Source: Flavobacteriaceae bacterium (GTDB lineage: Bacteria; Bacteroidota; Bacteroidia; Flavobacteriales; Flavobacteriaceae). Taken from it: a stretch of DNA of 64,000 nt. The position numbers and the translations under genes are program-made. The notes beneath the pieces are model-generated. The model saw only the letters and a program-made list of their open reading frames with translations. It ran no database searches and was not told the origin of the DNA. This document shows positions 1 to 64,000 of the stretch, piece after piece. The DNA is taken from positions 2,946,321 through 3,010,320 of the forward strand of contig CP031964.1 of assembly GCA_003443635.1 (NCBI GenBank), read 5' to 3'. How positions within the stretch are numbered: position 1 is the first letter of the stretch; each line of letters opens with the position of its first letter.

Positions 1-812
1 TATTGCGCCCTGAATTAAATATTGAACGTTTTAACTTATCGGCAGAACGTATGTGTATGCCTACTATCCCTGATGAGCTGTTTTTACAGGCTTTAAAAGC
101 AATTGTAGCAACAGATATTAATTGGATTCCTTCGGCAGAAGGAAGTGCTTTGTACGTACGTCCAACCATGTTTGCTACAGAGAATACTCTATCTGTAATT
201 CCTTCTAGCACTTATACATTTTGCATATACACTGCTCCAGCACAGCCTTATTTCTCAAAACCAGTGAAATTAGTAACTGAACAAAAATATATACGTGCAG
301 TTCCTGGAGGTACTGGAGAGGCTAAAACTGGTGGTAATTATGCAGGATCATTACTCGCTAGTGAACAGGCTAAGCTAAAAGGGTTTGACCAAATTATTTG
401 GTTAGAAGGTCCAGATTTTAAGAAGATACAAGAAGTGGGTATGATGAATTTATTCTTTGTAATTAACGATACTGTTATCACTCCAAAACTTACTGGAGCT
501 GTTTTAAAAGGAACTACACAAAGGTATTTTATCGATATCCTTAATGACAAGAAGATAAAATTAGAAGTTCGTGATATTTTTATGGATGAAATTGTTGATG
601 CCTATAAAAATGGGAATTTAAAGGAAGCTTTTGGATCTGGTACGGCGGCAGTAGTTTCTCATATCTCTGAAATCACACATAACAACACGCATATGATATT
701 TCCTAATGCCGGAAAAGAAGGTATAGGCAACATGCTATACAATGAAATAAGTGGATTACGATCCGGGAGAATTGAAGACACACGTAATTGGTTAACTTCT
801 GTAGAAATATAA
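1..812 (+). CDS. ilvE: Branched-chain amino acid aminotransferase, C-terminal part (5' end outside window)
   Basis: This PLP enzyme transfers the amino group between leucine, isoleucine or valine and 2-oxoglutarate, at the last step of branched-chain amino acid synthesis or the first step of breakdown. The visible 269 residues have the class IV aminotransferase pattern. The catalytic lysine lies in GGTGEAKTGGNY (about residue 108 of the visible part), spaced as in the eukaryotic-type BCAT group (GTGxCKxGGNY), and is followed by the cofactor-side motif GSGTAAVVS. The family is usually about 350 residues, so roughly the first 85 are missing. The reading frame is open to the window edge, so the TTG at base 3 is not a real start. 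The C-terminus ends normally. Confidence 0.93.
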   Translation, partial: LRPELNIERFNLSAERMCMPTIPDELFLQALKAIVATDINWIPSAEGSALYVRPTMFATENTLSVIPSSTYTFCIYTAPAQPYFSKPVKLVTEQKYIRAVPGGTGEAKTGGNYAGSLLASEQAKLKGFDQIIWLEGPDFKKIQEVGMMNLFFVINDTVITPKLTGAVLKGTTQRYFIDILNDKKIKLEVRDIFMDEIVDAYKNGNLKEAFGSGTAAVVSHISEITHNNTHMIFPNAGKEGIGNMLYNEISGLRSGRIEDTRNWLTSVEI

Positions 813-852
813 ATACCTCTACACATGCTAATATGGTAAGTGTTCTAATTGT

Positions 853-866
853 ATTGTTTAAACAAT
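853..866. repeat. Perfect 14-bp palindrome downstream of ilvE
   Basis: ATTGTTTAAACAAT is perfectly self-complementary and sits 40 bases after the ilvE stop. No T-run follows, so it is not a convincing terminator. The rest of the gap up to 1017 is AT-rich; it holds a TATTTTTG -7-like box at 928-935 that could serve the next gene. Confidence 0.3.
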
Positions 867-1017
867 CATTATAATTATCTTAAAATATATACCTACAATA
901 TCTCATATACAGAATATTATAAGTACATATTTTTGATTTTATTAAACATAGAATAGTTAGTATTTCAAGAGAGTTTTTATTTTAATATACTTCTAATAAG
1001 TCTATAAAAAGTTAAAT

Positions 1018-1821
1018 ATGAATGCGTATTATTTTGATATAGAAAAAATTGCTAAGTATTTAAGTAATATTCAAAAACACATTGCTTCAGTTTATAAATG
1101 GAGTGTTAACTTGGATGGTTTATTACGATTGGATGTAATTTCGATAGAAGAAGTGTATGAGTTAAATCAGTATACTTTATACGAAAAAGAAATAGCATTA
1201 AAATTTATTTTAGAAAAAAAATTACAAGAATATTATAATACAAATCCAAAGCAATTTGAAGCTTTATGTATGTGGATTATTCAAGAATGGGGAGGTATAA
1301 AAGGAGCTAAATCTCATATAACAATGCCTCGCGTATATGAATTTATAAAGGCAGAAAAGCCAAAGTATGAAGCTCTCCCTAGTGTTTCTAAAGTAGGAAT
1401 GTTTATGTATCTCAATAAAAATATTATTTATGATACACGGGTAATTTATGCTTTAAATTGGATTATTTTATCTCAAAATGCAGGCACTCATTTTTTTCCA
1501 ATCCCAGGAGGTAGAAACTCAAAAATGAACGCCTTCAATATGGAGGTTTTAATTAGACTCTCCAAAGCTAAAAATTATAAACCTCAAAAGCGTTCAAATT
1601 TAAATAAACGAAATTATATTGAGATAATAGATGAAGCGCTATTTATTAAAGAATCTGAAGCCTATTATGAAGCGATTAAATTAATAGCCGCAATAAATAA
1701 AATATTATGGAAAGATGAAAAAGCACAGTATCCATTTTATACAGAGATGCTATTATTTTCTTCTGCTGATATCGAAATTTTTCATGACATCACTAATACT
1801 GTAATTTTAAATTTTGAATAA
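1018..1821 (+). CDS. Uncharacterised 267-residue cytosolic protein
   Basis: I do not recognise this protein with certainty. It has no signal peptide or membrane segment and is rich in lysine, tyrosine and isoleucine. The central stretch (about residues 105-150) runs from EWGGIKGAKSH through SVSKVGMFMYL to IIYDTRVIYALNWIIL. An SKVxxF...IYDSRV pattern of this kind occurs in bacterial proteins with an OGG-like DNA glycosylase fold; this is a resemblance from memory, not a demonstrated match. The ATG start follows an in-frame AT-rich leader with no clear ribosome binding site. Its last 29 bases overlap the end of the convergent ankyrin/PD40 gene. Confidence 0.7.
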   Translation: MNAYYFDIEKIAKYLSNIQKHIASVYKWSVNLDGLLRLDVISIEEVYELNQYTLYEKEIALKFILEKKLQEYYNTNPKQFEALCMWIIQEWGGIKGAKSHITMPRVYEFIKAEKPKYEALPSVSKVGMFMYLNKNIIYDTRVIYALNWIILSQNAGTHFFPIPGGRNSKMNAFNMEVLIRLSKAKNYKPQKRSNLNKRNYIEIIDEALFIKESEAYYEAIKLIAAINKILWKDEKAQYPFYTEMLLFSSADIEIFHDITNTVILNFE

Positions 1822-3166
1822 TTTTTGAATCGACCCAATAAATGTTTCCTCTACTGGTATAAAAAAAATAATTTCCGTCTGGTGATATCCCCGGAGCAAA
1901 TTCACTTCCTGAGGTATTTATTTTTTCTCCCATGTTTTTTGCTTTAGTCCAAGATCCATTTGCATTTTTAAAGCTCACATATAAATCAGAATTTCCTTTA
2001 CCTTCTGGTCTATTCGATGAAAAAATCACATAACCCTCATCAGGGGCAATTAGCGGATCATAATCTCTATGTTTCGTATTAACTGCATCACTCAGCGGAA
2101 TTGCTTTTTGATATTTCCCATTTTTAAACTCAGAATAAACAATATTGCTTGAACGACTAGGCCCTGTAGAAAAAAACAATGTTCCTTTTTTAGATATTGT
2201 AGGAAACCAATCTGCATATTCTGTATTAACATCTTCGCCTAAATGAATAGGTTTTCCCCATTTTTCTCCTTTTCGTTTCACCATCCATAAGTCTATACCT
2301 TTTATCGAATCTCCTTCTTTTACAGGCCTATTAGAACTAAAATACATTGCAGAACCATCACTTGTGATAAACGGATCTATTTCTCTGTAATCTCCTAGAA
2401 TATCAGCAGGTTCCGGTGTTGTCCATCTTTTATTTTTTAGCTTGGAGACCATAATAGTCCCTCCATGATACACACGAGATTCTACTGTATAATAAAATTC
2501 TTTTCCATCAGGCGAAAAAGTGGAACTATGTGTAGAATTTTCTGTAGAGACAAAATTATGCGCAAATATTTTAGGTTCTAATCCTGGTTTATCTTGACCT
2601 AAAAATTCTCCGCTAAATTCATAAGTTTTAATTTTATTTTTATCCGCACCTTTTGCAATAAGAAATTCTGCTATTTCGGTAGAGCCTTGTCGTATCGCTA
2701 TTGCTAAAGGAGTATTACCGCTATCGTTTAAAACATCTACATCTGTTATGTCATTAACCAACTGCTTAACAAAGTCTAAATCACCATTTATTACTGCCCT
2801 ATGTAAAGGGGAAGTTCCAACATTAATATTGGCATTTGCTGCTAAAAGCTTTTTAAATAATTCATCATTTCTAAATTGTACTGTAACAAACAATGGAGTA
2901 TGGTTTTGATTATCACCAACATTAACATCTATACCACGTTTTATTAAAAAATCAAGTGTTTTTTCTTGCCTACATCCAATTGCATAATGTGCCAGTGTTC
3001 TTCCTCTTCTATCTTTTACATTAATATCTGTTGTTTTTAATAATGAATCCAGTTTGCTAATATTACCTTCACAAACAGCTCTTTGAACAATCCGATCCTG
3101 AGCTATCATAGTCAATGAAATCATGGCAAAAGTTACTACTGCTGAAATTTTAATTATTCTTAACAT
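1793..3166 (-). CDS. Secreted ankyrin-repeat and PD40 (WD40-like beta-propeller) protein
   Basis: The protein starts with a signal peptide (first about 22 residues, ending near MIAQD). Residues of about 33-180 hold four to five ankyrin repeats, recognisable as GRTLAHYAI, HTPLFVTV, TSPLHRAV and NTPLAIAI units. Residues of about 205-457 hold five PD40-type blades, such as SPDGKEFYYT, TSDGSAMYFSSNRP and SPDGNYFFYTS, as in TolB and OmpA-linked PD40 proteins. Both halves are protein-interaction folds, and no catalytic motif is visible. It probably sits in the periplasm. It lies 12 bases downstream of the TonB-domain lipoprotein gene and is almost certainly its operon partner, under the TACTA-N6-TAGTA operators at 3674-3709. 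Confidence 0.85.
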   Translation of the reverse strand: MLRIIKISAVVTFAMISLTMIAQDRIVQRAVCEGNISKLDSLLKTTDINVKDRRGRTLAHYAIGCRQEKTLDFLIKRGIDVNVGDNQNHTPLFVTVQFRNDELFKKLLAANANINVGTSPLHRAVINGDLDFVKQLVNDITDVDVLNDSGNTPLAIAIRQGSTEIAEFLIAKGADKNKIKTYEFSGEFLGQDKPGLEPKIFAHNFVSTENSTHSSTFSPDGKEFYYTVESRVYHGGTIMVSKLKNKRWTTPEPADILGDYREIDPFITSDGSAMYFSSNRPVKEGDSIKGIDLWMVKRKGEKWGKPIHLGEDVNTEYADWFPTISKKGTLFFSTGPSRSSNIVYSEFKNGKYQKAIPLSDAVNTKHRDYDPLIAPDEGYVIFSSNRPEGKGNSDLYVSFKNANGSWTKAKNMGEKINTSGSEFAPGISPDGNYFFYTSRGNIYWVDSKIIQNLKLQY

Positions 3167-3178
3167 GTTTTATATATT

Positions 3179-3643
3179 TTAAGGGATCAATATAAATTCT
3201 ACAGAAGTAGATAATTCTGAATTGACCGGTTTTCCATTTTTCTTAGCTGGAATAAATTTTAATAACTTAATGCTATATACAAGGTTATCTATTATAGGTT
3301 TATTTATTTCCAAGACTTCTTTATCAGGTATAAGTCTACGTGCAATTGCTGTGTTTGCAGGCTTGTTAGTTTTTCTCATACTAGTTTTTACATTTTCCAC
3401 AGCTCCTGATTTGTTTACTGTCCAGGATACATTTACTATTCCAGCCCTATTTACATTCTCTTCACTTTTTGGGTAAATCATATAATGAGATATCACCCAA
3501 CCCATATCGTTTTCACCTTCATATATAGCATCTGTATCAGGTATAACATTTTTCTTTTCAGAAGAAGAGCTACAGGCTAACATAATAGTTATAAGAATTA
3601 GAAGAAAACCTCCCTTTACTTTATTAGTTTGTTTTGTTGTCAT
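3179..3643 (-). CDS. Lipoprotein with TonB C-terminal-like domain
   Basis: The N-terminus is a lipoprotein signal with lipobox MLAC and lipidation cysteine at residue 24, followed by SSSS. Residues of about 60-154 look like the TonB C-terminal fold: YPKSEENVNRAGIVNVSW, then a variable middle, then LLKFIPAKKNGKPVNS and a final beta strand. Unlike true TonB it has no N-terminal cytoplasmic anchor or proline-rich spacer, so it is unlikely to carry ExbB/ExbD energy itself. In Bacteroidota such orphan domains are common in secreted proteins, with unclear roles. It is the first gene of a two-gene operon with the ankyrin/PD40 gene. The promoter and tandem operator lie directly upstream. Confidence 0.8.
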   Translation of the reverse strand: MTTKQTNKVKGGFLLILITIMLACSSSSEKKNVIPDTDAIYEGENDMGWVISHYMIYPKSEENVNRAGIVNVSWTVNKSGAVENVKTSMRKTNKPANTAIARRLIPDKEVLEINKPIIDNLVYSIKLLKFIPAKKNGKPVNSELSTSVEFILIP

Positions 3644-3646
3644 GTC

Positions 3647-3699
3647 TATTATTTAATTATTATAATTCAAATCTACTATATTTTTAGTAATTCTACTAA
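3647..3699 (-). promoter_or_regulatory. Promoter of the TonB-lipoprotein operon, near-duplicate of the blaI promoter
   Basis: Read on the minus strand this block aligns without gaps to 5391-5443 upstream of the BlaI gene, with 44 of 53 positions identical by my count. Both contain the -7 box TAGATTTG (here 3668-3675) followed by GAATT. There is no canonical -33 TTTG; TTAGT occupies that place in both. The -7 box ends about 25 bases before the start codon. Confidence 0.6.
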
Positions 3700-3709
3700 A
3701 AATATAGTA
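3674..3709. promoter_or_regulatory. Tandem BlaI-type operator: two TACTA-N6-TAGTA sites 20 bp apart
   Basis: Site 1 is 3674-3689 and site 2 is 3694-3709, separated by 4 bp. Together they form one perfect inverted repeat with 17-bp arms (3673-3689 and 3694-3710) around ATTC. The same site spacing recurs at 5418-5453 beside the BlaI gene. The sites touch the -7 box of the operon promoter, as expected for repression. Assignment to BlaI is inferred from the matching arrangement. Confidence 0.7.
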
Positions 3710-3835
3710 GTAATTAACACTAATTAACTTTGAATCGATAATTAAATAATTACATGTCAACCAATTAATAATTATTTTAATAATTAATACTGAGCTACGA
3801 GGAAGCTTTGGTCAAACCTTTAAATATGAAGAATT

Positions 3836-5014
3836 TTATTTTTTTAGATCAAAAACAACAACACCATTTTCTCCGTTTTCTCCATATTTCTCTGCTGCTT
3901 TATCTCCTTTAATAATATTAATATTTCCTATATCTGACTGATTTAGATTCTTAAAAAAAGCATATGAAACTATGCGTTCATCATAACCATCTTTTAAAAC
4001 ATATAATGGTAGAATTCCTATATCTTCAGGCCCATTTCTTGTTAGTTTTATAAAAGGTTTGTTATCATTAATAGAAAATGTTATATCTCCTTTTAATTTA
4101 TTTTCATCTCTTGTATCTTGTTCTCTCAGTTTAACAGGTTTTACATTATCGCTTGTTTCTAGAAAAGAACTAAATATCAATATTAAAAACATTAGTGGTA
4201 AAAAAAGTATTGCTTTTAAATACCTACTTTTTTTATTTACTTTATTTTTAGCCATCATTTTAAATCTCTTTTTTAAGCTTATATTATTACTTAAATAACT
4301 TCCTATCTGTAATGAAGCTCCAGTTCGAACTTGAAACAACAACTGTTGATAATCTAATTGATTATATCCTTTTTTAAGAACTTGTTTATCTGCCATATAT
4401 TCATGCTCAGCCTTAATTCTTTTCCTGAAAAGCCATATAGCCGGATTAAACCAATACACAATAGTTAATATTTCTAGAATCAAAACATCAATAGAATGAA
4501 ACTGATCTCTATGAAATTGTTCATGAATTATGAGGGCATCTAATTCATCATCTTTCATATTATGGTTTCCAATAAACAAAATATTAAAAAAAGTGAATGG
4601 AGATAGTTTTTTATGTACAGTAACTACTTGAAACCCCCAACGTGCATATTTATTTGACTTAAAGTAAAAATTAATCAAAGTAAATATTCCAATTAAAAAG
4701 CGAGAAGAGAAGAGAATAACTCCAGCAATGTATATGATTAAATATATACTAATTGAGTTTTTAGAGGTTATTGTTGAGATTCCTTCTTTAAAATTTAAGG
4801 ATTCTTGTAATGCTTTAATTTCAATAGTTAGAAAATCTCCAGATATAAGAGAATTATTTATCGGAATGAATATAAAGCTGCAGGAAAATAATATACACGC
4901 AAAGCCAATAAACCTGTTTAACTGATGATTAGATCCATGCCTTATTACCCAATGATACAATGTATAAAGGATGATAAGGGATATACTGGATTTCAACAAA
5001 AAGCTTTCCATCAT
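3836..5014 (-). CDS. M56 (BlaR1/MecR1-like) membrane metallopeptidase sensor with plug-like C-terminus
   Basis: This is a membrane sensor-protease. Transmembrane segments lie near residues 5-22, 34-52, 90-115 and 268-287. Between the last two is the cytosolic zinc peptidase with HEQFH (164-168) and a downstream EHEYMADK that would supply the third ligand. The extracytoplasmic C-terminus (about 290-392) is not a penicillin-binding domain. It ends in DIGNINIIKGDKAAEKYGEN and NGVVVFDL, which resembles the plug motif of TonB-dependent receptors. In this family ligand sensing activates cleavage of the partner repressor. Its ATG overlaps the BlaI gene by 4 bp (ATGA), so the pair is translationally coupled. 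The ligand cannot be told from the sequence. Confidence 0.88.
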   Translation of the reverse strand: MMESFLLKSSISLIILYTLYHWVIRHGSNHQLNRFIGFACILFSCSFIFIPINNSLISGDFLTIEIKALQESLNFKEGISTITSKNSISIYLIIYIAGVILFSSRFLIGIFTLINFYFKSNKYARWGFQVVTVHKKLSPFTFFNILFIGNHNMKDDELDALIIHEQFHRDQFHSIDVLILEILTIVYWFNPAIWLFRKRIKAEHEYMADKQVLKKGYNQLDYQQLLFQVRTGASLQIGSYLSNNISLKKRFKMMAKNKVNKKSRYLKAILFLPLMFLILIFSSFLETSDNVKPVKLREQDTRDENKLKGDITFSINDNKPFIKLTRNGPEDIGILPLYVLKDGYDERIVSYAFFKNLNQSDIGNINIIKGDKAAEKYGENGENGVVVFDLKK

Positions 5015-5391
5015 TTTTTGTTTTTATCTTCAATTTTATTTTTAAAATGTTCAATTAACTCTTCCATTTCTTTGGTTGACAGTTCTTCTTTACTACTAAA
5101 CTCAGAAACCAAATTTTTAAAAGAATTAGAAAAATATTTTTTAATAAACGATTTCATAAATCCATTGGTATACTCTTCTCTTTTAATCAATGGATAATAT
5201 TCATGAGTATTTGCTATTGGTTTTCTTCCAACAAACCCTTTTCTTTCCAATATTTTAAATATGGTGGCTACAGTTGTATATGCAGGTTTCGGTTCTTCAT
5301 ACTCCTTAACAACATCTCTAATCACTCCTTTTTTGATTGACCAAAGAATTTTCATTGCTTTTTCTTCTGCTTTAGTTAACTCTAAATCCAT
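5011..5391 (-). CDS. BlaI/MecI/CopY-family repressor
   Basis: The 126-residue length fits the family. Residues of about 3-75 form a winged helix: AEEKAMKILWSIKKG, then the recognition region KPAYTTVATIFKILERKGFV, then the wing VGRKPIANTHEYYPL. The C-terminal third is the helical dimerisation domain, which the partner M56 peptidase would be expected to cleave. The gene is first in an operon with the M56 sensor. Its promoter region (5391-5459) holds two TACTA-N6-TAGTA sites, consistent with autoregulation. No beta-lactamase or penicillin-binding protein is next to it, so the signal is probably not a beta-lactam. Confidence 0.9.
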   Translation of the reverse strand: MDLELTKAEEKAMKILWSIKKGVIRDVVKEYEEPKPAYTTVATIFKILERKGFVGRKPIANTHEYYPLIKREEYTNGFMKSFIKKYFSNSFKNLVSEFSSKEELSTKEMEELIEHFKNKIEDKNKK

Positions 5392-5443
5392 ATTATTTTA
5401 TTAATAAAATTCAAATCTACTAAATTCATAGTAGATTTACTAA
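5391..5443 (-). promoter_or_regulatory. Promoter of the BlaI/M56 operon
   Basis: The minus strand carries the -7 box TAGATTTG (5412-5419), about 21 bases before the start codon, inside a block nearly identical to 3647-3699. The -33 position reads TTAGT rather than TTTG. The first operator covers and extends the -7 box. Confidence 0.6.
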
Positions 5444-5453
5444 TTTAATAGTA
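5418..5453. promoter_or_regulatory. Tandem BlaI-type operator between divergent genes
   Basis: Two TACTA-N6-TAGTA sites lie at 5418-5433 and 5438-5453, again 20 bp start to start. The first is part of a perfect inverted repeat with 10-bp arms (5413-5422 and 5429-5438). The second overlaps the plus-strand -7 box TATGTTTG (5452-5459) of the gene starting at 5483. One repressor could therefore control both directions. Confidence 0.7.
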
Positions 5454-5459
5454 TGTTTG
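5452..5459 (+). promoter_or_regulatory. -7 box of the divergent TonB-domain/TPR gene
   Basis: TATGTTTG fits the Bacteroidota -7 consensus TAnnTTTG and lies 23 bases before the ATG at 5483. It overlaps the right edge of the second operator. No clear -33 box is seen. Confidence 0.45.
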
Positions 5460-5482
5460 TAGAATAAATTTAATTTAAACAG

Positions 5483-6520
5483 ATGAGACGTTTAAAATAT
5501 TATTTTGTGTTTTTACAATTAATAGCATTTATTAATGTTGCTAAAGCTCAATCTATTTTAGGCTCATGGGTAAGGATAAAAATGGAAACTTATCAAGGAG
5601 GTATAACAACTCAATTAGAAGAAACCAATAAAAATTATTTAAAATTTCATTTTAAAGACGGTAAAAATTTATCTATATCTACTCATTATGCTACAAATAG
5701 TTCAAATAGTCCCAGCACACAATACAGGATAAAAAATAATATTCTAGAATTTGGTTTTGACAGGAAATATTTAATAGAAAAAATTGATGCAATTAATTTA
5801 GTTATAGTAGAGTTTGAAGATGGTGAATTAGCTCCAAATTCAATTAAATCTATTTTTATTAGAGAACAAAAATACTTAGATAAGCTTCCACTGGCCATAG
5901 AAGACATAATCATAGGTAAAAATGATACTTTATATATAGAATCTAAAAAATTATATCCGCAATTTAAAACAATTGACCCTGATTTTCATGCACATTTAAG
6001 TAATCAAATGAACAGTTATTATCCCGTAGGAGAGAATTACTTTTTTGCTACATTCAATATTCATCCAGATGGTGAAATTGATCAAATTAAAATACTTCAT
6101 CATATAAATAAATCGACAGACAAAAAAGCGATGAAGGCAATTAAAGCTTCTGGTAAAATGTGGAGTTTACCTAAATTAAATGGCAAAAAAGTGACCATTA
6201 TCAAATTCATTGAGGATCGTTATGTCAAAAAAAGAGGTAATGATATTTCTAAAATTAGTTTTAATAAGTTGTCACATGTTCAAAACTCAAAATACTCTCC
6301 TGAATATTTATATAATTTTCATTTCTTAGCACGTAATTTATTAAATAACGAATATAAAAAAGCTCTAGAATTCATCTCTAAATTAGAAGAGATCAAGCCT
6401 AATGAAGCTAATTTATATTATTTAAAATATCTATGTTACCTTGAATTAGGAGATGAACAAAAATCAAATGAAAATTTATTATTACTAAAAAAGTCTAAGC
6501 TTAGATATCTAGTAAAATAA
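5483..6520 (+). CDS. Secreted protein with TonB C-terminal-like domain and C-terminal helical/TPR-like segment
   Basis: A signal peptide covers residues 1-22 (cleavage near AKAQ). Residues of about 25-135 look like a small beta-rich domain starting GSWVRIKME, of the lipocalin-like type. Residues of about 180-245 resemble a TonB C-terminal domain (FATFNIHPDGEIDQIKIL, then MWSLPKLNGKKVTIIKFI). Residues of about 270-340 form two helical hairpins of TPR style (ANLYYLKYLCYLELGDEQKS). I can assign no enzymatic activity. It is divergent from the BlaI gene and shares its operator region, so it probably belongs to the same regulon. Confidence 0.8.
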   Translation: MRRLKYYFVFLQLIAFINVAKAQSILGSWVRIKMETYQGGITTQLEETNKNYLKFHFKDGKNLSISTHYATNSSNSPSTQYRIKNNILEFGFDRKYLIEKIDAINLVIVEFEDGELAPNSIKSIFIREQKYLDKLPLAIEDIIIGKNDTLYIESKKLYPQFKTIDPDFHAHLSNQMNSYYPVGENYFFATFNIHPDGEIDQIKILHHINKSTDKKAMKAIKASGKMWSLPKLNGKKVTIIKFIEDRYVKKRGNDISKISFNKLSHVQNSKYSPEYLYNFHFLARNLLNNEYKKALEFISKLEEIKPNEANLYYLKYLCYLELGDEQKSNENLLLLKKSKLRYLVK

Positions 6521-6532
6521 GCTTAAACGTAA

Positions 6533-7162
6533 TTACTTTTTATACTTTAGCGGTAAATGCACTACTTTTTTTGTGTCAAAAAAATCTTCTTCAAAATAAT
6601 TGTTCAGATCATAAAGCGTAGCTTTGGGGAAATCTTGTAATTCTTCGGTTAAATCTCCTCCTTTTAAATATAAGATTCCATTTTTAAGTTCGTGATTACT
6701 CTTTTTAGTAATTTTTCGTTTTACCCAGTTTACAAAAGTTGGCATTGCAGTTACTGCTCGGCTTACAATAAAATCATAAGTATCGTTTACAGCTTCAACA
6801 CGTGTATGCGATATTTTTATATTGGTCAACCCTAATGTTTCAGAAACAATCTTAACTACTTTTAATTTTTTATTAATACTATCCACTAAATGAAAATGAC
6901 ACTCTGGGAATAATATTGCCAATGGTATACCTGGGAATCCACCCCCAGTGCCTACATCCATAATTTTTGTTCCAGATTTAAATTGAAGTATTTTAGCTAC
7001 CCCTAAAGAATGTAAAACATGTCTTAAGTATAGTTCTTCAATATCTTTTCGGGAGACAACATTAATTTTTGAATTCCAATCTAAATACAATTCATACAAC
7101 CTCGAAAACTGATTTTGTTGTATTTTTGTTAAGTTTGGAAAGTATTTTAAGATAAGTTGCAC
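6533..7162 (-). CDS. rsmG: 16S rRNA (guanine-527-N7)-methyltransferase RsmG
   Basis: This SAM-dependent methyltransferase modifies G527 of 16S rRNA; loss in other bacteria gives low-level streptomycin resistance. At 209 residues it has the family length. The SAM-binding motif is IMDVGTGGGFPGIP (67-80), and VSRAVTAMPTFVNWV near residue 140 is the usual conserved RsmG segment. It converges with the TonB-domain/TPR gene with a 12-base gap. A TATTTTTG -7 box on the minus strand (7179-7186) lies 17 bases upstream of the start. Confidence 0.95.
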   Translation of the reverse strand: MQLILKYFPNLTKIQQNQFSRLYELYLDWNSKINVVSRKDIEELYLRHVLHSLGVAKILQFKSGTKIMDVGTGGGFPGIPLAILFPECHFHLVDSINKKLKVVKIVSETLGLTNIKISHTRVEAVNDTYDFIVSRAVTAMPTFVNWVKRKITKKSNHELKNGILYLKGGDLTEELQDFPKATLYDLNNYFEEDFFDTKKVVHLPLKYKK

Positions 7163-7241
7163 AAGCGTTAAATTTTCGCAAAAATAGCGTTTTATATGTA
7201 TAATATTTGTGTTCTACGAGAATACCGATTCATTATTTAAT

Positions 7242-7249
7242 TATATTTG
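7242..7249 (+). promoter_or_regulatory. -7 box upstream of the desaturase gene
   Basis: TATATTTG is a perfect match to TAnnTTTG and lies 56 bases before the ATG at 7305. I could not find a matching -33 box. Confidence 0.35.
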
Positions 7250-7304
7250 CTGCTTATTATAAAAATATAGTCAATTACGACGTTAGCTTAGTATAAACAA
7301 ATTT

Positions 7305-8405
7305 ATGAAAGAGCACGCAATATCATTTTCTAGAGTTGACTCCGCAAAGTTTTTCAGAACTCTTAATAAACGAGTGAACAACTATTTTAAAGATAATAAC
7401 ATTAAAAGAACAGGTAATTGGAAACTATGGATGAAAACTATAGTTATGTTTACTTTGTTTTTATCTCCATATTTTTTAATCTTAACTTTAAACTTACCAG
7501 GTTGGTCACAACTACTTTTAACAATTGTTATGGGCATTGGAATGGCTGGTGTTGGAATGAATGTAATGCATGACGGAAATCATGGATCTTATTCTAACAA
7601 AGAATGGATAAATCGTTTAATGGGGAGTAGTATATACATTCTTGCTGGAAATACTTACAATTGGAAAGTACAACACAATGTATTACACCATACTTATACT
7701 AATGTCCATGGACATGACGAAGATATGGATGCTGGTCGTATTTTACGTTTTACAGAACATTCTGAATGGAAATGGTATCACAAGTTCCAACATTATTATT
7801 CTTTTTTATTATATGGTTTATTAACTATAAACTGGGCAATTACTACCGATTGGCAGCAAATGAAACGCTATATGAAACGAAAATTATCGTATGGTAAATT
7901 CCCAAATCCAATAGCTAATTGGAGTAAATTAGTAATTTCTAAAATACTTTATGTTTCAGTTTGGATTGTTTTACCAATGCTTATATTAGAAATAAGCTGG
8001 TGGAAAGTTTTATTAGGCTTTTTTATTATGCATTATACAGCGGGATTGATTTTAAGTGTAGTATTTCAACTAGCTCATATAATTGAAGAAGCAGAAATGC
8101 CTTTACCAAACGCTGATGGTGCTTTAAAAAATACATGGGCTATACATCAATTAAAAACTACCGTTAATTTCTCTCCTCGTAATAAAATTGTAAATTATTT
8201 TACTGGAGGATTAAATCATCAAGTAGAACATCATATATTTCCACACATATCTCATATTCATTATGGAAAAATAGCAAAAATTGTAAAAGAAACTGCTAAA
8301 GAATTTAACTTACCATACAACGAATATAAAACAACTAGAAAGGCTATTATTGCACATTTCAAGCACTTAAGACTTATGGGTATGAAACCTACTTTGAGTG
8401 TGTAA
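7305..8405 (+). CDS. Membrane fatty acid desaturase (acyl-lipid/acyl-CoA type)
   Basis: This di-iron membrane enzyme inserts a cis double bond into fatty acyl chains and thereby adjusts membrane fluidity. All three histidine boxes are present: HDGNH (89-93), HNVLHH (124-129) and HQVEHH (305-310). The HxxHH form with Q in the last box is typical of front-end and linoleoyl-CoA desaturase relatives. Hydrophobic pairs lie near 46-90 and 205-260. The 366-residue length is normal. No cytochrome b5 domain is fused, so an external electron donor is needed. The aminotransferase gene follows after 12 bases, giving a probable two-gene transcript. Confidence 0.93.
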   Translation: MKEHAISFSRVDSAKFFRTLNKRVNNYFKDNNIKRTGNWKLWMKTIVMFTLFLSPYFLILTLNLPGWSQLLLTIVMGIGMAGVGMNVMHDGNHGSYSNKEWINRLMGSSIYILAGNTYNWKVQHNVLHHTYTNVHGHDEDMDAGRILRFTEHSEWKWYHKFQHYYSFLLYGLLTINWAITTDWQQMKRYMKRKLSYGKFPNPIANWSKLVISKILYVSVWIVLPMLILEISWWKVLLGFFIMHYTAGLILSVVFQLAHIIEEAEMPLPNADGALKNTWAIHQLKTTVNFSPRNKIVNYFTGGLNHQVEHHIFPHISHIHYGKIAKIVKETAKEFNLPYNEYKTTRKAIIAHFKHLRLMGMKPTLSV

Positions 8406-8417
8406 AACACTTTTTAT

Positions 8418-9605
8418 ATGACTAATCAACTCTCTGATAGAATAAATAATTTATCTACTTCTCAAACTTTAGCAATGGCTGTTAAAGCCAGAGAATTAAG
8501 AACTGAAGGAAAAGATATTATTGGACTTAGTTTGGGTGAACCTGACTTTAATCCACCTTCATTTATCAAAGATGCTGCTATTACAGCAATAAATGAAAAT
8601 TACAACTCATATACTCCTGTTGATGGGTATGCAGAATTAAAAGATGCCATTATCACTAAATTTAAACGGGATAATGATTTAACTTATAACCGTTCACAAA
8701 TAGTAGTTTCTACTGGTGCTAAACAAGCTTTAGCGAATGTAGCTGCAGCAATGATTAATCCTGGTGATGAAGTATTATTACCTTGTCCATATTGGGTAAG
8801 CTATAGTGATATCGTTAGTTTTAATGAAGGTATTCCTGTTGAAGTTAAAACTTTAATTGATACAGATTTTAAAATTACCCCAGAACAATTAGAAGCAGCA
8901 ATTACTCCAAAAACAAAAATGCTTTGGTTTAGCTCGCCATGCAATCCAAGTGGGTCTGTATATAGTAAATCGGAACTAAGAGCACTTGCAGATGTTTTAC
9001 AAAAATACCCTGATGTATACGTAGTTTCAGATGAAATTTATGAGCATATTAATTTTATAGGAGGGCATTTTAGCATCGCACAATTTGATGATATGTATGA
9101 CCGTACTGTAACTGTAAATGGTGTTTCTAAAGCTTTTGCTATGACGGGATGGCGTATTGGGTTTATTGGAGCTCCAGATTGGATAGCTCGTGCTTGTAAT
9201 AAAATGCAAGGGCAAGTTACTAGTGGCGCGAATAGTATAGCACAGCGTGCTGTAATTTCTGCTATGGAAGCTTCACCTAGTAAAATACAATATATGATAG
9301 ATGAATTTAAAATTCGTCGAGACTTAATACTAGGCTTATTAAAAGAGATTCCTGGGTTTAAAACAAATACCCCTGAAGGCGCATTTTATGTTTTTCCTGA
9401 CATTTCTGATTATTTTGGAAAAACAATTAAAGGAAGAACAATTAATAATGCTAATGATTTCTCTATGTTTTTATTAGAAGAGGCTCATGTTGCAACTGTT
9501 ACAGGTGAGGCGTTTGGGAACCCAAATTGTATTCGCATATCGTATGCAGCATCTCAAGATCAATTGATCGAAGCTATAAAACGTATTAAAGATATTTTTA
9601 ATTAA
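8418..9605 (+). CDS. Class I pyridoxal-phosphate aminotransferase (aspartate aminotransferase type Ib)
   Basis: This PLP enzyme most likely interconverts aspartate and 2-oxoglutarate with oxaloacetate and glutamate. The PLP lysine is K238 in NGVSKAFAMTGWRIGF. Upstream are the usual SLGEPDF (38-44), CPYWVSY (123-129) and SDEIYEH (204-210) motifs. Length (395) and spacing match the Thermus/Bacillus type Ib group. Prephenate aminotransferase activity also occurs in this group and cannot be excluded. It is the last gene of the transcript that begins with the desaturase and is followed by a hairpin terminator. Confidence 0.92.
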   Translation: MTNQLSDRINNLSTSQTLAMAVKARELRTEGKDIIGLSLGEPDFNPPSFIKDAAITAINENYNSYTPVDGYAELKDAIITKFKRDNDLTYNRSQIVVSTGAKQALANVAAAMINPGDEVLLPCPYWVSYSDIVSFNEGIPVEVKTLIDTDFKITPEQLEAAITPKTKMLWFSSPCNPSGSVYSKSELRALADVLQKYPDVYVVSDEIYEHINFIGGHFSIAQFDDMYDRTVTVNGVSKAFAMTGWRIGFIGAPDWIARACNKMQGQVTSGANSIAQRAVISAMEASPSKIQYMIDEFKIRRDLILGLLKEIPGFKTNTPEGAFYVFPDISDYFGKTIKGRTINNANDFSMFLLEEAHVATVTGEAFGNPNCIRISYAASQDQLIEAIKRIKDIFN

Positions 9606-9630
9606 AAAACACTCTTCTTCACAAAAAAGC

Positions 9631-9664
9631 CCACAATAGATTAAAAATTTATTGTGGTTTTTTT
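9631..9664 (+). terminator. Rho-independent terminator after the aminotransferase
   Basis: An 8-bp stem CCACAATA/TATTGTGG (9631-9638 and 9650-9657) is followed by seven T. The A-run before the stem also lets it act weakly in the other direction. Confidence 0.8.
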
Positions 9665-9711
9665 ATCATTTAAATGTTTATAAATGAAGACTAATTCAAT
9701 TACAAAAAATA

Positions 9712-9972
9712 CTAAGGAAGTATTACTGATAGCAATGTCACTAATACTATACTAATTGCTATAAAAACAATGAATCTTATTTTTGTGCGTTGTTTTCTCT
9801 CTTCTATTAAACGTGCTTTAATTTGTCGCAAAACATGAGGTCTAGATTTAGGGAAATCATATTCAGGTTTTCCATTATATGAATAACCGCCTAAAAAAGT
9901 GTTTTTTCTTCTATGTTTTTTCAATAAATCTCTATTATTTTTTAAAACAATATTTGCCGATCCAAAACTCAT
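9712..9972 (-). CDS. Small membrane protein with C-terminal anchor, unknown function
   Basis: This 86-residue protein has a polar, very basic N-terminal part (NNRDLLKKHRRKNTF, then ARLIEERKQRTKIR) and one hydrophobic helix at about residues 66-86 that reaches the C-terminus (IRFIVFIAISIVLVTLLSVI). The N-terminal part is therefore probably cytosolic. The motif FGSANIVLKNNRDLLKK looks conserved in flavobacterial proteins from memory, but no function is known to me. The next gene upstream (10119-10376) has the same layout. Confidence 0.65.
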   Translation of the reverse strand: MSFGSANIVLKNNRDLLKKHRRKNTFLGGYSYNGKPEYDFPKSRPHVLRQIKARLIEERKQRTKIRFIVFIAISIVLVTLLSVILP

Positions 9973-10024
9973 AATTTCTAAATTTTAAAGATGTAACATT
10001 TAATTTTTAAGAATAGAATCCCTG

Positions 10025-10040
10025 TTGGCAAATTTGCCAA
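10025..10040. repeat. Perfect 16-bp palindrome upstream of the small membrane protein gene
   Basis: TTGGCAAATTTGCCAA is perfectly self-complementary and lies 53 bases upstream of the start at 9972. Its position and symmetry fit a dimeric regulator's operator; there is no T-run that would make it a terminator. Confidence 0.4.
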
Positions 10041-10061
10041 TATATTCTATATATTATAAAA

Positions 10062-10084
10062 GTGATATAAATTCATTATATCAC
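10062..10084 (-). terminator. Possible terminator hairpin between the two small membrane protein genes
   Basis: GTGATATAA and TTATATCAC form a perfect 9-bp stem around ATTCA. On the minus strand it follows the gene at 10119-10376 and is followed by CTTTTATAAT, a weak T-run. Confidence 0.4.
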
Positions 10085-10118
10085 AGTTAAAGCTCTAAAG
10101 TGTAATTATATATACTAT

Positions 10119-10376
10119 TTACAGAAGTATTATTAGTAATACTGTTGTAAAAACAGAAAGTTTTAAAATAGTCTCTATACTTGAAGTGATTTGGTACCTT
10201 TTACTTTTAATACTCTGTTTGGTACCGAATATTGATTTTGGGCTAGAATTGAAGAAATTTCCAGTAATTCCTTGTTTATAATTTGAATTTAATAGTCCTT
10301 CATTTTTAAATTCAAAAGCAACTTTTTTCTGCCTGGGTAATGGTTCAATTTCTTGAGCTGTTAATACTAATTCCAT
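10119..10376 (-). CDS. Small membrane protein with C-terminal anchor, unknown function
   Basis: This 85-residue protein has a polar N-terminal region (about 1-65) and one hydrophobic helix at the very C-terminus (LKLSVFTTVLLIILL). It has the same size and topology as the neighbour at 9712-9972 but little obvious sequence similarity. A short lysine-rich segment (PLPRQKKVAFEFKNEG) follows the N-terminus. I recognise no family. Confidence 0.55.
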   Translation of the reverse strand: MELVLTAQEIEPLPRQKKVAFEFKNEGLLNSNYKQGITGNFFNSSPKSIFGTKQSIKSKRYQITSSIETILKLSVFTTVLLIILL

Positions 10377-10550
10377 AATTATTTGTTTTTAATTGATTAC
10401 ACTTATATGACGCTCATTAAAACAAAATGTTACATGAAATCTATATTTATCCATTTAAAAATTAATTCTAAAATCTCGAGAAATATTATAAATACTGGTA
10501 TTTTTGAAGATCAAAATTTCTTTTAAAACATGGAAAAATAATACAATAGA

Positions 10551-12044
10551 CTATCTATTTCTCCAAAAAAATGGAGTTAAAAGTATTAAAACAGTAAACA
10601 ATTCTAACCTACCTATAAGCATTAAAAAAGAGCTCCACCATTTCCCTATTGCTGGCATATTATAAAAGTTATCTACCGGTCCAAAATCGCCTAAAGCTGG
10701 TCCGACATTACCCAAACAAGATGCAGCAACTCCCACAGCCGATTCAAAATCTAATCCAATTATTGAAAACACTAAGGCTCCAACAATAAAAGATAGCATA
10801 TATACTATAAAAAACGCTAAGATATTGAATACAATTTTTTCTGAAATTGCTTTTTTGTTATAACGTACCGGTAGTATAGCACTAGGATGAAGAGCGCGTT
10901 TAAATTCTAAAATACCATTTTTAACCATTAGTAAATGCCTTACTATCTTGACGCCTCCAGATGTGCTTCCGGCTGATCCTCCTAAAAACATAAGTCCAAA
11001 GAAAAAGACTACCATAAACGATGTCCATAAGGTATAATCTGCAGTTACAAACCCTGTAGTAGTAACAATAGATAAAACTTGAAATAAACTGTGTCTAAAA
11101 GCGCTCTCAGCCTCTCCCCATACCATAGGGTGAGATATAGAAGATACGGAAGGGTCTACATAAAAATAAATAATTATCGCAGCTATAATTGTAAAAGCCC
11201 CTATAAATTTCAAGTATAGTTTAAACTCTTCATCTTTGATAATACGCTTTACTTTTCCTTTGAATGCAAAATAACTTAATACAAAATTAGTTCCTGCTAA
11301 AAACATAAATATGACAACTATATACTGTATTACTGGTTGATTATTCCAGTGTGCTAAACTTGCATTTTTTGTTGAAAATCCCCCTGTAGATAATGTTGTC
11401 ATCGAATGATTTAAAGCATCAAAAAATGACATTCCAGCTATATTAAGTAAAATTGTTTCTGCCGCAGTATAACCAAAATAAATTAACCACAAACGTTTTG
11501 CAGTATCAGTAATTCGAGGGTGTAATTTGTCTGCGCTAGGTCCTGGAGCTTCAGCAGCAAACAACTGCATTCCTCCTATTCCTAACAGAGGTAAAATTGC
11601 AACTGCTAATACAATAATTCCCATACCACCTATCCAATGCGTCAAACTCCTCCAAAACAAGACTCCTTTAGGCACAACTTCGATATCATTTAAAACAGTT
11701 GCTCCTGTCGTGGTATATCCAGAAATTGTTTCAAAAAAAGCATTGGTAAAATTTGGGATCGCTTCTGTAAAAATATATGGTAGAGTTCCTGAAAGTGCCA
11801 TTACCAACCAACCAAACGCTACTACAATATAGCCTTCACGTTTGTTCATTTCTTTTTTATGATTCCTTGTAGAAACCATAGTTATTACACCTATTACTCC
11901 AACTAAAATCCCAGAAAACAATAAACTTATACTAACTCCATCTTTATAAATAGCACTGATTAGAGCACTTAATAGCATAAACCCTCCGTTACATAAAAGT
12001 AACAGCCCGAAAAAATGAAAAATAATTTTATAGTTAAGCTTCAT
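10551..12044 (-). CDS. trkH: Trk/Ktr-type potassium uptake channel subunit TrkH
   Basis: This is the K+-translocating membrane subunit. It has four pore-loop repeats with filter-like segments SGYTTTGATVL, LSTGGFSTKN, TTTGFVTADY and CLGNVGPALG, each with the filter glycine, and about ten membrane helices. The conserved arginine-containing helix near the C-terminus is present in the GGVKIVRHLLM region. Length (497) fits TrkH. It starts 11 bases downstream of trkA, which encodes the regulatory ring, so the two are one operon. Confidence 0.95.
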   Translation of the reverse strand: MKLNYKIIFHFFGLLLLCNGGFMLLSALISAIYKDGVSISLLFSGILVGVIGVITMVSTRNHKKEMNKREGYIVVAFGWLVMALSGTLPYIFTEAIPNFTNAFFETISGYTTTGATVLNDIEVVPKGVLFWRSLTHWIGGMGIIVLAVAILPLLGIGGMQLFAAEAPGPSADKLHPRITDTAKRLWLIYFGYTAAETILLNIAGMSFFDALNHSMTTLSTGGFSTKNASLAHWNNQPVIQYIVVIFMFLAGTNFVLSYFAFKGKVKRIIKDEEFKLYLKFIGAFTIIAAIIIYFYVDPSVSSISHPMVWGEAESAFRHSLFQVLSIVTTTGFVTADYTLWTSFMVVFFFGLMFLGGSAGSTSGGVKIVRHLLMVKNGILEFKRALHPSAILPVRYNKKAISEKIVFNILAFFIVYMLSFIVGALVFSIIGLDFESAVGVAASCLGNVGPALGDFGPVDNFYNMPAIGKWWSSFLMLIGRLELFTVLILLTPFFWRNR

Positions 12045-12055
12045 TCAGAGTTTAA

Positions 12056-13405
12056 TCAAAGGAATAATCGTTCAACTTTTTTAATAGAATCTGGTAAACA
12101 GCATACTACAACACAGTCACCCGCTTCAATTTTAAAATCACCCAATGCAATAAGTCCATTACCATCTCTAATTACACCACCAATAATTGCAGAACGCGGA
12201 AAATTGATTTCTTTTATAATTTTATTACAAATTTTAGATTTAGATTTCACTACAAATTCTAATAATTCGGCATTCATATTATTAAGCTTAGTCATTGCAA
12301 CTACATCTCCTTTTCTAATGTATCTAAATATATTATTTGCAGCAAGTAATTTTTTATTAATTAAAGTATCGATCCCTATAGAATGGGATAATGCAAAATA
12401 ATCCATATTCTCTACAAGAGCAATTGTTTTTTTAACTCCTTTAGATTTTGCAACTAAACATGACATAATATTAGTTTCAGAATTACCTGTAACCGAAATA
12501 AAGGCATCCATATCCTGAATATTTTCTTCATCTAATACTTCTACATTTCTTCCATCTCCATTAATTACTAAAGCGTTCGATAAATCATCAGCTAACTCAA
12601 AAGCTCTATCTTTATCTTTTTCAATAATTTTAATATTAAATTTATTGTTAAGTAATCCTCGGGCAGCTTTAAATCCAATTTTCCCTCCTCCTAAAACCAT
12701 AACATTTTTGATCTCTGTGTTACTCTTACCCGTTAGTTTACACAGCTCTTCATCTCCTCCTTTTGAAGTGATAAAAACAACATGATCGCCTTCTCTTAAA
12801 ATAGTATCTCCTCTGGGAATAATAGTATATTGAGTGCCATAACGTTGAATAGCAATAGGAACAAAATGGATCTCTGGAAATAATTTTGCAGCTTCTTTTA
12901 CCGATTTATCTACAAACAAGGCCGTTCTAGATAAATTTAAACCGAGCATGGTTAAAGCTCCATTTTCAAATTCATAAGTATCATTAAATGCAGATTGACT
13001 TAATAACAATTCAATTTCTGACGCTGCTAAAGATTCTGGAGATATTAATTCATCGATACCAAACTTAGTAAATCCTACTTCGTCTTTTTGATTTATAAAC
13101 TCTGTATTAGAAATCCTTGCAATAGTGCGTTTAGCTCCTAATTGTTTAGCTAGCACACATATGGTTATATTGGTTGTTTCAGATGATGTTACTGCAATTA
13201 CTAGATCTGAAGATTTTACCCTAGCATCCTTTAAGTTTGCAATAGAGGTTGCATCTCCTTTTATAACTCGTATATCTAAATGATTATCGGCGTAAGTTAA
13301 ATTGTCTTTTTTTGTATCTATTAAGGTAATTTCTTGCGATTCGTAAGACAATAATTTTGCTAAATGAAACCCTACTTCTCCAGCCCCAGCAATTATTATT
13401 TTCAT
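12056..13405 (-). CDS. trkA: Trk potassium transport regulatory subunit TrkA
   Basis: This cytosolic nucleotide-binding subunit gates TrkH. It contains two RCK modules in tandem. The first Rossmann fold starts at residue 1 with IIIAGAGEVGFHLAKLL and ends the NAD site with ITLIDTKKDNL. The second starts near residue 230 with VMVLGGGKIGFKAARGLL. Each is followed by a TrkA-C domain (about 135-220 and 365-449). Length (449) matches E. coli TrkA. A TATATTTG -7 box on the minus strand (13431-13438) lies 26 bases before the start and would drive trkA-trkH. Confidence 0.95.
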   Translation of the reverse strand: MKIIIAGAGEVGFHLAKLLSYESQEITLIDTKKDNLTYADNHLDIRVIKGDATSIANLKDARVKSSDLVIAVTSSETTNITICVLAKQLGAKRTIARISNTEFINQKDEVGFTKFGIDELISPESLAASEIELLLSQSAFNDTYEFENGALTMLGLNLSRTALFVDKSVKEAAKLFPEIHFVPIAIQRYGTQYTIIPRGDTILREGDHVVFITSKGGDEELCKLTGKSNTEIKNVMVLGGGKIGFKAARGLLNNKFNIKIIEKDKDRAFELADDLSNALVINGDGRNVEVLDEENIQDMDAFISVTGNSETNIMSCLVAKSKGVKKTIALVENMDYFALSHSIGIDTLINKKLLAANNIFRYIRKGDVVAMTKLNNMNAELLEFVVKSKSKICNKIIKEINFPRSAIIGGVIRDGNGLIALGDFKIEAGDCVVVCCLPDSIKKVERLFL

Positions 13406-13430
13406 TGGTAATTTTAATTATAAAGCATAG

Positions 13431-13438
13431 CAAATATA
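13431..13438 (-). promoter_or_regulatory. -7 box of the trkA-trkH operon
   Basis: The minus strand reads TATATTTG, a perfect TAnnTTTG match, 26 bases before the trkA start. No good -33 box is seen. Confidence 0.4.
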
Positions 13439-13524
13439 CTTTATTTTTAGGGATTTGAATATGAATTCCATTTCTTTGCATCCAAATAAAAATAGATCTT
13501 TATAAATTATAGACTCATTTTTTA

Positions 13525-14256
13525 ATGGCAGAAAAAGTAAAACCTTATAAGGACAGTAATTTATCTAAAAAAGAGCAAGTTACACAAATGTTCGATACTA
13601 TATCGAAAAAATACGATGGTTTAAATCGTGTCATTTCTTTTGGAATAGATATAAAATGGCGTAAAAAAGTTGTAAAGCTTGTAGCTCAAAAAACTCCAAA
13701 AACTATTCTAGATATTGCTACTGGTACTGGGGATTTAGCAATAAATCTTACTGAGACCAATGCTAAAAAAATTATTGGATTAGATATAAGTCCAGGCATG
13801 TTAGATGTTGGTAAACGAAAAGTGAATGAAAAAGGTTTAGATAAAACTATTGAAATGGTTATAGGTGATTCTGAAAACCTTCCGTTCGAAGACAATACTT
13901 TTGATGCAATAACAGTAGCATTTGGTGTAAGGAATTTTGAAAATTTAGAAAAAGGATTAACTGAAATATTACGTGTATTAAAACCAAAAGGTATTTTTGT
14001 GATTTTAGAAACCTCCATTCCATCAAAAACACCATACAAACAAGGTTATAAAATTTATACTAAAGGAATTTTACCGTTAATAGGAAAACTGTTTTCTAAA
14101 GATAAAGTTGCCTATTCTTATTTATGCGAATCTGCATCTGTTTTTCCTTATGGGGAAGCGCTCAACAATATTTTACTTAAAATTGGGTTTATTAATGCGA
14201 AAGCATTACCTCAAACATTTGGTGTTGCTACTATTTATACATCATCTAAAGCATAA
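13525..14256 (+). CDS. menG: Demethylmenaquinone methyltransferase MenG/UbiE
   Basis: This enzyme methylates demethylmenaquinone with SAM, the last step to menaquinone, the quinone expected in this phylum. Motifs are [17 protein letters not shown] (about 23-39), the SAM site [15 protein letters not shown] (about 62-76), and [20 protein letters not shown] (about 132-151), all standard for UbiE/COQ5. Length is 243. The stop is separated from the porT start by a single base, so the two genes are co-transcribed and probably translationally coupled. Confidence 0.95.
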
Positions 14257-14257
14257 T

Positions 14258-14974
14258 ATGAAGAGAGTATTTGTAATCTTATTTTTCATCACAATAGGTC
14301 AAACCGTAAATGCTCAACTTTTTAGTAAAGAGCGTATTAGAAATAATATCGACGGATTAGATCAACAACTTCTATCTTGGGGATATTTCATTGGATTTAA
14401 CTCACTCGATTTTAATTTTGATTATACTAGAGATATTAGAGATATCCAAGTATTAAAAACCACAGGGTTTAATGTTGGGCTTATTGGTGATTTACGTATT
14501 AACGAATATTTAAATTTAAGATTAGAACCAGGTTTAACAATTAGCACTAGGGAACTTAATTTTAGCCCTTCAAACTTTGCTGGATCAGAGTTTAGCAACA
14601 ATGATTTAATACGAGAAGTACAGTCTACCTACATCTATATTCCTTTACTATTAAAAGTCTCTACAAAACGTTTAAATAATTTCAAACCGTTTGTTGTAGG
14701 TGGTTTTTCTACAGCTTTAAATTTGTCTAGTAATGAAGATAATTTAGACGATAATAGTTCTGGTCAATTCAGAACAAAAAAAAATGTACTATTTTATGAA
14801 ATAGGTTTTGGTATTGATTTTTATTTACCTTGGTTTAAGTTTACGCCATCACTACGTGGTGTCTTTGGGATTAATGATGAGCTTGTTAGAGATTTAGATC
14901 CAAATAGTCCTTGGACAGGTAACTTAGATTCAATTAAAACTCGAGGTATTTTTATTAATTTTACTGTACAATAA
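14258..14974 (+). CDS. porT: PorT-family outer membrane beta-barrel protein (type IX secretion/gliding)
   Basis: A signal peptide (MKRVFVILFFITIGQTVNAQ) is followed by an eight-stranded-type barrel domain with alternating strands and a C-terminal aromatic-rich strand (GIFINFTVQ). The segments LSWGYFIGFNSLDFNF and VGLIGDLRINEYLNLRLEPG are typical of PorT/SprT proteins, which are needed for the type IX secretion system in Porphyromonas and Flavobacterium. I chose the ATG at 14258. A longer in-frame start at 14108 lies inside menG and would place 50 residues before a clean signal peptide. The gene converges with the RNA methyltransferase gene with only a 2-base gap and no terminator. Confidence 0.85.
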   Translation: MKRVFVILFFITIGQTVNAQLFSKERIRNNIDGLDQQLLSWGYFIGFNSLDFNFDYTRDIRDIQVLKTTGFNVGLIGDLRINEYLNLRLEPGLTISTRELNFSPSNFAGSEFSNNDLIREVQSTYIYIPLLLKVSTKRLNNFKPFVVGGFSTALNLSSNEDNLDDNSSGQFRTKKNVLFYEIGFGIDFYLPWFKFTPSLRGVFGINDELVRDLDPNSPWTGNLDSIKTRGIFINFTVQ

Positions 14975-14976
14975 AA

Positions 14977-15711
14977 TTAACGTCTAAATTCACTCAATAA
15001 AACTGCAGCTGCATTAGCTACATTTAAACTTTCAGTTTCTTGAATATTACCAAATCTTGGTATAGTAATTCGTTTAGTTATTTGAGCTTCTATCATTTTG
15101 GATATGCCATTAGCTTCATTTCCTAGTACTAGTATTCCAGAGTTTGATAAATTTAAATTATACACATTATTTCCATCCATAAACGCTCCGAAAACGGTTG
15201 CTGTTTTTTGAGATGATAAAAAAGCTTCTAAATCCAAGTAATTTATATTCACTCGAGTAATAGACCCCATTGTAGCTTGAACTACTTTTGGGTTATAACA
15301 ATCTACTGTACCAGTATTACAAATTAAATCTTTAACCCCAAACCAATCGCATAATCTAATAATCGTTCCTAAATTACCTGGATCCCTCACATTATCCAAA
15401 GCAACAATAAGATGGTTTTCATCTATAACAGTTTTTTTTGTAGGTATTTTAAATACAGCTAAAGCTGTATTTGGAGCTTTTAAAAAACTAATTTTTTTCA
15501 AGTCATTGTCAGAAATTTGTGTTCTTAAAACATCTGTAACATTAAATTCTAACGTAGTTGTATATAAGTGATCTAATTCAAATTTTGAATTTAGTAATTC
15601 TTGAATTGTTTTTTTTCCTTCTGCAACAAAGCGTTGATATTGTATACGGTACTTTTTTTGCTTTAATTGCGTTATAAGTTTTATTTGGTTTTTACTTAAC
15701 ATATAAGCCAA
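14977..15711 (-). CDS. TrmH/SpoU-family RNA 2'-O-methyltransferase
   Basis: This SPOUT methyltransferase acts on tRNA or rRNA ribose. The N-terminal substrate-binding domain (about 1-95) precedes the knotted catalytic domain with the three family motifs: NVRDPGNLGTIIRLCDWFG (about 127-145), ILVLGNEANGIS (about 193-204) and IPRFGNIQETESLNVANAAA (about 216-235). Length is 244. The exact target (for example rRNA Gm2251 by RlmB, or another site) cannot be fixed from the sequence. Confidence 0.9.
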   Translation of the reverse strand: MAYMLSKNQIKLITQLKQKKYRIQYQRFVAEGKKTIQELLNSKFELDHLYTTTLEFNVTDVLRTQISDNDLKKISFLKAPNTALAVFKIPTKKTVIDENHLIVALDNVRDPGNLGTIIRLCDWFGVKDLICNTGTVDCYNPKVVQATMGSITRVNINYLDLEAFLSSQKTATVFGAFMDGNNVYNLNLSNSGILVLGNEANGISKMIEAQITKRITIPRFGNIQETESLNVANAAAVLLSEFRR

Positions 15712-15868
15712 AGTATCGTTTTCGTTTTAAAGCACACAAAAAAAATGAAAAAAATTATGCGAAACCTAATTTTGATTAATAATATCAACATATTTTTAAA
15801 AGGAAATAATGTACTTTTGAGTTTTAAACCTGTACTGCTTTTCAAAATTTAATTTACCTGTTTAATAG

Positions 15869-18412
15869 TTGAAACAAACATTTACAAAAATATCAGTTTT
15901 TACAATAATTTTAATTATTGTCACTTCCTGTAGTGTTGTAAAGCGTGTTAAGAATACAGATCATTTATTAACTAAAAGTAGTGTCTCAATTAATGGAAAA
16001 AAAGTAAAAAACGAGGAGATAAATAGTCTCATACTTCAAAAACCAAATAACAAGCTTCTAACTTATCCTCTCCGTCTCCATATTTACAATTTAGCACGAG
16101 AAAATCGTGATTCTCTTTTTGAAATCTGGTTAGATAAAAAACCTAAACGAAGAGCACGCATAACCGACACTACTTCTAAAGAAGAAATAGAAAAAATAAA
16201 AAAATCTGCATTAGGATTTAATGGTTGGCTAAGAAAAACTGGTGAGGCTCCAGTAATTATAGATTCTTCAAAAATTAAACGATCATTAAGTCGGTTAGAA
16301 GGTTATCATTTAAGAAAAGGATGGTTTCATGCCGAGGCTTCTTATAAAATAACTGTAGATCCAAAAAAGAAAAAACGAGCATCTATAGCTTATGAGGTAG
16401 AAACAGGAGACCCTACATTTATAGATACTGTTACCACAAATATATCTTCTCCGATTATTGATTCTCTATATCAAAAAACAAAAAACAATAGTAAATTAAT
16501 AAGTGGTAAGCAATGGAGTGCCGCTGACCTTGAAGAAGAACGAGATCGCTTGGTTAATGAATTTAGAAACTCAGGAGTTTATCATTTCTCACAAGATTAC
16601 ATACAAATTGATACAGATACAATTGATTCTGTTGTAAAAGCACCTGTAGAAATAGAAATTAAAGATAGAGTGATTAGAAATGAAGACTCAGTTACTCGAG
16701 TTCCTTTTAAAACTTATAAAATAAAAGATATAAATATTATTACTGATGATTCTTTTGAAAATAGAAGTAAAAAATTTCAAGATTCAGTGATTTATGATAA
16801 TTACACTCTTTATAGTTACGGTAAATTGCGATTTCGACCTAAAGCAATAACTGATGCTATATTCATTTCTAAAGATTCTGTTTTTAAAGATAGTGATCGC
16901 GCAAGTACTTATCGCTTTTTAAATCAATTAAACACTTTTCAATATCCGAACATAACCTATAATGAGAATGTTCAAGACACCACATTAACAGCTAATATTT
17001 ATCTAACACCAAGGAAAAAATACAAATTAGGATTTGAACCTACTATATCTCAAAACGACATTCAATCATTAGGATTCGCTTTTAATGCATCACTATCTAT
17101 ACTCAATGTCTTTAGAGGAGCCGAAACTTTACAACTTTCGGCATTAGGTAATATTGGAGCTTCAAAAGATGGGTCTGGGGTAGATGATCAATTTTTTGAT
17201 ATTAATGAAGTGGGTATTAATGCACAATTACGAATTCCTAGGTTTTTCTTTCCAATAAATACTGGCAAAATAATTCCTAAAAACTTCTCCCCTAGCACAA
17301 ATATTACTCTTGCTTTTACAAGTCAAACTAATATAGGGTTGGATAGACAAACTTTTAATGGTGTTTTTAATTATAATTGGAAACCTAGATCAGTAGTTAA
17401 AAATAGTTTCGATCTTTTTAATATTCAATTTGTTCGAAATCTAAACCCTGATAATTATTTTAACGTCTTTCAAAATTCGTTTAGTCGCCTTGAAGATATA
17501 GCTTTAAACACATTTAACACACCTGCAGAATTTATTAATGTAGATATAGATGGAAATCGTACTTTAATACAAGAAAGAACTGTAGATTTTATTACTCTTG
17601 CTTCTCAGGATCTAAATTTTCAAAATTCAAATCCAAATGATTTTCAAATCGTAAATAACATAAGAGAACGAAGAGAGCGATTAATTGAAAACAATCTAAT
17701 TCTAGCTTCTAGTTTCGAGTATTCAAAAGATAATCGAGAAAGTACAACTGATGAAAATTTTTCTATTTTTAAAACACGCTTAGAGTTGTCAGGTAATGTT
17801 ATTTCTGCTGTCTCTGATTTATTTGGGTTTAACGGAAACGATATTTTTGGAGTTGAATACTCTCAATATGCAAGAGCAGAACTTGACTATATAAAGCGCT
17901 GGAGCTTGGGAGGCAACAACGTTCTAGCGATTAGAAACTATGTTGGCCTCGCTATTCCATATGGTAATTCTACTAGTATCCCTTTTACCAGAAGTTTTTT
18001 TGCTGGAGGTGTTAACGACAATAGAGCTTGGACTGCTTTTGATTTAGGCCCTGGAAGCTCTAGTAGTAATGATGAGTTTAATGAAGCAAATTTTAAACTT
18101 GCTTTTAGTATTGAAAACCGTTTTAACTTATTTGGAAGTTTAAAAGGGGCACTTTTTGTTGATGCTGGCAATATATTTAATGTATTGGATGAAGTAGACG
18201 ATCCTGCATCAACATTTACTAATTTTAAAGATCTGGAAGATATTGCAATTGGTAGCGGGTTTGGCCTTAGATATGATTTTGGTTTTTTTATTTTAAGAGG
18301 CGATGTTGGTTTTAAAACTTATGATCCTTCCTTTGGAGATAGCAATCGCTGGTTTAACGAATATAATTTTGGAAATGCTGTTTACAATATCGGAATTAAT
18401 TATCCATTTTAA
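15869..18412 (+). CDS. tamL: Omp85-family outer membrane lipoprotein TamL
   Basis: This is a BamA/TamA-type outer membrane assembly protein of the Bacteroidota lipoprotein class. Translation probably starts at the TTG at 15869: it is directly followed by a lipoprotein signal (FTIILIIVTSC, cysteine at residue 21), and stop codons lie just upstream with no better start. Residues of about 30-370 hold POTRA-like domains (GYHLRKGWFHAEASYKIT is one). Residues of about 385-847 form the 16-stranded barrel, ending in an Omp85-type finish (RGDVGFKTYDPS... GINYPF). It would work with a TamB-like partner encoded elsewhere. No terminator-like hairpin follows. Confidence 0.9.
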   Translation: MKQTFTKISVFTIILIIVTSCSVVKRVKNTDHLLTKSSVSINGKKVKNEEINSLILQKPNNKLLTYPLRLHIYNLARENRDSLFEIWLDKKPKRRARITDTTSKEEIEKIKKSALGFNGWLRKTGEAPVIIDSSKIKRSLSRLEGYHLRKGWFHAEASYKITVDPKKKKRASIAYEVETGDPTFIDTVTTNISSPIIDSLYQKTKNNSKLISGKQWSAADLEEERDRLVNEFRNSGVYHFSQDYIQIDTDTIDSVVKAPVEIEIKDRVIRNEDSVTRVPFKTYKIKDINIITDDSFENRSKKFQDSVIYDNYTLYSYGKLRFRPKAITDAIFISKDSVFKDSDRASTYRFLNQLNTFQYPNITYNENVQDTTLTANIYLTPRKKYKLGFEPTISQNDIQSLGFAFNASLSILNVFRGAETLQLSALGNIGASKDGSGVDDQFFDINEVGINAQLRIPRFFFPINTGKIIPKNFSPSTNITLAFTSQTNIGLDRQTFNGVFNYNWKPRSVVKNSFDLFNIQFVRNLNPDNYFNVFQNSFSRLEDIALNTFNTPAEFINVDIDGNRTLIQERTVDFITLASQDLNFQNSNPNDFQIVNNIRERRERLIENNLILASSFEYSKDNRESTTDENFSIFKTRLELSGNVISAVSDLFGFNGNDIFGVEYSQYARAELDYIKRWSLGGNNVLAIRNYVGLAIPYGNSTSIPFTRSFFAGGVNDNRAWTAFDLGPGSSSSNDEFNEANFKLAFSIENRFNLFGSLKGALFVDAGNIFNVLDEVDDPASTFTNFKDLEDIAIGSGFGLRYDFGFFILRGDVGFKTYDPSFGDSNRWFNEYNFGNAVYNIGINYPF

Positions 18413-18523
18413 AACAATTACATTTTCATTAATTTATCTTCTTCAATTTACAAAAAATCATAATCGTACTATTTAAAATTTGATTATTTTTACGCCCTTA
18501 ATTATATTACAAAAACAAAAAAA

Positions 18524-19591
18524 ATGGAGCATAATATAAAAGGAGGAGTCGCTACTGGCAGAGAGGTTCAAGCTATTTTTAAACTTGCTAAAGAAAAGAA
18601 TTTTGCACTACCAGCAGTAAATGTAGTAGGTTCTGATAGTGTAAACGGTGTTTTAGAAACTGCAAGAGATTTAAATGCTCCCGTAATTATACAATTTTCA
18701 AATGGTGGAGGTCAATTTAATGCTGGTAAAGGCCTAAGTAATGAAGGAGAAAAAGCAGCAATTGCTGGTTGCATAGCTGGAGCGAAACATGTACACTTAT
18801 TAGCTGAAGCTTATGATGTACCTGTAATACTACACACAGATCATTGTGCAAAAAAATTATTACCTTGGATAGATGGTCTTTTAGATGCTAGCGAAGTTCA
18901 TTTTGCTCAAACAGGTAAGCCTTTGTATAGCTCACATATGATCGATTTATCTGAAGAGCCTATTGAAGAGAATATTGAAATTTGCAAACAATATTTAACC
19001 CGTATGGCAAAAATGGGAATGACTTTAGAAATCGAGTTAGGGATCACCGGAGGCGAAGAAGATGGTGTAGATAATACAGATGTTGATGATTCTAAATTAT
19101 ATACTCAACCTGAAGAAGTTGCTTATGCTTACGAAGAATTAAGTAAAGTAAGTGATCAATTTACTATAGCTGCGGCTTTTGGTAATGTACATGGAGTTTA
19201 TAAACCAGGAAATGTAAAATTAACACCAAAAATTCTTAAAAATTCTCAAGAATATATTTCAAAAAAATATGGAGTAGGTCATAATCATATTGATTTTGTA
19301 TTTCATGGAGGTTCTGGGTCTTCCGTTGAAGAAATTCGTGAAGCTATAGGTTATGGCGTAATTAAAATGAACATCGATACTGATATGCAGTTTGCATTTA
19401 CTGAAGGCGTTAGGGATTACATATTAGAAAAGAAAGATTATTTATATACTCAAATTGGAAACCCTGAAGGTGAAGATATTCCTAACAAAAAATATTATGA
19501 TCCAAGAAAATGGCTGCGAGAAGGTGAAAAAACATTCGTCATACGTTTAAAGAAAGCTTTTCAAGATCTTAATAATATAGATACTTTATAA
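18524..19591 (+). CDS. fbaA: Class II fructose-bisphosphate aldolase
   Basis: This zinc enzyme cleaves fructose-1,6-bisphosphate to dihydroxyacetone phosphate and glyceraldehyde 3-phosphate in glycolysis and gluconeogenesis. The metal/catalytic motif HTDHCAKKL starts at residue 104, EIELGITGGEEDGVDN gives the glutamate ligand and mobile loop, and AFGNVHGVY and FHGGSGS supply the later histidines and the phosphate site. Length (355) matches the E. coli FbaA type. It appears to be a single-gene transcript. Confidence 0.96.
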   Translation: MEHNIKGGVATGREVQAIFKLAKEKNFALPAVNVVGSDSVNGVLETARDLNAPVIIQFSNGGGQFNAGKGLSNEGEKAAIAGCIAGAKHVHLLAEAYDVPVILHTDHCAKKLLPWIDGLLDASEVHFAQTGKPLYSSHMIDLSEEPIEENIEICKQYLTRMAKMGMTLEIELGITGGEEDGVDNTDVDDSKLYTQPEEVAYAYEELSKVSDQFTIAAAFGNVHGVYKPGNVKLTPKILKNSQEYISKKYGVGHNHIDFVFHGGSGSSVEEIREAIGYGVIKMNIDTDMQFAFTEGVRDYILEKKDYLYTQIGNPEGEDIPNKKYYDPRKWLREGEKTFVIRLKKAFQDLNNIDTL

Positions 19592-19677
19592 AATAATTTG
19601 AGTGTTTTGCTAAAATTAAAAACAAAACATTAATTTTGACACTAGGTTTTTAGCTGTTTTTTCTTGTGTTAAGTTTA

Positions 19678-19705
19678 TTGTAATACTTTAAAAATAATAG
19701 CTTTG
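19678..19705 (+). promoter_or_regulatory. Probable accD promoter
   Basis: TAGCTTTG (19698-19705) fits TAnnTTTG. TTG at 19678-19680 lies 17 bases upstream as a possible -33 box. The predicted leader before the accD ATG is about 75 bases. Confidence 0.45.
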
Positions 19706-19784
19706 ACCTTTTACGCTAACTAAAACTAATTTATAACTTATTATACTATTAAAGTAAGTTATAGAATTTAAAATATCAAACTAT

Positions 19785-20639
19785 ATGTCTTGGTTTAAGA
19801 GAAAAGATAAAGGTATTCATACTCCAACTGAAGCAAAAAAAGATACTCCAAAAGGATTATGGTATAAATCTCCAACTGGTAAAATAGTCGGAACAGAAGA
19901 ATTAGAAAAAAACTTTTATGTCAGCCCTGAAGATGGTTATCATGTAAGAATAGGAAGTAAAGAATATTTTGAAATTCTTTTTGACGATGATTTTAAAGAA
20001 CTCAATCCAAATCTTACTTCTAAAGATCCATTAAAGTTTAAAGACAATAAAAAATACACAGATCGTCTTAAAGATGCTCAGGAAAAAACAAATTTAAAGG
20101 ATGCTGTACGTACAGCAGTAGGTAAATCTAAAGGTAAAGATTTAGTGATTGCTTGTATGGATTTTAGATTTATTGGAGGATCAATGGGTAGCGTTGTTGG
20201 GGAAAAGATTTCTCGAGCAGCAGAATATTCTTTAAAAAAGAAAATTCCATTTATGATTATTTCTAAATCTGGTGGTGCTCGTATGATGGAAGCGGCATTA
20301 TCATTAATGCAATTGGCTAAAACATCAGCCAGATTAGGTCAATTAGCAGATGCTAAAATCCCTTATATTTCTTTAGCCACAGACCCAACTACTGGAGGGA
20401 CAACAGCTTCTTTCGCTATGCTAGGCGATATTAATATTAGTGAACCTGGTGCTTTAATAGGTTTTGCAGGCCCACGAGTTGTACGTGATACTACAGGTAA
20501 GGAATTACCTGAAGGATTCCAAACATCAGAGTTTGTACTAGAGCATGGCTTTTTGGATTTTATTACATTACGTAAAAATTTAAAGGATAAAGTAAATCAA
20601 TATATTGATTTGATTACAAATCAACCCTTAAGAGTATAA
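19785..20639 (+). CDS. accD: Acetyl-CoA carboxylase carboxyltransferase subunit beta
   Basis: AccD pairs with AccA to move the carboxyl group from biotin to acetyl-CoA, the first step of fatty acid synthesis. The crotonase-like core is clear: [55 protein letters not shown] and [11 protein letters not shown]. In E. coli AccD the N-terminal zinc ribbon uses four cysteines. Here the equivalent positions read [10 protein letters not shown] and [10 protein letters not shown], so the fold outline remains but all four cysteines are missing. Length (284) is otherwise normal. A strong terminator follows. Confidence 0.95.
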
Positions 20640-20640
20640 T

Positions 20641-20672
20641 AAAAAAAGCGACTATATCTAGTCGCTTTTTTT
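20641..20672 (+). terminator. Rho-independent terminator after accD
   Basis: GCGACTA and TAGTCGC (20648-20654 and 20659-20665) form a stem around TATC, flanked by seven A before and seven T after. It can act in both directions. Confidence 0.9.
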
Positions 20673-20687
20673 ATTTCAAACTCTAAC

Positions 20688-20716
20688 TTGTAAGTTACTA
20701 AAAATTACTATATTTG
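20688..20716 (+). promoter_or_regulatory. rpsO promoter
   Basis: TTG (20688-20690) and TATATTTG (20709-20716) are separated by 18 bases, close to the Bacteroidota consensus TTTG-N19-TAnnTTTG. This is the best-formed promoter I see in the window. Confidence 0.6.
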
Positions 20717-20721
20717 CCGCT

Positions 20722-20738
20722 TGAAAGAAAAACTTTCA
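20722..20738 (+). promoter_or_regulatory. Leader hairpin upstream of rpsO
   Basis: TGAAAG and CTTTCA form a perfect 6-bp stem around AAAAA at the start of the predicted rpsO leader. Ribosomal protein S15 often regulates its own mRNA through a leader structure, so a role is possible but not shown. Confidence 0.35.
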
Positions 20739-20770
20739 TATACATAACAATCATTTACAATAATATTAGA

Positions 20771-21040
20771 ATGTATTTAACAAAAGAAGATAAAGAGAAG
20801 ATCTTTAAAAAACATGGTAAAGATGCAAAAAATACTGGTTCTGCAGAAGGACAGATTGCATTGTTTACAGAACGTATTAATCACTTAACAGAACACTTAA
20901 AACAAAATCGTAAAGATTATAATACTGAGCGTTCTTTAGTAAAATTAGTGGGAAAGCGTCGTGCGCTTTTAGATTATTTAACTAAGAAAGATATCTTAAG
21001 ATATCGTGCAATAGTAAAAGAATTAGGATTAAGAAAATAA
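20771..21040 (+). CDS. rpsO: 30S ribosomal protein S15
   Basis: S15 binds 16S rRNA in the platform of the small subunit. The 89-residue protein from the ATG at 20771 has the standard length and motifs: KDAKNTGSAEGQIALFTERI, then HLKQNRKDYNTERSLVKLVG and KRRALLDYLTKKD. An upstream in-frame start at 20714 would overlap the promoter and add 19 unlike residues, so I rejected it. It is followed by its own terminator, with pnp downstream, the classical rpsO-pnp order. Confidence 0.97.
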   Translation: MYLTKEDKEKIFKKHGKDAKNTGSAEGQIALFTERINHLTEHLKQNRKDYNTERSLVKLVGKRRALLDYLTKKDILRYRAIVKELGLRK

Positions 21041-21041
21041 T

Positions 21042-21067
21042 AAAAAGAGGCTTTATGCCTCTTTTTT
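21042..21067 (+). terminator. Rho-independent terminator between rpsO and pnp
   Basis: AAAAAGAGGC (21042-21051) pairs perfectly with GCCTCTTTTT (21057-21066) around TTTAT. The right arm's T-run completes the signal. Confidence 0.85.
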
Positions 21068-21124
21068 GTTTCAATATAAAACTCTAGCGGGAGAGTTTAA
21101 ATTACGCATGTATAATTAAGCAGA

Positions 21125-21193
21125 TTCTGAGCTTATTCAGAATATATAGTTTTTCATTGGTCATACAACAACTACACAACAACACAACGACCA
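21125..21193 (+). promoter_or_regulatory. Structured leader upstream of pnp
   Basis: Between the rpsO terminator and the pnp ATG lie two possible hairpins: TTCTGA/TCAGAA (21125-21142) and TGGTC/GACCA (21158-21193). The large loop of the second is almost only repeated ACAAC units. PNPase mRNA leaders are autoregulated in enterobacteria; whether this one is cannot be told here. Confidence 0.35.
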
Positions 21194-21219
21194 TTGTTTA
21201 ATTAGAATTAAAATTATTT

Positions 21220-23475
21220 ATGATTCCAAAAGTTTTTAGAGAGGTCATAGACCTAGGTGATGGAAGAGAAATTTCTATCGAAACCGGAAAATTAGCAAAA
21301 CAGGCACATGGTTCTGTTGTTGTTCAATCTGGAAAGTGTATGCTATTATGTACAGTTGTTTCCAATTACAAACAAGCTGATGTAGATTTTTTACCTTTAA
21401 CGGTAGATTATCGCGAAAAATTTGCAGCAGCTGGACGTTATCCTGGAGGATTCTTTAAAAGAGAAGCTAGGCCAAGTGATGGAGAAGTACTAACAATGCG
21501 TTTAGTAGATCGTGTTTTACGACCATTATTCCCAAAAGATTATCATTCTGAAACACAAGTAATGATACAATTAATGTCTCATGATGATGATGTAATGCCA
21601 GATGCCATGGCTGGATTAGCCGCTTCTGCTGCAATTCAATTATCAGATTTCCCTTTTGAGTGTGCTATTTCTGAAGCACGTGTAGGTCGTATTAATGGTG
21701 AGTTTATAATTAACCCAACTAGAGCGCAATTAGAAGAATCTGATATCGATATGATGATTGGAGCATCTGCTGATTCTGTGATGATGGTTGAAGGTGAAAT
21801 GGATGAAATTTCCGAAGAGGAAATGACAGAAGCCATTAAATTTGCTCACGAAGCGATTAAAGTACAATGTGCTGCACAGTTGAAATTAGCTGAAGCCTTT
21901 GGTAAAAAAGAAGTTCGTGAATACGAACCAGAAAGAGAGGATGAAGACCTAGCTAAAAAAATTCATGATATGGCATACGACAAAGTATATGCTGTAGCTA
22001 AAGCAGGTTCTGCAAAACATGAAAGAGGGGCTGCATTTGCAGAAATAAAAGAAGAAATTAAAGCTACTTTTTCCGAAGAAGAGTTAGAAGATTTTGGTGG
22101 GCTGGTATCTAAGTATTATAGTAAAGCTGAAAAAGCTGCTGTTCGTGATTTAACTTTAAACGAAGGACTTCGTTTAGATGGTCGTAAAACTGATGACATT
22201 AGACCCATTTGGTGTGAAGTAGATTACTTACCATCTACTCATGGTTCATCTATATTTACTCGTGGGGAAACTCAAGCATTGGCAACTGTTACTTTAGGAA
22301 CATCCAGAGAAGCAAATCAAGTAGATATGCCATCTTATGAAGGTGAAGAAACATTTTATTTACATTATAATTTCCCTCCTTTTTCAACTGGAGAAGCTAG
22401 ACCAATAAGAGGTACATCACGTAGAGAAGTAGGTCATGGTAATTTAGCACAACGTGCTCTAAAAGGAATGATTCCTGAAGATTGCCCATATACTGTTCGT
22501 GTAGTTTCTGAAGTATTAGAAAGTAACGGATCGTCATCTATGGCAACTGTTTGTTCTGGTACTATGGCACTTATGGATGCTGGTGTTCAATTAAAGAAAC
22601 CAGTTTCTGGAATAGCTATGGGGTTAATTTCTGATGCAGAGTCTGGAAAATATGCTGTATTATCTGATATTTTAGGTGATGAAGATCATTTAGGAGACAT
22701 GGATTTTAAAGTAACTGGTACAGCTGACGGTATTACCGCTTGCCAAATGGATATTAAAGTAAAAGGATTGTCATATGAAATTCTTGTAAATGCTTTAAAA
22801 CAAGCACGTGATGGACGTTTACATATATTGGGTAAATTAACAGATACCATAGCAGCTCCTAATGCAGATGTGAAATCTCATGCTCCAAAAATGGTAACTG
22901 CACGTATCGCTAATGATTATATTGGTGCTTTAATTGGTCCTGGAGGAAAAGTAATTCAAGAGCTTCAAAAAGAAACTGGATGTACAATAGTAATTAATGA
23001 AGATCCAGTTACAGAAGAAGGTATCGTTGAAATTTTAGGAACTAATCAAGATGGTATTGATGCTGTATTAGCCAAAATTGATTCAATTACATTTAAACCA
23101 GAAAAAGGTAGTGTATATGAAGTTAAAGTAATTAAAATGCTTGATTTTGGTGCTGTAGTAGAATATGTTGAAGCTCCAGGAAATGAAGTATTATTACATG
23201 TAAGTGAATTAGCTTGGGAGCGCACTGATAATGTAACCGATGTAGTTAATTTAGGAGATGTACTTGATGTTAAATATTTTGGTATAGATCCAAAAACACG
23301 TAAAGAAAAAGTATCTCGTAAAGCAATTTTACCAAAACCTGAAGGTTATGTTGCAAGGCCTCCAAGAGATAATAACAGGAATGGTGGACGTGATAATCGT
23401 GGCAATAGAGATAATCGTGGACGTGATAATCGTCGCGATGATAGAAAACCAAGAGAAGAAAGAAAAGAAGATTAA
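21220..23475 (+). CDS. pnp: Polyribonucleotide nucleotidyltransferase (PNPase)
   Basis: PNPase degrades RNA from the 3' end using phosphate. Domains in order: first RNase PH fold (about 10-215), an all-helical linker, second RNase PH fold (about 310-540, with [20 protein letters not shown] and [13 protein letters not shown]), KH domain (about 555-615, with [15 protein letters not shown]) and S1 domain (about 625-700). The C-terminal tail from about 712 is an Arg/Gly/Asn/Asp repeat region (DNRG units), with a 15-base unit at 23386-23400 repeated exactly at 23419-23433. Such tails bind RNA or protein partners. Length is 751. Confidence 0.97.
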
Positions 23476-23507
23476 CTTTTTTTCACTTATATTTTATATT
23501 ATAATAC

Positions 23508-23547
23508 AAAAAACCCTAATAGAATATTATTCTGATAGGGTTTTTTT
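23508..23547 (+). terminator. Rho-independent terminator after pnp
   Basis: AAAAAACCCTA pairs with TAGGGTTTTTT around a loop that contains a second small stem (AGAAT/ATTCT). Seven T follow. The A-run makes it usable also for the convergent gene ending at 23549. Confidence 0.85.
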
Positions 23548-23548
23548 A

Positions 23549-24247
23549 TTACCCTTTAAAATTCCAATTGATAATTGGAAATGAGCGTTTATCATTTTTA
23601 TTCCAAAGGCCTAATTGAATACCTCTATGGTTTTTTGCTTTATTAAAAACTCCTATTTGAACCCCTACTCCTTTAGTTTCAATTTCATTAAATCCTCCTA
23701 ATTGCAATCCATTAAAATAATTAACTGTATTTCCAAAACCAATTAAAATACCATTAGATTTATATGCCTCATTACCAAGAGTGCTAATTATTAGTCCATT
23801 TGCTCTCTCTATATGATTAGAAATTCCAGCTATAGCTATCCCATCATTCTTTCTGCTATAATGTAAAAAGCCTGTAATTGTAATTCCATGAGAATCTATA
23901 AGTTCAAAAGAACCCGTAGTTAAATTAAAGCCATATATTTTTTGATTTACAGTTCCTGTTCTTATAAGAAATTCATAATCTTTATCTGATGTTGATAAAG
24001 GTGAACGTGGTGCCAAAAAATAAAATGGTGATAATAGAAATACTTCAGTATGTAAACCAAACGTCCTTCTTGTATTTCCATAATTAGTTTCGTTAATGAG
24101 ATCAGTTGGAAAAGCACTTAAAGATATTCCAGCTATATCTGTGTTTTTAGCATATGAAATCCAAACAGGAAAACGAAATTTTTGTTCTTGACCATAAAAA
24201 TCGGTATAAGAAAACATAATTGTAATAATTAAAATGATTTTTTTCAT
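23549..24247 (-). CDS. Secreted LA_2272-type surface repeat protein
   Basis: A signal peptide (MKKIILIITIMFSYTDFYGQ) is followed by about 210 residues. From about residue 105 on, a degenerate unit of roughly 20 residues repeats, each shaped like G-hydrophobic-x-hydrophobic-G-x-x-N (GIAIAGISNHIERAN, GLQLGGFNEIETKG, GVQIGVFNKAKNHR, GIQLGLWNKND). This fits the LA_2272 surface repeat family, probably a beta-solenoid or barrel at the cell surface. Function is unknown. A minus-strand -7 box TAAATTTG (24271-24278) lies 24 bases upstream. The gene is divergent from an HTH regulator. Confidence 0.75.
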   Translation of the reverse strand: MKKIILIITIMFSYTDFYGQEQKFRFPVWISYAKNTDIAGISLSAFPTDLINETNYGNTRRTFGLHTEVFLLSPFYFLAPRSPLSTSDKDYEFLIRTGTVNQKIYGFNLTTGSFELIDSHGITITGFLHYSRKNDGIAIAGISNHIERANGLIISTLGNEAYKSNGILIGFGNTVNYFNGLQLGGFNEIETKGVGVQIGVFNKAKNHRGIQLGLWNKNDKRSFPIINWNFKG

Positions 24248-24329
24248 AATTGATTATTTTAAATTCAATTCAAATTTATTGTTATAATCACATCTTAATA
24301 TATATAAATCATGAAAAGTAAAATATTTT

Positions 24330-24346
24330 TTTGTGATTTTCACAAA
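24330..24346. promoter_or_regulatory. Inverted repeat upstream of the HTH regulator gene
   Basis: TTTGTGA-TTT-TCACAAA has perfect 7-bp arms and ends 19 bases before the regulator's ATG. It lies in the divergent intergenic region and is a candidate operator. Confidence 0.4.
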
Positions 24347-24365
24347 TTATAAGTACTTTTAATAT

Positions 24366-25328
24366 ATGTTTCAAAATACTTTACTTCAAGAACTACAGAA
24401 GGCTTTACCAACTAACACCTCATTAATAGATGCTGTAGCCACAGCACTAGATATAAGTTATGATGCCGCACATAGACGTACAAGTTTAAAGAGTAAATTT
24501 TCGTTAGATGAAAGTATCATACTATCTAAATACTACAATCTCTCTCTAGACAAACTATTTGAAACTTCGTCCAAAAACTATGTAGCCCTAGAAAAAACTA
24601 AGCTTATAGAAAATGAATTGGATTTAGAACAGTATTTCAAGCATTCTCATCAGTCATTACAATTGCTTCTTAAGGATGTGGATAGCCATATTTTATATTC
24701 AGCGAAAGACATCCCTTTGTTTTACACTATTGGTGATGACTTGTTAAGTAGATTTAAAATATATGTATGGTTAAAATTATTAGACAGTAATTTTAAATCA
24801 GATAATTTTGAACAATTTGCACCTAGTGTATCATTAATACAATCAGGCAAGATATTAGGTAATTTATATGACGGCTTAAATATTACTGAAATTTGGGACA
24901 TTACGACTATAAATAGCACCTTAAAACAAATCCATTTTTATTTCTATGCCGGACAAATATCTACTGATTGTGCTTTGCTATTATGCGAATCGTTACATCA
25001 ATTAATTAATAAAATAACATGTAAAATAAAAACTTCACCTTACCAATTATACTATAATGAACTCTTATTAATGAATAATAATGTCCTAGTCACAACTCCA
25101 AGACAAGAGTTACTTTATGTCCCGTTTTCATTTTTATCTTACTTTTTAACTGGCGATAAACTAACTTGTAAACAAGCCAAAAATTATTTTGACAAACAGT
25201 TATTACATTCTAAATTATTAAATACTGCGGGCGAGAAAGAACAACAAATATTCTTCAATAAAATACACAATAAAATTAGTGCTTTAGAACAACTTATTAA
25301 GGCAACACAAGTTTTGGATTTTGAGTAA
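24366..25328 (+). CDS. Helix-turn-helix regulator of the BetR-like Bacteroidota group
   Basis: Residues of about 5-65 form an HTH: LIDAVATALDISYDAAHRR is the helix-turn-helix core, followed by FSLDESIILSKYYNLSLDKL. The remaining 250 residues are helical, without a catalytic or known ligand-binding motif. This layout (N-terminal HTH with DAAHRR/DAAYRR and a long helical tail) is common in flavobacteria and usually has no assigned target. The inverted repeat at 24330-24346 may be its own operator. It is divergent from the LA_2272 repeat gene and upstream of rpoD. Confidence 0.75.
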   Translation: MFQNTLLQELQKALPTNTSLIDAVATALDISYDAAHRRTSLKSKFSLDESIILSKYYNLSLDKLFETSSKNYVALEKTKLIENELDLEQYFKHSHQSLQLLLKDVDSHILYSAKDIPLFYTIGDDLLSRFKIYVWLKLLDSNFKSDNFEQFAPSVSLIQSGKILGNLYDGLNITEIWDITTINSTLKQIHFYFYAGQISTDCALLLCESLHQLINKITCKIKTSPYQLYYNELLLMNNNVLVTTPRQELLYVPFSFLSYFLTGDKLTCKQAKNYFDKQLLHSKLLNTAGEKEQQIFFNKIHNKISALEQLIKATQVLDFE

Positions 25329-25426
25329 CTTTAAAATAAAAAAATTAATAATTTATTTTTTTTGTAACATTAATTACTATTATTACGTATAACTATATGA
25401 CAGGGCAGTGTAGCCTAAAAAATTTA

Positions 25427-25434
25427 GAAGGAGA
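25427..25434 (+). promoter_or_regulatory. Shine-Dalgarno sequence of rpoD
   Basis: GAAGGAGA lies 7 bases before the ATG at 25442. Strong Shine-Dalgarno sequences are rare in this phylum and in this window, so it stands out. Confidence 0.6.
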
Positions 25435-25441
25435 ATATTAA

Positions 25442-26305
25442 ATGAGACAACTCAAAATCACCAAACAGGTTACCAATAGGGAAACCGCATCATTAGACAA
25501 ATACCTACAAGAAATTGGAAAAGTTGATTTAATTACTGCTGATGAAGAAGTAGAATTAGCACAACGTATTAAAGCTGGCGATCAAATTGCTTTAGAAAAA
25601 TTAACTAAAGCTAATTTACGTTTCGTTGTATCTGTTGCTAAGCAATATCAGAACCAAGGGCTAACTTTACCTGATTTAATTAATGAAGGTAATTTAGGGC
25701 TAATTAAAGCTGCACAACGTTTTGATGAAACTCGAGGTTTTAAATTTATATCTTATGCTGTATGGTGGATTCGACAATCTATCTTACAAGCATTAGCAGA
25801 GCAATCTCGTATTGTTAGATTGCCATTAAATAAAATTGGTTCTATTAATAAAATTAATAAAACTTATGCGTTTTTAGAGCAGTCTCATGAGCGTCCGCCA
25901 AGTGCTGAAGAAATTGCAAAAGAATTAGACATGACGATTAATGACGTTAAAGAATCTATGAAAAATTCTGGACGTCATGTTTCTATGGATGCGCCTTTAG
26001 TAGAGGGTGAAGATTCTAATCTTTATGATGTACTTCGCAGTGGAGAGTCTCCAAACCCTGATAGAGATTTATTACACGAATCATTACGAACAGAGATTGA
26101 ACGTGCTCTAGAAACACTAACACCTCGTGAAGCAGATGTTATCCGTCTTTATTTTGGCTTAGGAAACCAACATCCTATGACTCTAGAAGAGATTGGAGAA
26201 ACGTTTGATTTAACTCGTGAACGTGTTCGTCAAATTAAAGAAAAAGCAATTCGTAGATTAAAACATACGTCTCGAAGTAAAATATTAAAAACATATTTAG
26301 GTTAG
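25442..26305 (+). CDS. rpoD: Primary sigma factor RpoD (SigA), short Bacteroidota form
   Basis: This is the housekeeping sigma factor that recognises the -33/-7 promoters of this phylum. The 287 residues comprise region 1.2 ([16 protein letters not shown]), region 2 ([50 protein letters not shown]), region 3 and region 4 ([19 protein letters not shown]). Region 1.1 and the long non-conserved insert of E. coli sigma-70 are absent, which is normal here. It has an unusual strong Shine-Dalgarno sequence and its own terminator. Confidence 0.96.
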
Positions 26306-26407
26306 GTTAAACTATACTCAACTATCACATGTTAGTTTTGAGTTCTATTTACGACTAAATAAACACTACAAACAGTTACATAACTGTTCGTTTTTTGATT
26401 GATGAAA

Positions 26408-26442
26408 GAACCCTCGGCTGATTACCGGGGGTTCACTTTTTT
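26408..26442 (+). terminator. Rho-independent terminator after rpoD
   Basis: GAACCCTCGG (26408-26417) pairs with CCGGGGGTTC (26425-26434), with one G-U pair, around CTGATTA; AC and six T follow. Confidence 0.85.
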
Positions 26443-26486
26443 ACAATGCTTAGTAAATCTCTTATCAAAGAACCTTTTCTTTTATA

Positions 26487-26494
26487 TATCTTTG
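26487..26494 (+). promoter_or_regulatory. -7 box of rpe
   Basis: TATCTTTG matches TAnnTTTG and lies 18 bases before the ATG at 26513, giving a very short leader. No clear -33 box is seen. Confidence 0.45.
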
Positions 26495-26512
26495 CCAAAA
26501 CTTAACAAGAAT

Positions 26513-27175
26513 ATGAGTTCTAAACTAATAGCACCTTCAATTTTAGCAGCAGATTTTGGAAACCTCCAACGTGATGTAGAAATGGTTAATCAAAGTAATG
26601 CAGACTGGTTTCACATAGACATTATGGATGGCGTTTTCGTACCAAACATTTCTTATGGAATGCCGGTTTTAAAAGCAATTGCTCAGCATGCAAAAAAAAC
26701 GATTGATGTACATTTAATGATCGTAGATCCTGATCGTTACATTAAAACATTTGCAGGTTTAGGCAGTAATATACTTACTGTACATTATGAAGCTTGTACA
26801 CATTTACATAGAACACTTCAAGCCATTAAAGCTGAAGGTATGAAAGCTGGTGTAGCTCTAAACCCTCATACTAATATAAATGTTTTAGAAGATACTATTA
26901 ACGATATTGATTTAGTTTGTTTAATGAGTGTCAACCCTGGTTTTGGAGGACAAAGCTTTATTGAAAATACTTATAATAAAGTTGAACAATTAAAAGCACT
27001 AATTAATCGTAAAGGCGCAACTACTTTAATAGAAATTGATGGAGGTGTTACTAATAAAAATGCAAAACAGCTAACTAATGCTGGTGCAGATGTACTCGTA
27101 GCTGGAAGTTATGTATTTAAAAGCAATGATCAAATTGAGACTATAAAAGATTTAAAATTAATAGCAAATAGTTAA
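26513..27175 (+). CDS. rpe: Ribulose-phosphate 3-epimerase
   Basis: This TIM-barrel metalloenzyme interconverts ribulose 5-phosphate and xylulose 5-phosphate in the pentose phosphate pathway. Motifs are APSILAADFGNL (about 6-17), WFHIDIMDGVFVPNIS (about 33-48), VHLMIVDP, LMSVNPGFGGQSFI and EIDGGV. The 220-residue form from the ATG at 26513 has the normal length. A longer reading frame from 26399 would read through the rpoD terminator and was rejected. The last four bases overlap the convergent peptidase gene. Confidence 0.96.
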   Translation: MSSKLIAPSILAADFGNLQRDVEMVNQSNADWFHIDIMDGVFVPNISYGMPVLKAIAQHAKKTIDVHLMIVDPDRYIKTFAGLGSNILTVHYEACTHLHRTLQAIKAEGMKAGVALNPHTNINVLEDTINDIDLVCLMSVNPGFGGQSFIENTYNKVEQLKALINRKGATTLIEIDGGVTNKNAKQLTNAGADVLVAGSYVFKSNDQIETIKDLKLIANS

Positions 27176-28026
27176 TAGCCTGCAAAATTAAAATTAAGCA
27201 TCTGTTTTATTTTAGCATAAATTTCTGGAAATTGTGAGCGTAATTCTGAAGATGATTCAATAAAGCTCTCAATCACAACAGCTACAAATTCAAATTGATT
27301 AGTATAAGCATAAGCTCTAAAAAAAGTTGAATCAATTAATTCACGTCTTAAGCCATCATTATTTGCTAATAATTCAGTAAGTTCTTTAAAAGAATCTTCA
27401 AAAATAGTGGAACTCACATCTCTTTCTTTTATACTATTGAGATGTATAGCATGTGCAAACTCATGTATTCCAAGATTTAATTTATCGTTTTCAACATCAT
27501 AACCTTCAATAAAATGATCCCAAGATAGTACCAAGATCTCTAACTTAGGGTTAAATTCTCCTTTATGATATTCTTGACTCGTATTAGAAAAAAAATCGCT
27601 TGGATAAATAAATATTTTATCAATTATTCCTATATAAAAATCACGAAATCCAAAAGTTAGCATAACAGCAGTAGCAGCTATTAAAATTTTTTTTTCATCA
27701 TCAATAATAACATTATCTCTTCCAATAAATGTTTTATCTTTTATAAATTGAACAACTCTATGTTCAAAATATTTTTTCTCTTTGTCTGAAAGCTTTTTAT
27801 AAAATGAAAACTGTTGTTGTAAAATTTGTAACTGATAAGGTTTTAGTTTTTTTTTATAAAGATATATATGATTATATAATGGCTTTTTATATTTCATTAC
27901 ATAAGCCATTTCAATTAATTTAATCGTATAATAGATAAACATTAACCCTATAACTGTAAAGAAAACCCCTAATATGATTTTACTTCCAAAAGTATATTCT
28001 TCTAAAACAGTAGTAATTAATAGCAT
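27172..28026 (-). CDS. MtfA-like M90-family zinc peptidase with N-terminal membrane anchor
   Basis: The zinc motif HEFAH lies at 188-192 within LNLGIHEFAHAIHLNS, as in MtfA (peptidase family M90). Upstream, YPSDF and LSWDHFIEGY are further family segments. An N-terminal hydrophobic stretch (about 15-38) should anchor it in the inner membrane, which E. coli MtfA lacks. MtfA binds the regulator Mlc in E. coli; no such partner is visible here, so its substrate is unknown. Confidence 0.85.
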   Translation of the reverse strand: MLLITTVLEEYTFGSKIILGVFFTVIGLMFIYYTIKLIEMAYVMKYKKPLYNHIYLYKKKLKPYQLQILQQQFSFYKKLSDKEKKYFEHRVVQFIKDKTFIGRDNVIIDDEKKILIAATAVMLTFGFRDFYIGIIDKIFIYPSDFFSNTSQEYHKGEFNPKLEILVLSWDHFIEGYDVENDKLNLGIHEFAHAIHLNSIKERDVSSTIFEDSFKELTELLANNDGLRRELIDSTFFRAYAYTNQFEFVAVVIESFIESSSELRSQFPEIYAKIKQMLNFNFAGY

Positions 28027-28158
28027 TATAATAAAGTATAGATTTACAAACCTTAGTTAAATACAAATTAATAAAGATTCTTTCTTATAATTTAAAAAAA
28101 ACGTGATACCGCATTAAAATTGGTATCAATAGTAATATGTAATATATCTATAATGCAA

Positions 28159-28190
28159 AAGCGAGTGGTTATTAAAATAACCACTCGCTT
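28159..28190 (-). terminator. Terminator of the M16 peptidase gene
   Basis: Perfect 14-bp arms (28159-28172 and 28177-28190) flank TAAA. On the minus strand TTTTGC follows. It lies 38 bases downstream of the M16 gene stop. Confidence 0.75.
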
Positions 28191-28227
28191 AAATTAATTT
28201 ATAGAGTTATACTATAATTATTTTATT

Positions 28228-31029
28228 TTATTGTTTTGGCTTAATTACAATTTCATATTTCTCTCCATCTTTTAATAAAGCTTTAGTGAAATTTTGAAGA
28301 TCTGAAGCTTTAATAGAATTCACAATATTTTCGAAATTTTTAGCCTCATTCATATTATATCCTTCTCGGAAATAATTTCTTAACAACGTCATATCATAAC
28401 GATTATAATCTTGTTGTTGTTTTCTATCTTTAATAGTAGTCGCTAATACTTTATCTAAGTCTGATTGATTGATTTCACCATTAGCTATCTTTTCAATTTC
28501 TTTATGCACAATAGTTACTAGGTTTTCTATTTTATCTGGGTTACCATCAAAAAATACAGATAATGAAGCTTCAGTTGTTGGTCTTTTAGTCATGTTAGCA
28601 AATGCGCTTGCTCCATATGTACCTCCTTCATCTTCTCTTAACGTTTCTGTATATCTCAATTGTAATACTCTACCTAATGTTCGAGCTATAAATACATTTT
28701 TTAAGCTGTAATCCATATCGTTCTTATACGATATTCTAACTGTACTCTTAGGGTCTTCCATTTTTAAGAATACATCTTTATCTATATTACTACTAATCCA
28801 ATCTGTAGAATTATCTTTCCAATTCTCTTTAGTATTGTTAGTTGGAATACTAGCGATATATTTTTCTAATAAAGGTTTTAATTGTTCTTTTTGAACATCA
28901 CCTACAATAAAGAATTCAAAATCTGCTGCATTACCAAATCTATCCTTGTAAATAGATCGTACTTTTTCGAAAGAAATATCTTTAACAAAATTAGCATCGA
29001 ACAATCTTTGCTTTGGATTGTTTTTACCATATAATGTGGTTGTTACACTATCTTGAATTTTCACATTAATGTTTTTACTTCTAGCAACTAATGCATTGTC
29101 AATATTCCCCATTAATACTTTATAACTATCATTATCAAAACGAGGTTTTACAAAACGTAAATGAGTCATTTGTAATAAAGTTTCAACATCTTTAGTTGTT
29201 GAATTCCCTGTGATACTCTCCGTTAATTCTCCAAGAGCAAGTCTAGTTGTTGCCGTTTTTCCAGCTAAAACTTTTGGTAAATCTGCACGAGAATAATCTC
29301 CTAAGCCTGAAAAATCAGCAACAGTCCCAACAAAATTAGCTGATGGAATACTAGCATCATCAATTAATGAAAGTCCGCCATAACTAATAGCATTTAATTG
29401 TACTTGGTCTTTATTTTTATTTACAAATTTATAATGTACTTTCACACCATTACTCAATGTAAATGTAGTAGCTCCTATAGCAGATTCTTCTTTTTCTGAT
29501 ATAATGCTTCCATTTTTAATAGTTAATCCTGACACTAAGGTTTTCCCACTAAATCCATCTTCATAAGCTGTTAGTGATGCATCATTTTCAGATGCTGATA
29601 TAATCGCTAGAGCATCTTCTTTAGTTAAGTTTTTCTTACCTTCTACTCCAGTAACTGTTAATGTTCTATTATTTTTTGTATATAAATTTTTTATTGTTTC
29701 ATGTAACTCATTTTTTGTAATTGCTCCAAAAATTTGTTTTACAATCTCATATTCTTTTACGACATCTGTCAAGTTATCATTTTCTAAATAATTTAGCTGA
29801 ATAGTTCTAATAATAGCTTGATGAGGAGCATCATCCTTTCTAGCAATTTGATTTTCGTAAAATGTACTAAATTGTAATACAGCTCTTTTTATTTCTTCAG
29901 ATGTAAATCCAAATTTGACAGCTCTATTAACTTCAGCAAAAACATCCTTAAATGCTTGATGTTGCATATCTGGTTTTGGGGAAATCCTTATAGAAAACGA
30001 ATTTGAAGCTCTTGACAAGCCGCCATACCCTACAAATGCATTTAAAAATGATGCATCTGGTTTTTGAGAAATTTCTCTAAGGCGTGTAGAAATTAAATTT
30101 GTCGCTATCCCATTTAATAACGATGTTTTCAAATCTCCTATGGTTTCATTTTCTAAAGATTTAGGATGTCTAATTCCAAAACTAATTTGAGATGTTGTCA
30201 CTTCTTTATCTTTAGCCATCGAGTATACTAACTCGTTATTATCTTCAATCTCTACTGTAAATCTTTCTTTCGGATTTTTAACTGCTGGAATACCTGAAAA
30301 TAATTTTTTGATTTTTTGTTCTACTTCATCAATATTAATATCTCCTACTATAGCTATGGCTTGTAAATCTGTTCTATACCAATCGTGATAAAAATCACGT
30401 AACACTTTATAATCGAAGTTTTGAATAATATCCATCTCACCAATAGGTAAGCGTTCTGCATATTTAGAATTATTAAACGTAGTTCCTATATTATGTTGGA
30501 ACACTCTTGCTGCTCCACTCTGACGCGTACGCCATTCTTCATTTACAACACCTCGTTCTGCGTCAATTTCAGAATCTGTAAGTAATAAATAATTAGACCA
30601 ATCATGGAGTATTAACAAACCTGTGTCTATTAATTCTGGTGTAGTTGGTATATTATTTACATTATATACTGTTTCATCAAAAGATGTGTAAGCATTTATA
30701 TCACGACCAAAAACAAGTCCGTGTTTTTCCATAGTATTTAAAATACCCTTTCCTTCAAAATTTTTTGTTCCATTAAATGCCATGTGCTCTAAAAAGTGAG
30801 CCAACCCTTTTTGGTCATCATTCTCTAAAACCGAACCTACATTTTGAATAATGTAATAACTAGCTACATCTTTTGTTACATCTGTACTTTTTAAATAATA
30901 GGTCATACCATTAGGTAGTACGCCTTTTTTGATCTCTTGATCAACAGGTAGTGGTTGGTTTAAATTAATGGTCTGTGCATTAATTACGATGCACATTAAT
31001 AAAAATAGGGTTAGTGTTATTCTTTTCAT
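28228..31029 (-). CDS. Secreted M16-family zinc peptidase (pitrilysin type)
   Basis: A signal peptide (first about 19 residues, ending INAQT) leads into a four-domain M16 protein of 933 residues. The inverted zinc motif HFLEH is at 78-82 (within GLAHFLEHMAFNGT), with the third ligand glutamate in ERGVVNEEWR near residue 155. The second M16 half (about 520-933) lacks the motif, as usual. Likely role is degradation of peptides in the periplasm. It is transcribed alone and ends at a perfect hairpin. Confidence 0.93.
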   Translation of the reverse strand: MKRITLTLFLLMCIVINAQTINLNQPLPVDQEIKKGVLPNGMTYYLKSTDVTKDVASYYIIQNVGSVLENDDQKGLAHFLEHMAFNGTKNFEGKGILNTMEKHGLVFGRDINAYTSFDETVYNVNNIPTTPELIDTGLLILHDWSNYLLLTDSEIDAERGVVNEEWRTRQSGAARVFQHNIGTTFNNSKYAERLPIGEMDIIQNFDYKVLRDFYHDWYRTDLQAIAIVGDINIDEVEQKIKKLFSGIPAVKNPKERFTVEIEDNNELVYSMAKDKEVTTSQISFGIRHPKSLENETIGDLKTSLLNGIATNLISTRLREISQKPDASFLNAFVGYGGLSRASNSFSIRISPKPDMQHQAFKDVFAEVNRAVKFGFTSEEIKRAVLQFSTFYENQIARKDDAPHQAIIRTIQLNYLENDNLTDVVKEYEIVKQIFGAITKNELHETIKNLYTKNNRTLTVTGVEGKKNLTKEDALAIISASENDASLTAYEDGFSGKTLVSGLTIKNGSIISEKEESAIGATTFTLSNGVKVHYKFVNKNKDQVQLNAISYGGLSLIDDASIPSANFVGTVADFSGLGDYSRADLPKVLAGKTATTRLALGELTESITGNSTTKDVETLLQMTHLRFVKPRFDNDSYKVLMGNIDNALVARSKNINVKIQDSVTTTLYGKNNPKQRLFDANFVKDISFEKVRSIYKDRFGNAADFEFFIVGDVQKEQLKPLLEKYIASIPTNNTKENWKDNSTDWISSNIDKDVFLKMEDPKSTVRISYKNDMDYSLKNVFIARTLGRVLQLRYTETLREDEGGTYGASAFANMTKRPTTEASLSVFFDGNPDKIENLVTIVHKEIEKIANGEINQSDLDKVLATTIKDRKQQQDYNRYDMTLLRNYFREGYNMNEAKNFENIVNSIKASDLQNFTKALLKDGEKYEIVIKPKQ

Positions 31030-31291
31030 TGTTTTCTTAATTATTCTGATTAAAATTTATATGTATGTCAACTAACAATAAGATTTGTTACAAAAAAATT
31101 ATATAGTTTAATTTATAGCATGCAATATATTATATTTAAGAGGATTCGTACAAATTATTCAGAATTTAATTTAGTATATAAATCGATATCACAAATTGCT
31201 CTACAAATGTAGAATTAATTTTTAATTATTCAAACATAAAATAATTTAAAAAATGTTAAAATAATACTTCTAAAAATAATGTATTGAAAAT
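31030..31291. other. AT-rich intergenic region without a recognised gene
   Basis: I see no open reading frame or RNA gene here. A minus-strand -7 box TACATTTG (31204-31211), about 175 bases upstream of the M16 gene, is the only promoter-like signal I noticed. It lies within CTACAAATGTAG, which resembles a BlaI half-site pair but does not match the operators at 3674-3709 and 5418-5453. Confidence 0.4.
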
Positions 31292-31338
31292 AAAAAGTTC
31301 AACTATAAAATTAAATTAATTTTATAGTTGAACTTTTT
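31292..31338 (-). terminator. Long perfect hairpin terminator after tRNA-Arg
   Basis: Two 23-base arms (31292-31314 and 31316-31338) are perfect inverted repeats around a single A. On the minus strand it begins 3 bases after the tRNA 3' end and finishes with five T. Confidence 0.85.
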
Positions 31339-31341
31339 TAG

Positions 31342-31415
31342 TGACCACGGAGGGATTCAAACCCCCGACCGCTGGAGCCGAAATCCAGTGCTCTATTCAG
31401 CTGAGCTACGTGGCC
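31342..31415 (-). tRNA. tRNA-Arg(UCG)
   Basis: The 74-base cloverleaf has a 7-bp acceptor stem (GGCCACG/CGTGGTC, one G-U pair), D-arm GCTC/GAGC, anticodon stem CTGGA/TCCAG with loop TTTCGGC, and T-stem GGGGG/CCCTC. The anticodon is UCG, and A20, C35 and G36 fit arginine identity. CCA is not encoded, as the template continues CTAAAA. Oddly, position 19 is A (AGCTGAATA) and position 56 is T (TTTGAAT), replacing the near-universal G19-C56 pair by a compensating A-U pair. Confidence 0.95.
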
Positions 31416-31450
31416 TTTAATATCTAGCTTTTGCTAAAACTTTATATTTT

Positions 31451-31900
31451 TTATGATAATTTATTTTTCACTATTGTAGAAATAGTTTTTCCATCTGCTC
31501 TTCCTGCTAATTCATTACTTACTACACCCATTACTTTACCCATATCTTTCATTCCGTTAGCACCAACTTTAGCAATAGTAGACACAACTACCTTTTCTAT
31601 TTCTAATTCACTTAACGCCTCTGGCAAAAATTGACTTATAATTTCAACTTCTGCTAATTCAGGAGCTGCTAAATCTTCACGACCTTGTCCTAAGAATATG
31701 GCAGCACTATCTTTACGTTGTTTTACCTGTTTTTGAAGAATTTTTAGCTCTTGATCTTCAGTTAACTCTTCTGATGCTCCTCCTTCAGTTTTAGCTAATA
31801 AAATAGCTGACTTTATTGCTCTTAAAGCAGTTAAAGCTGTTTGATCTTTAGCTTTCATTGCAGTTTTTAAAGCCTTCATTAATTCACTTTGTAAACTCAT
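31451..31900 (-). CDS. GatB/YqeY domain protein
   Basis: The 149-residue protein is an all-helical YqeY family member, related to the tail domain of GatB that contacts tRNA. Conserved parts are ALRAIKSAILLAKTE, LQKQVKQRKDSAAIF and GVVSNELAGRADGK near the C-terminus. The free-standing form has no established activity. It lies between ftsZ and tRNA-Arg on the same strand. Because ftsZ has two hairpins after it, this gene probably has its own promoter (TACCTTCG, minus strand, 31922-31929). Confidence 0.88.
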   Translation of the reverse strand: MSLQSELMKALKTAMKAKDQTALTALRAIKSAILLAKTEGGASEELTEDQELKILQKQVKQRKDSAAIFLGQGREDLAAPELAEVEIISQFLPEALSELEIEKVVVSTIAKVGANGMKDMGKVMGVVSNELAGRADGKTISTIVKNKLS

Positions 31901-31931
31901 TTCTTTCTTAATTTAGTTATGCGAAGGTAAT

Positions 31932-31963
31932 AAAAAAAAGAAGTGTTTAAAACACACTTCTTT
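31932..31963 (-). terminator. Terminator of the dcw cluster (second of two)
   Basis: AAAGAAGTGT (31937-31946) and ACACTTCTTT (31954-31963) form a 10-bp stem; on the minus strand a run of eight T overlaps and follows the stem. Confidence 0.85.
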
Positions 31964-31974
31964 AAGCAAAAAGA

Positions 31975-32004
31975 AACCCGAAAAACGAGGGGGAATTTCG
32001 GGTT
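31975..32004 (-). terminator. Terminator-like hairpin directly after ftsZ (first of two)
   Basis: AACCCGAAA and TTTCGGGTT (31975-31983, 31996-32004) form a perfect 9-bp stem with a 12-base loop; minus strand then reads TTTCTTTTTG. Confidence 0.75.
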
Positions 32005-32039
32005 ATATTGCGATTAGAGGACAAAAAAATGGATTAAAA

Positions 32040-33962
32040 TCAATCTACATTATCGTGTAAAAATGAATTATTATTTCGTAGTTGTATATCATCATTATCA
32101 TCTAACCCTACAGATAATCTTGAAGTATCATTAGTCTCCGACGAATGTTTTGCATCTTCAAGATCTACTCCTTGACGTTTATACGCTGGTACTTTTTCAA
32201 TATCATCAATTTTAGCATTGTTAAATTTATAATTAAACTCTTTCATTCTTAAACGCCTCTCATCTGCACGTTCTTTTAAAATAACAGCTATTGGACTATT
32301 CATTGGATCTAACTCTTCTTCCACCTTCTCTTCTACAACTTGCTGTTCTACAACTTTTTTCTCAAAAACAATTTCTTCTTCAACATCTAAAGTCAACTCT
32401 GCTGACTCTTCTTGTTCATTTATTTTAGAATCTTTAATAATATAATCATCTAAAGCATATCGTGTTTCACCTGTTTCATTAGCTTCAGTAATAGTTATTA
32501 ATTCTACATAATCTTTAACAGGAAGGTCTTTAATTTCATCATCTAATTCAAACATTATTGGCTCAACTTCAGGTTTAGATTCGGGCTCAATTGTTTTTTT
32601 AGATGGAGAAATTGGTAAATCAAAAGTTAAAATCGTTTGCTCTTCAGGCGTTTCTTCTATTTCTTCTTCATTACGAGAAGGAATTTCATTAATTATAAAA
32701 TCATCTTCCTTAATTGCTTCTTGATTAAATATAATTTCTTCATACTGAACTTCTATATTCTTAATAGCATCAGTCATTTTAACCAAGTCCATTTCGTTTA
32801 CTATATCTTCTTGTTCTTCTATAAGTTTATGAATTACTTTATCTTCTTTTTTGGTTAAAAGAATGTCAGGGGTAATTATGGTTGGTTCTTTTTCTGTTGA
32901 CAAATCTTGATCACTAGATCTATCATCAGTTAATGAGTGTACTACTTTTTTTGCTTCTGTATTAGCAATTTCATCTTGTTGCTCAACATCAAAACCCGTG
33001 GCAATTATAGTTACAGAAATAGATTCATCTAAAGCATCATCTTCACCAACTCCCATAATAATATTTGCTCCATAACCAGCTTCACTTTGAATATGATCAT
33101 TAATTTCTCCAATTTCATCAATAGTGATTTCTTGTGAGCCTGAAACAATGAGAAGTAATACGTTTTTTGCTCCAGTAATTTTGTTATCATTTAATAGTGG
33201 TGAATCTAAAGCTTTCATAATTGCTTCTTGAGCTCGATTAGATCCAGATGCTGTTGACGACCCCATTATAGCTGTACCACTATTACTTAATACTGTTTTT
33301 GCATCACGTAAATCTATATTTTGTGTATAATGATGAGTAATAACTTCTGCTATACCTCGCGAAGCTGTTGAAAGTACTTCGTCTGCCTTAGAAAAACCAG
33401 CTTTAAATCCAAGGTTACCGTATACTTCTCTTAATTTATTATTGTTAATTACTACCAGTGAATCTACATGAGTTCTAAGTGTTTCTACACCTACTTGTGC
33501 TTGTGCATTTCTTATTTTACCTTCAAATTGAAATGGCATTGTAACAATCCCTACAGTTAAGATGTCCATTTCTTTCGCCATTTTAGCAATAACAGGAGCT
33601 GCACCAGTACCAGTTCCTCCCCCCATTCCTGCTGTAATAAACACCATTTTTGTATTGGTATCTAACATGCGTTTTATTTCTTCTAAACTTTCAAGAGCTG
33701 CTTGCTCACCAATCTCTGGGTTTGCACCTGCTCCTAGCCCCTCTGTCAAGTTAACTCCTAATTGAATTTTGTTAGGCACTCCGCTATTTTGTAATGCTTG
33801 AGAATCTGTATTACAGATTACAAAATCAACACCTTTAATTCCCTGTTGAAACATGTGGTTAATTGCATTACTCCCTCCCCCACCTACACCAATTACTTTG
33901 ATGACATTAGATTGATTTTTAGGCAAATCGAAGGTAATCCCAAAATCGTTATTACTACTCAT
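32040..33962 (-). CDS. ftsZ: Cell division GTPase FtsZ with long acidic linker
   Basis: FtsZ polymerises into the division ring. The GTPase core (about 20-320) has VIGVGGGGSNAINHM and the tubulin signature GGGTGTG (114-120), then the T7 region KAGFSKADEVL. After about residue 325 comes a linker of roughly 260 residues rich in E, D, I and T with little repeat structure, and then a short basic stretch (VILKERADERRLRMKEFNYK) and a C-terminal tail. E. coli FtsZ has 383 residues, so this one is long, as in other Bacteroidota. It is the last dcw gene and is followed by tandem terminators. Confidence 0.96.
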   Translation of the reverse strand: MSSNNDFGITFDLPKNQSNVIKVIGVGGGGSNAINHMFQQGIKGVDFVICNTDSQALQNSGVPNKIQLGVNLTEGLGAGANPEIGEQAALESLEEIKRMLDTNTKMVFITAGMGGGTGTGAAPVIAKMAKEMDILTVGIVTMPFQFEGKIRNAQAQVGVETLRTHVDSLVVINNNKLREVYGNLGFKAGFSKADEVLSTASRGIAEVITHHYTQNIDLRDAKTVLSNSGTAIMGSSTASGSNRAQEAIMKALDSPLLNDNKITGAKNVLLLIVSGSQEITIDEIGEINDHIQSEAGYGANIIMGVGEDDALDESISVTIIATGFDVEQQDEIANTEAKKVVHSLTDDRSSDQDLSTEKEPTIITPDILLTKKEDKVIHKLIEEQEDIVNEMDLVKMTDAIKNIEVQYEEIIFNQEAIKEDDFIINEIPSRNEEEIEETPEEQTILTFDLPISPSKKTIEPESKPEVEPIMFELDDEIKDLPVKDYVELITITEANETGETRYALDDYIIKDSKINEQEESAELTLDVEEEIVFEKKVVEQQVVEEKVEEELDPMNSPIAVILKERADERRLRMKEFNYKFNNAKIDDIEKVPAYKRQGVDLEDAKHSSETNDTSRLSVGLDDNDDIQLRNNNSFLHDNVD

Positions 33963-34036
33963 AAGTTCGTATTTTACTGGTTTGTTTTTATATATTTTTA
34001 AAAATTGCCTTTGACAATTAAAGTTCCTTGTGTTAT

Positions 34037-35362
34037 TTATTCTGCGTTATCTAAAAAATCTTTAACTCGCTCTGTAAGCTTATCTAAAAATGATTTTCTT
34101 TCTTTTACAGGTTTTACTAGTTTTTCTTCTTGAATCAAATGGGCTTCATCTTCATTTTTAATTTCATCTTCAGTAATATCTTCTTCTTGAGCTTTCTTGT
34201 ATTGACGTTTAATGTCATCCATTACTAATCCTACAGCTGTAGCGTATAAAGGACTTGTTACTTCTTCATCACTATTTCCTGCCAAATGCTCATTAGGATA
34301 TCCAACTCTAGTATCCATTCCTGTAATATATTCTACTAATTGTTTTAAATGTTTTAATTGACTTCCTCCTCCTGTAAGTACAATACCCGCAATTAGTTTT
34401 TTCTTTTGCTCTTCGTGTCCATAGTTTTTAATTTCAACATATACTTGTTCTATAATCTCTACTACACGAGCATGAATAATTTTAGATAAGTTTTTTAAAG
34501 TAATTTCCTTAGGTTCTCGACCTCTTAATCCTGGTATAGAGACAATCTCATTATCTTTATTTTCTCCAGGCCATGCAGAGCCAAATTTTATCTTTAATAA
34601 TTCGGCTTGCTTTTCAATAATTGAACAGCCTTCTTTTATATCTTCAGTAATTACATTCCCTCCAAATGGAATTACTGCCGTATGACGAATAATTCCATCT
34701 CTAAATATGGCTAAGTCTGTCGTTCCTCCTCCAATATCAATCAATGCAACTCCCGCTTCTTTTTCTTCTTGACTCAATACCGCATTAGCAGATGCCAAAG
34801 GTTCCAAAGTAATTCCTTCTAAATTCAATCCAGCACTTTTTACACAGCGACCAATATTTCTAATTGAAGATACTTGTCCAACTACTACATGAAAATTAGC
34901 TTCTAATCTTCCTCCATACATCCCTATTGGTTCTTTAATTTCTGCCTGGCCATCAACTTTATATTCTTGTGGTAAAACATGAATTATTTCTTCTCCAGGA
35001 AGCATTACCAATTTATGTACTTGATTAATTAAACGATCTATATCCTCTTCATCAATTACTAATTCTGAATTTGATCTTGTGATGTAATCGCTATGTTGTA
35101 AACTTCTAATATGCTGTCCTGCAATACCAACTGTAACACCTTCAATTTTTTGGTCAGATGCCGCTTCAGCTTCTTGTACTGCTTGTTGAATGGATTGAAT
35201 AGTTTGTGTAATATTATTAACAACACCACGATGTACCCCTAAGCTTTTAGATTTTCCTATACCAAGAATTTCTGCTTTAGAATATTCGTTCTTTCGTCCA
35301 ATCATTGCCACAATTTTTGTGGTTCCTATATCTAATCCTACTGAAATATTATTACTTTCCAT
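34037..35362 (-). CDS. ftsA: Cell division protein FtsA
   Basis: FtsA is an actin-like ATPase that ties FtsZ to the membrane. The phosphate motifs are VGLDIGTTKIVAMIG near the N-terminus and GVALIDIGGGTTDLAIF near residue 205; GIVLTGGGSQLKHL is the adenosine motif. The C-terminal SFLDKLTERVKDFLDNAE is the amphipathic membrane-targeting helix, after an acidic linker. I chose the ATG at 35362 (441 residues), which follows the ftsQ stop by 4 bases and an AAAAAG stretch. The longer start at 35398 would overlap ftsQ by 32 bases and add an unlike N-terminus. Confidence 0.95.
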   Translation of the reverse strand: MESNNISVGLDIGTTKIVAMIGRKNEYSKAEILGIGKSKSLGVHRGVVNNITQTIQSIQQAVQEAEAASDQKIEGVTVGIAGQHIRSLQHSDYITRSNSELVIDEEDIDRLINQVHKLVMLPGEEIIHVLPQEYKVDGQAEIKEPIGMYGGRLEANFHVVVGQVSSIRNIGRCVKSAGLNLEGITLEPLASANAVLSQEEKEAGVALIDIGGGTTDLAIFRDGIIRHTAVIPFGGNVITEDIKEGCSIIEKQAELLKIKFGSAWPGENKDNEIVSIPGLRGREPKEITLKNLSKIIHARVVEIIEQVYVEIKNYGHEEQKKKLIAGIVLTGGGSQLKHLKQLVEYITGMDTRVGYPNEHLAGNSDEEVTSPLYATAVGLVMDDIKRQYKKAQEEDITEDEIKNEDEAHLIQEEKLVKPVKERKSFLDKLTERVKDFLDNAE

Positions 35363-35366
35363 TAGT

Positions 35367-36086
35367 TTACTTTTTAGTGCATACAACTTGATTTTCAAAT
35401 TGCAAATTCACTTTACTGTATTTATTTAGCGATTTATCTTTTTTAGCTTTTTGATAAAATGCTTTCAGGTTATTTATTTTTTTATCCAAATTATTTAAAT
35501 CCCCTATAAGAATTTCAAAATCATAAACTCTCATTTTTAATTTTATATCAAGGTTTTGTGCTTGATAAATCTCTACAACATGTGTTTTTAAAAATTCATC
35601 TTTATAAATTTTATCAGCAATAGCATATACATTTTTCAAATTATCTTTTTTCACAAACCCTGTAATTAAAGGTGTTCTAGCTGCATAATTATTAGATAAT
35701 GGCATTACTAAACCGTCTTCATCTATATAATACGATGTATTTGCATTAACTCTTGCTATAGGTTTTCTTTGAACAACATCTGCTTTAATCTCCCCATTAA
35801 CAGAAAGGTAGACTTGAGCAGTTTTTATCATTGGATTAGATTTTAGGGCAAGTTCCAATCTATTCAAATCTAAAATATCTTTAGGCACCTTCGTAGCACT
35901 CTCTTTATTTTGTATTAACAATTTATTAACCGTTTCATGAGTGACAAACAAGTTCTCTTCTCCAAAAAAGTTAATTTCAACATCAGATATAGTTCGCATA
36001 TCATTTCGTTTTGAAGAAAAGGCAAACAAGAACACCATCACTCCCAATAACAACAATGCTTTTATATAGTTCCAATTAACTCGCAA
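35367..36086 (-). CDS. ftsQ: Cell division protein FtsQ/DivIB
   Basis: This bitopic protein of the divisome core binds FtsL and FtsB in E. coli. It has a single membrane helix at about residues 8-22 (ALLLLGVMVFLFAF), then a POTRA-like domain (VNKLLIQNKESATKVPKDIL, AQVYLSVNGEIKADVVQRKP) and the FtsQ beta domain to residue 239. No SPOR or other extra domain is seen. It overlaps murC by 11 bases. Confidence 0.88.
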   Translation of the reverse strand: MRVNWNYIKALLLLGVMVFLFAFSSKRNDMRTISDVEINFFGEENLFVTHETVNKLLIQNKESATKVPKDILDLNRLELALKSNPMIKTAQVYLSVNGEIKADVVQRKPIARVNANTSYYIDEDGLVMPLSNNYAARTPLITGFVKKDNLKNVYAIADKIYKDEFLKTHVVEIYQAQNLDIKLKMRVYDFEILIGDLNNLDKKINNLKAFYQKAKKDKSLNKYSKVNLQFENQVVCTKK

Positions 36087-37434
36087 TACTCAACTGTTTT
36101 TTAATAAATTCTACTTCTGCTCCTATATCTCCTGCACCAAGCGTTAAAACAACTTTGGCACTATTATTTTGTATTTCAGAAACCATTTCTGGTTTTGTAA
36201 TTAATTTTTTATTGAGATTATTTATCTTATTTAGTAACCATTGCGAGTTTATCCCTTTTATAGGTAATTCTCTTGCTGGGTAAATATCCAATAAACGCAC
36301 TGAGTCAAATTGTGATAAACTCTGTGCAAACTCATTTGCAAAATCTCTAGTACGACTATATAAATGAGGTTGAAAAATCACTAAAACCTCTTGATTAGGA
36401 TACATTTCTCTAACTGCTTGGTGAACCGCATTAATTTCTTCAGGGTGATGTGCATAATCATCAATAAACACCAAATCATTTGATTTGATTTGATAGGTAA
36501 ATCGACGCTTAACACCTTTATAAGATGCTAATGCTTTAGCAAGGCTATAAGGGGAACAGCCAAATTCTATAGCCATTGCTAAAGCTATTAATGCATTCGA
36601 CAAATTATGTCTACCCGGTAGGTTAAATTTGAAGTTTTCAATATGTTGATTAGGTGTTTTTACATCAAACACATAAGTTCCTTTTTCTACTCTAATATTT
36701 GTTGCTGTATAGTCTGCATCTTCATTTACAGCATAAGTTATCCCTTCTATTGACAATCCTTTTTTAACAAACAGCTTTCCATTAGGTTTTAATCGTTTTG
36801 AAAATGCTACAAATGATGCTTCCATAGCTTCAGTTCCGCCATAAATATCAAGATGATCTGCATCCATTGATGTAATACAAGCATAATCTGGTGATAAGGT
36901 TAAAAATGAACGATCAAATTCATCAGCCTCAACTACAGACACCTTATTACCTTGAAGGATTAAATTTGAATTATAATTTTCTGAAATCCCTCCTAAAAAG
37001 GCAGTCATCTCAACATTACACTCTTTTAATAAATGTCCTAGTATACTTGTTGTTGTTGTTTTTCCATGTGTTCCTGCTACTGCCAAACAAATGGTATGTT
37101 CAGTAATCAATCCTAATATTTCTGATCTTTTTAATACATGAAATTTATTATTTCTAAAATAATTAAGTTCGCAATGCGTTTCTGATACTGCTGGAGTATA
37201 GATTACTAATGTGTTTTTTGAATTTAGATATCCTTCTGGAATATTATTGACATCATCTTCAAAATGAATTTTAACATCAAGGTGTTCCAATTCATCAGTA
37301 ATTTCTGTTCGTACTTTATCATACCCCGCTACAGATTTGTTATTTGAAACAAAATAACGTGCAAGCGCACTCATACCTATACCTCCGATACCTATAAAAT
37401 ACACATTATGAATATTATTTAAATTCATTAACAT
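36076..37434 (-). CDS. murC: UDP-N-acetylmuramate--L-alanine ligase
   Basis: MurC adds the first amino acid of the peptidoglycan stem peptide. N-terminal Rossmann motif [20 protein letters not shown] loop [16 protein letters not shown], and then [12 protein letters not shown] and [11 protein letters not shown] of the Mur ligase family are all present. Start is either ATG 37434 or ATG 37428; the latter overlaps the murG stop as TAATG and places the Rossmann motif at the usual distance. Confidence 0.97.
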
Positions 37435-38519
37435 AACAGTTTTTCTACTTCGTCCACAATATCTTTTGTTGCATTTATTAATGCCAGCTTTTTAATATTT
37501 TCACTTAACTCCTGTTGTTTATCTTTAGAGTTCACTAATTGCATAAATTTGTTTTCAAAATCTACCTCTAAATCTTCCTCTTTTATTAAAATTGCTCCTT
37601 TTTCCTCTACAATAGCATTAGCATTTTTGGTTTGATGATCTTCAGCAACATTTGGTGATGGTATAAAAATTACTGGCTTCCCTACGATACACAATTCTGA
37701 AACAGAGCTAGCTCCAGCGCGAGAAATAATTAAATCCGAAGCACCATAAGCCATATTCATTTCATTTAAAAAAGCATGAACTTGTACATTTTCTAACTTA
37801 TTATATTTCTTATACTCGTCATAGTATAGTTTACCACATTGCCAAATCAGTTCAATATTTTGAGTTTGAAAGAATTCAAGTTTATCTTCTATTAGTTCAT
37901 TTATTCGCCTTGCTCCTAAGCTTCCACCTAGAACCAATAATGTTAATTTGCTATGCTTTAATTTATAATGATCTTTTGCTTCTACACATTTTTCTTCTAT
38001 ACATAAAAGATCTTGACGAACAGGATTTCCTGTTTTAATTAATTTTTCTTTAGGAAAAAAACGTTCTAATCCATCATAAGCCACACAAATTTTTTTAGCT
38101 TTTTTAGACAAAATTTTATTTGTAATACCTGGGTACGAATTTTGTTCCTGTATTAAGCTTGGAACATTTCGAAAAACTGCCATTTGCAACAATGGTCCGC
38201 TTGCAAATCCTCCTGTGCCTATAGCTACATCTGGATTAAATGTTTTTAATAACCTTCTAGATTTAATTAAGCTACTTAATACTTTAAATGGAAATGATAA
38301 GTTTTTTAATGTTAGTTTACGTTGAATTCCAGAAATCCATAAACCTTCAATTTTATATCCAGCTTGTGGTACTTTTTCCATTTCCATTTTATCAAGTGCG
38401 CCAACAAATAAAAATTCTGTATCTGGGTAACGAAGTTTTATTTCGTTAGCTATAGAGATAGCTGGGTAAATATGCCCCCCGGTACCACCTCCTGATAATA
38501 TGACTTTATATTTACTCAT
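37428..38519 (-). CDS. murG: UDP-GlcNAc:lipid I N-acetylglucosaminyltransferase MurG
   Basis: MurG converts lipid I to lipid II at the inner face of the membrane. The GT28 signature loop [16 protein letters not shown] is at the N-terminus, the second glycine-rich loop [17 protein letters not shown] lies near residue 195, and [20 protein letters not shown] near residue 268 binds UDP-GlcNAc. Length is 363. Its start overlaps the ftsW stop by one base. Confidence 0.97.
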
Positions 38520-39718
38520 TAAATCGTTTCACTTAATATTTCGAGAGGATTATCTGTATCCTCATTTATTATTTGCTCCTTTATTTCTTGTCGTTTTACA
38601 CTTACGCTTAAAATAATTCCTATTGCTAGACAGGTCATCCATATAGAAGTACCTCCACTACTTATTAATGGTAGAGTTTGTCCAGTTACAGGAAAAATTT
38701 CTACTGCTACTCCCATATTTACTAAAGCTTGAAATATGATAGGCAAGCCAACACCTATAGCCAATAGTTTACCAAAAATGGTATCTGCTTTTTGAGAGAC
38801 AATTAAAATTCTGAATAACAACCAAAGGTATAGTACCATTAAAATCAACCCTCCTAGCAATCCATACTCCTCTATAATAATTGCAAAAATAAAATCGGAT
38901 GACGATTGTGGCAGGAAGTTCTTCTGAGTACTTTTTCCTGGACCAACCCCAGTCATCCTACCCGAAGCAATTGCAATTTTGGCTTTCTCGATTTGATAAT
39001 CTTCTTCGGTATCTTCTCCATTTATAAAATTCTCTACTCTACTTGCCCAAGTATCAATACGATTAGGCATCGCCTCAGGGAATGCTTTAGCAGCCAAAAC
39101 AAACACGATAAAAACTCCAATCCCGCTTAGAAGAATTAAACTTAGATATCTTTTTGGATATCCTCCCAAAAAAGCCAATACCATAACCATAACAAAAATT
39201 AAGGCACTTGTCGAAAAGTTTGCCGGAAGTATTAATGCTAACACTAAAAATACTGGAAACCAAAGCGGTAAAATACTTTCACTAAAAGTGATTTTTTTAT
39301 CTTTTATTTTAGATAAGTACCGTGCAACGTATATCATTAATACAACAGAAGCTAATGTTGAAGGCTGAAATGTAAAGCCTACAAAAGGAATTTGTATCCA
39401 ACGTTTAGCATTTGTTAGACTCTCTGAAGTATCAGTTTGAAACATAGTTAATGCTAATAGCACTAACACAACAGGAATCATAACCATTGACAACCCTCTA
39501 AAATAACGATAAGGAATACGATGCACCCCATACATTATCGTAAACCCTAAAAACAAATGCATAAAATGCTTAACAAAATAACTAAACGTATTTCCGTCTC
39601 CAGCATATGCTAAATTACTAGCCGCACTATATACAGGTAAAAAAGAAAATACGGCCAATAATGTTGCAATTGCCCATATTAATCGATCCCCTTTTATGTT
39701 TTTAAAAAACGTTTGCAC
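38519..39718 (-). CDS. ftsW: Septal peptidoglycan polymerase FtsW (SEDS family)
   Basis: FtsW polymerises glycan strands at the septum together with FtsI. About ten membrane helices are present. Conserved SEDS segments: [20 protein letters not shown] with the invariant [21 protein letters not shown], and the C-terminal [13 protein letters not shown]. Length is 399. It sits between murD and murG, in the standard dcw order. Confidence 0.96.
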
Positions 39719-39730
39719 GACCTTTACTAT

Positions 39731-41065
39731 TTATAATTTTCTTACAGCGGTTTTAAATTGCCGCCCTCTATCTTCATAATTTTCAAATAAATCAAAACTA
39801 GCACAAGCTGGTGACAATAAGACATTATCTCCAGCTTCTGCAATTTTATAAGCTATTTTAACTGCTTCGTTCATATATTCGGTTTCTACAATAACATCTA
39901 CCATATTACCAAAGCTTTCAAACAACTTTTGATTATCAACTCCTAAACAGATAATCGCCTTAACTTTTTCGTTCACAAATCGAAACAGTTCTCTATAATT
40001 ATTTCCCTTATCTTCACCACCAACAATCCAAACCGTAGGGGCATCCATACTTTCTAAAGCAAAATATGTAGCATTTACATTAGTAGCTTTTGAGTCGTTT
40101 ATATACTGTACTTTATTAATACGAAGTACATTTTCTAGGCGATGCTCAACACCTTCAAAGTTTTCTAAACTTTCTCTTATTGTTTCTTTTCTTATTTTTA
40201 ATAAATGCGCCACTGTTGATGCTGCCATAGCATTTTTAACATTGTGGGAACCTTGTAAAGCAATAGTCTCTGTAGGCATAATTATTTGATTATTATCTAT
40301 AGTTATTAGTATATTATTTTCTTTTATATATGCGCCATTTTCAATCTCTTTTGTTAATGAAAATGGCAATAATTTTGACTGAACTGGATTCTCTTTTATG
40401 TATTTATTAATCACTTCATCATCCGCATCATAGATAAGATAATCGTCTTTAGTTTGATTTTTTGTAATTCTAAATTTTGAAGCAATATAATTTTCAAACA
40501 GATATTCATATCTGTCCAAATGATCAGGTGTAATATTGGTAATAATTGCAATATGCGGTTTAAAAGCTTCTATTCCATCTAATTGAAAACTGCTTAATTC
40601 TAAAACATAGTTTTTAAAACTAAACTCATGCACTTGTTTTGCAAAACTATCTCCAATATTCCCAGCTACCCCTACATCTAAGTTTCCATTTTTTAAAATA
40701 TGATGCGTTAATGCTGTAGTAGTAGTTTTTCCATTACTCCCTGTAATTCCTATTAAAGTGGCATCTGTATATTTTGCTGCAAATTCAATTTCAGAAATTA
40801 CTGGCACCCTGTTTTCAATTAGTTTTTGCACTAATGTTACTTTATCTGGAATTCCTGGGCTTTTCATCACAATGTCTGCATTCAAGATTTTAGCTTCTGT
40901 ATGCTTCTCTTCTTCCCATTCAATCTCATTATGTATAAGAACGTTTTTATAATTTTCTTTAATTTTTCCTTTATCGGAAACAAAAACTTCAAATCCTTCT
41001 CGCTTACCTAAAAGTGCTGTTCCAACACCACTTTCTCCACCTCCAAGAATTACTATTTTTTTCAT
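39731..41065 (-). CDS. murD: UDP-N-acetylmuramoyl-L-alanine--D-glutamate ligase
   Basis: MurD adds D-glutamate to the stem peptide. Motifs are the N-terminal ILGGGESGVGTALLG, the ATP loop LIGITGSNGKTTTTALTHH, YVLELSSFQLD, and INDSKATNVNATYFALES near residue 315. Length (444) is normal. Its start is directly next to the mraY stop. Confidence 0.97.
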   Translation of the reverse strand: MKKIVILGGGESGVGTALLGKREGFEVFVSDKGKIKENYKNVLIHNEIEWEEEKHTEAKILNADIVMKSPGIPDKVTLVQKLIENRVPVISEIEFAAKYTDATLIGITGSNGKTTTTALTHHILKNGNLDVGVAGNIGDSFAKQVHEFSFKNYVLELSSFQLDGIEAFKPHIAIITNITPDHLDRYEYLFENYIASKFRITKNQTKDDYLIYDADDEVINKYIKENPVQSKLLPFSLTKEIENGAYIKENNILITIDNNQIIMPTETIALQGSHNVKNAMAASTVAHLLKIRKETIRESLENFEGVEHRLENVLRINKVQYINDSKATNVNATYFALESMDAPTVWIVGGEDKGNNYRELFRFVNEKVKAIICLGVDNQKLFESFGNMVDVIVETEYMNEAVKIAYKIAEAGDNVLLSPACASFDLFENYEDRGRQFKTAVRKL

Positions 41066-42298
41066 TTATCGTATTTTCAATGTCACTACAGATAGAATTG
41101 CCAATAAGATTCCTATAATCCAAAATCGAGTTACAATTTTACTTTCGTGATATCCTGATTTTTGATAATGATGATGTAATGGAGACATTTTAAAAATACG
41201 TCTTCCTTCTCCATATTTCTTTCGTGTATATTTAAAGTACCCTACTTGAAGTACAACCGATAAGTTTTCTGCTAAAAATATTCCGCATAACAACGGGATT
41301 AACCATTCTTTACGAACAGCAATTGCTATTACTGCAATAATACCACCTATAGTCAAACTTCCAGTATCTCCCATGAATACCTGAGCCGGATATGTATTAT
41401 ACCACAAAAATCCAATTAAAGCACCTACAAAAGCTGCTATATAAATTGAAATTTCTTCAACTCTCGGGATATACATAATATTTAAATAATCTGAAAAAAT
41501 GATATTACCTGATACCCAAGCAAAAACCCCAAGAGTAAGAGCAATAATAACTGAAGTTCCAGCAGCTAAACCATCTATCCCATCGGTAAGATTAGCTCCA
41601 TTAGACACTGCTGTAATTAAAAATATAACAAATGGAATGAATATAATCCAAGCATATTTACCCCAATTAGGGTTTATCCAAGTAATTAAACTCGCATAAT
41701 CAAATTCATTTTTCTTTACAAATGGAATGGTTGTTTTTGTAGATTTTATTTCTGGTTGGAGTTTTATAGATTCTACTCTATCCGCTTCTACAATTTCTGT
41801 TTGTGATTGTAATGGTTGTTCTTTTATAGTCACTCCATTATGAAAATATAATGTTGTTCCTACTATAAGCCCAAGACCAACCTGTCCTAATACTTTAAAC
41901 TTACCTTTTAATCCTTCTTTATCGTTTTTGAATTTTTTAATATAATCATCTATAAATCCAATAATTCCCATCCATACGGTAGTAACCAAAAGCAATATAA
42001 TATAGATATTATCTAATTTCGCAAATAAAAGCACTGGAATTAATGTCGCTAAAATGATAATAACTCCACCCATTGTCGGTGTTCCAGCTTTTTCTTTTTG
42101 TCCCTCTAAACCTAGATCTCTAATTGTTTCACCTACTTGTTGTTTTCTTAAAAAATTAATAATTCGTTTTCCATAGATTGTAGAAATCAGCAATGAAAAA
42201 ATCATTGCCATAGCAGCTCTAAAAGATATATACCTAAATAGAGATGCTCCAGGAAATTCAAATTGTTTTTCTAAATATTCAAACAAATAGTACAGCAT
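41066..42298 (-). CDS. mraY: Phospho-N-acetylmuramoyl-pentapeptide transferase MraY
   Basis: MraY links the UDP-MurNAc-pentapeptide to undecaprenyl phosphate, giving lipid I. The aspartate pair is at 117-118 in [19 protein letters not shown] (237-246) holds the next catalytic aspartate, and MSPLHHHYQ near residue 345 is the histidine motif. About ten membrane helices. At 410 residues it is about 50 longer than E. coli MraY; the extra material (about 155-210) is a polar loop after the helix ending LIVGTTLYF. Confidence 0.96.
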
Positions 42299-42299
42299 A

Positions 42300-43760
42300 T
42301 TATTTTTGTAATTGTTTTAAAAACTCTTCTACTATTTTATAATCATCAAAATTCGTCCTTACCCCATTTATTTCTTGATAAGTTTCATGTCCTTTACCAG
42401 CAATTAATATGATGTCTTTAGAGTTTGCTAATTGACAAGCTGTTTTTATTGCTTGCTTGCGATCTAAAATTGACATTGTTTTTTTAAAGTATTGCGGTTC
42501 TACACCAGCTTCCATTTCTTCAATTATAACTTCTGGTTTTTCTGTTCTGGGATTATCACTTGTAAAAATCACTTTAGTGCTTAAAGTTGAAGCAATATTG
42601 GCCATTACTGGTCGCTTTGCTTTATCCCTATCTCCACCACAACCAACTACTGTGATTAATTTCTCATTTTTAGTTCGTATGCTATTTATTGTTTCTAACA
42701 CATTTTTAAGAGCGTCAGGTGTATGCGCATAATCTATTATTGCTGTCACTTCGTTAGACATTAAATATTGAAAACGCCCACTAACACTTTCTAAATCACT
42801 TATCAAGCGTAATATTTCCACATTTTCTAATCCTAATAAATCTGCTGTACCATAGATAGCGAGTAAATTATATGCATTAAAATTTCCAATAAGTTTTGTC
42901 CATAGTTCATTATCATTAATCTTTAATAATAATCCACTAAGCTGATTTTCTAAAATTTGAGCTCGATAATCAGCATAACTTTTTAATGCATAGGTGTATT
43001 TTTTTGATGCTGTATTTTGCAACATAAACAGGCCATTTTTATCATCAACATTAACTAATGAAAATGCTGATTTTGGAAGATTATCAAAAAACCTCTTCTT
43101 AACATCACGATATTCTGCAAACGTATTATGATAATCTAAATGGTCATGAGATAAATTAGAAAAAATACCACCTGTAAAGTGCAATCCTTTTGTTCTATTT
43201 TGATGAATTCCATGAGAACTTACTTCCATAAAACAAAACTCAACACCCTCATCATTCATCTCTTTTAAATATTTGTTTATTGTAATCGGATCTGGGGTTG
43301 TATGTGTGGCATCATAAATTTTATCATCTACAGCAATTTTTACAGTTGAAAGTAATCCAACTTTATAACCTGCTTTTTTAAATAGTCGATAAAGTAAACT
43401 TGCAATAGTTGTTTTCCCATTAGTTCCTGTTACACCAACAAGTTTTAGGTTTTTTGATGGTACTCCATAATAATTTGAAGCCATAATTGCCAATGCTTTA
43501 CTTGAATTATCTACTGCTACATAGGTAACATTATCTTCAATTATATCAGGCATGCTTTCACAAATTACAGCTATTGCTCCCTGCCGTATGGCTTTATTTA
43601 TATAATCATGACCATTTACTACTGTTCCATTAACTGCAACAAACACATCATTCTGTCTTATATTCCTTGAATCAAAATGCATTTCACTTACTTCAAGGTT
43701 TGTGCTTCCAACTATGGCATTAAGTGTAACCTTATACAATATGTCTTTTAACAATATCAC
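42300..43760 (-). CDS. murE: UDP-MurNAc-L-Ala-D-Glu ligase MurE, meso-diaminopimelate type
   Basis: MurE adds the third stem-peptide residue. ATP loop GTNGKTT is at 112-118, and [20 protein letters not shown] carries substrate-binding residues. [10 protein letters not shown] in the C-terminal domain is the DNPR motif typical of enzymes that add meso-diaminopimelate, so the wall is predicted to be mDAP type. The start overlaps the ftsI end by 4 bases. Confidence 0.96.
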
Positions 43761-45760
43761 AGCAAGTTTAATATTACGGTTTGGTTTTTCTTTAACTTCA
43801 CTCCTTGAGCAACAGATTGCGTTTTCACTTTTCCGCTACCTATCATTTTTACTTTTACCCCCATGTTTTCCAATAAAGTAATAGCATCCATAGCTGGTAA
43901 GCCTTTTAAGTTTGGCATTATGGTTTTATAGGTTTGAGCAGTTTTATAGTAAGATTCATAATCTCCTACAACAGCCATATCTTTCTCTTCTAAATTTTCT
44001 ACAGCATCAATTACAGGGGTATCTGTATATATTTTTTGTGCGATTTTTTTAAATACTGGCGCAGCCACTACATTCCCATAATATCCAATTTTCTTATCAG
44101 GTTTATGAATTACTACAATACAAGAATATTTAGGATTTTCTGCTGGAAAATAACCTGCAAAAGATGATATATATAAACCTGGTTCTTTCCAATACTCTGT
44201 TTGACAAGTACCAGTTTTACCAGCCATTGAAAAATTGGGAGAATAAATATTATGAGCTGTCCCATGTTTTTTTTCAACAACATTTTTCATCATTTGTTGT
44301 ACTTTTTTAGCTGTTTCTATACTACAAACTGATGGGTTTATTATCTCCTTTTCAAAAGGCACAATGGTTTTATCAAATTCTTTTACTTCTCTTAAAAAAC
44401 GAGGCTTCACCATTTCACCATCATTTGCAATAGCATTGTAAAACGTCAATGTTTGCAATGGAGTTAATTGTACACCATATCCAAAAGCCATCCAAGGCAA
44501 GGCAATACCACTCCATTCTTTCTTAACAGAAGGATGAGGAATAAAGGGTTCTCCTTCTCCAATAATTGGTAAATCCAATTGATTATTTAACCCCATTTTA
44601 TAGAGTCTATCTACAAATTTTGAAGGTTTATTATTATAATTATTATGAATCAATTTTACTAAACCCGTGTTTGATGAAACTTCAAATGCTCGAGAGGCCG
44701 AAATTTTCCCATAACCTCCATTTCTTGAATCTCTCACATTTCTACCGTAGAATGTAAGTATCCCTTTTTCGGTATCCACAACATCACTAGTATCAATAAC
44801 TTTATCTTCCAATGCTGCAACCATGGCCATCAATTTAAATGTTGAGCCTGGTTCGTGACTTTCTCCTACTGCATAATTTAAACGCTCATAATAAGTCCCT
44901 TTTGAAGTACGTCCAAGATTAGAAATTGCTTTAATCTCTCCTGTTTTTGTTTCCATAACAATCACACTCCCATGTTCAGCACTGAACTTTTCTAACTGTT
45001 CTAATAATGCATGATGTGCAATATCCTGTATATTAACATCTATAGTAGTATATATATCATATCCATCTTGAGGTTCTACCTGATTATTATCTCCTATAGG
45101 TTTCCACTGTCCTTTCCCTATTTTTTGTTTTAAACGCTTTCCATCCGTTCCTCTTAAATATTTCATTCCAAAAGCGCCGTCAATGCCCGGACGAGTTATA
45201 TTACCATCTTCATCTGTACGCTCATAACCTATAGTACGTTGAGCGATACCACCCATTGGATGTTCACGTTTTGTTTTTTGTTCAACAATTAACCCGCCTT
45301 TAAAAGCTCCTAAATTCAATAAAGGAAATTTTCTAAACCTTAAATAATCACCATACCCTAAATTTCGAGCTAGTAAAAAATATCGATTTTTATTTGTTCT
45401 TGCTTTCCTAATATTTTGTTGATAATAACTTGACGTTCTACCGTGATATTTAGCTAAAGAATCACTTAATCCTTTTATATATTTTTCGAAGTTTTTCTCT
45501 GAAGATGTCAAGGCATCTATTCTAATATCGTATTTAGGAACTGACGTTGCCAATAAACTCCCATCAGCAGAATACACATTACCTCTATTTGCAGGAATAG
45601 TTACATTTTGCACAGTTCTCTTCTCTGCTAGTTCACGATACTCATCTCCCTGTACGAATTGAATTTTCGCCAATTTAAAGACTACCAAAAGAGCGAAGAT
45701 GAACATACATCCTGCTACAAAATACAATCGGTTTAATATGTTCTTTTCGGTTACAGCCAA
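43757..45760 (-). CDS. ftsI: Division transpeptidase FtsI (PBP3) with C-terminal PASTA domain
   Basis: This class B penicillin-binding protein crosslinks septal peptidoglycan. One membrane helix (about 10-30) anchors it; the pedestal domain starts with TIPANRGNVYSADGSLLA. The transpeptidase motifs are STFK (306-309), SSN (362-364) and KTGT (515-518). A single PASTA domain (about 612-667, IMPNLKGLPAMDAITLLENM) follows, which E. coli FtsI lacks but Bacteroidota and Firmicutes homologues carry. It lies 8 bases downstream of ftsL. Confidence 0.96.
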   Translation of the reverse strand: MAVTEKNILNRLYFVAGCMFIFALLVVFKLAKIQFVQGDEYRELAEKRTVQNVTIPANRGNVYSADGSLLATSVPKYDIRIDALTSSEKNFEKYIKGLSDSLAKYHGRTSSYYQQNIRKARTNKNRYFLLARNLGYGDYLRFRKFPLLNLGAFKGGLIVEQKTKREHPMGGIAQRTIGYERTDEDGNITRPGIDGAFGMKYLRGTDGKRLKQKIGKGQWKPIGDNNQVEPQDGYDIYTTIDVNIQDIAHHALLEQLEKFSAEHGSVIVMETKTGEIKAISNLGRTSKGTYYERLNYAVGESHEPGSTFKLMAMVAALEDKVIDTSDVVDTEKGILTFYGRNVRDSRNGGYGKISASRAFEVSSNTGLVKLIHNNYNNKPSKFVDRLYKMGLNNQLDLPIIGEGEPFIPHPSVKKEWSGIALPWMAFGYGVQLTPLQTLTFYNAIANDGEMVKPRFLREVKEFDKTIVPFEKEIINPSVCSIETAKKVQQMMKNVVEKKHGTAHNIYSPNFSMAGKTGTCQTEYWKEPGLYISSFAGYFPAENPKYSCIVVIHKPDKKIGYYGNVVAAPVFKKIAQKIYTDTPVIDAVENLEEKDMAVVGDYESYYKTAQTYKTIMPNLKGLPAMDAITLLENMGVKVKMIGSGKVKTQSVAQGVKLKKNQTVILNLL

Positions 45761-45768
45761 GACGAACT

Positions 45769-46086
45769 TTAATTTTGTGATTTTACTTTTATTTTCTTCG
45801 GAGGTATATCAGAAGGCGACAACCCCTTGTCTGCCATTTTTCTAATTACCGTAGTTTCCATTTTTAATTTCATTAATGTAGAGCGACCATCTATCATTGC
45901 CGATCGCAACTCTTTCACTTCTTCGTTAAGTCTTGCTATTTCATGTACTTTACTATCTGCACTATGTGAGCTAGCAATCATTATGATTGCCAAAAAAGAA
46001 ATAAACAAAATGAATCTCCAATTTTTAAACGAGTCATCGCTTATTAAAAAAGTTCCTCTGAGTACATTATAAATGTTTTTCTTCAT
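45769..46086 (-). CDS. ftsL: FtsL-like division protein
   Basis: A small bitopic protein of 105 residues with a membrane helix at about 25-43 (FILFISFLAIIMIASSHSA) and then a coiled-coil heptad region (about 45-85, VHEIARLNEEVKELRSAM). Sequence similarity to E. coli FtsL is weak, as usual; size, topology and the place between rsmH and ftsI make the assignment. It would bind FtsQ and an FtsB-like partner. Confidence 0.85.
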   Translation of the reverse strand: MKKNIYNVLRGTFLISDDSFKNWRFILFISFLAIIMIASSHSADSKVHEIARLNEEVKELRSAMIDGRSTLMKLKMETTVIRKMADKGLSPSDIPPKKIKVKSQN

Positions 46087-46091
46087 TGTTT

Positions 46092-47000
46092 TTAGATACG
46101 CTCTGCAATTCTCAACTTAGCGCTTCGAGCTCTATTATTTACATCAATTTCTTCCTGTGTTGGAACAATAAGTTTTCCTATTTTTTTATACGGAACGCTT
46201 ACATTTCCATACACATCTTTTTCTGGTTCACCTTCAAACATTCCGCTTCTCATATATCGTTTCACCAATCTATCTTCCAAAGAATGATATGATATCACAC
46301 TTAAACGTCCTTCAGAAACTAACAATTCTGATGTTTGTTCCAAAAATGCTTTTAAAACCTCAATCTCTTGGTTTACCTCTATTCTAATAGCTTGGTAGAT
46401 TTGGGCCAAAATTTTATTTTCCCTTCTCGGAGGGAGGTATCTTTTAATTACCTGCTTTAGTTGCTCGGTAGTTTTAATTTCTTCATTTTTTCGCTCTGCA
46501 ACAATTGTTCTAGCCAAAAGTGGAGCTTGTCGCAACTCTCCATATTGCCAAAACACTTGACGCAATTGCTCCTCCTCATAATCATTAACGACATTAAAAG
46601 CAGACAAAGTATCCTCTTGATTCATTCTCATATCTAAATCTGCTTCAAAGCGTGTTGAAAATCCACGATCAGGAACATCAAATTGATGTGAAGACACTCC
46701 AAAATCAGCCAAAATTCCATTTACAGATTTTACACCATGAAATCTTAAAAATCGTTTAATATGTCTGAAATTTTCATTTATCAGTACAAATCGATCATCA
46801 TCAATTTTATTTAAAAGAGCATCTTTATCTTGATCAAACGCAAACAACTTTCCTTCAGAACCTAAACGACTTAAAATTTCCTTGCTATGCCCGCCACCTC
46901 CAAATGTAACGTCAACGTACACTCCATTTTTAATAATATTTAAACCATCTACGGTTTCTTTAAGCAATACTGGATTATGATATTTCATTGTAATCATCAT
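46092..47000 (-). CDS. rsmH: 16S rRNA (cytosine-1402-N4)-methyltransferase RsmH
   Basis: RsmH methylates C1402 of 16S rRNA in the P site. YHNPVLLKETVDGL at the start, the SAM motif VDVTFGGGGHSKEIL, ILADFGVSSHQFDVPDRGFS and ISYHSLEDRLVKRYMR are family hallmarks. Length is 302. The ATG at 47000 overlaps mraZ by 26 bases; an alternative ATG at 46988 (MKYHNPV) overlaps by 14 and fits homologues better. Confidence 0.96.
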   Translation of the reverse strand: MMITMKYHNPVLLKETVDGLNIIKNGVYVDVTFGGGGHSKEILSRLGSEGKLFAFDQDKDALLNKIDDDRFVLINENFRHIKRFLRFHGVKSVNGILADFGVSSHQFDVPDRGFSTRFEADLDMRMNQEDTLSAFNVVNDYEEEQLRQVFWQYGELRQAPLLARTIVAERKNEEIKTTEQLKQVIKRYLPPRRENKILAQIYQAIRIEVNQEIEVLKAFLEQTSELLVSEGRLSVISYHSLEDRLVKRYMRSGMFEGEPEKDVYGNVSVPYKKIGKLIVPTQEEIDVNNRARSAKLRIAERI

Positions 47001-47445
47001 CTTGTCCCATTACTTCTTCAGCTAAATCTGCAAAATCTAAAGTTGCATCATTTATAGCTTGCTCATATTTGTTCTTATCCCAGATTTCAAGAATATCTAT
47101 TGAAGAAGCTACTACCACATCTTTAGATATCTCTGAAAATGCAATTAAATCTTTCGGCACTAGTAAACGCCCAGAAGCATCAACCTCAACAAATTTCACT
47201 CCAGCCGTAAAACGACGGATAAAATCATTATTTTTCTTTTTAAATCGATTTAGCTTATTCACTTTCTGCATTAGCTTTTCCCATTCCTCCATTGGATATA
47301 ACTCTAAACAAGGCTGAAATACTGCTCGTTTTAATACAAACCCATTTTGCATTACAGGAGACAACTGCTTCTTTAATGCAGAAGGAAGCATTAACCTCCC
47401 TTTAGCATCAGCTTTGCATTCATATGTTCCTATAAGTGAATTCAC
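46975..47445 (-). CDS. mraZ: Transcriptional regulator MraZ
   Basis: MraZ is a DNA-binding protein that represses the dcw operon from its start in other bacteria. The 156 residues carry two SpoVT-AbrB folds: YECKADAKGRLMLPSALK (about 6-23) and FVEVDASGRLLVPKDLI (about 86-102). It is the first gene of the cluster. Three GTG-containing boxes with 10-bp spacing lie 52-78 bases upstream and are a likely binding site. Confidence 0.95.
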   Translation of the reverse strand: MNSLIGTYECKADAKGRLMLPSALKKQLSPVMQNGFVLKRAVFQPCLELYPMEEWEKLMQKVNKLNRFKKKNNDFIRRFTAGVKFVEVDASGRLLVPKDLIAFSEISKDVVVASSIDILEIWDKNKYEQAINDATLDFADLAEEVMGQDDDYNEIS

Positions 47446-47476
47446 TCTCTAAAAATTTGTGTATTGTAACTGAATT

Positions 47477-47523
47477 CAAATCTAATAAAAATTATTGCAC
47501 TTTTTACCACTTTTTACCACTTT
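47477..47523 (-). promoter_or_regulatory. mraZ promoter with triple MraZ box
   Basis: On the minus strand the region 47497-47523 reads AAAGTGG-TAA-AAAGTGG-TAA-AAAGTGC, three boxes with a 10-bp period. This matches the AAAGTG-N3 repeats reported as MraZ boxes in Mollicutes. The -7 box TAGATTTG lies at 47477-47484, about 31 bases before the mraZ start, so the boxes would cover the -33 region. Binding by MraZ is inferred. Confidence 0.7.
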
Positions 47524-47763
47524 GTTAATAAATTTATTGGAAAGACACAAAAAAACTCAGTAAAAACAACCTTATATAGGTTTTAATATTTAACATTCAA
47601 TAATTTAACTCTCTTTATTTTTTAATTAACAGAACTCTTATACATAGATTTATTTTGATAAAATGAATAAAAATAAGTTGCAAAAAAAGAGAGTAAAAAA
47701 GATTGATTTGAGGATAAAAAATCGTTTTATTATGAAGCTATATTTTAACTTAAATAAAATGTG
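47524..47763. other. AT-rich intergenic stretch between mraZ and the hydrolase gene
   Basis: I see no gene, RNA or strong hairpin here. It only separates the divergent promoters of the dcw cluster (minus) and the alpha/beta hydrolase gene (plus). Confidence 0.5.
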
Positions 47764-47771
47764 TAGATTTG
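47764..47771 (+). promoter_or_regulatory. -7 box of the alpha/beta hydrolase gene
   Basis: TAGATTTG matches TAnnTTTG, 26 bases before the ATG at 47798; no clear -33 box. Confidence 0.4.
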
Positions 47772-47797
47772 CTTCGATTGAAACGACTAACTGATAT

Positions 47798-48562
47798 ATG
47801 GCGCATATTTTAAAAAAAGAAGGAGAATATAATTACATTGAAGCTGGGGAAGGCACGCCAATAATTATACTCCACGGATTAATGGGTGGCCTTAGTAATT
47901 TTAGTGCTGTTACCGATTTTTTTAGCACTAAAGGCTATAGAGTTATTATTCCAGAACTCCCTTTATATAATTTATCTTTATTAAAAACTAACGTCAAAAG
48001 CTTTGCTAAATATCTTAATGAATTTATTGAGTTTAAACAATTAAACGATGTCATTTTATTAGGAAACTCTTTGGGCGGACATATTGGGCTATATCACACT
48101 AAACATTATAGTGAAAAAGTAAAAGCTCTTGTAATCACAGGAAGTTCAGGCTTATATGAAAGCGCTATGGGTAGTAGTTATCCTAAAAGAAGTGATTACG
48201 AAGTCATTAAAAAGAAAGCACAAGATGTTTTTTACGATCCCGAAATTGCTACTAAGGAAATTGTAGACGAAGTTTATGAAACTGTTAATGACAGAAATAA
48301 ATTAATAAGAACATTAACTATTGCAAAGAGTGCTATTAGACACAATATGTCTAAAGATCTTCCGAATATGCAAACACCTACTTGTATTATTTGGGGGAAA
48401 AATGATGTTGTAACTCCTCCTGAAGTTGCTGAAGAATTTAATCAATTACTCCCTGATTCCGATTTGTTTTGGATCGATAAATGTGGTCACGCAGCAATGA
48501 TGGAGCATCCAGATACATTTAACCAAATTTTATTTGATTGGTTAAATAAGAGGAAGTTTTAA
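47798..48562 (+). CDS. Alpha/beta hydrolase
   Basis: A soluble 254-residue serine hydrolase. The oxyanion-hole motif is ILHGLMGGLSNF (about 24-35), the nucleophile S91 sits in LLGNSLGGHIGL, the acid is the aspartate in WGKNDVVTPP and the histidine is in DKCGHAAMMEHP. The cap region is helical. Substrate is unknown. Only 12 bases separate it from engB, which follows on the same strand. Confidence 0.9.
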   Translation: MAHILKKEGEYNYIEAGEGTPIIILHGLMGGLSNFSAVTDFFSTKGYRVIIPELPLYNLSLLKTNVKSFAKYLNEFIEFKQLNDVILLGNSLGGHIGLYHTKHYSEKVKALVITGSSGLYESAMGSSYPKRSDYEVIKKKAQDVFYDPEIATKEIVDEVYETVNDRNKLIRTLTIAKSAIRHNMSKDLPNMQTPTCIIWGKNDVVTPPEVAEEFNQLLPDSDLFWIDKCGHAAMMEHPDTFNQILFDWLNKRKF

Positions 48563-48574
48563 GTTTCTTAAATT

Positions 48575-49171
48575 ATGCAAATTAAATCTGCAGAATTTGT
48601 AGTTAGTAATCAAGACGTTACTAAATGCCCTAGTAACAATATGCCTGAATATGCCTTTATTGGAAGGAGTAATGTAGGCAAGTCTTCTCTTATAAATATG
48701 CTTACCAGCCGCAAAAGTTTAGCAAAAACTTCCGGTAAACCAGGAAAGACACAACTTATCAACCATTTTTTAATTAACAAGAATTGGTTTTTAGTTGATC
48801 TACCAGGATATGGATATGCAAGAGTATCAAAATCATCAAAAAAAACATTTCAAAAATTTATCACTTCATATTTTGAGAAACGAGAACAATTAGTTTCTGC
48901 TTTTGTTTTGATAGATATTAGACATAAACCTCAACCCATTGATTTAAATTTTATGGAGTGGTTAGGCACAAATGGAGTTCCTTTTTCAATTATTTTCACC
49001 AAAGCAGATAAGTTAAAGCCTAAAGTTATTGAAAATTATATTGAATCTTATAAAGCTATTCTTCTTGAAACTTGGGAAGAAATGCCAAATCACTTTATTA
49101 CTTCATCTTCCAAAATTATAGGTAAGGAAGAATTGTTAAATTATATAGAGTCAATTAACAACTCACTTTAA
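48575..49171 (+). CDS. engB: Ribosome biogenesis GTPase EngB (YihA/YsxC)
   Basis: A TRAFAC-class GTPase needed for large-subunit assembly in other bacteria. G1 is GRSNVGKSS (30-38), G3 is [12 protein letters not shown] (about 66-77) and G4 is TKADK (about 144-148). Length (198) is normal. Its last 9 bases overlap the end of the convergent phosphatase gene. Confidence 0.96.
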
Positions 49172-50836
49172 TTTATCTAAAACTCGCATTATAGGCTTGC
49201 CTGTATTCGCATTAGGGAAACTAATTCCTAATAAAGCAGACATTGTAGGAGCTATATCTATAATTCTAGTTTTTTCCATTGTCTCTCCTGTTTTAATTCC
49301 TTTTCCAAAAAACAAAAGTGGCACATGAGTATCGTAATTAAAACCTGTACCATGGGAAGAACCTGTTGCTCTACCAGAACTAATATAAGCTGAGTTATTT
49401 ACATACAGTACATCTCCTGAACGCTTTTGATTAAACCCATTTTGAAGTACTAATTCTATGCCACTAATAAAACTAGTGTTTATCATTGTTGTCGCTGTAT
49501 ATGCTTTGTCAACATTTTCATAATTAATAATCTCATTTACTATTGCTTCTTGTACATCTTCTAAATTTAATTTTAATTCCGACACCTTAGCTCTATTCAA
49601 GAATATTTGATTATAGCCTGCGCTAAAATTTTCTATTAAATCTGATGTTCCATATGCTTTTTGCATAAAAGCACTCAATTTTTCGGACATTGCTCTACTA
49701 TCAACATAACCAGATGGAATTTTTATACTTTGCAAATATGACGGTACATTTACCGCACCGTGGTCGGCAGTTAAAAATACCGTATACTCACCCTTGCCTA
49801 TTTTAGCATCTAAAAAATTAAATAAACGCTCTAAATCTTTATCTAACCGTATATATGCATCTTCTACTTCTTTAGAGTTCACTCCAAAATTATGCCCCAC
49901 GTAATCTGTACTAGAATAACTTATAGTTAAAACATCTGTAATATTATCTAATCCTAGTTGCTCTCCTTCTATTGCAGCTAAAGTAAAATCTGTAGTTAAA
50001 CTATTCCCATAGGGTGTTGTTTTTAAAATATCGAAACCATCGTTATCATCTTTCAAGGCCGCTAAATCATAAGGAAATGTAGCTTCTTTTTTTCCTTTAA
50101 ACCCTCCTTCAAAATTATTTAAATCACTTCCACTTTCAATATAAGTTTCAATATCTAATAACGTGTTCCAAGGTTTTAAATAAGATTCTGTAGTTTTAGA
50201 ATTATTAAAATCATTTACCCATTTAGGCAGTTCTTTCATATAAAATGTACTCGAAATCCATTTCCCTTCATCTCTTCCATGAAACCAATACGCTGCATTA
50301 GCTGTATGACCAGCTGCTAAAATCGCGCCTCGATCTTTAATAGCAATTCCAATAGACTTGCCCTTCATTTGTGTAAACAATCTGTTTTCATCTGCAAAAG
50401 TGGTTGTTTTCATCCTATGTGGAGACATTTGTCCAGCTCTACTTTGTGACCCTACAGAATTAACTGAATCATCACCTGCACAATAAACATTTGCTTTTAT
50501 TTCTTTATCATACCAACTATTTCCTATTACACCATGATATTTTGGTGTTGTGCCTGTATAAATTGAAGCATGCCCTGGTCCTGTTGCCGTTGGAATATAG
50601 TTATAATGATTGTTTTTTAAATTAAATCCTTCATTAATCATACGCTTAAAACCTCCATTCCCATATTTATTATAAAAACGTGTTAAATAATCATAACGCA
50701 TTTGATCCACAACTATTCCAACGACTAATTTAGGGCGAGAGTTATCATTCTCCCTTGAAGCACTCGCTGAATTATTGTGATTTTCACAAGACAAACAGGT
50801 TAATAAAACTATAAAGATCAACAATGGCTTTTTCAT
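49163..50836 (-). CDS. PafA-like alkaline phosphatase, lipoprotein
   Basis: A periplasmic metal-dependent phosphomonoesterase. The N-terminal lipoprotein signal has lipobox LSC at residues 15-17. The metal aspartate is in [14 protein letters not shown] (38-51). The threonine nucleophile is in [17 protein letters not shown] (79-95). Further metal ligands are in [13 protein letters not shown] and [12 protein letters not shown], and a final histidine in [15 protein letters not shown]. This order fits PafA of Flavobacteriia. Length is 557. A minus-strand -7 box TATTTTTG (50863-50870) lies 27 bases upstream. Confidence 0.92.
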
Positions 50837-50957
50837 TCAAAAAGTTTTAAAAAATGTGTTTCCAAAAATACTCTTTTTTTTAAACTGGCTTCTTATTTTA
50901 AATAATCATTAAAATACTGAGAGTAATTTTATAATTTAGCCATAACTTAGATTTACT

Positions 50958-51695
50958 ATGACGTATCTACATAATATTGGTCTTTATTTTTTAATGATAA
51001 AGCAAATCTTTCGAAAGCCAGTAAAATGGTCTGTAATGAAACCTCTTATTTTAAAAGATATTGATGATTTAGTGATTAGCTCTATTGGTATTGTCGCATT
51101 TATTTCATTTTTTGTAGGTGGTGTAATTGCCATTCAAACAGCTTTAAACATGTCAAGTCCAGTAATACCCGACAATCTCGTAGGATTTGCTACACGACAA
51201 TCTATTGTATTAGAATTTGCACCAACATTTGTCTCCATAGTTATGGCAGGGAAAGTAGGATCTTTTATAACATCTAGTATTGGCACGATGCGTGTTACCG
51301 AACAAATTGATGTATTAGATGTAATGGGAGTTAATTCTATAAACTATCTGGTTTTCCCAAAACTTATTTCGTTAATGCTTTATCCTTTTTTAATATCTAT
51401 AGGCATGTTCCTAGGTATTATCGGTGGTTTTACTGCTTGTTATTTTGGCGGTTTTGTGTCTACCCAAGATTATATTATTGGTGTACAATTAGACTTTATT
51501 CCATTTCATATTACATATGCTTTTATAAAAACATTCATTTTTGCTTTTGTTTTAGCAACCATTCCTTCTTTTCATGGTTATTATATGACAGGTGGCGCTT
51601 TAGAAGTAGGAAAAGCAAGTACTACTGCTTTTGTTTGGACTAGTGTTGTTATTATTCTTTTAAATTATGTATTAACCCAAATGTTATTAAGCTAA
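50958..51695 (+). CDS. mlaE: MlaE-family ABC transporter permease
   Basis: Permease of the phospholipid-trafficking Mla type. About five to six membrane helices, with the family segments GIVAFISFFVGGVIAIQTAL (about 42-61), LEFAPTFVSIVMAGKVGSFI (about 90-109), EQIDVLDVMGVNSINYLVFP (about 118-137) and YYMTGGALEVGKASTTAFVW near the end. Length is 245. It overlaps the ATPase gene by one base. An MCE-domain partner, usually nearby, is not in this window segment. Confidence 0.93.
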   Translation: MTYLHNIGLYFLMIKQIFRKPVKWSVMKPLILKDIDDLVISSIGIVAFISFFVGGVIAIQTALNMSSPVIPDNLVGFATRQSIVLEFAPTFVSIVMAGKVGSFITSSIGTMRVTEQIDVLDVMGVNSINYLVFPKLISLMLYPFLISIGMFLGIIGGFTACYFGGFVSTQDYIIGVQLDFIPFHITYAFIKTFIFAFVLATIPSFHGYYMTGGALEVGKASTTAFVWTSVVIILLNYVLTQMLLS

Positions 51696-52462
51696 TGATT
51701 GAAGTTAAAGATTTAAAAAAGTCATTCGGTAATACTCAAGTTTTAAAAGGGATAAGTGCTTCTTTTGAAATGGGAAAAACCAATCTTATTATTGGGCAAA
51801 GTGGTTCTGGAAAGACAGTGTTTTTAAAATGTTTACTAGGTCTTTTTGAATATGAACAAGGGAGTATTTCATACAACGGAAAAGTATTTTCAAGTTTATC
51901 TAGTGATGAAAAGCGAGAATTACGCTCAGATATAGGTATGGTATTTCAAGGCAGTGCTTTATTTGATTCTATGACTATAGCAAAAAACGTAATGTTTCCT
52001 TTACAAATGTTTACAAAACAGAGTAAAAGTGAAATGGAAGATCGCGTAAATTTTGTTTTAAAGCGTGTTAATTTAGATGGCGCTCATAATAAATATCCAT
52101 CCGAAGCTTCTGGCGGAATGCAAAAACGTGCTGCAATTGCAAGAGCTATCGTAAATAATCCAAAATATTTATTTTGTGATGAACCTAATTCTGGATTAGA
52201 CCCAAAAACTGCAATTGTTATTGATAACTTAATACAAGAAATCACAGATGAGTATCAAATAACTACTGTTATCAATTCTCATGATATGAACTCTGTAATG
52301 GAGATAGGTGAAAAAATTGTGTTTTTAAAAGATGGATTAAAAGCCTGGGAAGGCTCTAATAAAACCATTTTCAAAACAGATAATGAATCTGTTACTAATT
52401 TTGTGTACTCCTCTGAGTTATTTAAAAAAGTACGTCGAATGTACTTAGAAGAAAATCAATAA
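51695..52462 (+). CDS. mlaF: MlaF-family ABC transporter ATPase
   Basis: Walker A is GQSGSGKTVFLK (about 34-45), the signature is ASGGMQKRAAIARAI (about 134-148), Walker B is YLFCDEPNSGLDP and the switch histidine is in INSHDMNSVMEIG. The C-signature with GGMQKR rather than SGGQxQR is typical of MlaF. Length is 255. It is translationally coupled to mlaE and converges with the DUF389 gene with no gap. Confidence 0.94.
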   Translation: MIEVKDLKKSFGNTQVLKGISASFEMGKTNLIIGQSGSGKTVFLKCLLGLFEYEQGSISYNGKVFSSLSSDEKRELRSDIGMVFQGSALFDSMTIAKNVMFPLQMFTKQSKSEMEDRVNFVLKRVNLDGAHNKYPSEASGGMQKRAAIARAIVNNPKYLFCDEPNSGLDPKTAIVIDNLIQEITDEYQITTVINSHDMNSVMEIGEKIVFLKDGLKAWEGSNKTIFKTDNESVTNFVYSSELFKKVRRMYLEENQ

Positions 52463-53932
52463 TTAATTTCGCTTAATTACTATGGTATCTTCTTTAACCT
52501 CTTGTTTTAACCAGTCACTTAACTCCTTTTCTTTAACCAATTTAAGACTATCGTTTAATGATGCATTCCACTTTACATTAGCAACGCTCATTGTATCAAT
52601 ATTTATAAAATCTTTAGATTCCAACATTTTTGCATAGCTAAAATACTGAAGATCTGAAAAACGCACCTTGGCATCTCTTGCTAAATTAGTAAATGAAATA
52701 CTATTAGCTTGATTATTATTTTGTTCAATCTGTTGATTAAGATTTGTAATTTCAGTTTGCAGGTTTTCAATTTGACTCTGTAATCCGGAAATAATATTAT
52801 CTTTTTCACCAATTTCATCGATTGCACGATCATAGGCATCAGATATCTTATCGATACTTCTATTTTTATTGCCACTTATTTCTACCTCAAAATCTTTAAT
52901 TTTGTCATATCGTTTGACTTCATTTCGTAAATCTGCTTCAGTCGCATCCGTAATTTCCCCATTAAAATACAACGTGATTTTTTTATCATCAGGATTTAAA
53001 TTTCCGTTTTGAAACCACAATTCGTGATTAGATTCTATTTCATCTTTAACAAATTTGTTATAATCTTGTTCGTAGCCACTTAATTTTAAAACTGACAGAA
53101 AAGTCATTACTGCTGGCACCATAACAATTATTGCCAATAAAGATGCAAATCTAGCAGTACGTTTACGTTTAGCAGAATTAGCATATTTAAGCATTGGGAA
53201 TCGTAATAACTTTAATACGATAAATGTTGCTAGTGCAATAAAAATAGTATTGATTGTGAATAGATACATTGCACCTCTGAAAAATGTCCAATTTCCTTCT
53301 GCTAATGCGTATCCTGCTGTACACAATGGAGGCATCAATGCCGTAGCTATAGCAACTCCAAAAATAACCGAAGCAATCGTTCCTTTTTTAGTTCTAGCAA
53401 TGATAAGTGCTAAACCGCCAAAAAAAGCAATAAGTACATCTCGAATATCTGGTTTTGTTCTTCCTAATAATTCTGAGGTTTCTTGATTTAAAGGAAATAA
53501 CCAAAAGAACAAAAATGCAGTAATTAAACTCAGTACAATCATTGTTGCTAAGTTTATTAATGATTTTTTTAAGGTATCGATATCATTAATTGCAATAGAC
53601 ATTCCGACCCCTAAAATAGGACCCATTAATGGAGAAATTAACATCGCTCCAATAACTACTGCTGTAGAGTTTGCGTTTAATCCCACTGAAGCTACAAAAA
53701 TGGAACAAATTAATATCCAAGCTGTAGCGCCTTTAAATGGAATATCTCCTTTAATCGCTTCTATTGTAGCATCACGATCTGTATCATGACGAAAATCTAA
53801 AAGCTCGACCATAAAAGTTTTCATGCTTTCCCAAAGCCCTTTAGCATCTTCTTTTACAGCTTGCTTAGATTGTTCTACCGTTTGCTCTTTTGAAATCTCT
53901 TCATCAGAGAAATTAAATTTATTTTCTTCCAT
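52463..53932 (-). CDS. DUF389 (TIGR00341) membrane protein with C-terminal coiled coil
   Basis: The first about 60 residues are polar. Residues of about 70-285 hold the hydrophobic DUF389 core with ANSTAVVIGAMLISPLMGPI and GVAIATALMPPLCTAGYALA. After that a roughly 200-residue soluble part follows, with a predicted coiled coil at about 370-405 (ISGLQSQIENLQTEITNLNQ). The family is membrane-bound and of unknown function. Confidence 0.85.
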   Translation of the reverse strand: MEENKFNFSDEEISKEQTVEQSKQAVKEDAKGLWESMKTFMVELLDFRHDTDRDATIEAIKGDIPFKGATAWILICSIFVASVGLNANSTAVVIGAMLISPLMGPILGVGMSIAINDIDTLKKSLINLATMIVLSLITAFLFFWLFPLNQETSELLGRTKPDIRDVLIAFFGGLALIIARTKKGTIASVIFGVAIATALMPPLCTAGYALAEGNWTFFRGAMYLFTINTIFIALATFIVLKLLRFPMLKYANSAKRKRTARFASLLAIIVMVPAVMTFLSVLKLSGYEQDYNKFVKDEIESNHELWFQNGNLNPDDKKITLYFNGEITDATEADLRNEVKRYDKIKDFEVEISGNKNRSIDKISDAYDRAIDEIGEKDNIISGLQSQIENLQTEITNLNQQIEQNNNQANSISFTNLARDAKVRFSDLQYFSYAKMLESKDFINIDTMSVANVKWNASLNDSLKLVKEKELSDWLKQEVKEDTIVIKRN

Positions 53933-53970
53933 TAGTATGTAAAATGTTGGTCAATACACTTCAAAACACA

Positions 53971-55050
53971 TTACCCGTAATGTTCTCCAAATTTATTTTT
54001 GACACTTTGAAGTACTTTTTTTATATCTTGTTCTTTTGTTTTAGGAAAGATAAGTAAAACTTCGTCTTTATCCACAATTATATAATCTTTCAAGCCATCA
54101 ATCACCACAATTTTATCATTTTTGGTTCGAATCATATTACCTGAAGCATCTTCAATTAATGTTCTTGCATTTACTAAAGCATTTTTATGTTCATCTTTAT
54201 CTAATTTATCATATAAGCTACCCCAAGTTCCTAAATCATTCCAATCAAATGTTGCTGGAAGCACGTATACATTTGATGATTTTTCCATGATTGCATAATC
54301 TATCGAGATGTTTTCGGCTTTACCATAATTATCTCTTATAAAATCGTCTTCTAAATCTGTATTGTATACTTCTATTCCTTTTTCAAAAAGTTGAAATAAT
54401 TCTGGCTTCTGCTTTTGGAATGCATTAATTACATTAGTAATACTCCATATAAAAATCCCAGCATTCCACAGAAAATTTCCTTGCGTCAAAAATTCTTTAG
54501 CAGTTTCATAATTTGGTTTTTCTCGAAACTGTTCTACCGATTTTATAGTTTTCGCTGAGTTTTTATCATACTCAATATAACCATAACCCGTATTTGGAAA
54601 TGTAGGTTGTATACCCAAAGTCATCAAGGCATCATTTCCTGAACAAAAATCAAAAGCTTGCTGTACATCTTGGGTAAAAGCAACTTCGTCTTCAATCCAA
54701 TGATCACTGGGTGCTACAATCATTACTGCATCAGAGTTCTCTTTCTGTATTTTTAAAGCAGCATATAAAATACAAGGAGCTGTGTTTCGCATCGCAGGCT
54801 CCAAAACTACTTGCCGTTGTGTAATTCCTGGAAGTTGTTCAAACACTAAATCATTATAACGTTCATTAGTAAGGATAAAAATATTTTCTTCAGGAATTAG
54901 ATTTGCTAAACGATTAAATGTTTTTTGAATGAGTGTATCACCTGTGCCCAACATATCATGAAATTGTTTTGGGAACTCTTGAGTACTCACAGGCCAAAAT
55001 CGTGAACCTACTCCTCCTGCCATTAAAACGGCATAATAATTTTTATTCAT
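53971..55050 (-). CDS. manC: Mannose-1-phosphate guanylyltransferase
   Basis: Makes GDP-mannose from mannose 1-phosphate and GTP for surface glycans. The nucleotide-binding N-terminus is VLMAGGVGSRFWPVSTQEFP (8-27), with IVAPSDHWI near residue 109 and the sugar-site segments GYGYIEYD and FREKPNYETA. Length is 359. There is no fused phosphomannose isomerase domain, unlike longer ManC/AlgA proteins. Confidence 0.93.
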   Translation of the reverse strand: MNKNYYAVLMAGGVGSRFWPVSTQEFPKQFHDMLGTGDTLIQKTFNRLANLIPEENIFILTNERYNDLVFEQLPGITQRQVVLEPAMRNTAPCILYAALKIQKENSDAVMIVAPSDHWIEDEVAFTQDVQQAFDFCSGNDALMTLGIQPTFPNTGYGYIEYDKNSAKTIKSVEQFREKPNYETAKEFLTQGNFLWNAGIFIWSITNVINAFQKQKPELFQLFEKGIEVYNTDLEDDFIRDNYGKAENISIDYAIMEKSSNVYVLPATFDWNDLGTWGSLYDKLDKDEHKNALVNARTLIEDASGNMIRTKNDKIVVIDGLKDYIIVDKDEVLLIFPKTKEQDIKKVLQSVKNKFGEHYG

Positions 55051-55090
55051 TTATATTTTTATTCATTCATGCAAAAGTGAAGATTATTTA

Positions 55091-55687
55091 TTAATCTAAT
55101 AAATCCACTTCAGCATTTGGGTTAAACAAATACACTTTTCCTGTATCTATCTCAACACATTCGTATCGTTTCACTCTTTTGCCTCCTTTTTTAAACTCTC
55201 TTCCATTATACATCTTAAATCTACTTCCTAAAGGTACTTCAAAAATATAAGTTTTACCATTAGGCGCATCAAATTGCTTTAATGCTAATGCTAATTTAAT
55301 ATCAGTATCACTAGACGCCTTTGGGTTTTTAAAATGATTTGCTAATAGCGGAAGAAGATCATCCGTAAATATACTAGGGTGTATATATGGTAACATTAAA
55401 TGTTGAAACGTACGTTTCCACTCTACTCCATGTGGCTTTATAAATCGCCCATAATTTTTATAGGCTTTTAAATGTGCTATTTCATGAATTAACGTGATTA
55501 AAAAACGATACTGATTTAAGTTAGAATTAATAGTTATTTGGTGTTTACCACTTGGTAATTTTTTATAGTCGCCATGTCGTGTTTTACGTTCTTGTTTTAT
55601 TTTAACTATAACGTTTTCGTTTGCTAATAGCTGTAAAACACCTTCAATGGCTTGCTCTGGAATATAATTTTGAAGCGTCTCTTGCAT
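55091..55687 (-). CDS. SprT-like zinc metalloprotein
   Basis: The 198 residues carry the zinc motif HEIAH (68-72) within LITLIHEIAHLKAYKNYG, followed by KPHGVEWKRTFQHLM, which gives the third histidine, as in SprT/YtdA-like and Spartan-related domains. The C-terminal part has no cysteine-rich zinc ribbon that I can see. The ATG at 55687 is preferred over an upstream start at 55783, which would run through the divergent gene's start. A minus-strand -7 box TATTTTTG (55693-55700) is just upstream. Confidence 0.85.
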   Translation of the reverse strand: MQETLQNYIPEQAIEGVLQLLANENVIVKIKQERKTRHGDYKKLPSGKHQITINSNLNQYRFLITLIHEIAHLKAYKNYGRFIKPHGVEWKRTFQHLMLPYIHPSIFTDDLLPLLANHFKNPKASSDTDIKLALALKQFDAPNGKTYIFEVPLGSRFKMYNGREFKKGGKRVKRYECVEIDTGKVYLFNPNAEVDLLD

Positions 55688-55692
55688 TATCA

Positions 55693-55713
55693 CAAAAATA
55701 AGTTTTATTTTCG
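55693..55713. promoter_or_regulatory. Overlapping divergent -7 boxes
   Basis: TATTTTTG on the minus strand (55693-55700) points to the SprT-like gene. TATTTTCG on the plus strand (55706-55713) points to the PLP enzyme gene at 55731. They sit back to back within 21 bases, so the two promoters probably interfere. Confidence 0.35.
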
Positions 55714-55730
55714 GAAGAATTTCAATAGTA

Positions 55731-56831
55731 ATGATTACAAAACCCACATTAATTTTAGATGAAATAAAGTGCAAGCAGAACATTAAAATGATGTCTGATA
55801 AAGCTAAGCGCCATCAAATCGATTTTCGTCCACATTTTAAAACCCATCAATCTTTAGAAATTGGGAGGTGGTTTAAAGCTGAAGGTGTAACAAAAATAAC
55901 AGTATCATCTTTAGATATGGCTCAATATTTTGCTTCAGAATGGGATGACATTACTGTAGCATTTCCTATTAATATTTTAGAGATTGATACTATTAATGTG
56001 TTAGCAAAAAAAATAACGCTTAATATATTAATTGAATCTGAAACTACAGCTAATTTATTAGAACCTCAATTATTATATCCAGTAAACTTCTTTATAAAAA
56101 TAAACGTTGGCAACAATAGAGCTGGTCTAGATCCTTCTAACACAGAAAGTATTGAATCTATTTTAAGCATCACTAAATCTAGCAGAAAGCTTAATTTTAA
56201 AGGTTTTTTAGGGCATGCAGGGCAAACTTATAAATGCCGCAACAAAACAGATATTTTAAATGAACACGAGAAATGCAAATCTATTTTAATAAGTTTAAAA
56301 ACTAAGTTTGAATCTAGGTATCCTGATTTAAAATTATCTTTAGGAGACACACCTAGTTGTAGTTTATCTGAAGATTTTAAAGAGGTTGATGAATTACGTC
56401 CTGGAAATTTTGTTTTTTATGATCTCACTCAAAATTTAATAAGCTCTTGCAATGCACAACAAATTGCAGTAGCAATGGCTTGCCCTATTGTTGCCATTCA
56501 TCCAGAAAAAAATGAAGTTATACTCTATGGGGGTGGCATCCATTTATCCAAAGATCGAATGACAGATAAAAACGGGGTTACAATCTTTGGTAAAATCATT
56601 GCAAAAACTAAAAACGGATGGGGAGATATATTACCCGAAGTATATGTGAAAAAATTATCTCAGGAACATGGAGTTGTTAGTGTTCCTAAAAGCTTAATGT
56701 CTAATTTTAAGATTGGTGATTACGCATTGGTGCTTCCAATACATTCTTGTATGTCTGCCAATTTAATGAAACACTATATTACAACAACAGGTAAGCAAAT
56801 TAAAATGCATAATATCCATTTACAAGATTAG
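55731..56831 (+). CDS. D-threonine aldolase/D-serine dehydratase-like PLP enzyme
   Basis: A fold-type III PLP protein (alanine racemase-like barrel). PLP lysine is K37 in FRPHFKTHQS; the sheet segment NVGNNRAGLD and GHAGQTYKC follow. The C-terminal motif PIHSC (H338 and C340) is the divalent-metal site of D-threonine aldolase and D-serine dehydratase. Length is 366. Likely reaction: cleavage or dehydration of a D-beta-hydroxy amino acid. The MFS gene starts one base after its stop, so the two are one transcript. Confidence 0.88.
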   Translation: MITKPTLILDEIKCKQNIKMMSDKAKRHQIDFRPHFKTHQSLEIGRWFKAEGVTKITVSSLDMAQYFASEWDDITVAFPINILEIDTINVLAKKITLNILIESETTANLLEPQLLYPVNFFIKINVGNNRAGLDPSNTESIESILSITKSSRKLNFKGFLGHAGQTYKCRNKTDILNEHEKCKSILISLKTKFESRYPDLKLSLGDTPSCSLSEDFKEVDELRPGNFVFYDLTQNLISSCNAQQIAVAMACPIVAIHPEKNEVILYGGGIHLSKDRMTDKNGVTIFGKIIAKTKNGWGDILPEVYVKKLSQEHGVVSVPKSLMSNFKIGDYALVLPIHSCMSANLMKHYITTTGKQIKMHNIHLQD

Positions 56832-56832
56832 C

Positions 56833-58011
56833 ATGATTGTTATAAAACGCGTTTTACCTATTATCGTAATCTCACAATTTTTCTGTACTTCTTTATGGTT
56901 TGCGGGTAATGCAGTAATGGCAGATCTTATTATAACATTTAATCTTAATAATAATACTCTAGCACATTTAACCTCAGCAGTTCAATTTGGGTTTATTTTC
57001 GGCACACTAATTTTCGCACTTTTTACTATATCTGATCGTTTTTCGCCATCACGCGTGTTCTTTGTATGCGCTATAGCTGGAGCTCTGTTTAATCTTGGTA
57101 CAATTATAAATAGTAACAGCTTAATTACTTTATTAATTTATAGGTTTCTAACAGGTTTTTTCCTCGCAGGTATTTACCCTGTTGGAATGAAAATTGCTGC
57201 TGATTATTACAATAAAGGTCTTGGAAAATCACTTGGCTTTTTAGTAGGAGCTCTAGTATTAGGAACTGCATTTCCACATTTATTAAAAGGATTTACAGAA
57301 GAGCTTCCTTGGAAATTGGTTTTAATTTTCACTTCTAGTATTGCATTTATTGGTGGTTTATTAATGCTTATTTTTGTCCCCAATGGTCCTTATAGGACTT
57401 CCAGTCAAAAGCTCAATTTTAAAGCTTGGTTAAGTGTATTTAAAAGCACAAAATTTAGAGCTGCAGCTTTTGGTTATTTTGGACATATGTGGGAACTCTA
57501 TACATTCTGGGCTTTCGTTCCTATAATTTTGGAAACTTATTTGATAATGTATCCAAATGCCAACCTCAACATTCCTTTATTATCTTTTATGATTATTGGC
57601 GTTGGTAGTATTGCTTGTATTATTGGAGGGTATGTTTCGCAATACTTTGGCGTTAAAAAAATTGCATTTATAGCACTATTTCTATCATGTACATGCTGTT
57701 TAATCTCCCCTTTAATGCTTAGATTAAATTCTAGTGTTATTTTTATATCATTTTTAATGTTTTGGGGGATGGTTGTCATTGCAGATTCGCCATTATTTTC
57801 AACTCTAGTAGCTCAAAATGCAGACTCAAAAACTAAAGGCACTGCTTTAACTATTGTAAATTGTATTGGATTTTCTATTACCATCATTAGCATTCAGTTT
57901 ATAACTAATATAAGTTCTTTTTTAAACCCAAGATATATCTATCTATTTTTAGCAATTGGACCTATTTTAGGATTAATATCATTATTCTCAAAAAGAAACC
58001 TCAGGAATTAA
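56833..58011 (+). CDS. Major facilitator superfamily transporter
   Basis: Twelve hydrophobic segments span 392 residues. Between the second and third lies SDRFSPSRVFF, the loop 2-3 motif of the superfamily, and GFFLAGIYPVGMKIAADYY in segment 4-5 is typical. The predicted substrate is a small solute, maybe the amino or hydroxy acid handled by the preceding enzyme; that is inference from the operon only. Confidence 0.9.
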   Translation: MIVIKRVLPIIVISQFFCTSLWFAGNAVMADLIITFNLNNNTLAHLTSAVQFGFIFGTLIFALFTISDRFSPSRVFFVCAIAGALFNLGTIINSNSLITLLIYRFLTGFFLAGIYPVGMKIAADYYNKGLGKSLGFLVGALVLGTAFPHLLKGFTEELPWKLVLIFTSSIAFIGGLLMLIFVPNGPYRTSSQKLNFKAWLSVFKSTKFRAAAFGYFGHMWELYTFWAFVPIILETYLIMYPNANLNIPLLSFMIIGVGSIACIIGGYVSQYFGVKKIAFIALFLSCTCCLISPLMLRLNSSVIFISFLMFWGMVVIADSPLFSTLVAQNADSKTKGTALTIVNCIGFSITIISIQFITNISSFLNPRYIYLFLAIGPILGLISLFSKRNLRN

Positions 58012-58049
58012 TTTGATTATTTTTATTCAACATCATATATTTAACATCT

Positions 58050-58799
58050 ATGAGATTTACTACTAGATTTTTATATTTAGGATTATTCTTTTTTTTAAGT
58101 AATACGATACTCTCTCAAAACAAATTAGATACTCTGAAAGTACTTTTTGTTGGAAACAGCTATACGTATTATTCAGATTTACCTCAATTAACATCTCTTA
58201 TTTCTAATCATACTAAAGTAAAATTAGTAACTAAAAGTAGTGTTACTGGTGGAGCTAATTTAAATCACCATTGGAATGGAGAGAGAGGGTTAAAAACTAA
58301 GGATATTATTAAAAGTGGCAATTTTGATATTGTGATATTACAAGAACAAAGTTTAGGTACTATTCAAAATGCAAATCGATTTTTAGGTGTTGTAAAAAAG
58401 TTTAGTACATTTATAAGGCAGCATGGCGCAAAACCTTATTTATATACCACCTGGGCAAGAGAAAAAAAACCTCAACAGCAAAAAACTATCACTAGAGTAT
58501 ACAAACAAGCTGCAAGAGACAACAATGCTGGTATTGTTTTAGCTGGTGAAGCCTGGGCTTTAGCTCGAAAACAAAACTCTAATATCGATTTATATATCGA
58601 AGATGGTAGTCACCCATCATCTTTAGGTGCTTTTTTAACAGCATGTCTATTTGTAAACACTATATCTAAAGAATTACCAAACGAGTTACCTAATAAATAT
58701 AACATAACTAACGATTTAGGAGATATTATAGAAGCACGATATTATAACTCATCAGATATTTCTTTTTGTTTAAAGGTAGTTAAAGAAACAGAAAGATAG
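58050..58799 (+). CDS. Secreted SGNH-fold hydrolase (DUF4886-like)
   Basis: A signal peptide (first about 22 residues) precedes an SGNH domain. Block I is VLFVGNSYTYYSDLP with S37, the glycine block is SVTGGANLNHHW (about 64-75), and the catalytic Asp-His pair is in EDGSHPSSLG (D185 and H188). This is the pattern of the DUF4886-type esterases of Bacteroidota. Substrate unknown. It lies 38 bases downstream of the MFS gene and may be co-transcribed. Confidence 0.82.
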   Translation: MRFTTRFLYLGLFFFLSNTILSQNKLDTLKVLFVGNSYTYYSDLPQLTSLISNHTKVKLVTKSSVTGGANLNHHWNGERGLKTKDIIKSGNFDIVILQEQSLGTIQNANRFLGVVKKFSTFIRQHGAKPYLYTTWAREKKPQQQKTITRVYKQAARDNNAGIVLAGEAWALARKQNSNIDLYIEDGSHPSSLGAFLTACLFVNTISKELPNELPNKYNITNDLGDIIEARYYNSSDISFCLKVVKETER

Positions 58800-58890
58800 A
58801 GTTAGGTTAACTTCTATTAATAGACAAATAATTTATAATCTTTATTTTAAAGGTTTTACTATTATATTTAATCTTTTAAAAACAACCATT

Positions 58891-59274
58891 ATGAATAAAT
58901 ATCTAATACTTATATTAAGGCTGGCAGTAGCAGTAATCTTAATTCAAACACTTCGGTTTAAATTTACTGCACATCCCGATAGTGTCTATATTTTTACACA
59001 AGTAGCCCTTGAACCTTATGGAAGAATTGGAATTGGAATTGTAGAATTAATTGCTGGAATATTAATTTTAATTCCAAGAACAGTATGGATTGGTGCTACA
59101 TTAGCAATAGGAGTTTTAGGAGGCGCTATTTTTATGCATCTCACAAAACTTGGTATTGAAACAAATGGAGATAAAGGAGTATTATTTTATACTGCAGTTT
59201 TAACTTTTGTTTTAAGCGCAATTATTTTATGGATATATAGAAAAGATATTCCTTTTATTAATAAGAATAAATAA
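58891..59274 (+). CDS. DoxX-like small membrane protein
   Basis: Four membrane helices fill the 127 residues. The DoxX-like pattern is visible: an N-terminal helix (LILRLAVAVILIQTLRFKFT), GRIGIGIVELIAGILILIPR, a third helix with GVLGGAIFMHLTKLGIE, and a last helix before the C-terminus. Function in this family is mostly unknown. Confidence 0.75.
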   Translation: MNKYLILILRLAVAVILIQTLRFKFTAHPDSVYIFTQVALEPYGRIGIGIVELIAGILILIPRTVWIGATLAIGVLGGAIFMHLTKLGIETNGDKGVLFYTAVLTFVLSAIILWIYRKDIPFINKNK

Positions 59275-59283
59275 CTACCTCAA

Positions 59284-59321
59284 ATAGTATTATGGTTTTA
59301 TAAGTAAAACCGTAATACTAT
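59284..59321 (+). terminator. 17-bp hairpin between the DoxX-like and MBL-fold genes
   Basis: Arms at 59284-59300 and 59305-59321 pair over 17 positions with one G-U pair, around TAAG. The following bases (CTTAGTTAAT) are a poor T-run, so termination is likely but not certain. Confidence 0.5.
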
Positions 59322-59355
59322 CTTAGTTAATATCATTTCATTAAATTGCTTAACT

Positions 59356-60303
59356 ATGAATCAAAAGCAATTGTACATCTATTTTTTAAGCTTATTATTA
59401 ATTGGTTGTATTTCTAAACCAAAAACCAATGCAGAAAATTGGTGTAACCAAACTCTTAGAACTCAGTTTTCAGAATTAAAAGAGATTAAAACTTCAAGTG
59501 ATTGGTTTAAAGTATACGAATTAGAAACCAATACTTATGCTATTGCCGAACCTTATAATTTTCAAGAAGTTATTTCTTATTTAATTATTGGTAATGAAAA
59601 AGCTGTTCTTTTTGATTCAGGAATGGGATTATCTTCTATCGCTAAGGTTGTAAAACAATTGACTGAACTTCCCATTATAGTTATTAATTCTCATACACAT
59701 TACGATCATATAGGTGGTAATCATGAGTTCAAAAATATTCTAGCAATGAATACTGAATTCACTAAAGGGCGTTCTAAAAACGGATTATCACACAATATCG
59801 TAAAACATGAAGTCGCTAGTAATGCTTTTTGTAGCGAAAAACTCCCTGAGTTAGATGTTTTACAATATTATATTAACCCTTTCCCTATTTCGCAATTTAT
59901 TGAAGATGGTTCTATAATCAATTTAGGGAATCGAAGCTTAGAAATAATTGCTGTTCCTGGGCACACAATCGATGCAATTGCATTACTAGATAAAACCAAC
60001 GGATTACTTTGGACTGGTGATACTTTTTATGAAGGCCCTATCTGGTTGTTTGATGAAGGTACGGATTTAAGTGCTTATCAAAAAAGTATTGAAAAGCTTT
60101 CAGCATTAAGTCCTCATTTAAAAAAAGTATTCCCCGCACATAATACACCTGTAGCAAAACCAATACGATTAGTTGAATTAACAACTGCATTTAATCAAGT
60201 TATAACAGGAACTAAAATAGCAATAGAAACTGATAATGACACATATGCTTTATTTGAGTTTGAACATTTCTCATTTATGATACGTCGTAATCTTTTAGAT
60301 TGA
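59356..60303 (+). CDS. MBL-fold metallo-hydrolase lipoprotein
   Basis: The N-terminal lipoprotein signal has lipobox LIGC with C18. The beta-lactamase-superfamily metal motif HTHYDHIGG is at 113-121, with the next ligands in VPGHTIDAIALLD and LLWTGDTFYEGP, and the last histidine in VFPAHNTPV. It resembles periplasmic class B3-like or glyoxalase II-like proteins but no beta-lactamase activity can be claimed. Length is 315. Confidence 0.88.
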   Translation: MNQKQLYIYFLSLLLIGCISKPKTNAENWCNQTLRTQFSELKEIKTSSDWFKVYELETNTYAIAEPYNFQEVISYLIIGNEKAVLFDSGMGLSSIAKVVKQLTELPIIVINSHTHYDHIGGNHEFKNILAMNTEFTKGRSKNGLSHNIVKHEVASNAFCSEKLPELDVLQYYINPFPISQFIEDGSIINLGNRSLEIIAVPGHTIDAIALLDKTNGLLWTGDTFYEGPIWLFDEGTDLSAYQKSIEKLSALSPHLKKVFPAHNTPVAKPIRLVELTTAFNQVITGTKIAIETDNDTYALFEFEHFSFMIRRNLLD

Positions 60304-60386
60304 AGAATATGAATTCAAAAAGATCAAATAGAATTTTTTCTTTCATTCTAAAAAAATTAAAGATAATCACATCTATGCTTTCTAAC

Positions 60387-62930
60387 TTACCCTTCTTTAC
60401 GTAATACTTCTAAAGGTGGGCTATTAAGTACACTTTTACTATTTACTAATCCAATAAATAATACTAATGCTGTAATCCCTGGTAAAAACACTAAAAATGG
60501 AATAAGTGATGGAACAAAACTCACTTCAAATACAAAACTTGCTAGTAGTTGACTACTAATTAAAGACAATAAAATTCCGATACCGCTACCCAGTATTCCT
60601 AAATAAAAATATTCTAAAGCAGTAATTTGTAATATCTGTTTACTTTTAGCGCCAAGTGTTCGCAATAACACGCTTTCCTTTATGCGTTGATATTTACTTG
60701 TACGTACCGATCCTATCAACACAATTATTCCTGTAAGAATACTAAAGAAAGCCATAAAATTAATCACCCAAGAAATTTTATTTAAGATATCTTCAAGAAT
60801 ATTAAGTATCTGTCGTAAATCAATAATAGATACATTTGGAAATTTTTTAACTAGGTCACGTTGTAATTCTGCCGAAACAATCTCATCTGGTGCATACGTT
60901 GTTAGTACATGAAACTGTGGTGCATTTTCTAATACTCCTTTAGGGAATACAACCAGAAAATTCATCTGTGCACGTCCCCAATCGACTGTACGAATGCTTC
61001 CTATAATAGTTTTCATCAAAACGCCCTGTACATTAAATACAATTTCATCTCCTAACTCTACATTCGTGTCTTCTGCCAAGTTATCAGATATTGAAATTTC
61101 AATAGGTGCTCCTGGTTTAATTTCAGGAACCCAACTCCCTTCAGATAACACTTCAGAAGCTGTTAAAGAATCTCTATAAGTACTTCTAAATTCATGATTC
61201 AGTACCCATTCTCGTACCACCGACGTACTATCTTTTCGGATATCATTAGACAATACACCTTTAATACTATGCATTCGCATTGTAACGATCGACAGATTAT
61301 CTATAACAGGTAATCCTTTTGGTGTAATACTATTAGCTACTGCTTCTTTTTGTGCTGTTTGCACATCCATTAAAATAATATTAGGGTCTTTAGTATTACT
61401 TTCTATAGACGTTCTGGACTGCAACATATCCTTTGTAAAATACAAAGTACTAATTAAAAACGTACCTAAGCCAATTGCCAAAATCAAAACCATCGTCTGA
61501 TTGTTTGGCCTAAAGAGATTGAGTAAACTTTGACGTGCTGTAAACCCCCAAGATTTAGGAAAGAATTTTTTAATCGCTTTCATAAACAACGTTGCAACTC
61601 CTGCCAAAACAGAAAAGGTCACTACTACTGTAATCACAAACCCTAAAGCATATATCCCATTTTCTAATAACCAAAATGAAAATAGATAAATGAATAATAA
61701 TACACTCCCAAAGGTTAAAAACCTTGCTCTCCTTGATTTTATTAAGTTCCCTTCTTGGACACGTAACACCTCTAAAGGCGATACATACCAAGTATTTAAC
61801 AAAGGAAGCAAGGCAAACAATACTGACATAAACACACCTAATAAAAGTCCCATGATTATAGGTTGGATGGAAAATGAAATATCGACACTAAAAGGTAAAA
61901 ACTCTTGTATAATTAGTGGGAATGATTGCTGAAGCCCAACACCTATAGCCGTCCCTATCAAACCTCCGATCAAGCCCATTCCAGCAATTTGTATCAGGTA
62001 AATTAAAAAAGTTTGCTTTCGGGTAGCTCCCATACATTTAAGTACAGCTACAGCACGTAACTTTTCTTTAATATAAATGTGCACAGAGCTTGCAATACCT
62101 ACACAACCTAATAAGAGTGCGATAAATGCTACTAAGTTTAAAAATTTACTCACATTGCTATAACTGCGCCCTAAGCGCTGACTCGTTACTTTATGTGTAT
62201 CTAAATCTGCATTTTCAGCATCCAAAATTGGATCTAAATTTTTATTTAGTGCATCGAGATCCATAGTTTCTGGAGCTACAAAAAAATACTGGTACTCTTT
62301 ACGGCTTCCCACTTGTAACAATTCTGTTTTTTCAATAAAACGAAACGGAATTAAGACTGGTGGAGCTACTGAAGTAGAAATTGCTGAACTTCCAGGAACA
62401 GATTTTAATGCACCTATAATTGGTAAAGTCAGTTGTCCTATTTTAATAGAATCTCCAGGTTCTAACTCATATTGTAACATCATCGTAGCATCCACCAAAG
62501 CTCCTCCTTTTTCTTGATATTCTGCTGCTGCTGAAATTGGCTCTGTTTCTAAAGTACCATAAAATGGAAAGCCTCCTTCCATTCCTCGAACACGTACTAA
62601 TTTAGCACCATCGTTTTTAGGAAAAGCTGCCATTGACGCAAAATTAACTTCAGAAGCATCAGCGCCACCAAGAGAATCTATTATCTCCTGCACACGCTCA
62701 TTAGGCAATTGTCTGCTGTCAATAATAAAATCGGCTCCCATCAAGGCTTTAGATTGTTGCCCTATATTTTCTTTTAAATTCTCACTAAATGATTGGATGG
62801 AAACTACTGCTGCAATTCCAAGAATAATAGAAGCCATAAAAAGTAACAGACGTGCTGTACTTGCTTTACCATCTCGCCATGCCATTTTAAATAGCCACTT
62901 AGTCCCTGCTTTTGAAGTATATTTGCTCAA
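60387..62930 (-). CDS. FtsX-like ABC transporter permease (YbbP type)
   Basis: An 847-residue permease with two FtsX-like modules. The N-terminal helix (about 26-44) starts a large periplasmic domain; membrane helices cluster near 265-385, 405-455 and 470-500, then a second periplasmic domain (about 505-715), and the last three helices lie at about 718-840. GCVGIASSVHIYIKEKLRAV and LRTLGAKSKQILQITALE are the two FtsX-type regions. It overlaps the ATPase gene by 4 bases. The family includes E. coli YbbP. Confidence 0.88.
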   Translation of the reverse strand: MSKYTSKAGTKWLFKMAWRDGKASTARLLLFMASIILGIAAVVSIQSFSENLKENIGQQSKALMGADFIIDSRQLPNERVQEIIDSLGGADASEVNFASMAAFPKNDGAKLVRVRGMEGGFPFYGTLETEPISAAAEYQEKGGALVDATMMLQYELEPGDSIKIGQLTLPIIGALKSVPGSSAISTSVAPPVLIPFRFIEKTELLQVGSRKEYQYFFVAPETMDLDALNKNLDPILDAENADLDTHKVTSQRLGRSYSNVSKFLNLVAFIALLLGCVGIASSVHIYIKEKLRAVAVLKCMGATRKQTFLIYLIQIAGMGLIGGLIGTAIGVGLQQSFPLIIQEFLPFSVDISFSIQPIIMGLLLGVFMSVLFALLPLLNTWYVSPLEVLRVQEGNLIKSRRARFLTFGSVLLFIYLFSFWLLENGIYALGFVITVVVTFSVLAGVATLFMKAIKKFFPKSWGFTARQSLLNLFRPNNQTMVLILAIGLGTFLISTLYFTKDMLQSRTSIESNTKDPNIILMDVQTAQKEAVANSITPKGLPVIDNLSIVTMRMHSIKGVLSNDIRKDSTSVVREWVLNHEFRSTYRDSLTASEVLSEGSWVPEIKPGAPIEISISDNLAEDTNVELGDEIVFNVQGVLMKTIIGSIRTVDWGRAQMNFLVVFPKGVLENAPQFHVLTTYAPDEIVSAELQRDLVKKFPNVSIIDLRQILNILEDILNKISWVINFMAFFSILTGIIVLIGSVRTSKYQRIKESVLLRTLGAKSKQILQITALEYFYLGILGSGIGILLSLISSQLLASFVFEVSFVPSLIPFLVFLPGITALVLFIGLVNSKSVLNSPPLEVLRKEG

Positions 62931-63616
62931 GATAATACAGTGCGTTCGTTAGTCAATATTTTTCCACCTTTTAAGCGAAGAATCTGCTGTGTTCTATTAG
63001 CTAAATCCAAATCGTGAGTGACGATTACTAAAGTTGTACCTGCTTCACGATTTAACTCAAAAAGTAACTGTATTACTTTTTCTCCTGTTTCTTCATCTAA
63101 ATTCCCTGTAGGTTCATCAGCAAACAATATAGATGGTTGATTAGAAAACGCTCTTGCTAAAGCCACACGCTGTTGCTCTCCTCCCGAAAGTTGTGATGGG
63201 TAATGATGAAAGCGATCTGCCAAGCCAACCTTATCTAACAAATCCATCGCTATTTTAGAAGCATTTTTTGCGCCCTGTAATTCTAAAGGTACACTTACGT
63301 TTTCTAAAGCACTAAGTGTTGGTAATAATTGGAAGTTTTGAAAAATAAAACCAACTTCTTTATTACGCATTAAAGCGCGTTGATCTTCATTCATATCTTG
63401 TAGAGGCATTCCGCATAATTCAATAAGTCCAGAATTGGGTCTATCTAAACCCGCACAAAGCCCTAATAAGGTTGTTTTTCCACTTCCAGAAGGACCAACT
63501 ATAGAGAAAGTTTCTCCTTTTTCAATTTCGAAAGAAATATCATTTAATACTGTTAATTTTTTAGAACCACTAGTATATGTTTTCTCTAGGTTATGAATCT
63601 TTAATATCTTTGACAT
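62927..63616 (-). CDS. ABC transporter ATPase (LolD/YbbA type)
   Basis: Walker A GPSGSGKTTLLGL, Q-loop FIFQNFQLLPTLSALENV, signature LSGGEQQRVALARAF, Walker B ILFADEPTGNLDE and switch VIVTHDLDLANRT are all present. I chose the ATG at 63616 (229 residues, MSKILKIHNLEKTY). The longer frame from 63673 adds 19 residues without family similarity. The gene pair is divergent from a TesA-like gene, the same order as ybbA-ybbP/tesA in E. coli. Confidence 0.92.
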   Translation of the reverse strand: MSKILKIHNLEKTYTSGSKKLTVLNDISFEIEKGETFSIVGPSGSGKTTLLGLCAGLDRPNSGLIELCGMPLQDMNEDQRALMRNKEVGFIFQNFQLLPTLSALENVSVPLELQGAKNASKIAMDLLDKVGLADRFHHYPSQLSGGEQQRVALARAFSNQPSILFADEPTGNLDEETGEKVIQLLFELNREAGTTLVIVTHDLDLANRTQQILRLKGGKILTNERTVLS

Positions 63617-63688
63617 AGTAATCATTTTGAACTCGCATTCAGTAATCTGAGCAAAGTAAAGAAATGATTTCAATTTTTACCTCTTAAT

Positions 63689-64000
63689 ATGACTCACACA
63701 CTCTTAAAGTTTCGTTATTTTTTAGTTTTCATTCTATTTATCTCTTGTGGTGGTAATCCTTCTGAATCAAAAGAAGGTCAAATTGAAGATATTTCTGAAA
63801 CAGAAAACAAAACAACTAACAAAACGATTTTGTTTTTTGGAGATAGTTTAACTGCTGGATATGGATTGGATGATGTAAATGACGCTTTCCCTGCATTAAT
63901 ACAAACCACTATAGATTCATTACAATTAAATTATACAGTGATTAATTCAGGATTGAGTGGTGAAACAACTTCTGGCGGAAGAAATCGTTTGAACTGGGTA
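63689..64000 (+). CDS. TesA-like SGNH esterase lipoprotein, N-terminal part (3' end outside window)
   Basis: The ATG at 63689 opens a reading frame to the window edge (104 codons visible). A lipoprotein signal with ISC (cysteine near residue 20) is followed by a polar linker. SGNH block I is ILFFGDSLTAGYGLDD and block II begins INSGLSGETTSGG, both close to E. coli TesA (arylesterase/thioesterase/lysophospholipase). The TesA group is usually about 200 residues. It is divergent from the YbbA-type ATPase gene. Confidence 0.9.
   Translation, partial: MTHTLLKFRYFLVFILFISCGGNPSESKEGQIEDISETENKTTNKTILFFGDSLTAGYGLDDVNDAFPALIQTTIDSLQLNYTVINSGLSGETTSGGRNRLNWV

Follow-up and report, generated by a model that had tools for sequence, protein, structure and literature searches.

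The closest known systems include the bla/mec operators of BlaI/MecI in Staphylococcus aureus and Bacillus licheniformis, where the operator dyads lie in a divergent promoter region, the repressor is autoregulated, and an M56 sensor is encoded next to it. The B. licheniformis operator OP1 contains CTTACATATGTAATA, which has the same 16-bp frame as the dyads described below (PMC3305447). In C. thermocellum, BlaI occupies two dyads (four protomers) per target and controls regulons of three and one operons, unlinked genes included, through GTCTAT/GACTAT half-sites that are unlike TACA (PMC8457756). The copper repressors CopY/CopR, which have the same protein fold, act on 16-bp dyads of the form RNYKACANNYGTMRNY, require the inner ACA/YGT, and sense copper (PMC7253601). 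Here, we analyzed a 64,000-bp stretch of a Flavobacteriaceae bacterium genome (hereafter, the window) that encodes a BlaI repressor and an M56 protease. To our knowledge, almost all that is known of BlaI repressors comes from beta-lactam resistance in Gram-positives and mycobacteria; for Bacteroidota, in which one genome can carry four of them, our literature search found no published work on their operators.

As in the bla and mec systems, the repressor of the window locus is a BlaI-family dimer, its dyads occupy a promoter region shared by divergent genes, and the layout is autoregulatory, with the M56 sensor encoded alongside. The locus differs from them in (i) its half-site, TACTA in place of the known TACA/TGTA core, with the inner CA/TG absent; (ii) the lack of a penicillin-binding sensor domain or, within the window, of a beta-lactamase or PBP target; and (iii) the tandem arrangement of its dyads, which are paired at a constant offset of 20 bp. 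C. thermocellum BlaI provides a precedent for both the two-dyad requirement and a small trans regulon (PMC8457756), although that system is Gram-positive, uses another half-site, is linked to the beta-lactam response, and was established by DAP-seq and EMSA, whereas the window system is known from its sequence. By our own comparison, TACTA also fits the outer NNYKA of the CopY operators, but the window BlaI is partnered with an M56 protease and its dyads do without the inner motif that CopY needs. Because the 16-bp frame and a CTA-N6-TAG core are common to BlaI/CopY operators and TACTA-N6-TAGTA, the latter is a variant of this operator and not a new type; what is new is the variant and its regulon, within a known kind of BlaI/M56 system.

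Genes of the candidate regulon

The repressor gene (5011–5391, minus strand) encodes a 126-residue BlaI/MecI-family protein (Penicillinase_R, PF03965, E = 4.8e-29) that matches MecI and BlaI structures (MecI 1sd6/1okr, E about 1e-13 to 1e-12). It overlaps the gene for an M56 (BlaR1-type) membrane metalloprotease with an HEQFH motif and a short C-terminal extension (3836–5014, minus strand; PF05569, E = 4e-15), and the two form one leftward operon. Peptidase_M56 is the sole Pfam match of this protease; no penicillin-binding sensor domain was found on it, and its C-terminal ∼100 residues have no Pfam match. On the other side of the blaI promoter lies a divergent gene (5483–6520, plus strand) for an exported protein of 345 residues with a weak TonB_C-like segment (PF03544, below its cut-off), whose predicted structure (pLDDT 42) was too poor for use. 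The third transcription unit comprises the gene for a 154-residue lipoprotein with a TonB C-terminal fold (3179–3643, minus strand; PF03544) and, starting 12 bp behind it in the same operon, the gene for an exported ankyrin and PD40 beta-propeller protein (1793–3166, minus strand; PF12796, PF07676).

The original prediction had described this as a set of envelope proteins with no beta-lactamase in it. That description holds for the window, where our Pfam search found no beta-lactamase or PBP gene among the targets, which are TonB-like and ankyrin/PD40 proteins. It does not extend to the relative Leptobacterium flavescens, in which a PF00144 beta-lactamase-fold gene (L164:759–2282) lies directly behind the lipoprotein gene in the same operon. 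A PF00144 gene is likewise part of the blaI-M56 operon of genome G144, and L128:7138–8577 is a gene of this kind that follows blaI-M56 in an operon under the TACTA pair; there may thus be a tie to cell-wall chemistry. The regulon as a whole suggests envelope or TonB-linked sensing over antibiotic sensing.

Two tandem dyad pairs overlap three promoters

Four dyads in the window, listed here without strand, match all ten specified bases of TACTA-N6-TAGTA exactly, namely TACTAAATTCATAGTA (5418–5433, the blaI-proximal member of the divergent pair), TACTAATTTAATAGTA (5438–5453, proximal to the TonB-domain gene), TACTATATTTTTAGTA (3674–3689, promoter-proximal in the lipoprotein operon), and TACTAAAAATATAGTA (3694–3709, distal in that operon). 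An exact-match search found no further such dyad in the window. The prediction of two tandem pairs was borne out: at both 3674–3709 and 5418–5453, a dyad, a 4-bp gap, and a second dyad give a 20-bp offset, and the surrounding 53-base promoter blocks (3647–3699 and 5391–5443) are, as had been counted, 44/53 identical without gaps. The centers of the four dyads read TATTTT, AAAATA, AATTCA, and ATTTAA, and the inner ACA-NN-TGT of the canonical TACA/TGTA operator is absent from all of them.

Each pair also sits at its promoters in the same way. The pair at 5418–5453 is flanked by blaI and the divergent gene, with a −7 box at either side: that of blaI is TAGATTTG, also given as CAAATCTA (5412–5419, minus strand; 2-base dyad overlap), and that of the divergent gene is TATGTTTG (5452–5459, plus strand). 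On the lipoprotein side, the pair at 3674–3709 has the same arrangement with the box TAGATTTG (3668–3675, minus strand). All three boxes were read from the sequence, and the latter two are also found in Leptobacterium. In agreement with the claim that the sites touch TAnnTTTG boxes of three promoters, the first TA of each box is the outer end of a dyad, so a bound repressor would sit over the −7 element at each of the three promoters. Similarly, a G-W-W-T-T-G motif abuts the dyad in the blaI operators collected below (G, T, T, and G columns conserved in 51/63 each), where the dyad mostly lies 22–27 nt from the ATG.

We therefore consider it very probable, from these site positions and the comparisons that follow, that both pairs are operators of the BlaI encoded at 5011–5391, which would repress blaI-M56, the divergent 345-residue gene, and the lipoprotein/ankyrin operon, and that an M56 signal would derepress all three. 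In this scheme, each pair would be occupied by two adjacent BlaI dimers at a distance of about two helical turns, and the outer half-site over the −7 element would keep RNA polymerase off the three promoters. The positions of the sites suggest that blaI-M56 is autoregulated and that the TonB-domain gene and the lipoprotein/ankyrin operon are co-repressed with it. Given the known relation of repressor and protease in the BlaI/BlaR1 family (PMC3305447), the M56 protease would sense an envelope signal and bring about the removal of BlaI, which would turn on all three promoters together.

The pair, and not the single dyad, is rare in its own genome

The original prediction could have failed if the motif occurred at random across the genome, and the outcome depends on the unit that is counted. 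A single dyad occurs at 14 places in the 3.35-Mb genome, as compared with 12 for a reversed control; of the 10 outside the window sites, 8 lie within open reading frames. The single dyad is thus at chance level and carries no information by itself. The 20-bp pair, by contrast, has two exact occurrences and none for the control; two ordered dyads of the kind seen at C. thermocellum targets occur as an exact pair only at the two window places. Allowing up to three mismatches to the 36-bp pair pattern, the window matches are still 3674–3709 and 5418–5453 only, and dinucleotide shuffles of the window gave a mean of 0.02 and never reached two. Elsewhere in the genome, a three-mismatch pair at position 3021098 was rejected; it lies within coding sequence, at a junction of FecR-like and TonB-receptor genes.

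These counts bear on the reading of the dyads as palindromes that arise by chance in an AT-rich genome, or as RNA hairpins of a terminator or attenuator. The frequency of single dyads is what such a reading would lead one to expect, but the fixed 20-bp pair, with only 0.02 expected in the window, is not, and worldwide it is found almost only at blaI promoters (see below). Moreover, the half-sites and their offset are kept across differing spacer sequences, and the dyads are located at the −7 box, outside the leader, which makes this the most improbable of the alternatives that we weighed.

The pair is conserved at blaI promoters of Bacteroidota

When 84,980 species genomes were scanned, the exact pair turned up in 71 stretches, and the record titles of 65 of these name Bacteroidota. 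The predicted conservation near orthologous blaI genes was evident, in that 64 of the 71 are blaI promoters: 58 were recognized by an automatic search, which located blaI immediately downstream of the pair, and the others were added from a six-frame search (L157, L158, and L199), by reading of the sequence (L159 and L167), and as the G243 locus (L210). The pair at 5418–5453 thus has orthologous counterparts at orthologous blaI promoters. The seven remaining stretches (L164, L168, L197, L191, L151, L171, and L194) include the L. flavescens lipoprotein gene with its exact pair (L164). In a Cyclobacteriaceae MAG, an orphan M56 gene has its own exact TACTA pair (L168; L247:5087–6331), and blaI lies on another contig with the same pair (L153/L248). 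In Nafulsella turpanensis, an exact TACTA pair (L197:2324–2359) precedes a gene for an outer-membrane beta-barrel TonB receptor, with blaI downstream on the same strand. The other four were set aside. The exact pairs before a CarboxypepD-reg protein (L191), at a phage-type repressor (L171), and on an archaeal contig (L151) have no BlaI/M56 link and are either coincidental or unplaced; and the 20-bp pair before a TetR-type regulator in Agromyces cerinus, a GC-rich actinobacterium (L194:5652–5687), is probably an unrelated operator of similar shape.

In a survey of 400 genomes of the family, ten exact pairs were found in nine genomes besides our own, of which nine precede blaI and one precedes a lipoprotein homolog. 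Pairs with two mismatches were about as frequent as the reversed control and mostly away from blaI, and only exact pairs were therefore used. The sole other genome of the genus that was compared (G001) has neither an ortholog nor a pair, so the conservation rests on more distant genera. Likewise, no operator pair was found at a distant homolog of the 345-residue protein in genome G143.

Separately, Roseivirga sp. UBA6061 has three blaI loci (L241, L242, and L244), each with three tandem TACTA-like dyads in 20-bp steps, which indicates that the array can exceed two dyads.

An unlinked lipoprotein gene with its own pair in Leptobacterium flavescens

L. flavescens (G101/G423; L129, L130, L144, and L164) encodes a BlaI that is 82% identical to that of the window, an M56 protease that is 50% identical, and a divergent protein that is 52–53% identical. 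This ortholog of the 345-residue protein (53% identical) adjoins the same operator, and its −7 box is kept. The lipoprotein is 46–47% identical; its gene (at 720289) and blaI (at about 258500) are separated by about 460 kb, and an exact pair, the counterpart of 3674–3709, lies directly upstream of the lipoprotein gene. A trans target therefore exists, although the lipoprotein gene was seen in this role in only two species. The 4-bp gap is GAAT at the lipoprotein promoters and AATC/ATTC at the blaI promoters in both species; this promoter-specific sequence in both genera argues that the site at the lipoprotein gene is old and has been conserved, and is no fresh copy.

The adjacency of the two window loci and the 44/53 identity of their promoters might otherwise point to a recent duplication of the blaI promoter that left the lipoprotein gene with an operator of no regulatory role. 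In Leptobacterium, however, the unlinked lipoprotein gene has an exact pair, with a gap that matches the window lipoprotein promoter and neither blaI promoter. An idle copy, furthermore, would not have retained every one of its 20 specified bases as the protein diverged to 46–47% identity. We regard such a duplicate as very unlikely; the strongest case for the second pair as a genuine and old target comes from these L. flavescens lipoprotein comparisons.

Taken with the confinement of the paired address to two places in its own genome, this conservation, including a distant target in another genus, argues for a real circuit and against a chance repeat. The proposal that one repressor controls a set of envelope proteins is thus backed by comparative genomics, through both the conserved pairs and the unlinked L. 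flavescens target.

The lipoprotein resembles a detached sensor domain

In relatives with a window-type BlaI (e.g., L154, L176, and L177), the M56 protease has at its C terminus a periplasmic domain whose homology spans the entire lipoprotein (25–34% identity to the window protein; E down to 1.5e-17). The M56 proteases of the window and Leptobacterium carry the short C-terminal extension instead, which appears TonB-receptor-plug-like by eye (no Pfam match), and the TonB-like domain is encoded as a separate lipoprotein under the same operator. The PDB matches of the predicted lipoprotein structure (pLDDT 85) are TonB C-terminal domains, the best being 6i97 (E = 1.4e-4). Judged by homology, then, the lipoprotein is a free-standing homolog of the TonB-like periplasmic domain of the relatives' M56 sensors, and at least one member of the regulon appears to be a detached copy of a sensor part; it may continue to have a role in sensing.

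Four BlaI paralogs and a candidate operator code

The upstream regions of the relatives' BlaI genes contain four kinds of operator: T20 (TACTA-N6-TAGTA, 20 bp), A18 (AACTA-N6-TAGTT, 18 bp), A20 (AACTA-N6-TAGTT, 20 bp), and C (CTACA-NN-TGTAG, about 28 bp), the last being of the textbook TACA/TGTA type. All four have CTA-N6-TAG in the same frame. Our genome contains four BlaI/M56 loci, with one BlaI per class; T20 pairs are found at two places, A18 at one, and A20 at four (one at blaI and three unlinked), and C28 is found at its own blaI with two three-mismatch look-alikes. The A18, A20, and C28 sites do not overlap the TACTA pairs, and because the site sets are disjoint, we infer that the TACTA/20-bp code is private to one of the four paralogs and keeps the four circuits apart.

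The existence of paralogs nevertheless raises the alternative that another repressor, e.g., one of the other three BlaI proteins, binds the TACTA pairs and that the neighboring blaI is a mere target. The common CTA-N6-TAG core would make cross-binding possible. Every paralog, however, has a different pair in its own promoter; the TACTA pair tracks one BlaI lineage in the tree, on which the operator classes require 6 changes as compared with 54 when shuffled; and several of the surveyed genomes have the exact pair only at the gene of that BlaI. We thus consider a different binder improbable, if somewhat less so than a duplicated promoter, and retain the BlaI encoded at 5011–5391 as the likely repressor.

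Recognition-helix residues 42, 46, and 47 vary with the operator class: they are S-R-I in 26/26 A18 proteins, S-R-N/K in 18/18 A20 proteins, A-K-I in 50/62 T20 proteins, and A-K-R in 14/16 C proteins. In the alignment of BlaI with MecI, these positions correspond to Arg46 (42), Thr50 (46), and Arg51 (47) of MecI, where Arg51 and its neighbors contact the operator. Loss of Arg at position 47 correlates with loss of the inner CA/TG, and Arg versus Lys at position 46 correlates with an outer A versus T. Since an independent-contrast test of helix residues against operator class had too few independent changes to draw on (one supported, and up to four), this relation is a correlation from which a code can only be hypothesized.

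With about even or slightly lower confidence, we propose a broader picture for Bacteroidota, in which a cell may hold several BlaI/M56 circuits separated by an address code (flanking base T or A, presence or absence of the inner CA/TG, and offset of 18, 20, or 28 bp) that would be read by residues 42, 46, and 47, and in which, in the present branch, the TonB-like periplasmic sensor domain of one circuit has been released as a lipoprotein that remained under the operator of that circuit; induction would then also alter the level of a sensing component. Of all aspects of this system, the detached sensor domain and the presence of a four-way operator code within a single genome interest us most. 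The gains are an exact operator, a regulon of three promoters whose trans target is conserved, and a candidate protein–DNA code linking three helix residues to four operator types; such an operator code would let the regulons of uncharacterized BlaI/M56 systems be read from sequence.

The other three addresses in our genome were observed as follows. Tandem AACTA-N6-TAGTT pairs with a 20-bp offset mark a second BlaI regulon, at genome positions 1186538–1186573 (its own blaI), 46538, 2675501, and 3124879 (L257–L260), with none for the control. Besides blaI, these pairs lie before a DUF6624/TPR protein, before a putative esterase (PF00756), and near a CarboxypepD-reg/Plug receptor. The only AACTA pair with an 18-bp offset in the genome (3307755–3307788; L048 and L256) precedes the third BlaI/M56 operon, whose M56 protease carries a TonB_C domain. 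Finally, a CTACA-NN-TGTAG operator with a 28-bp offset (3265685–3265724; L050 and L261) precedes the gene for the fourth BlaI, which has an Arg at the position of MecI Arg51.
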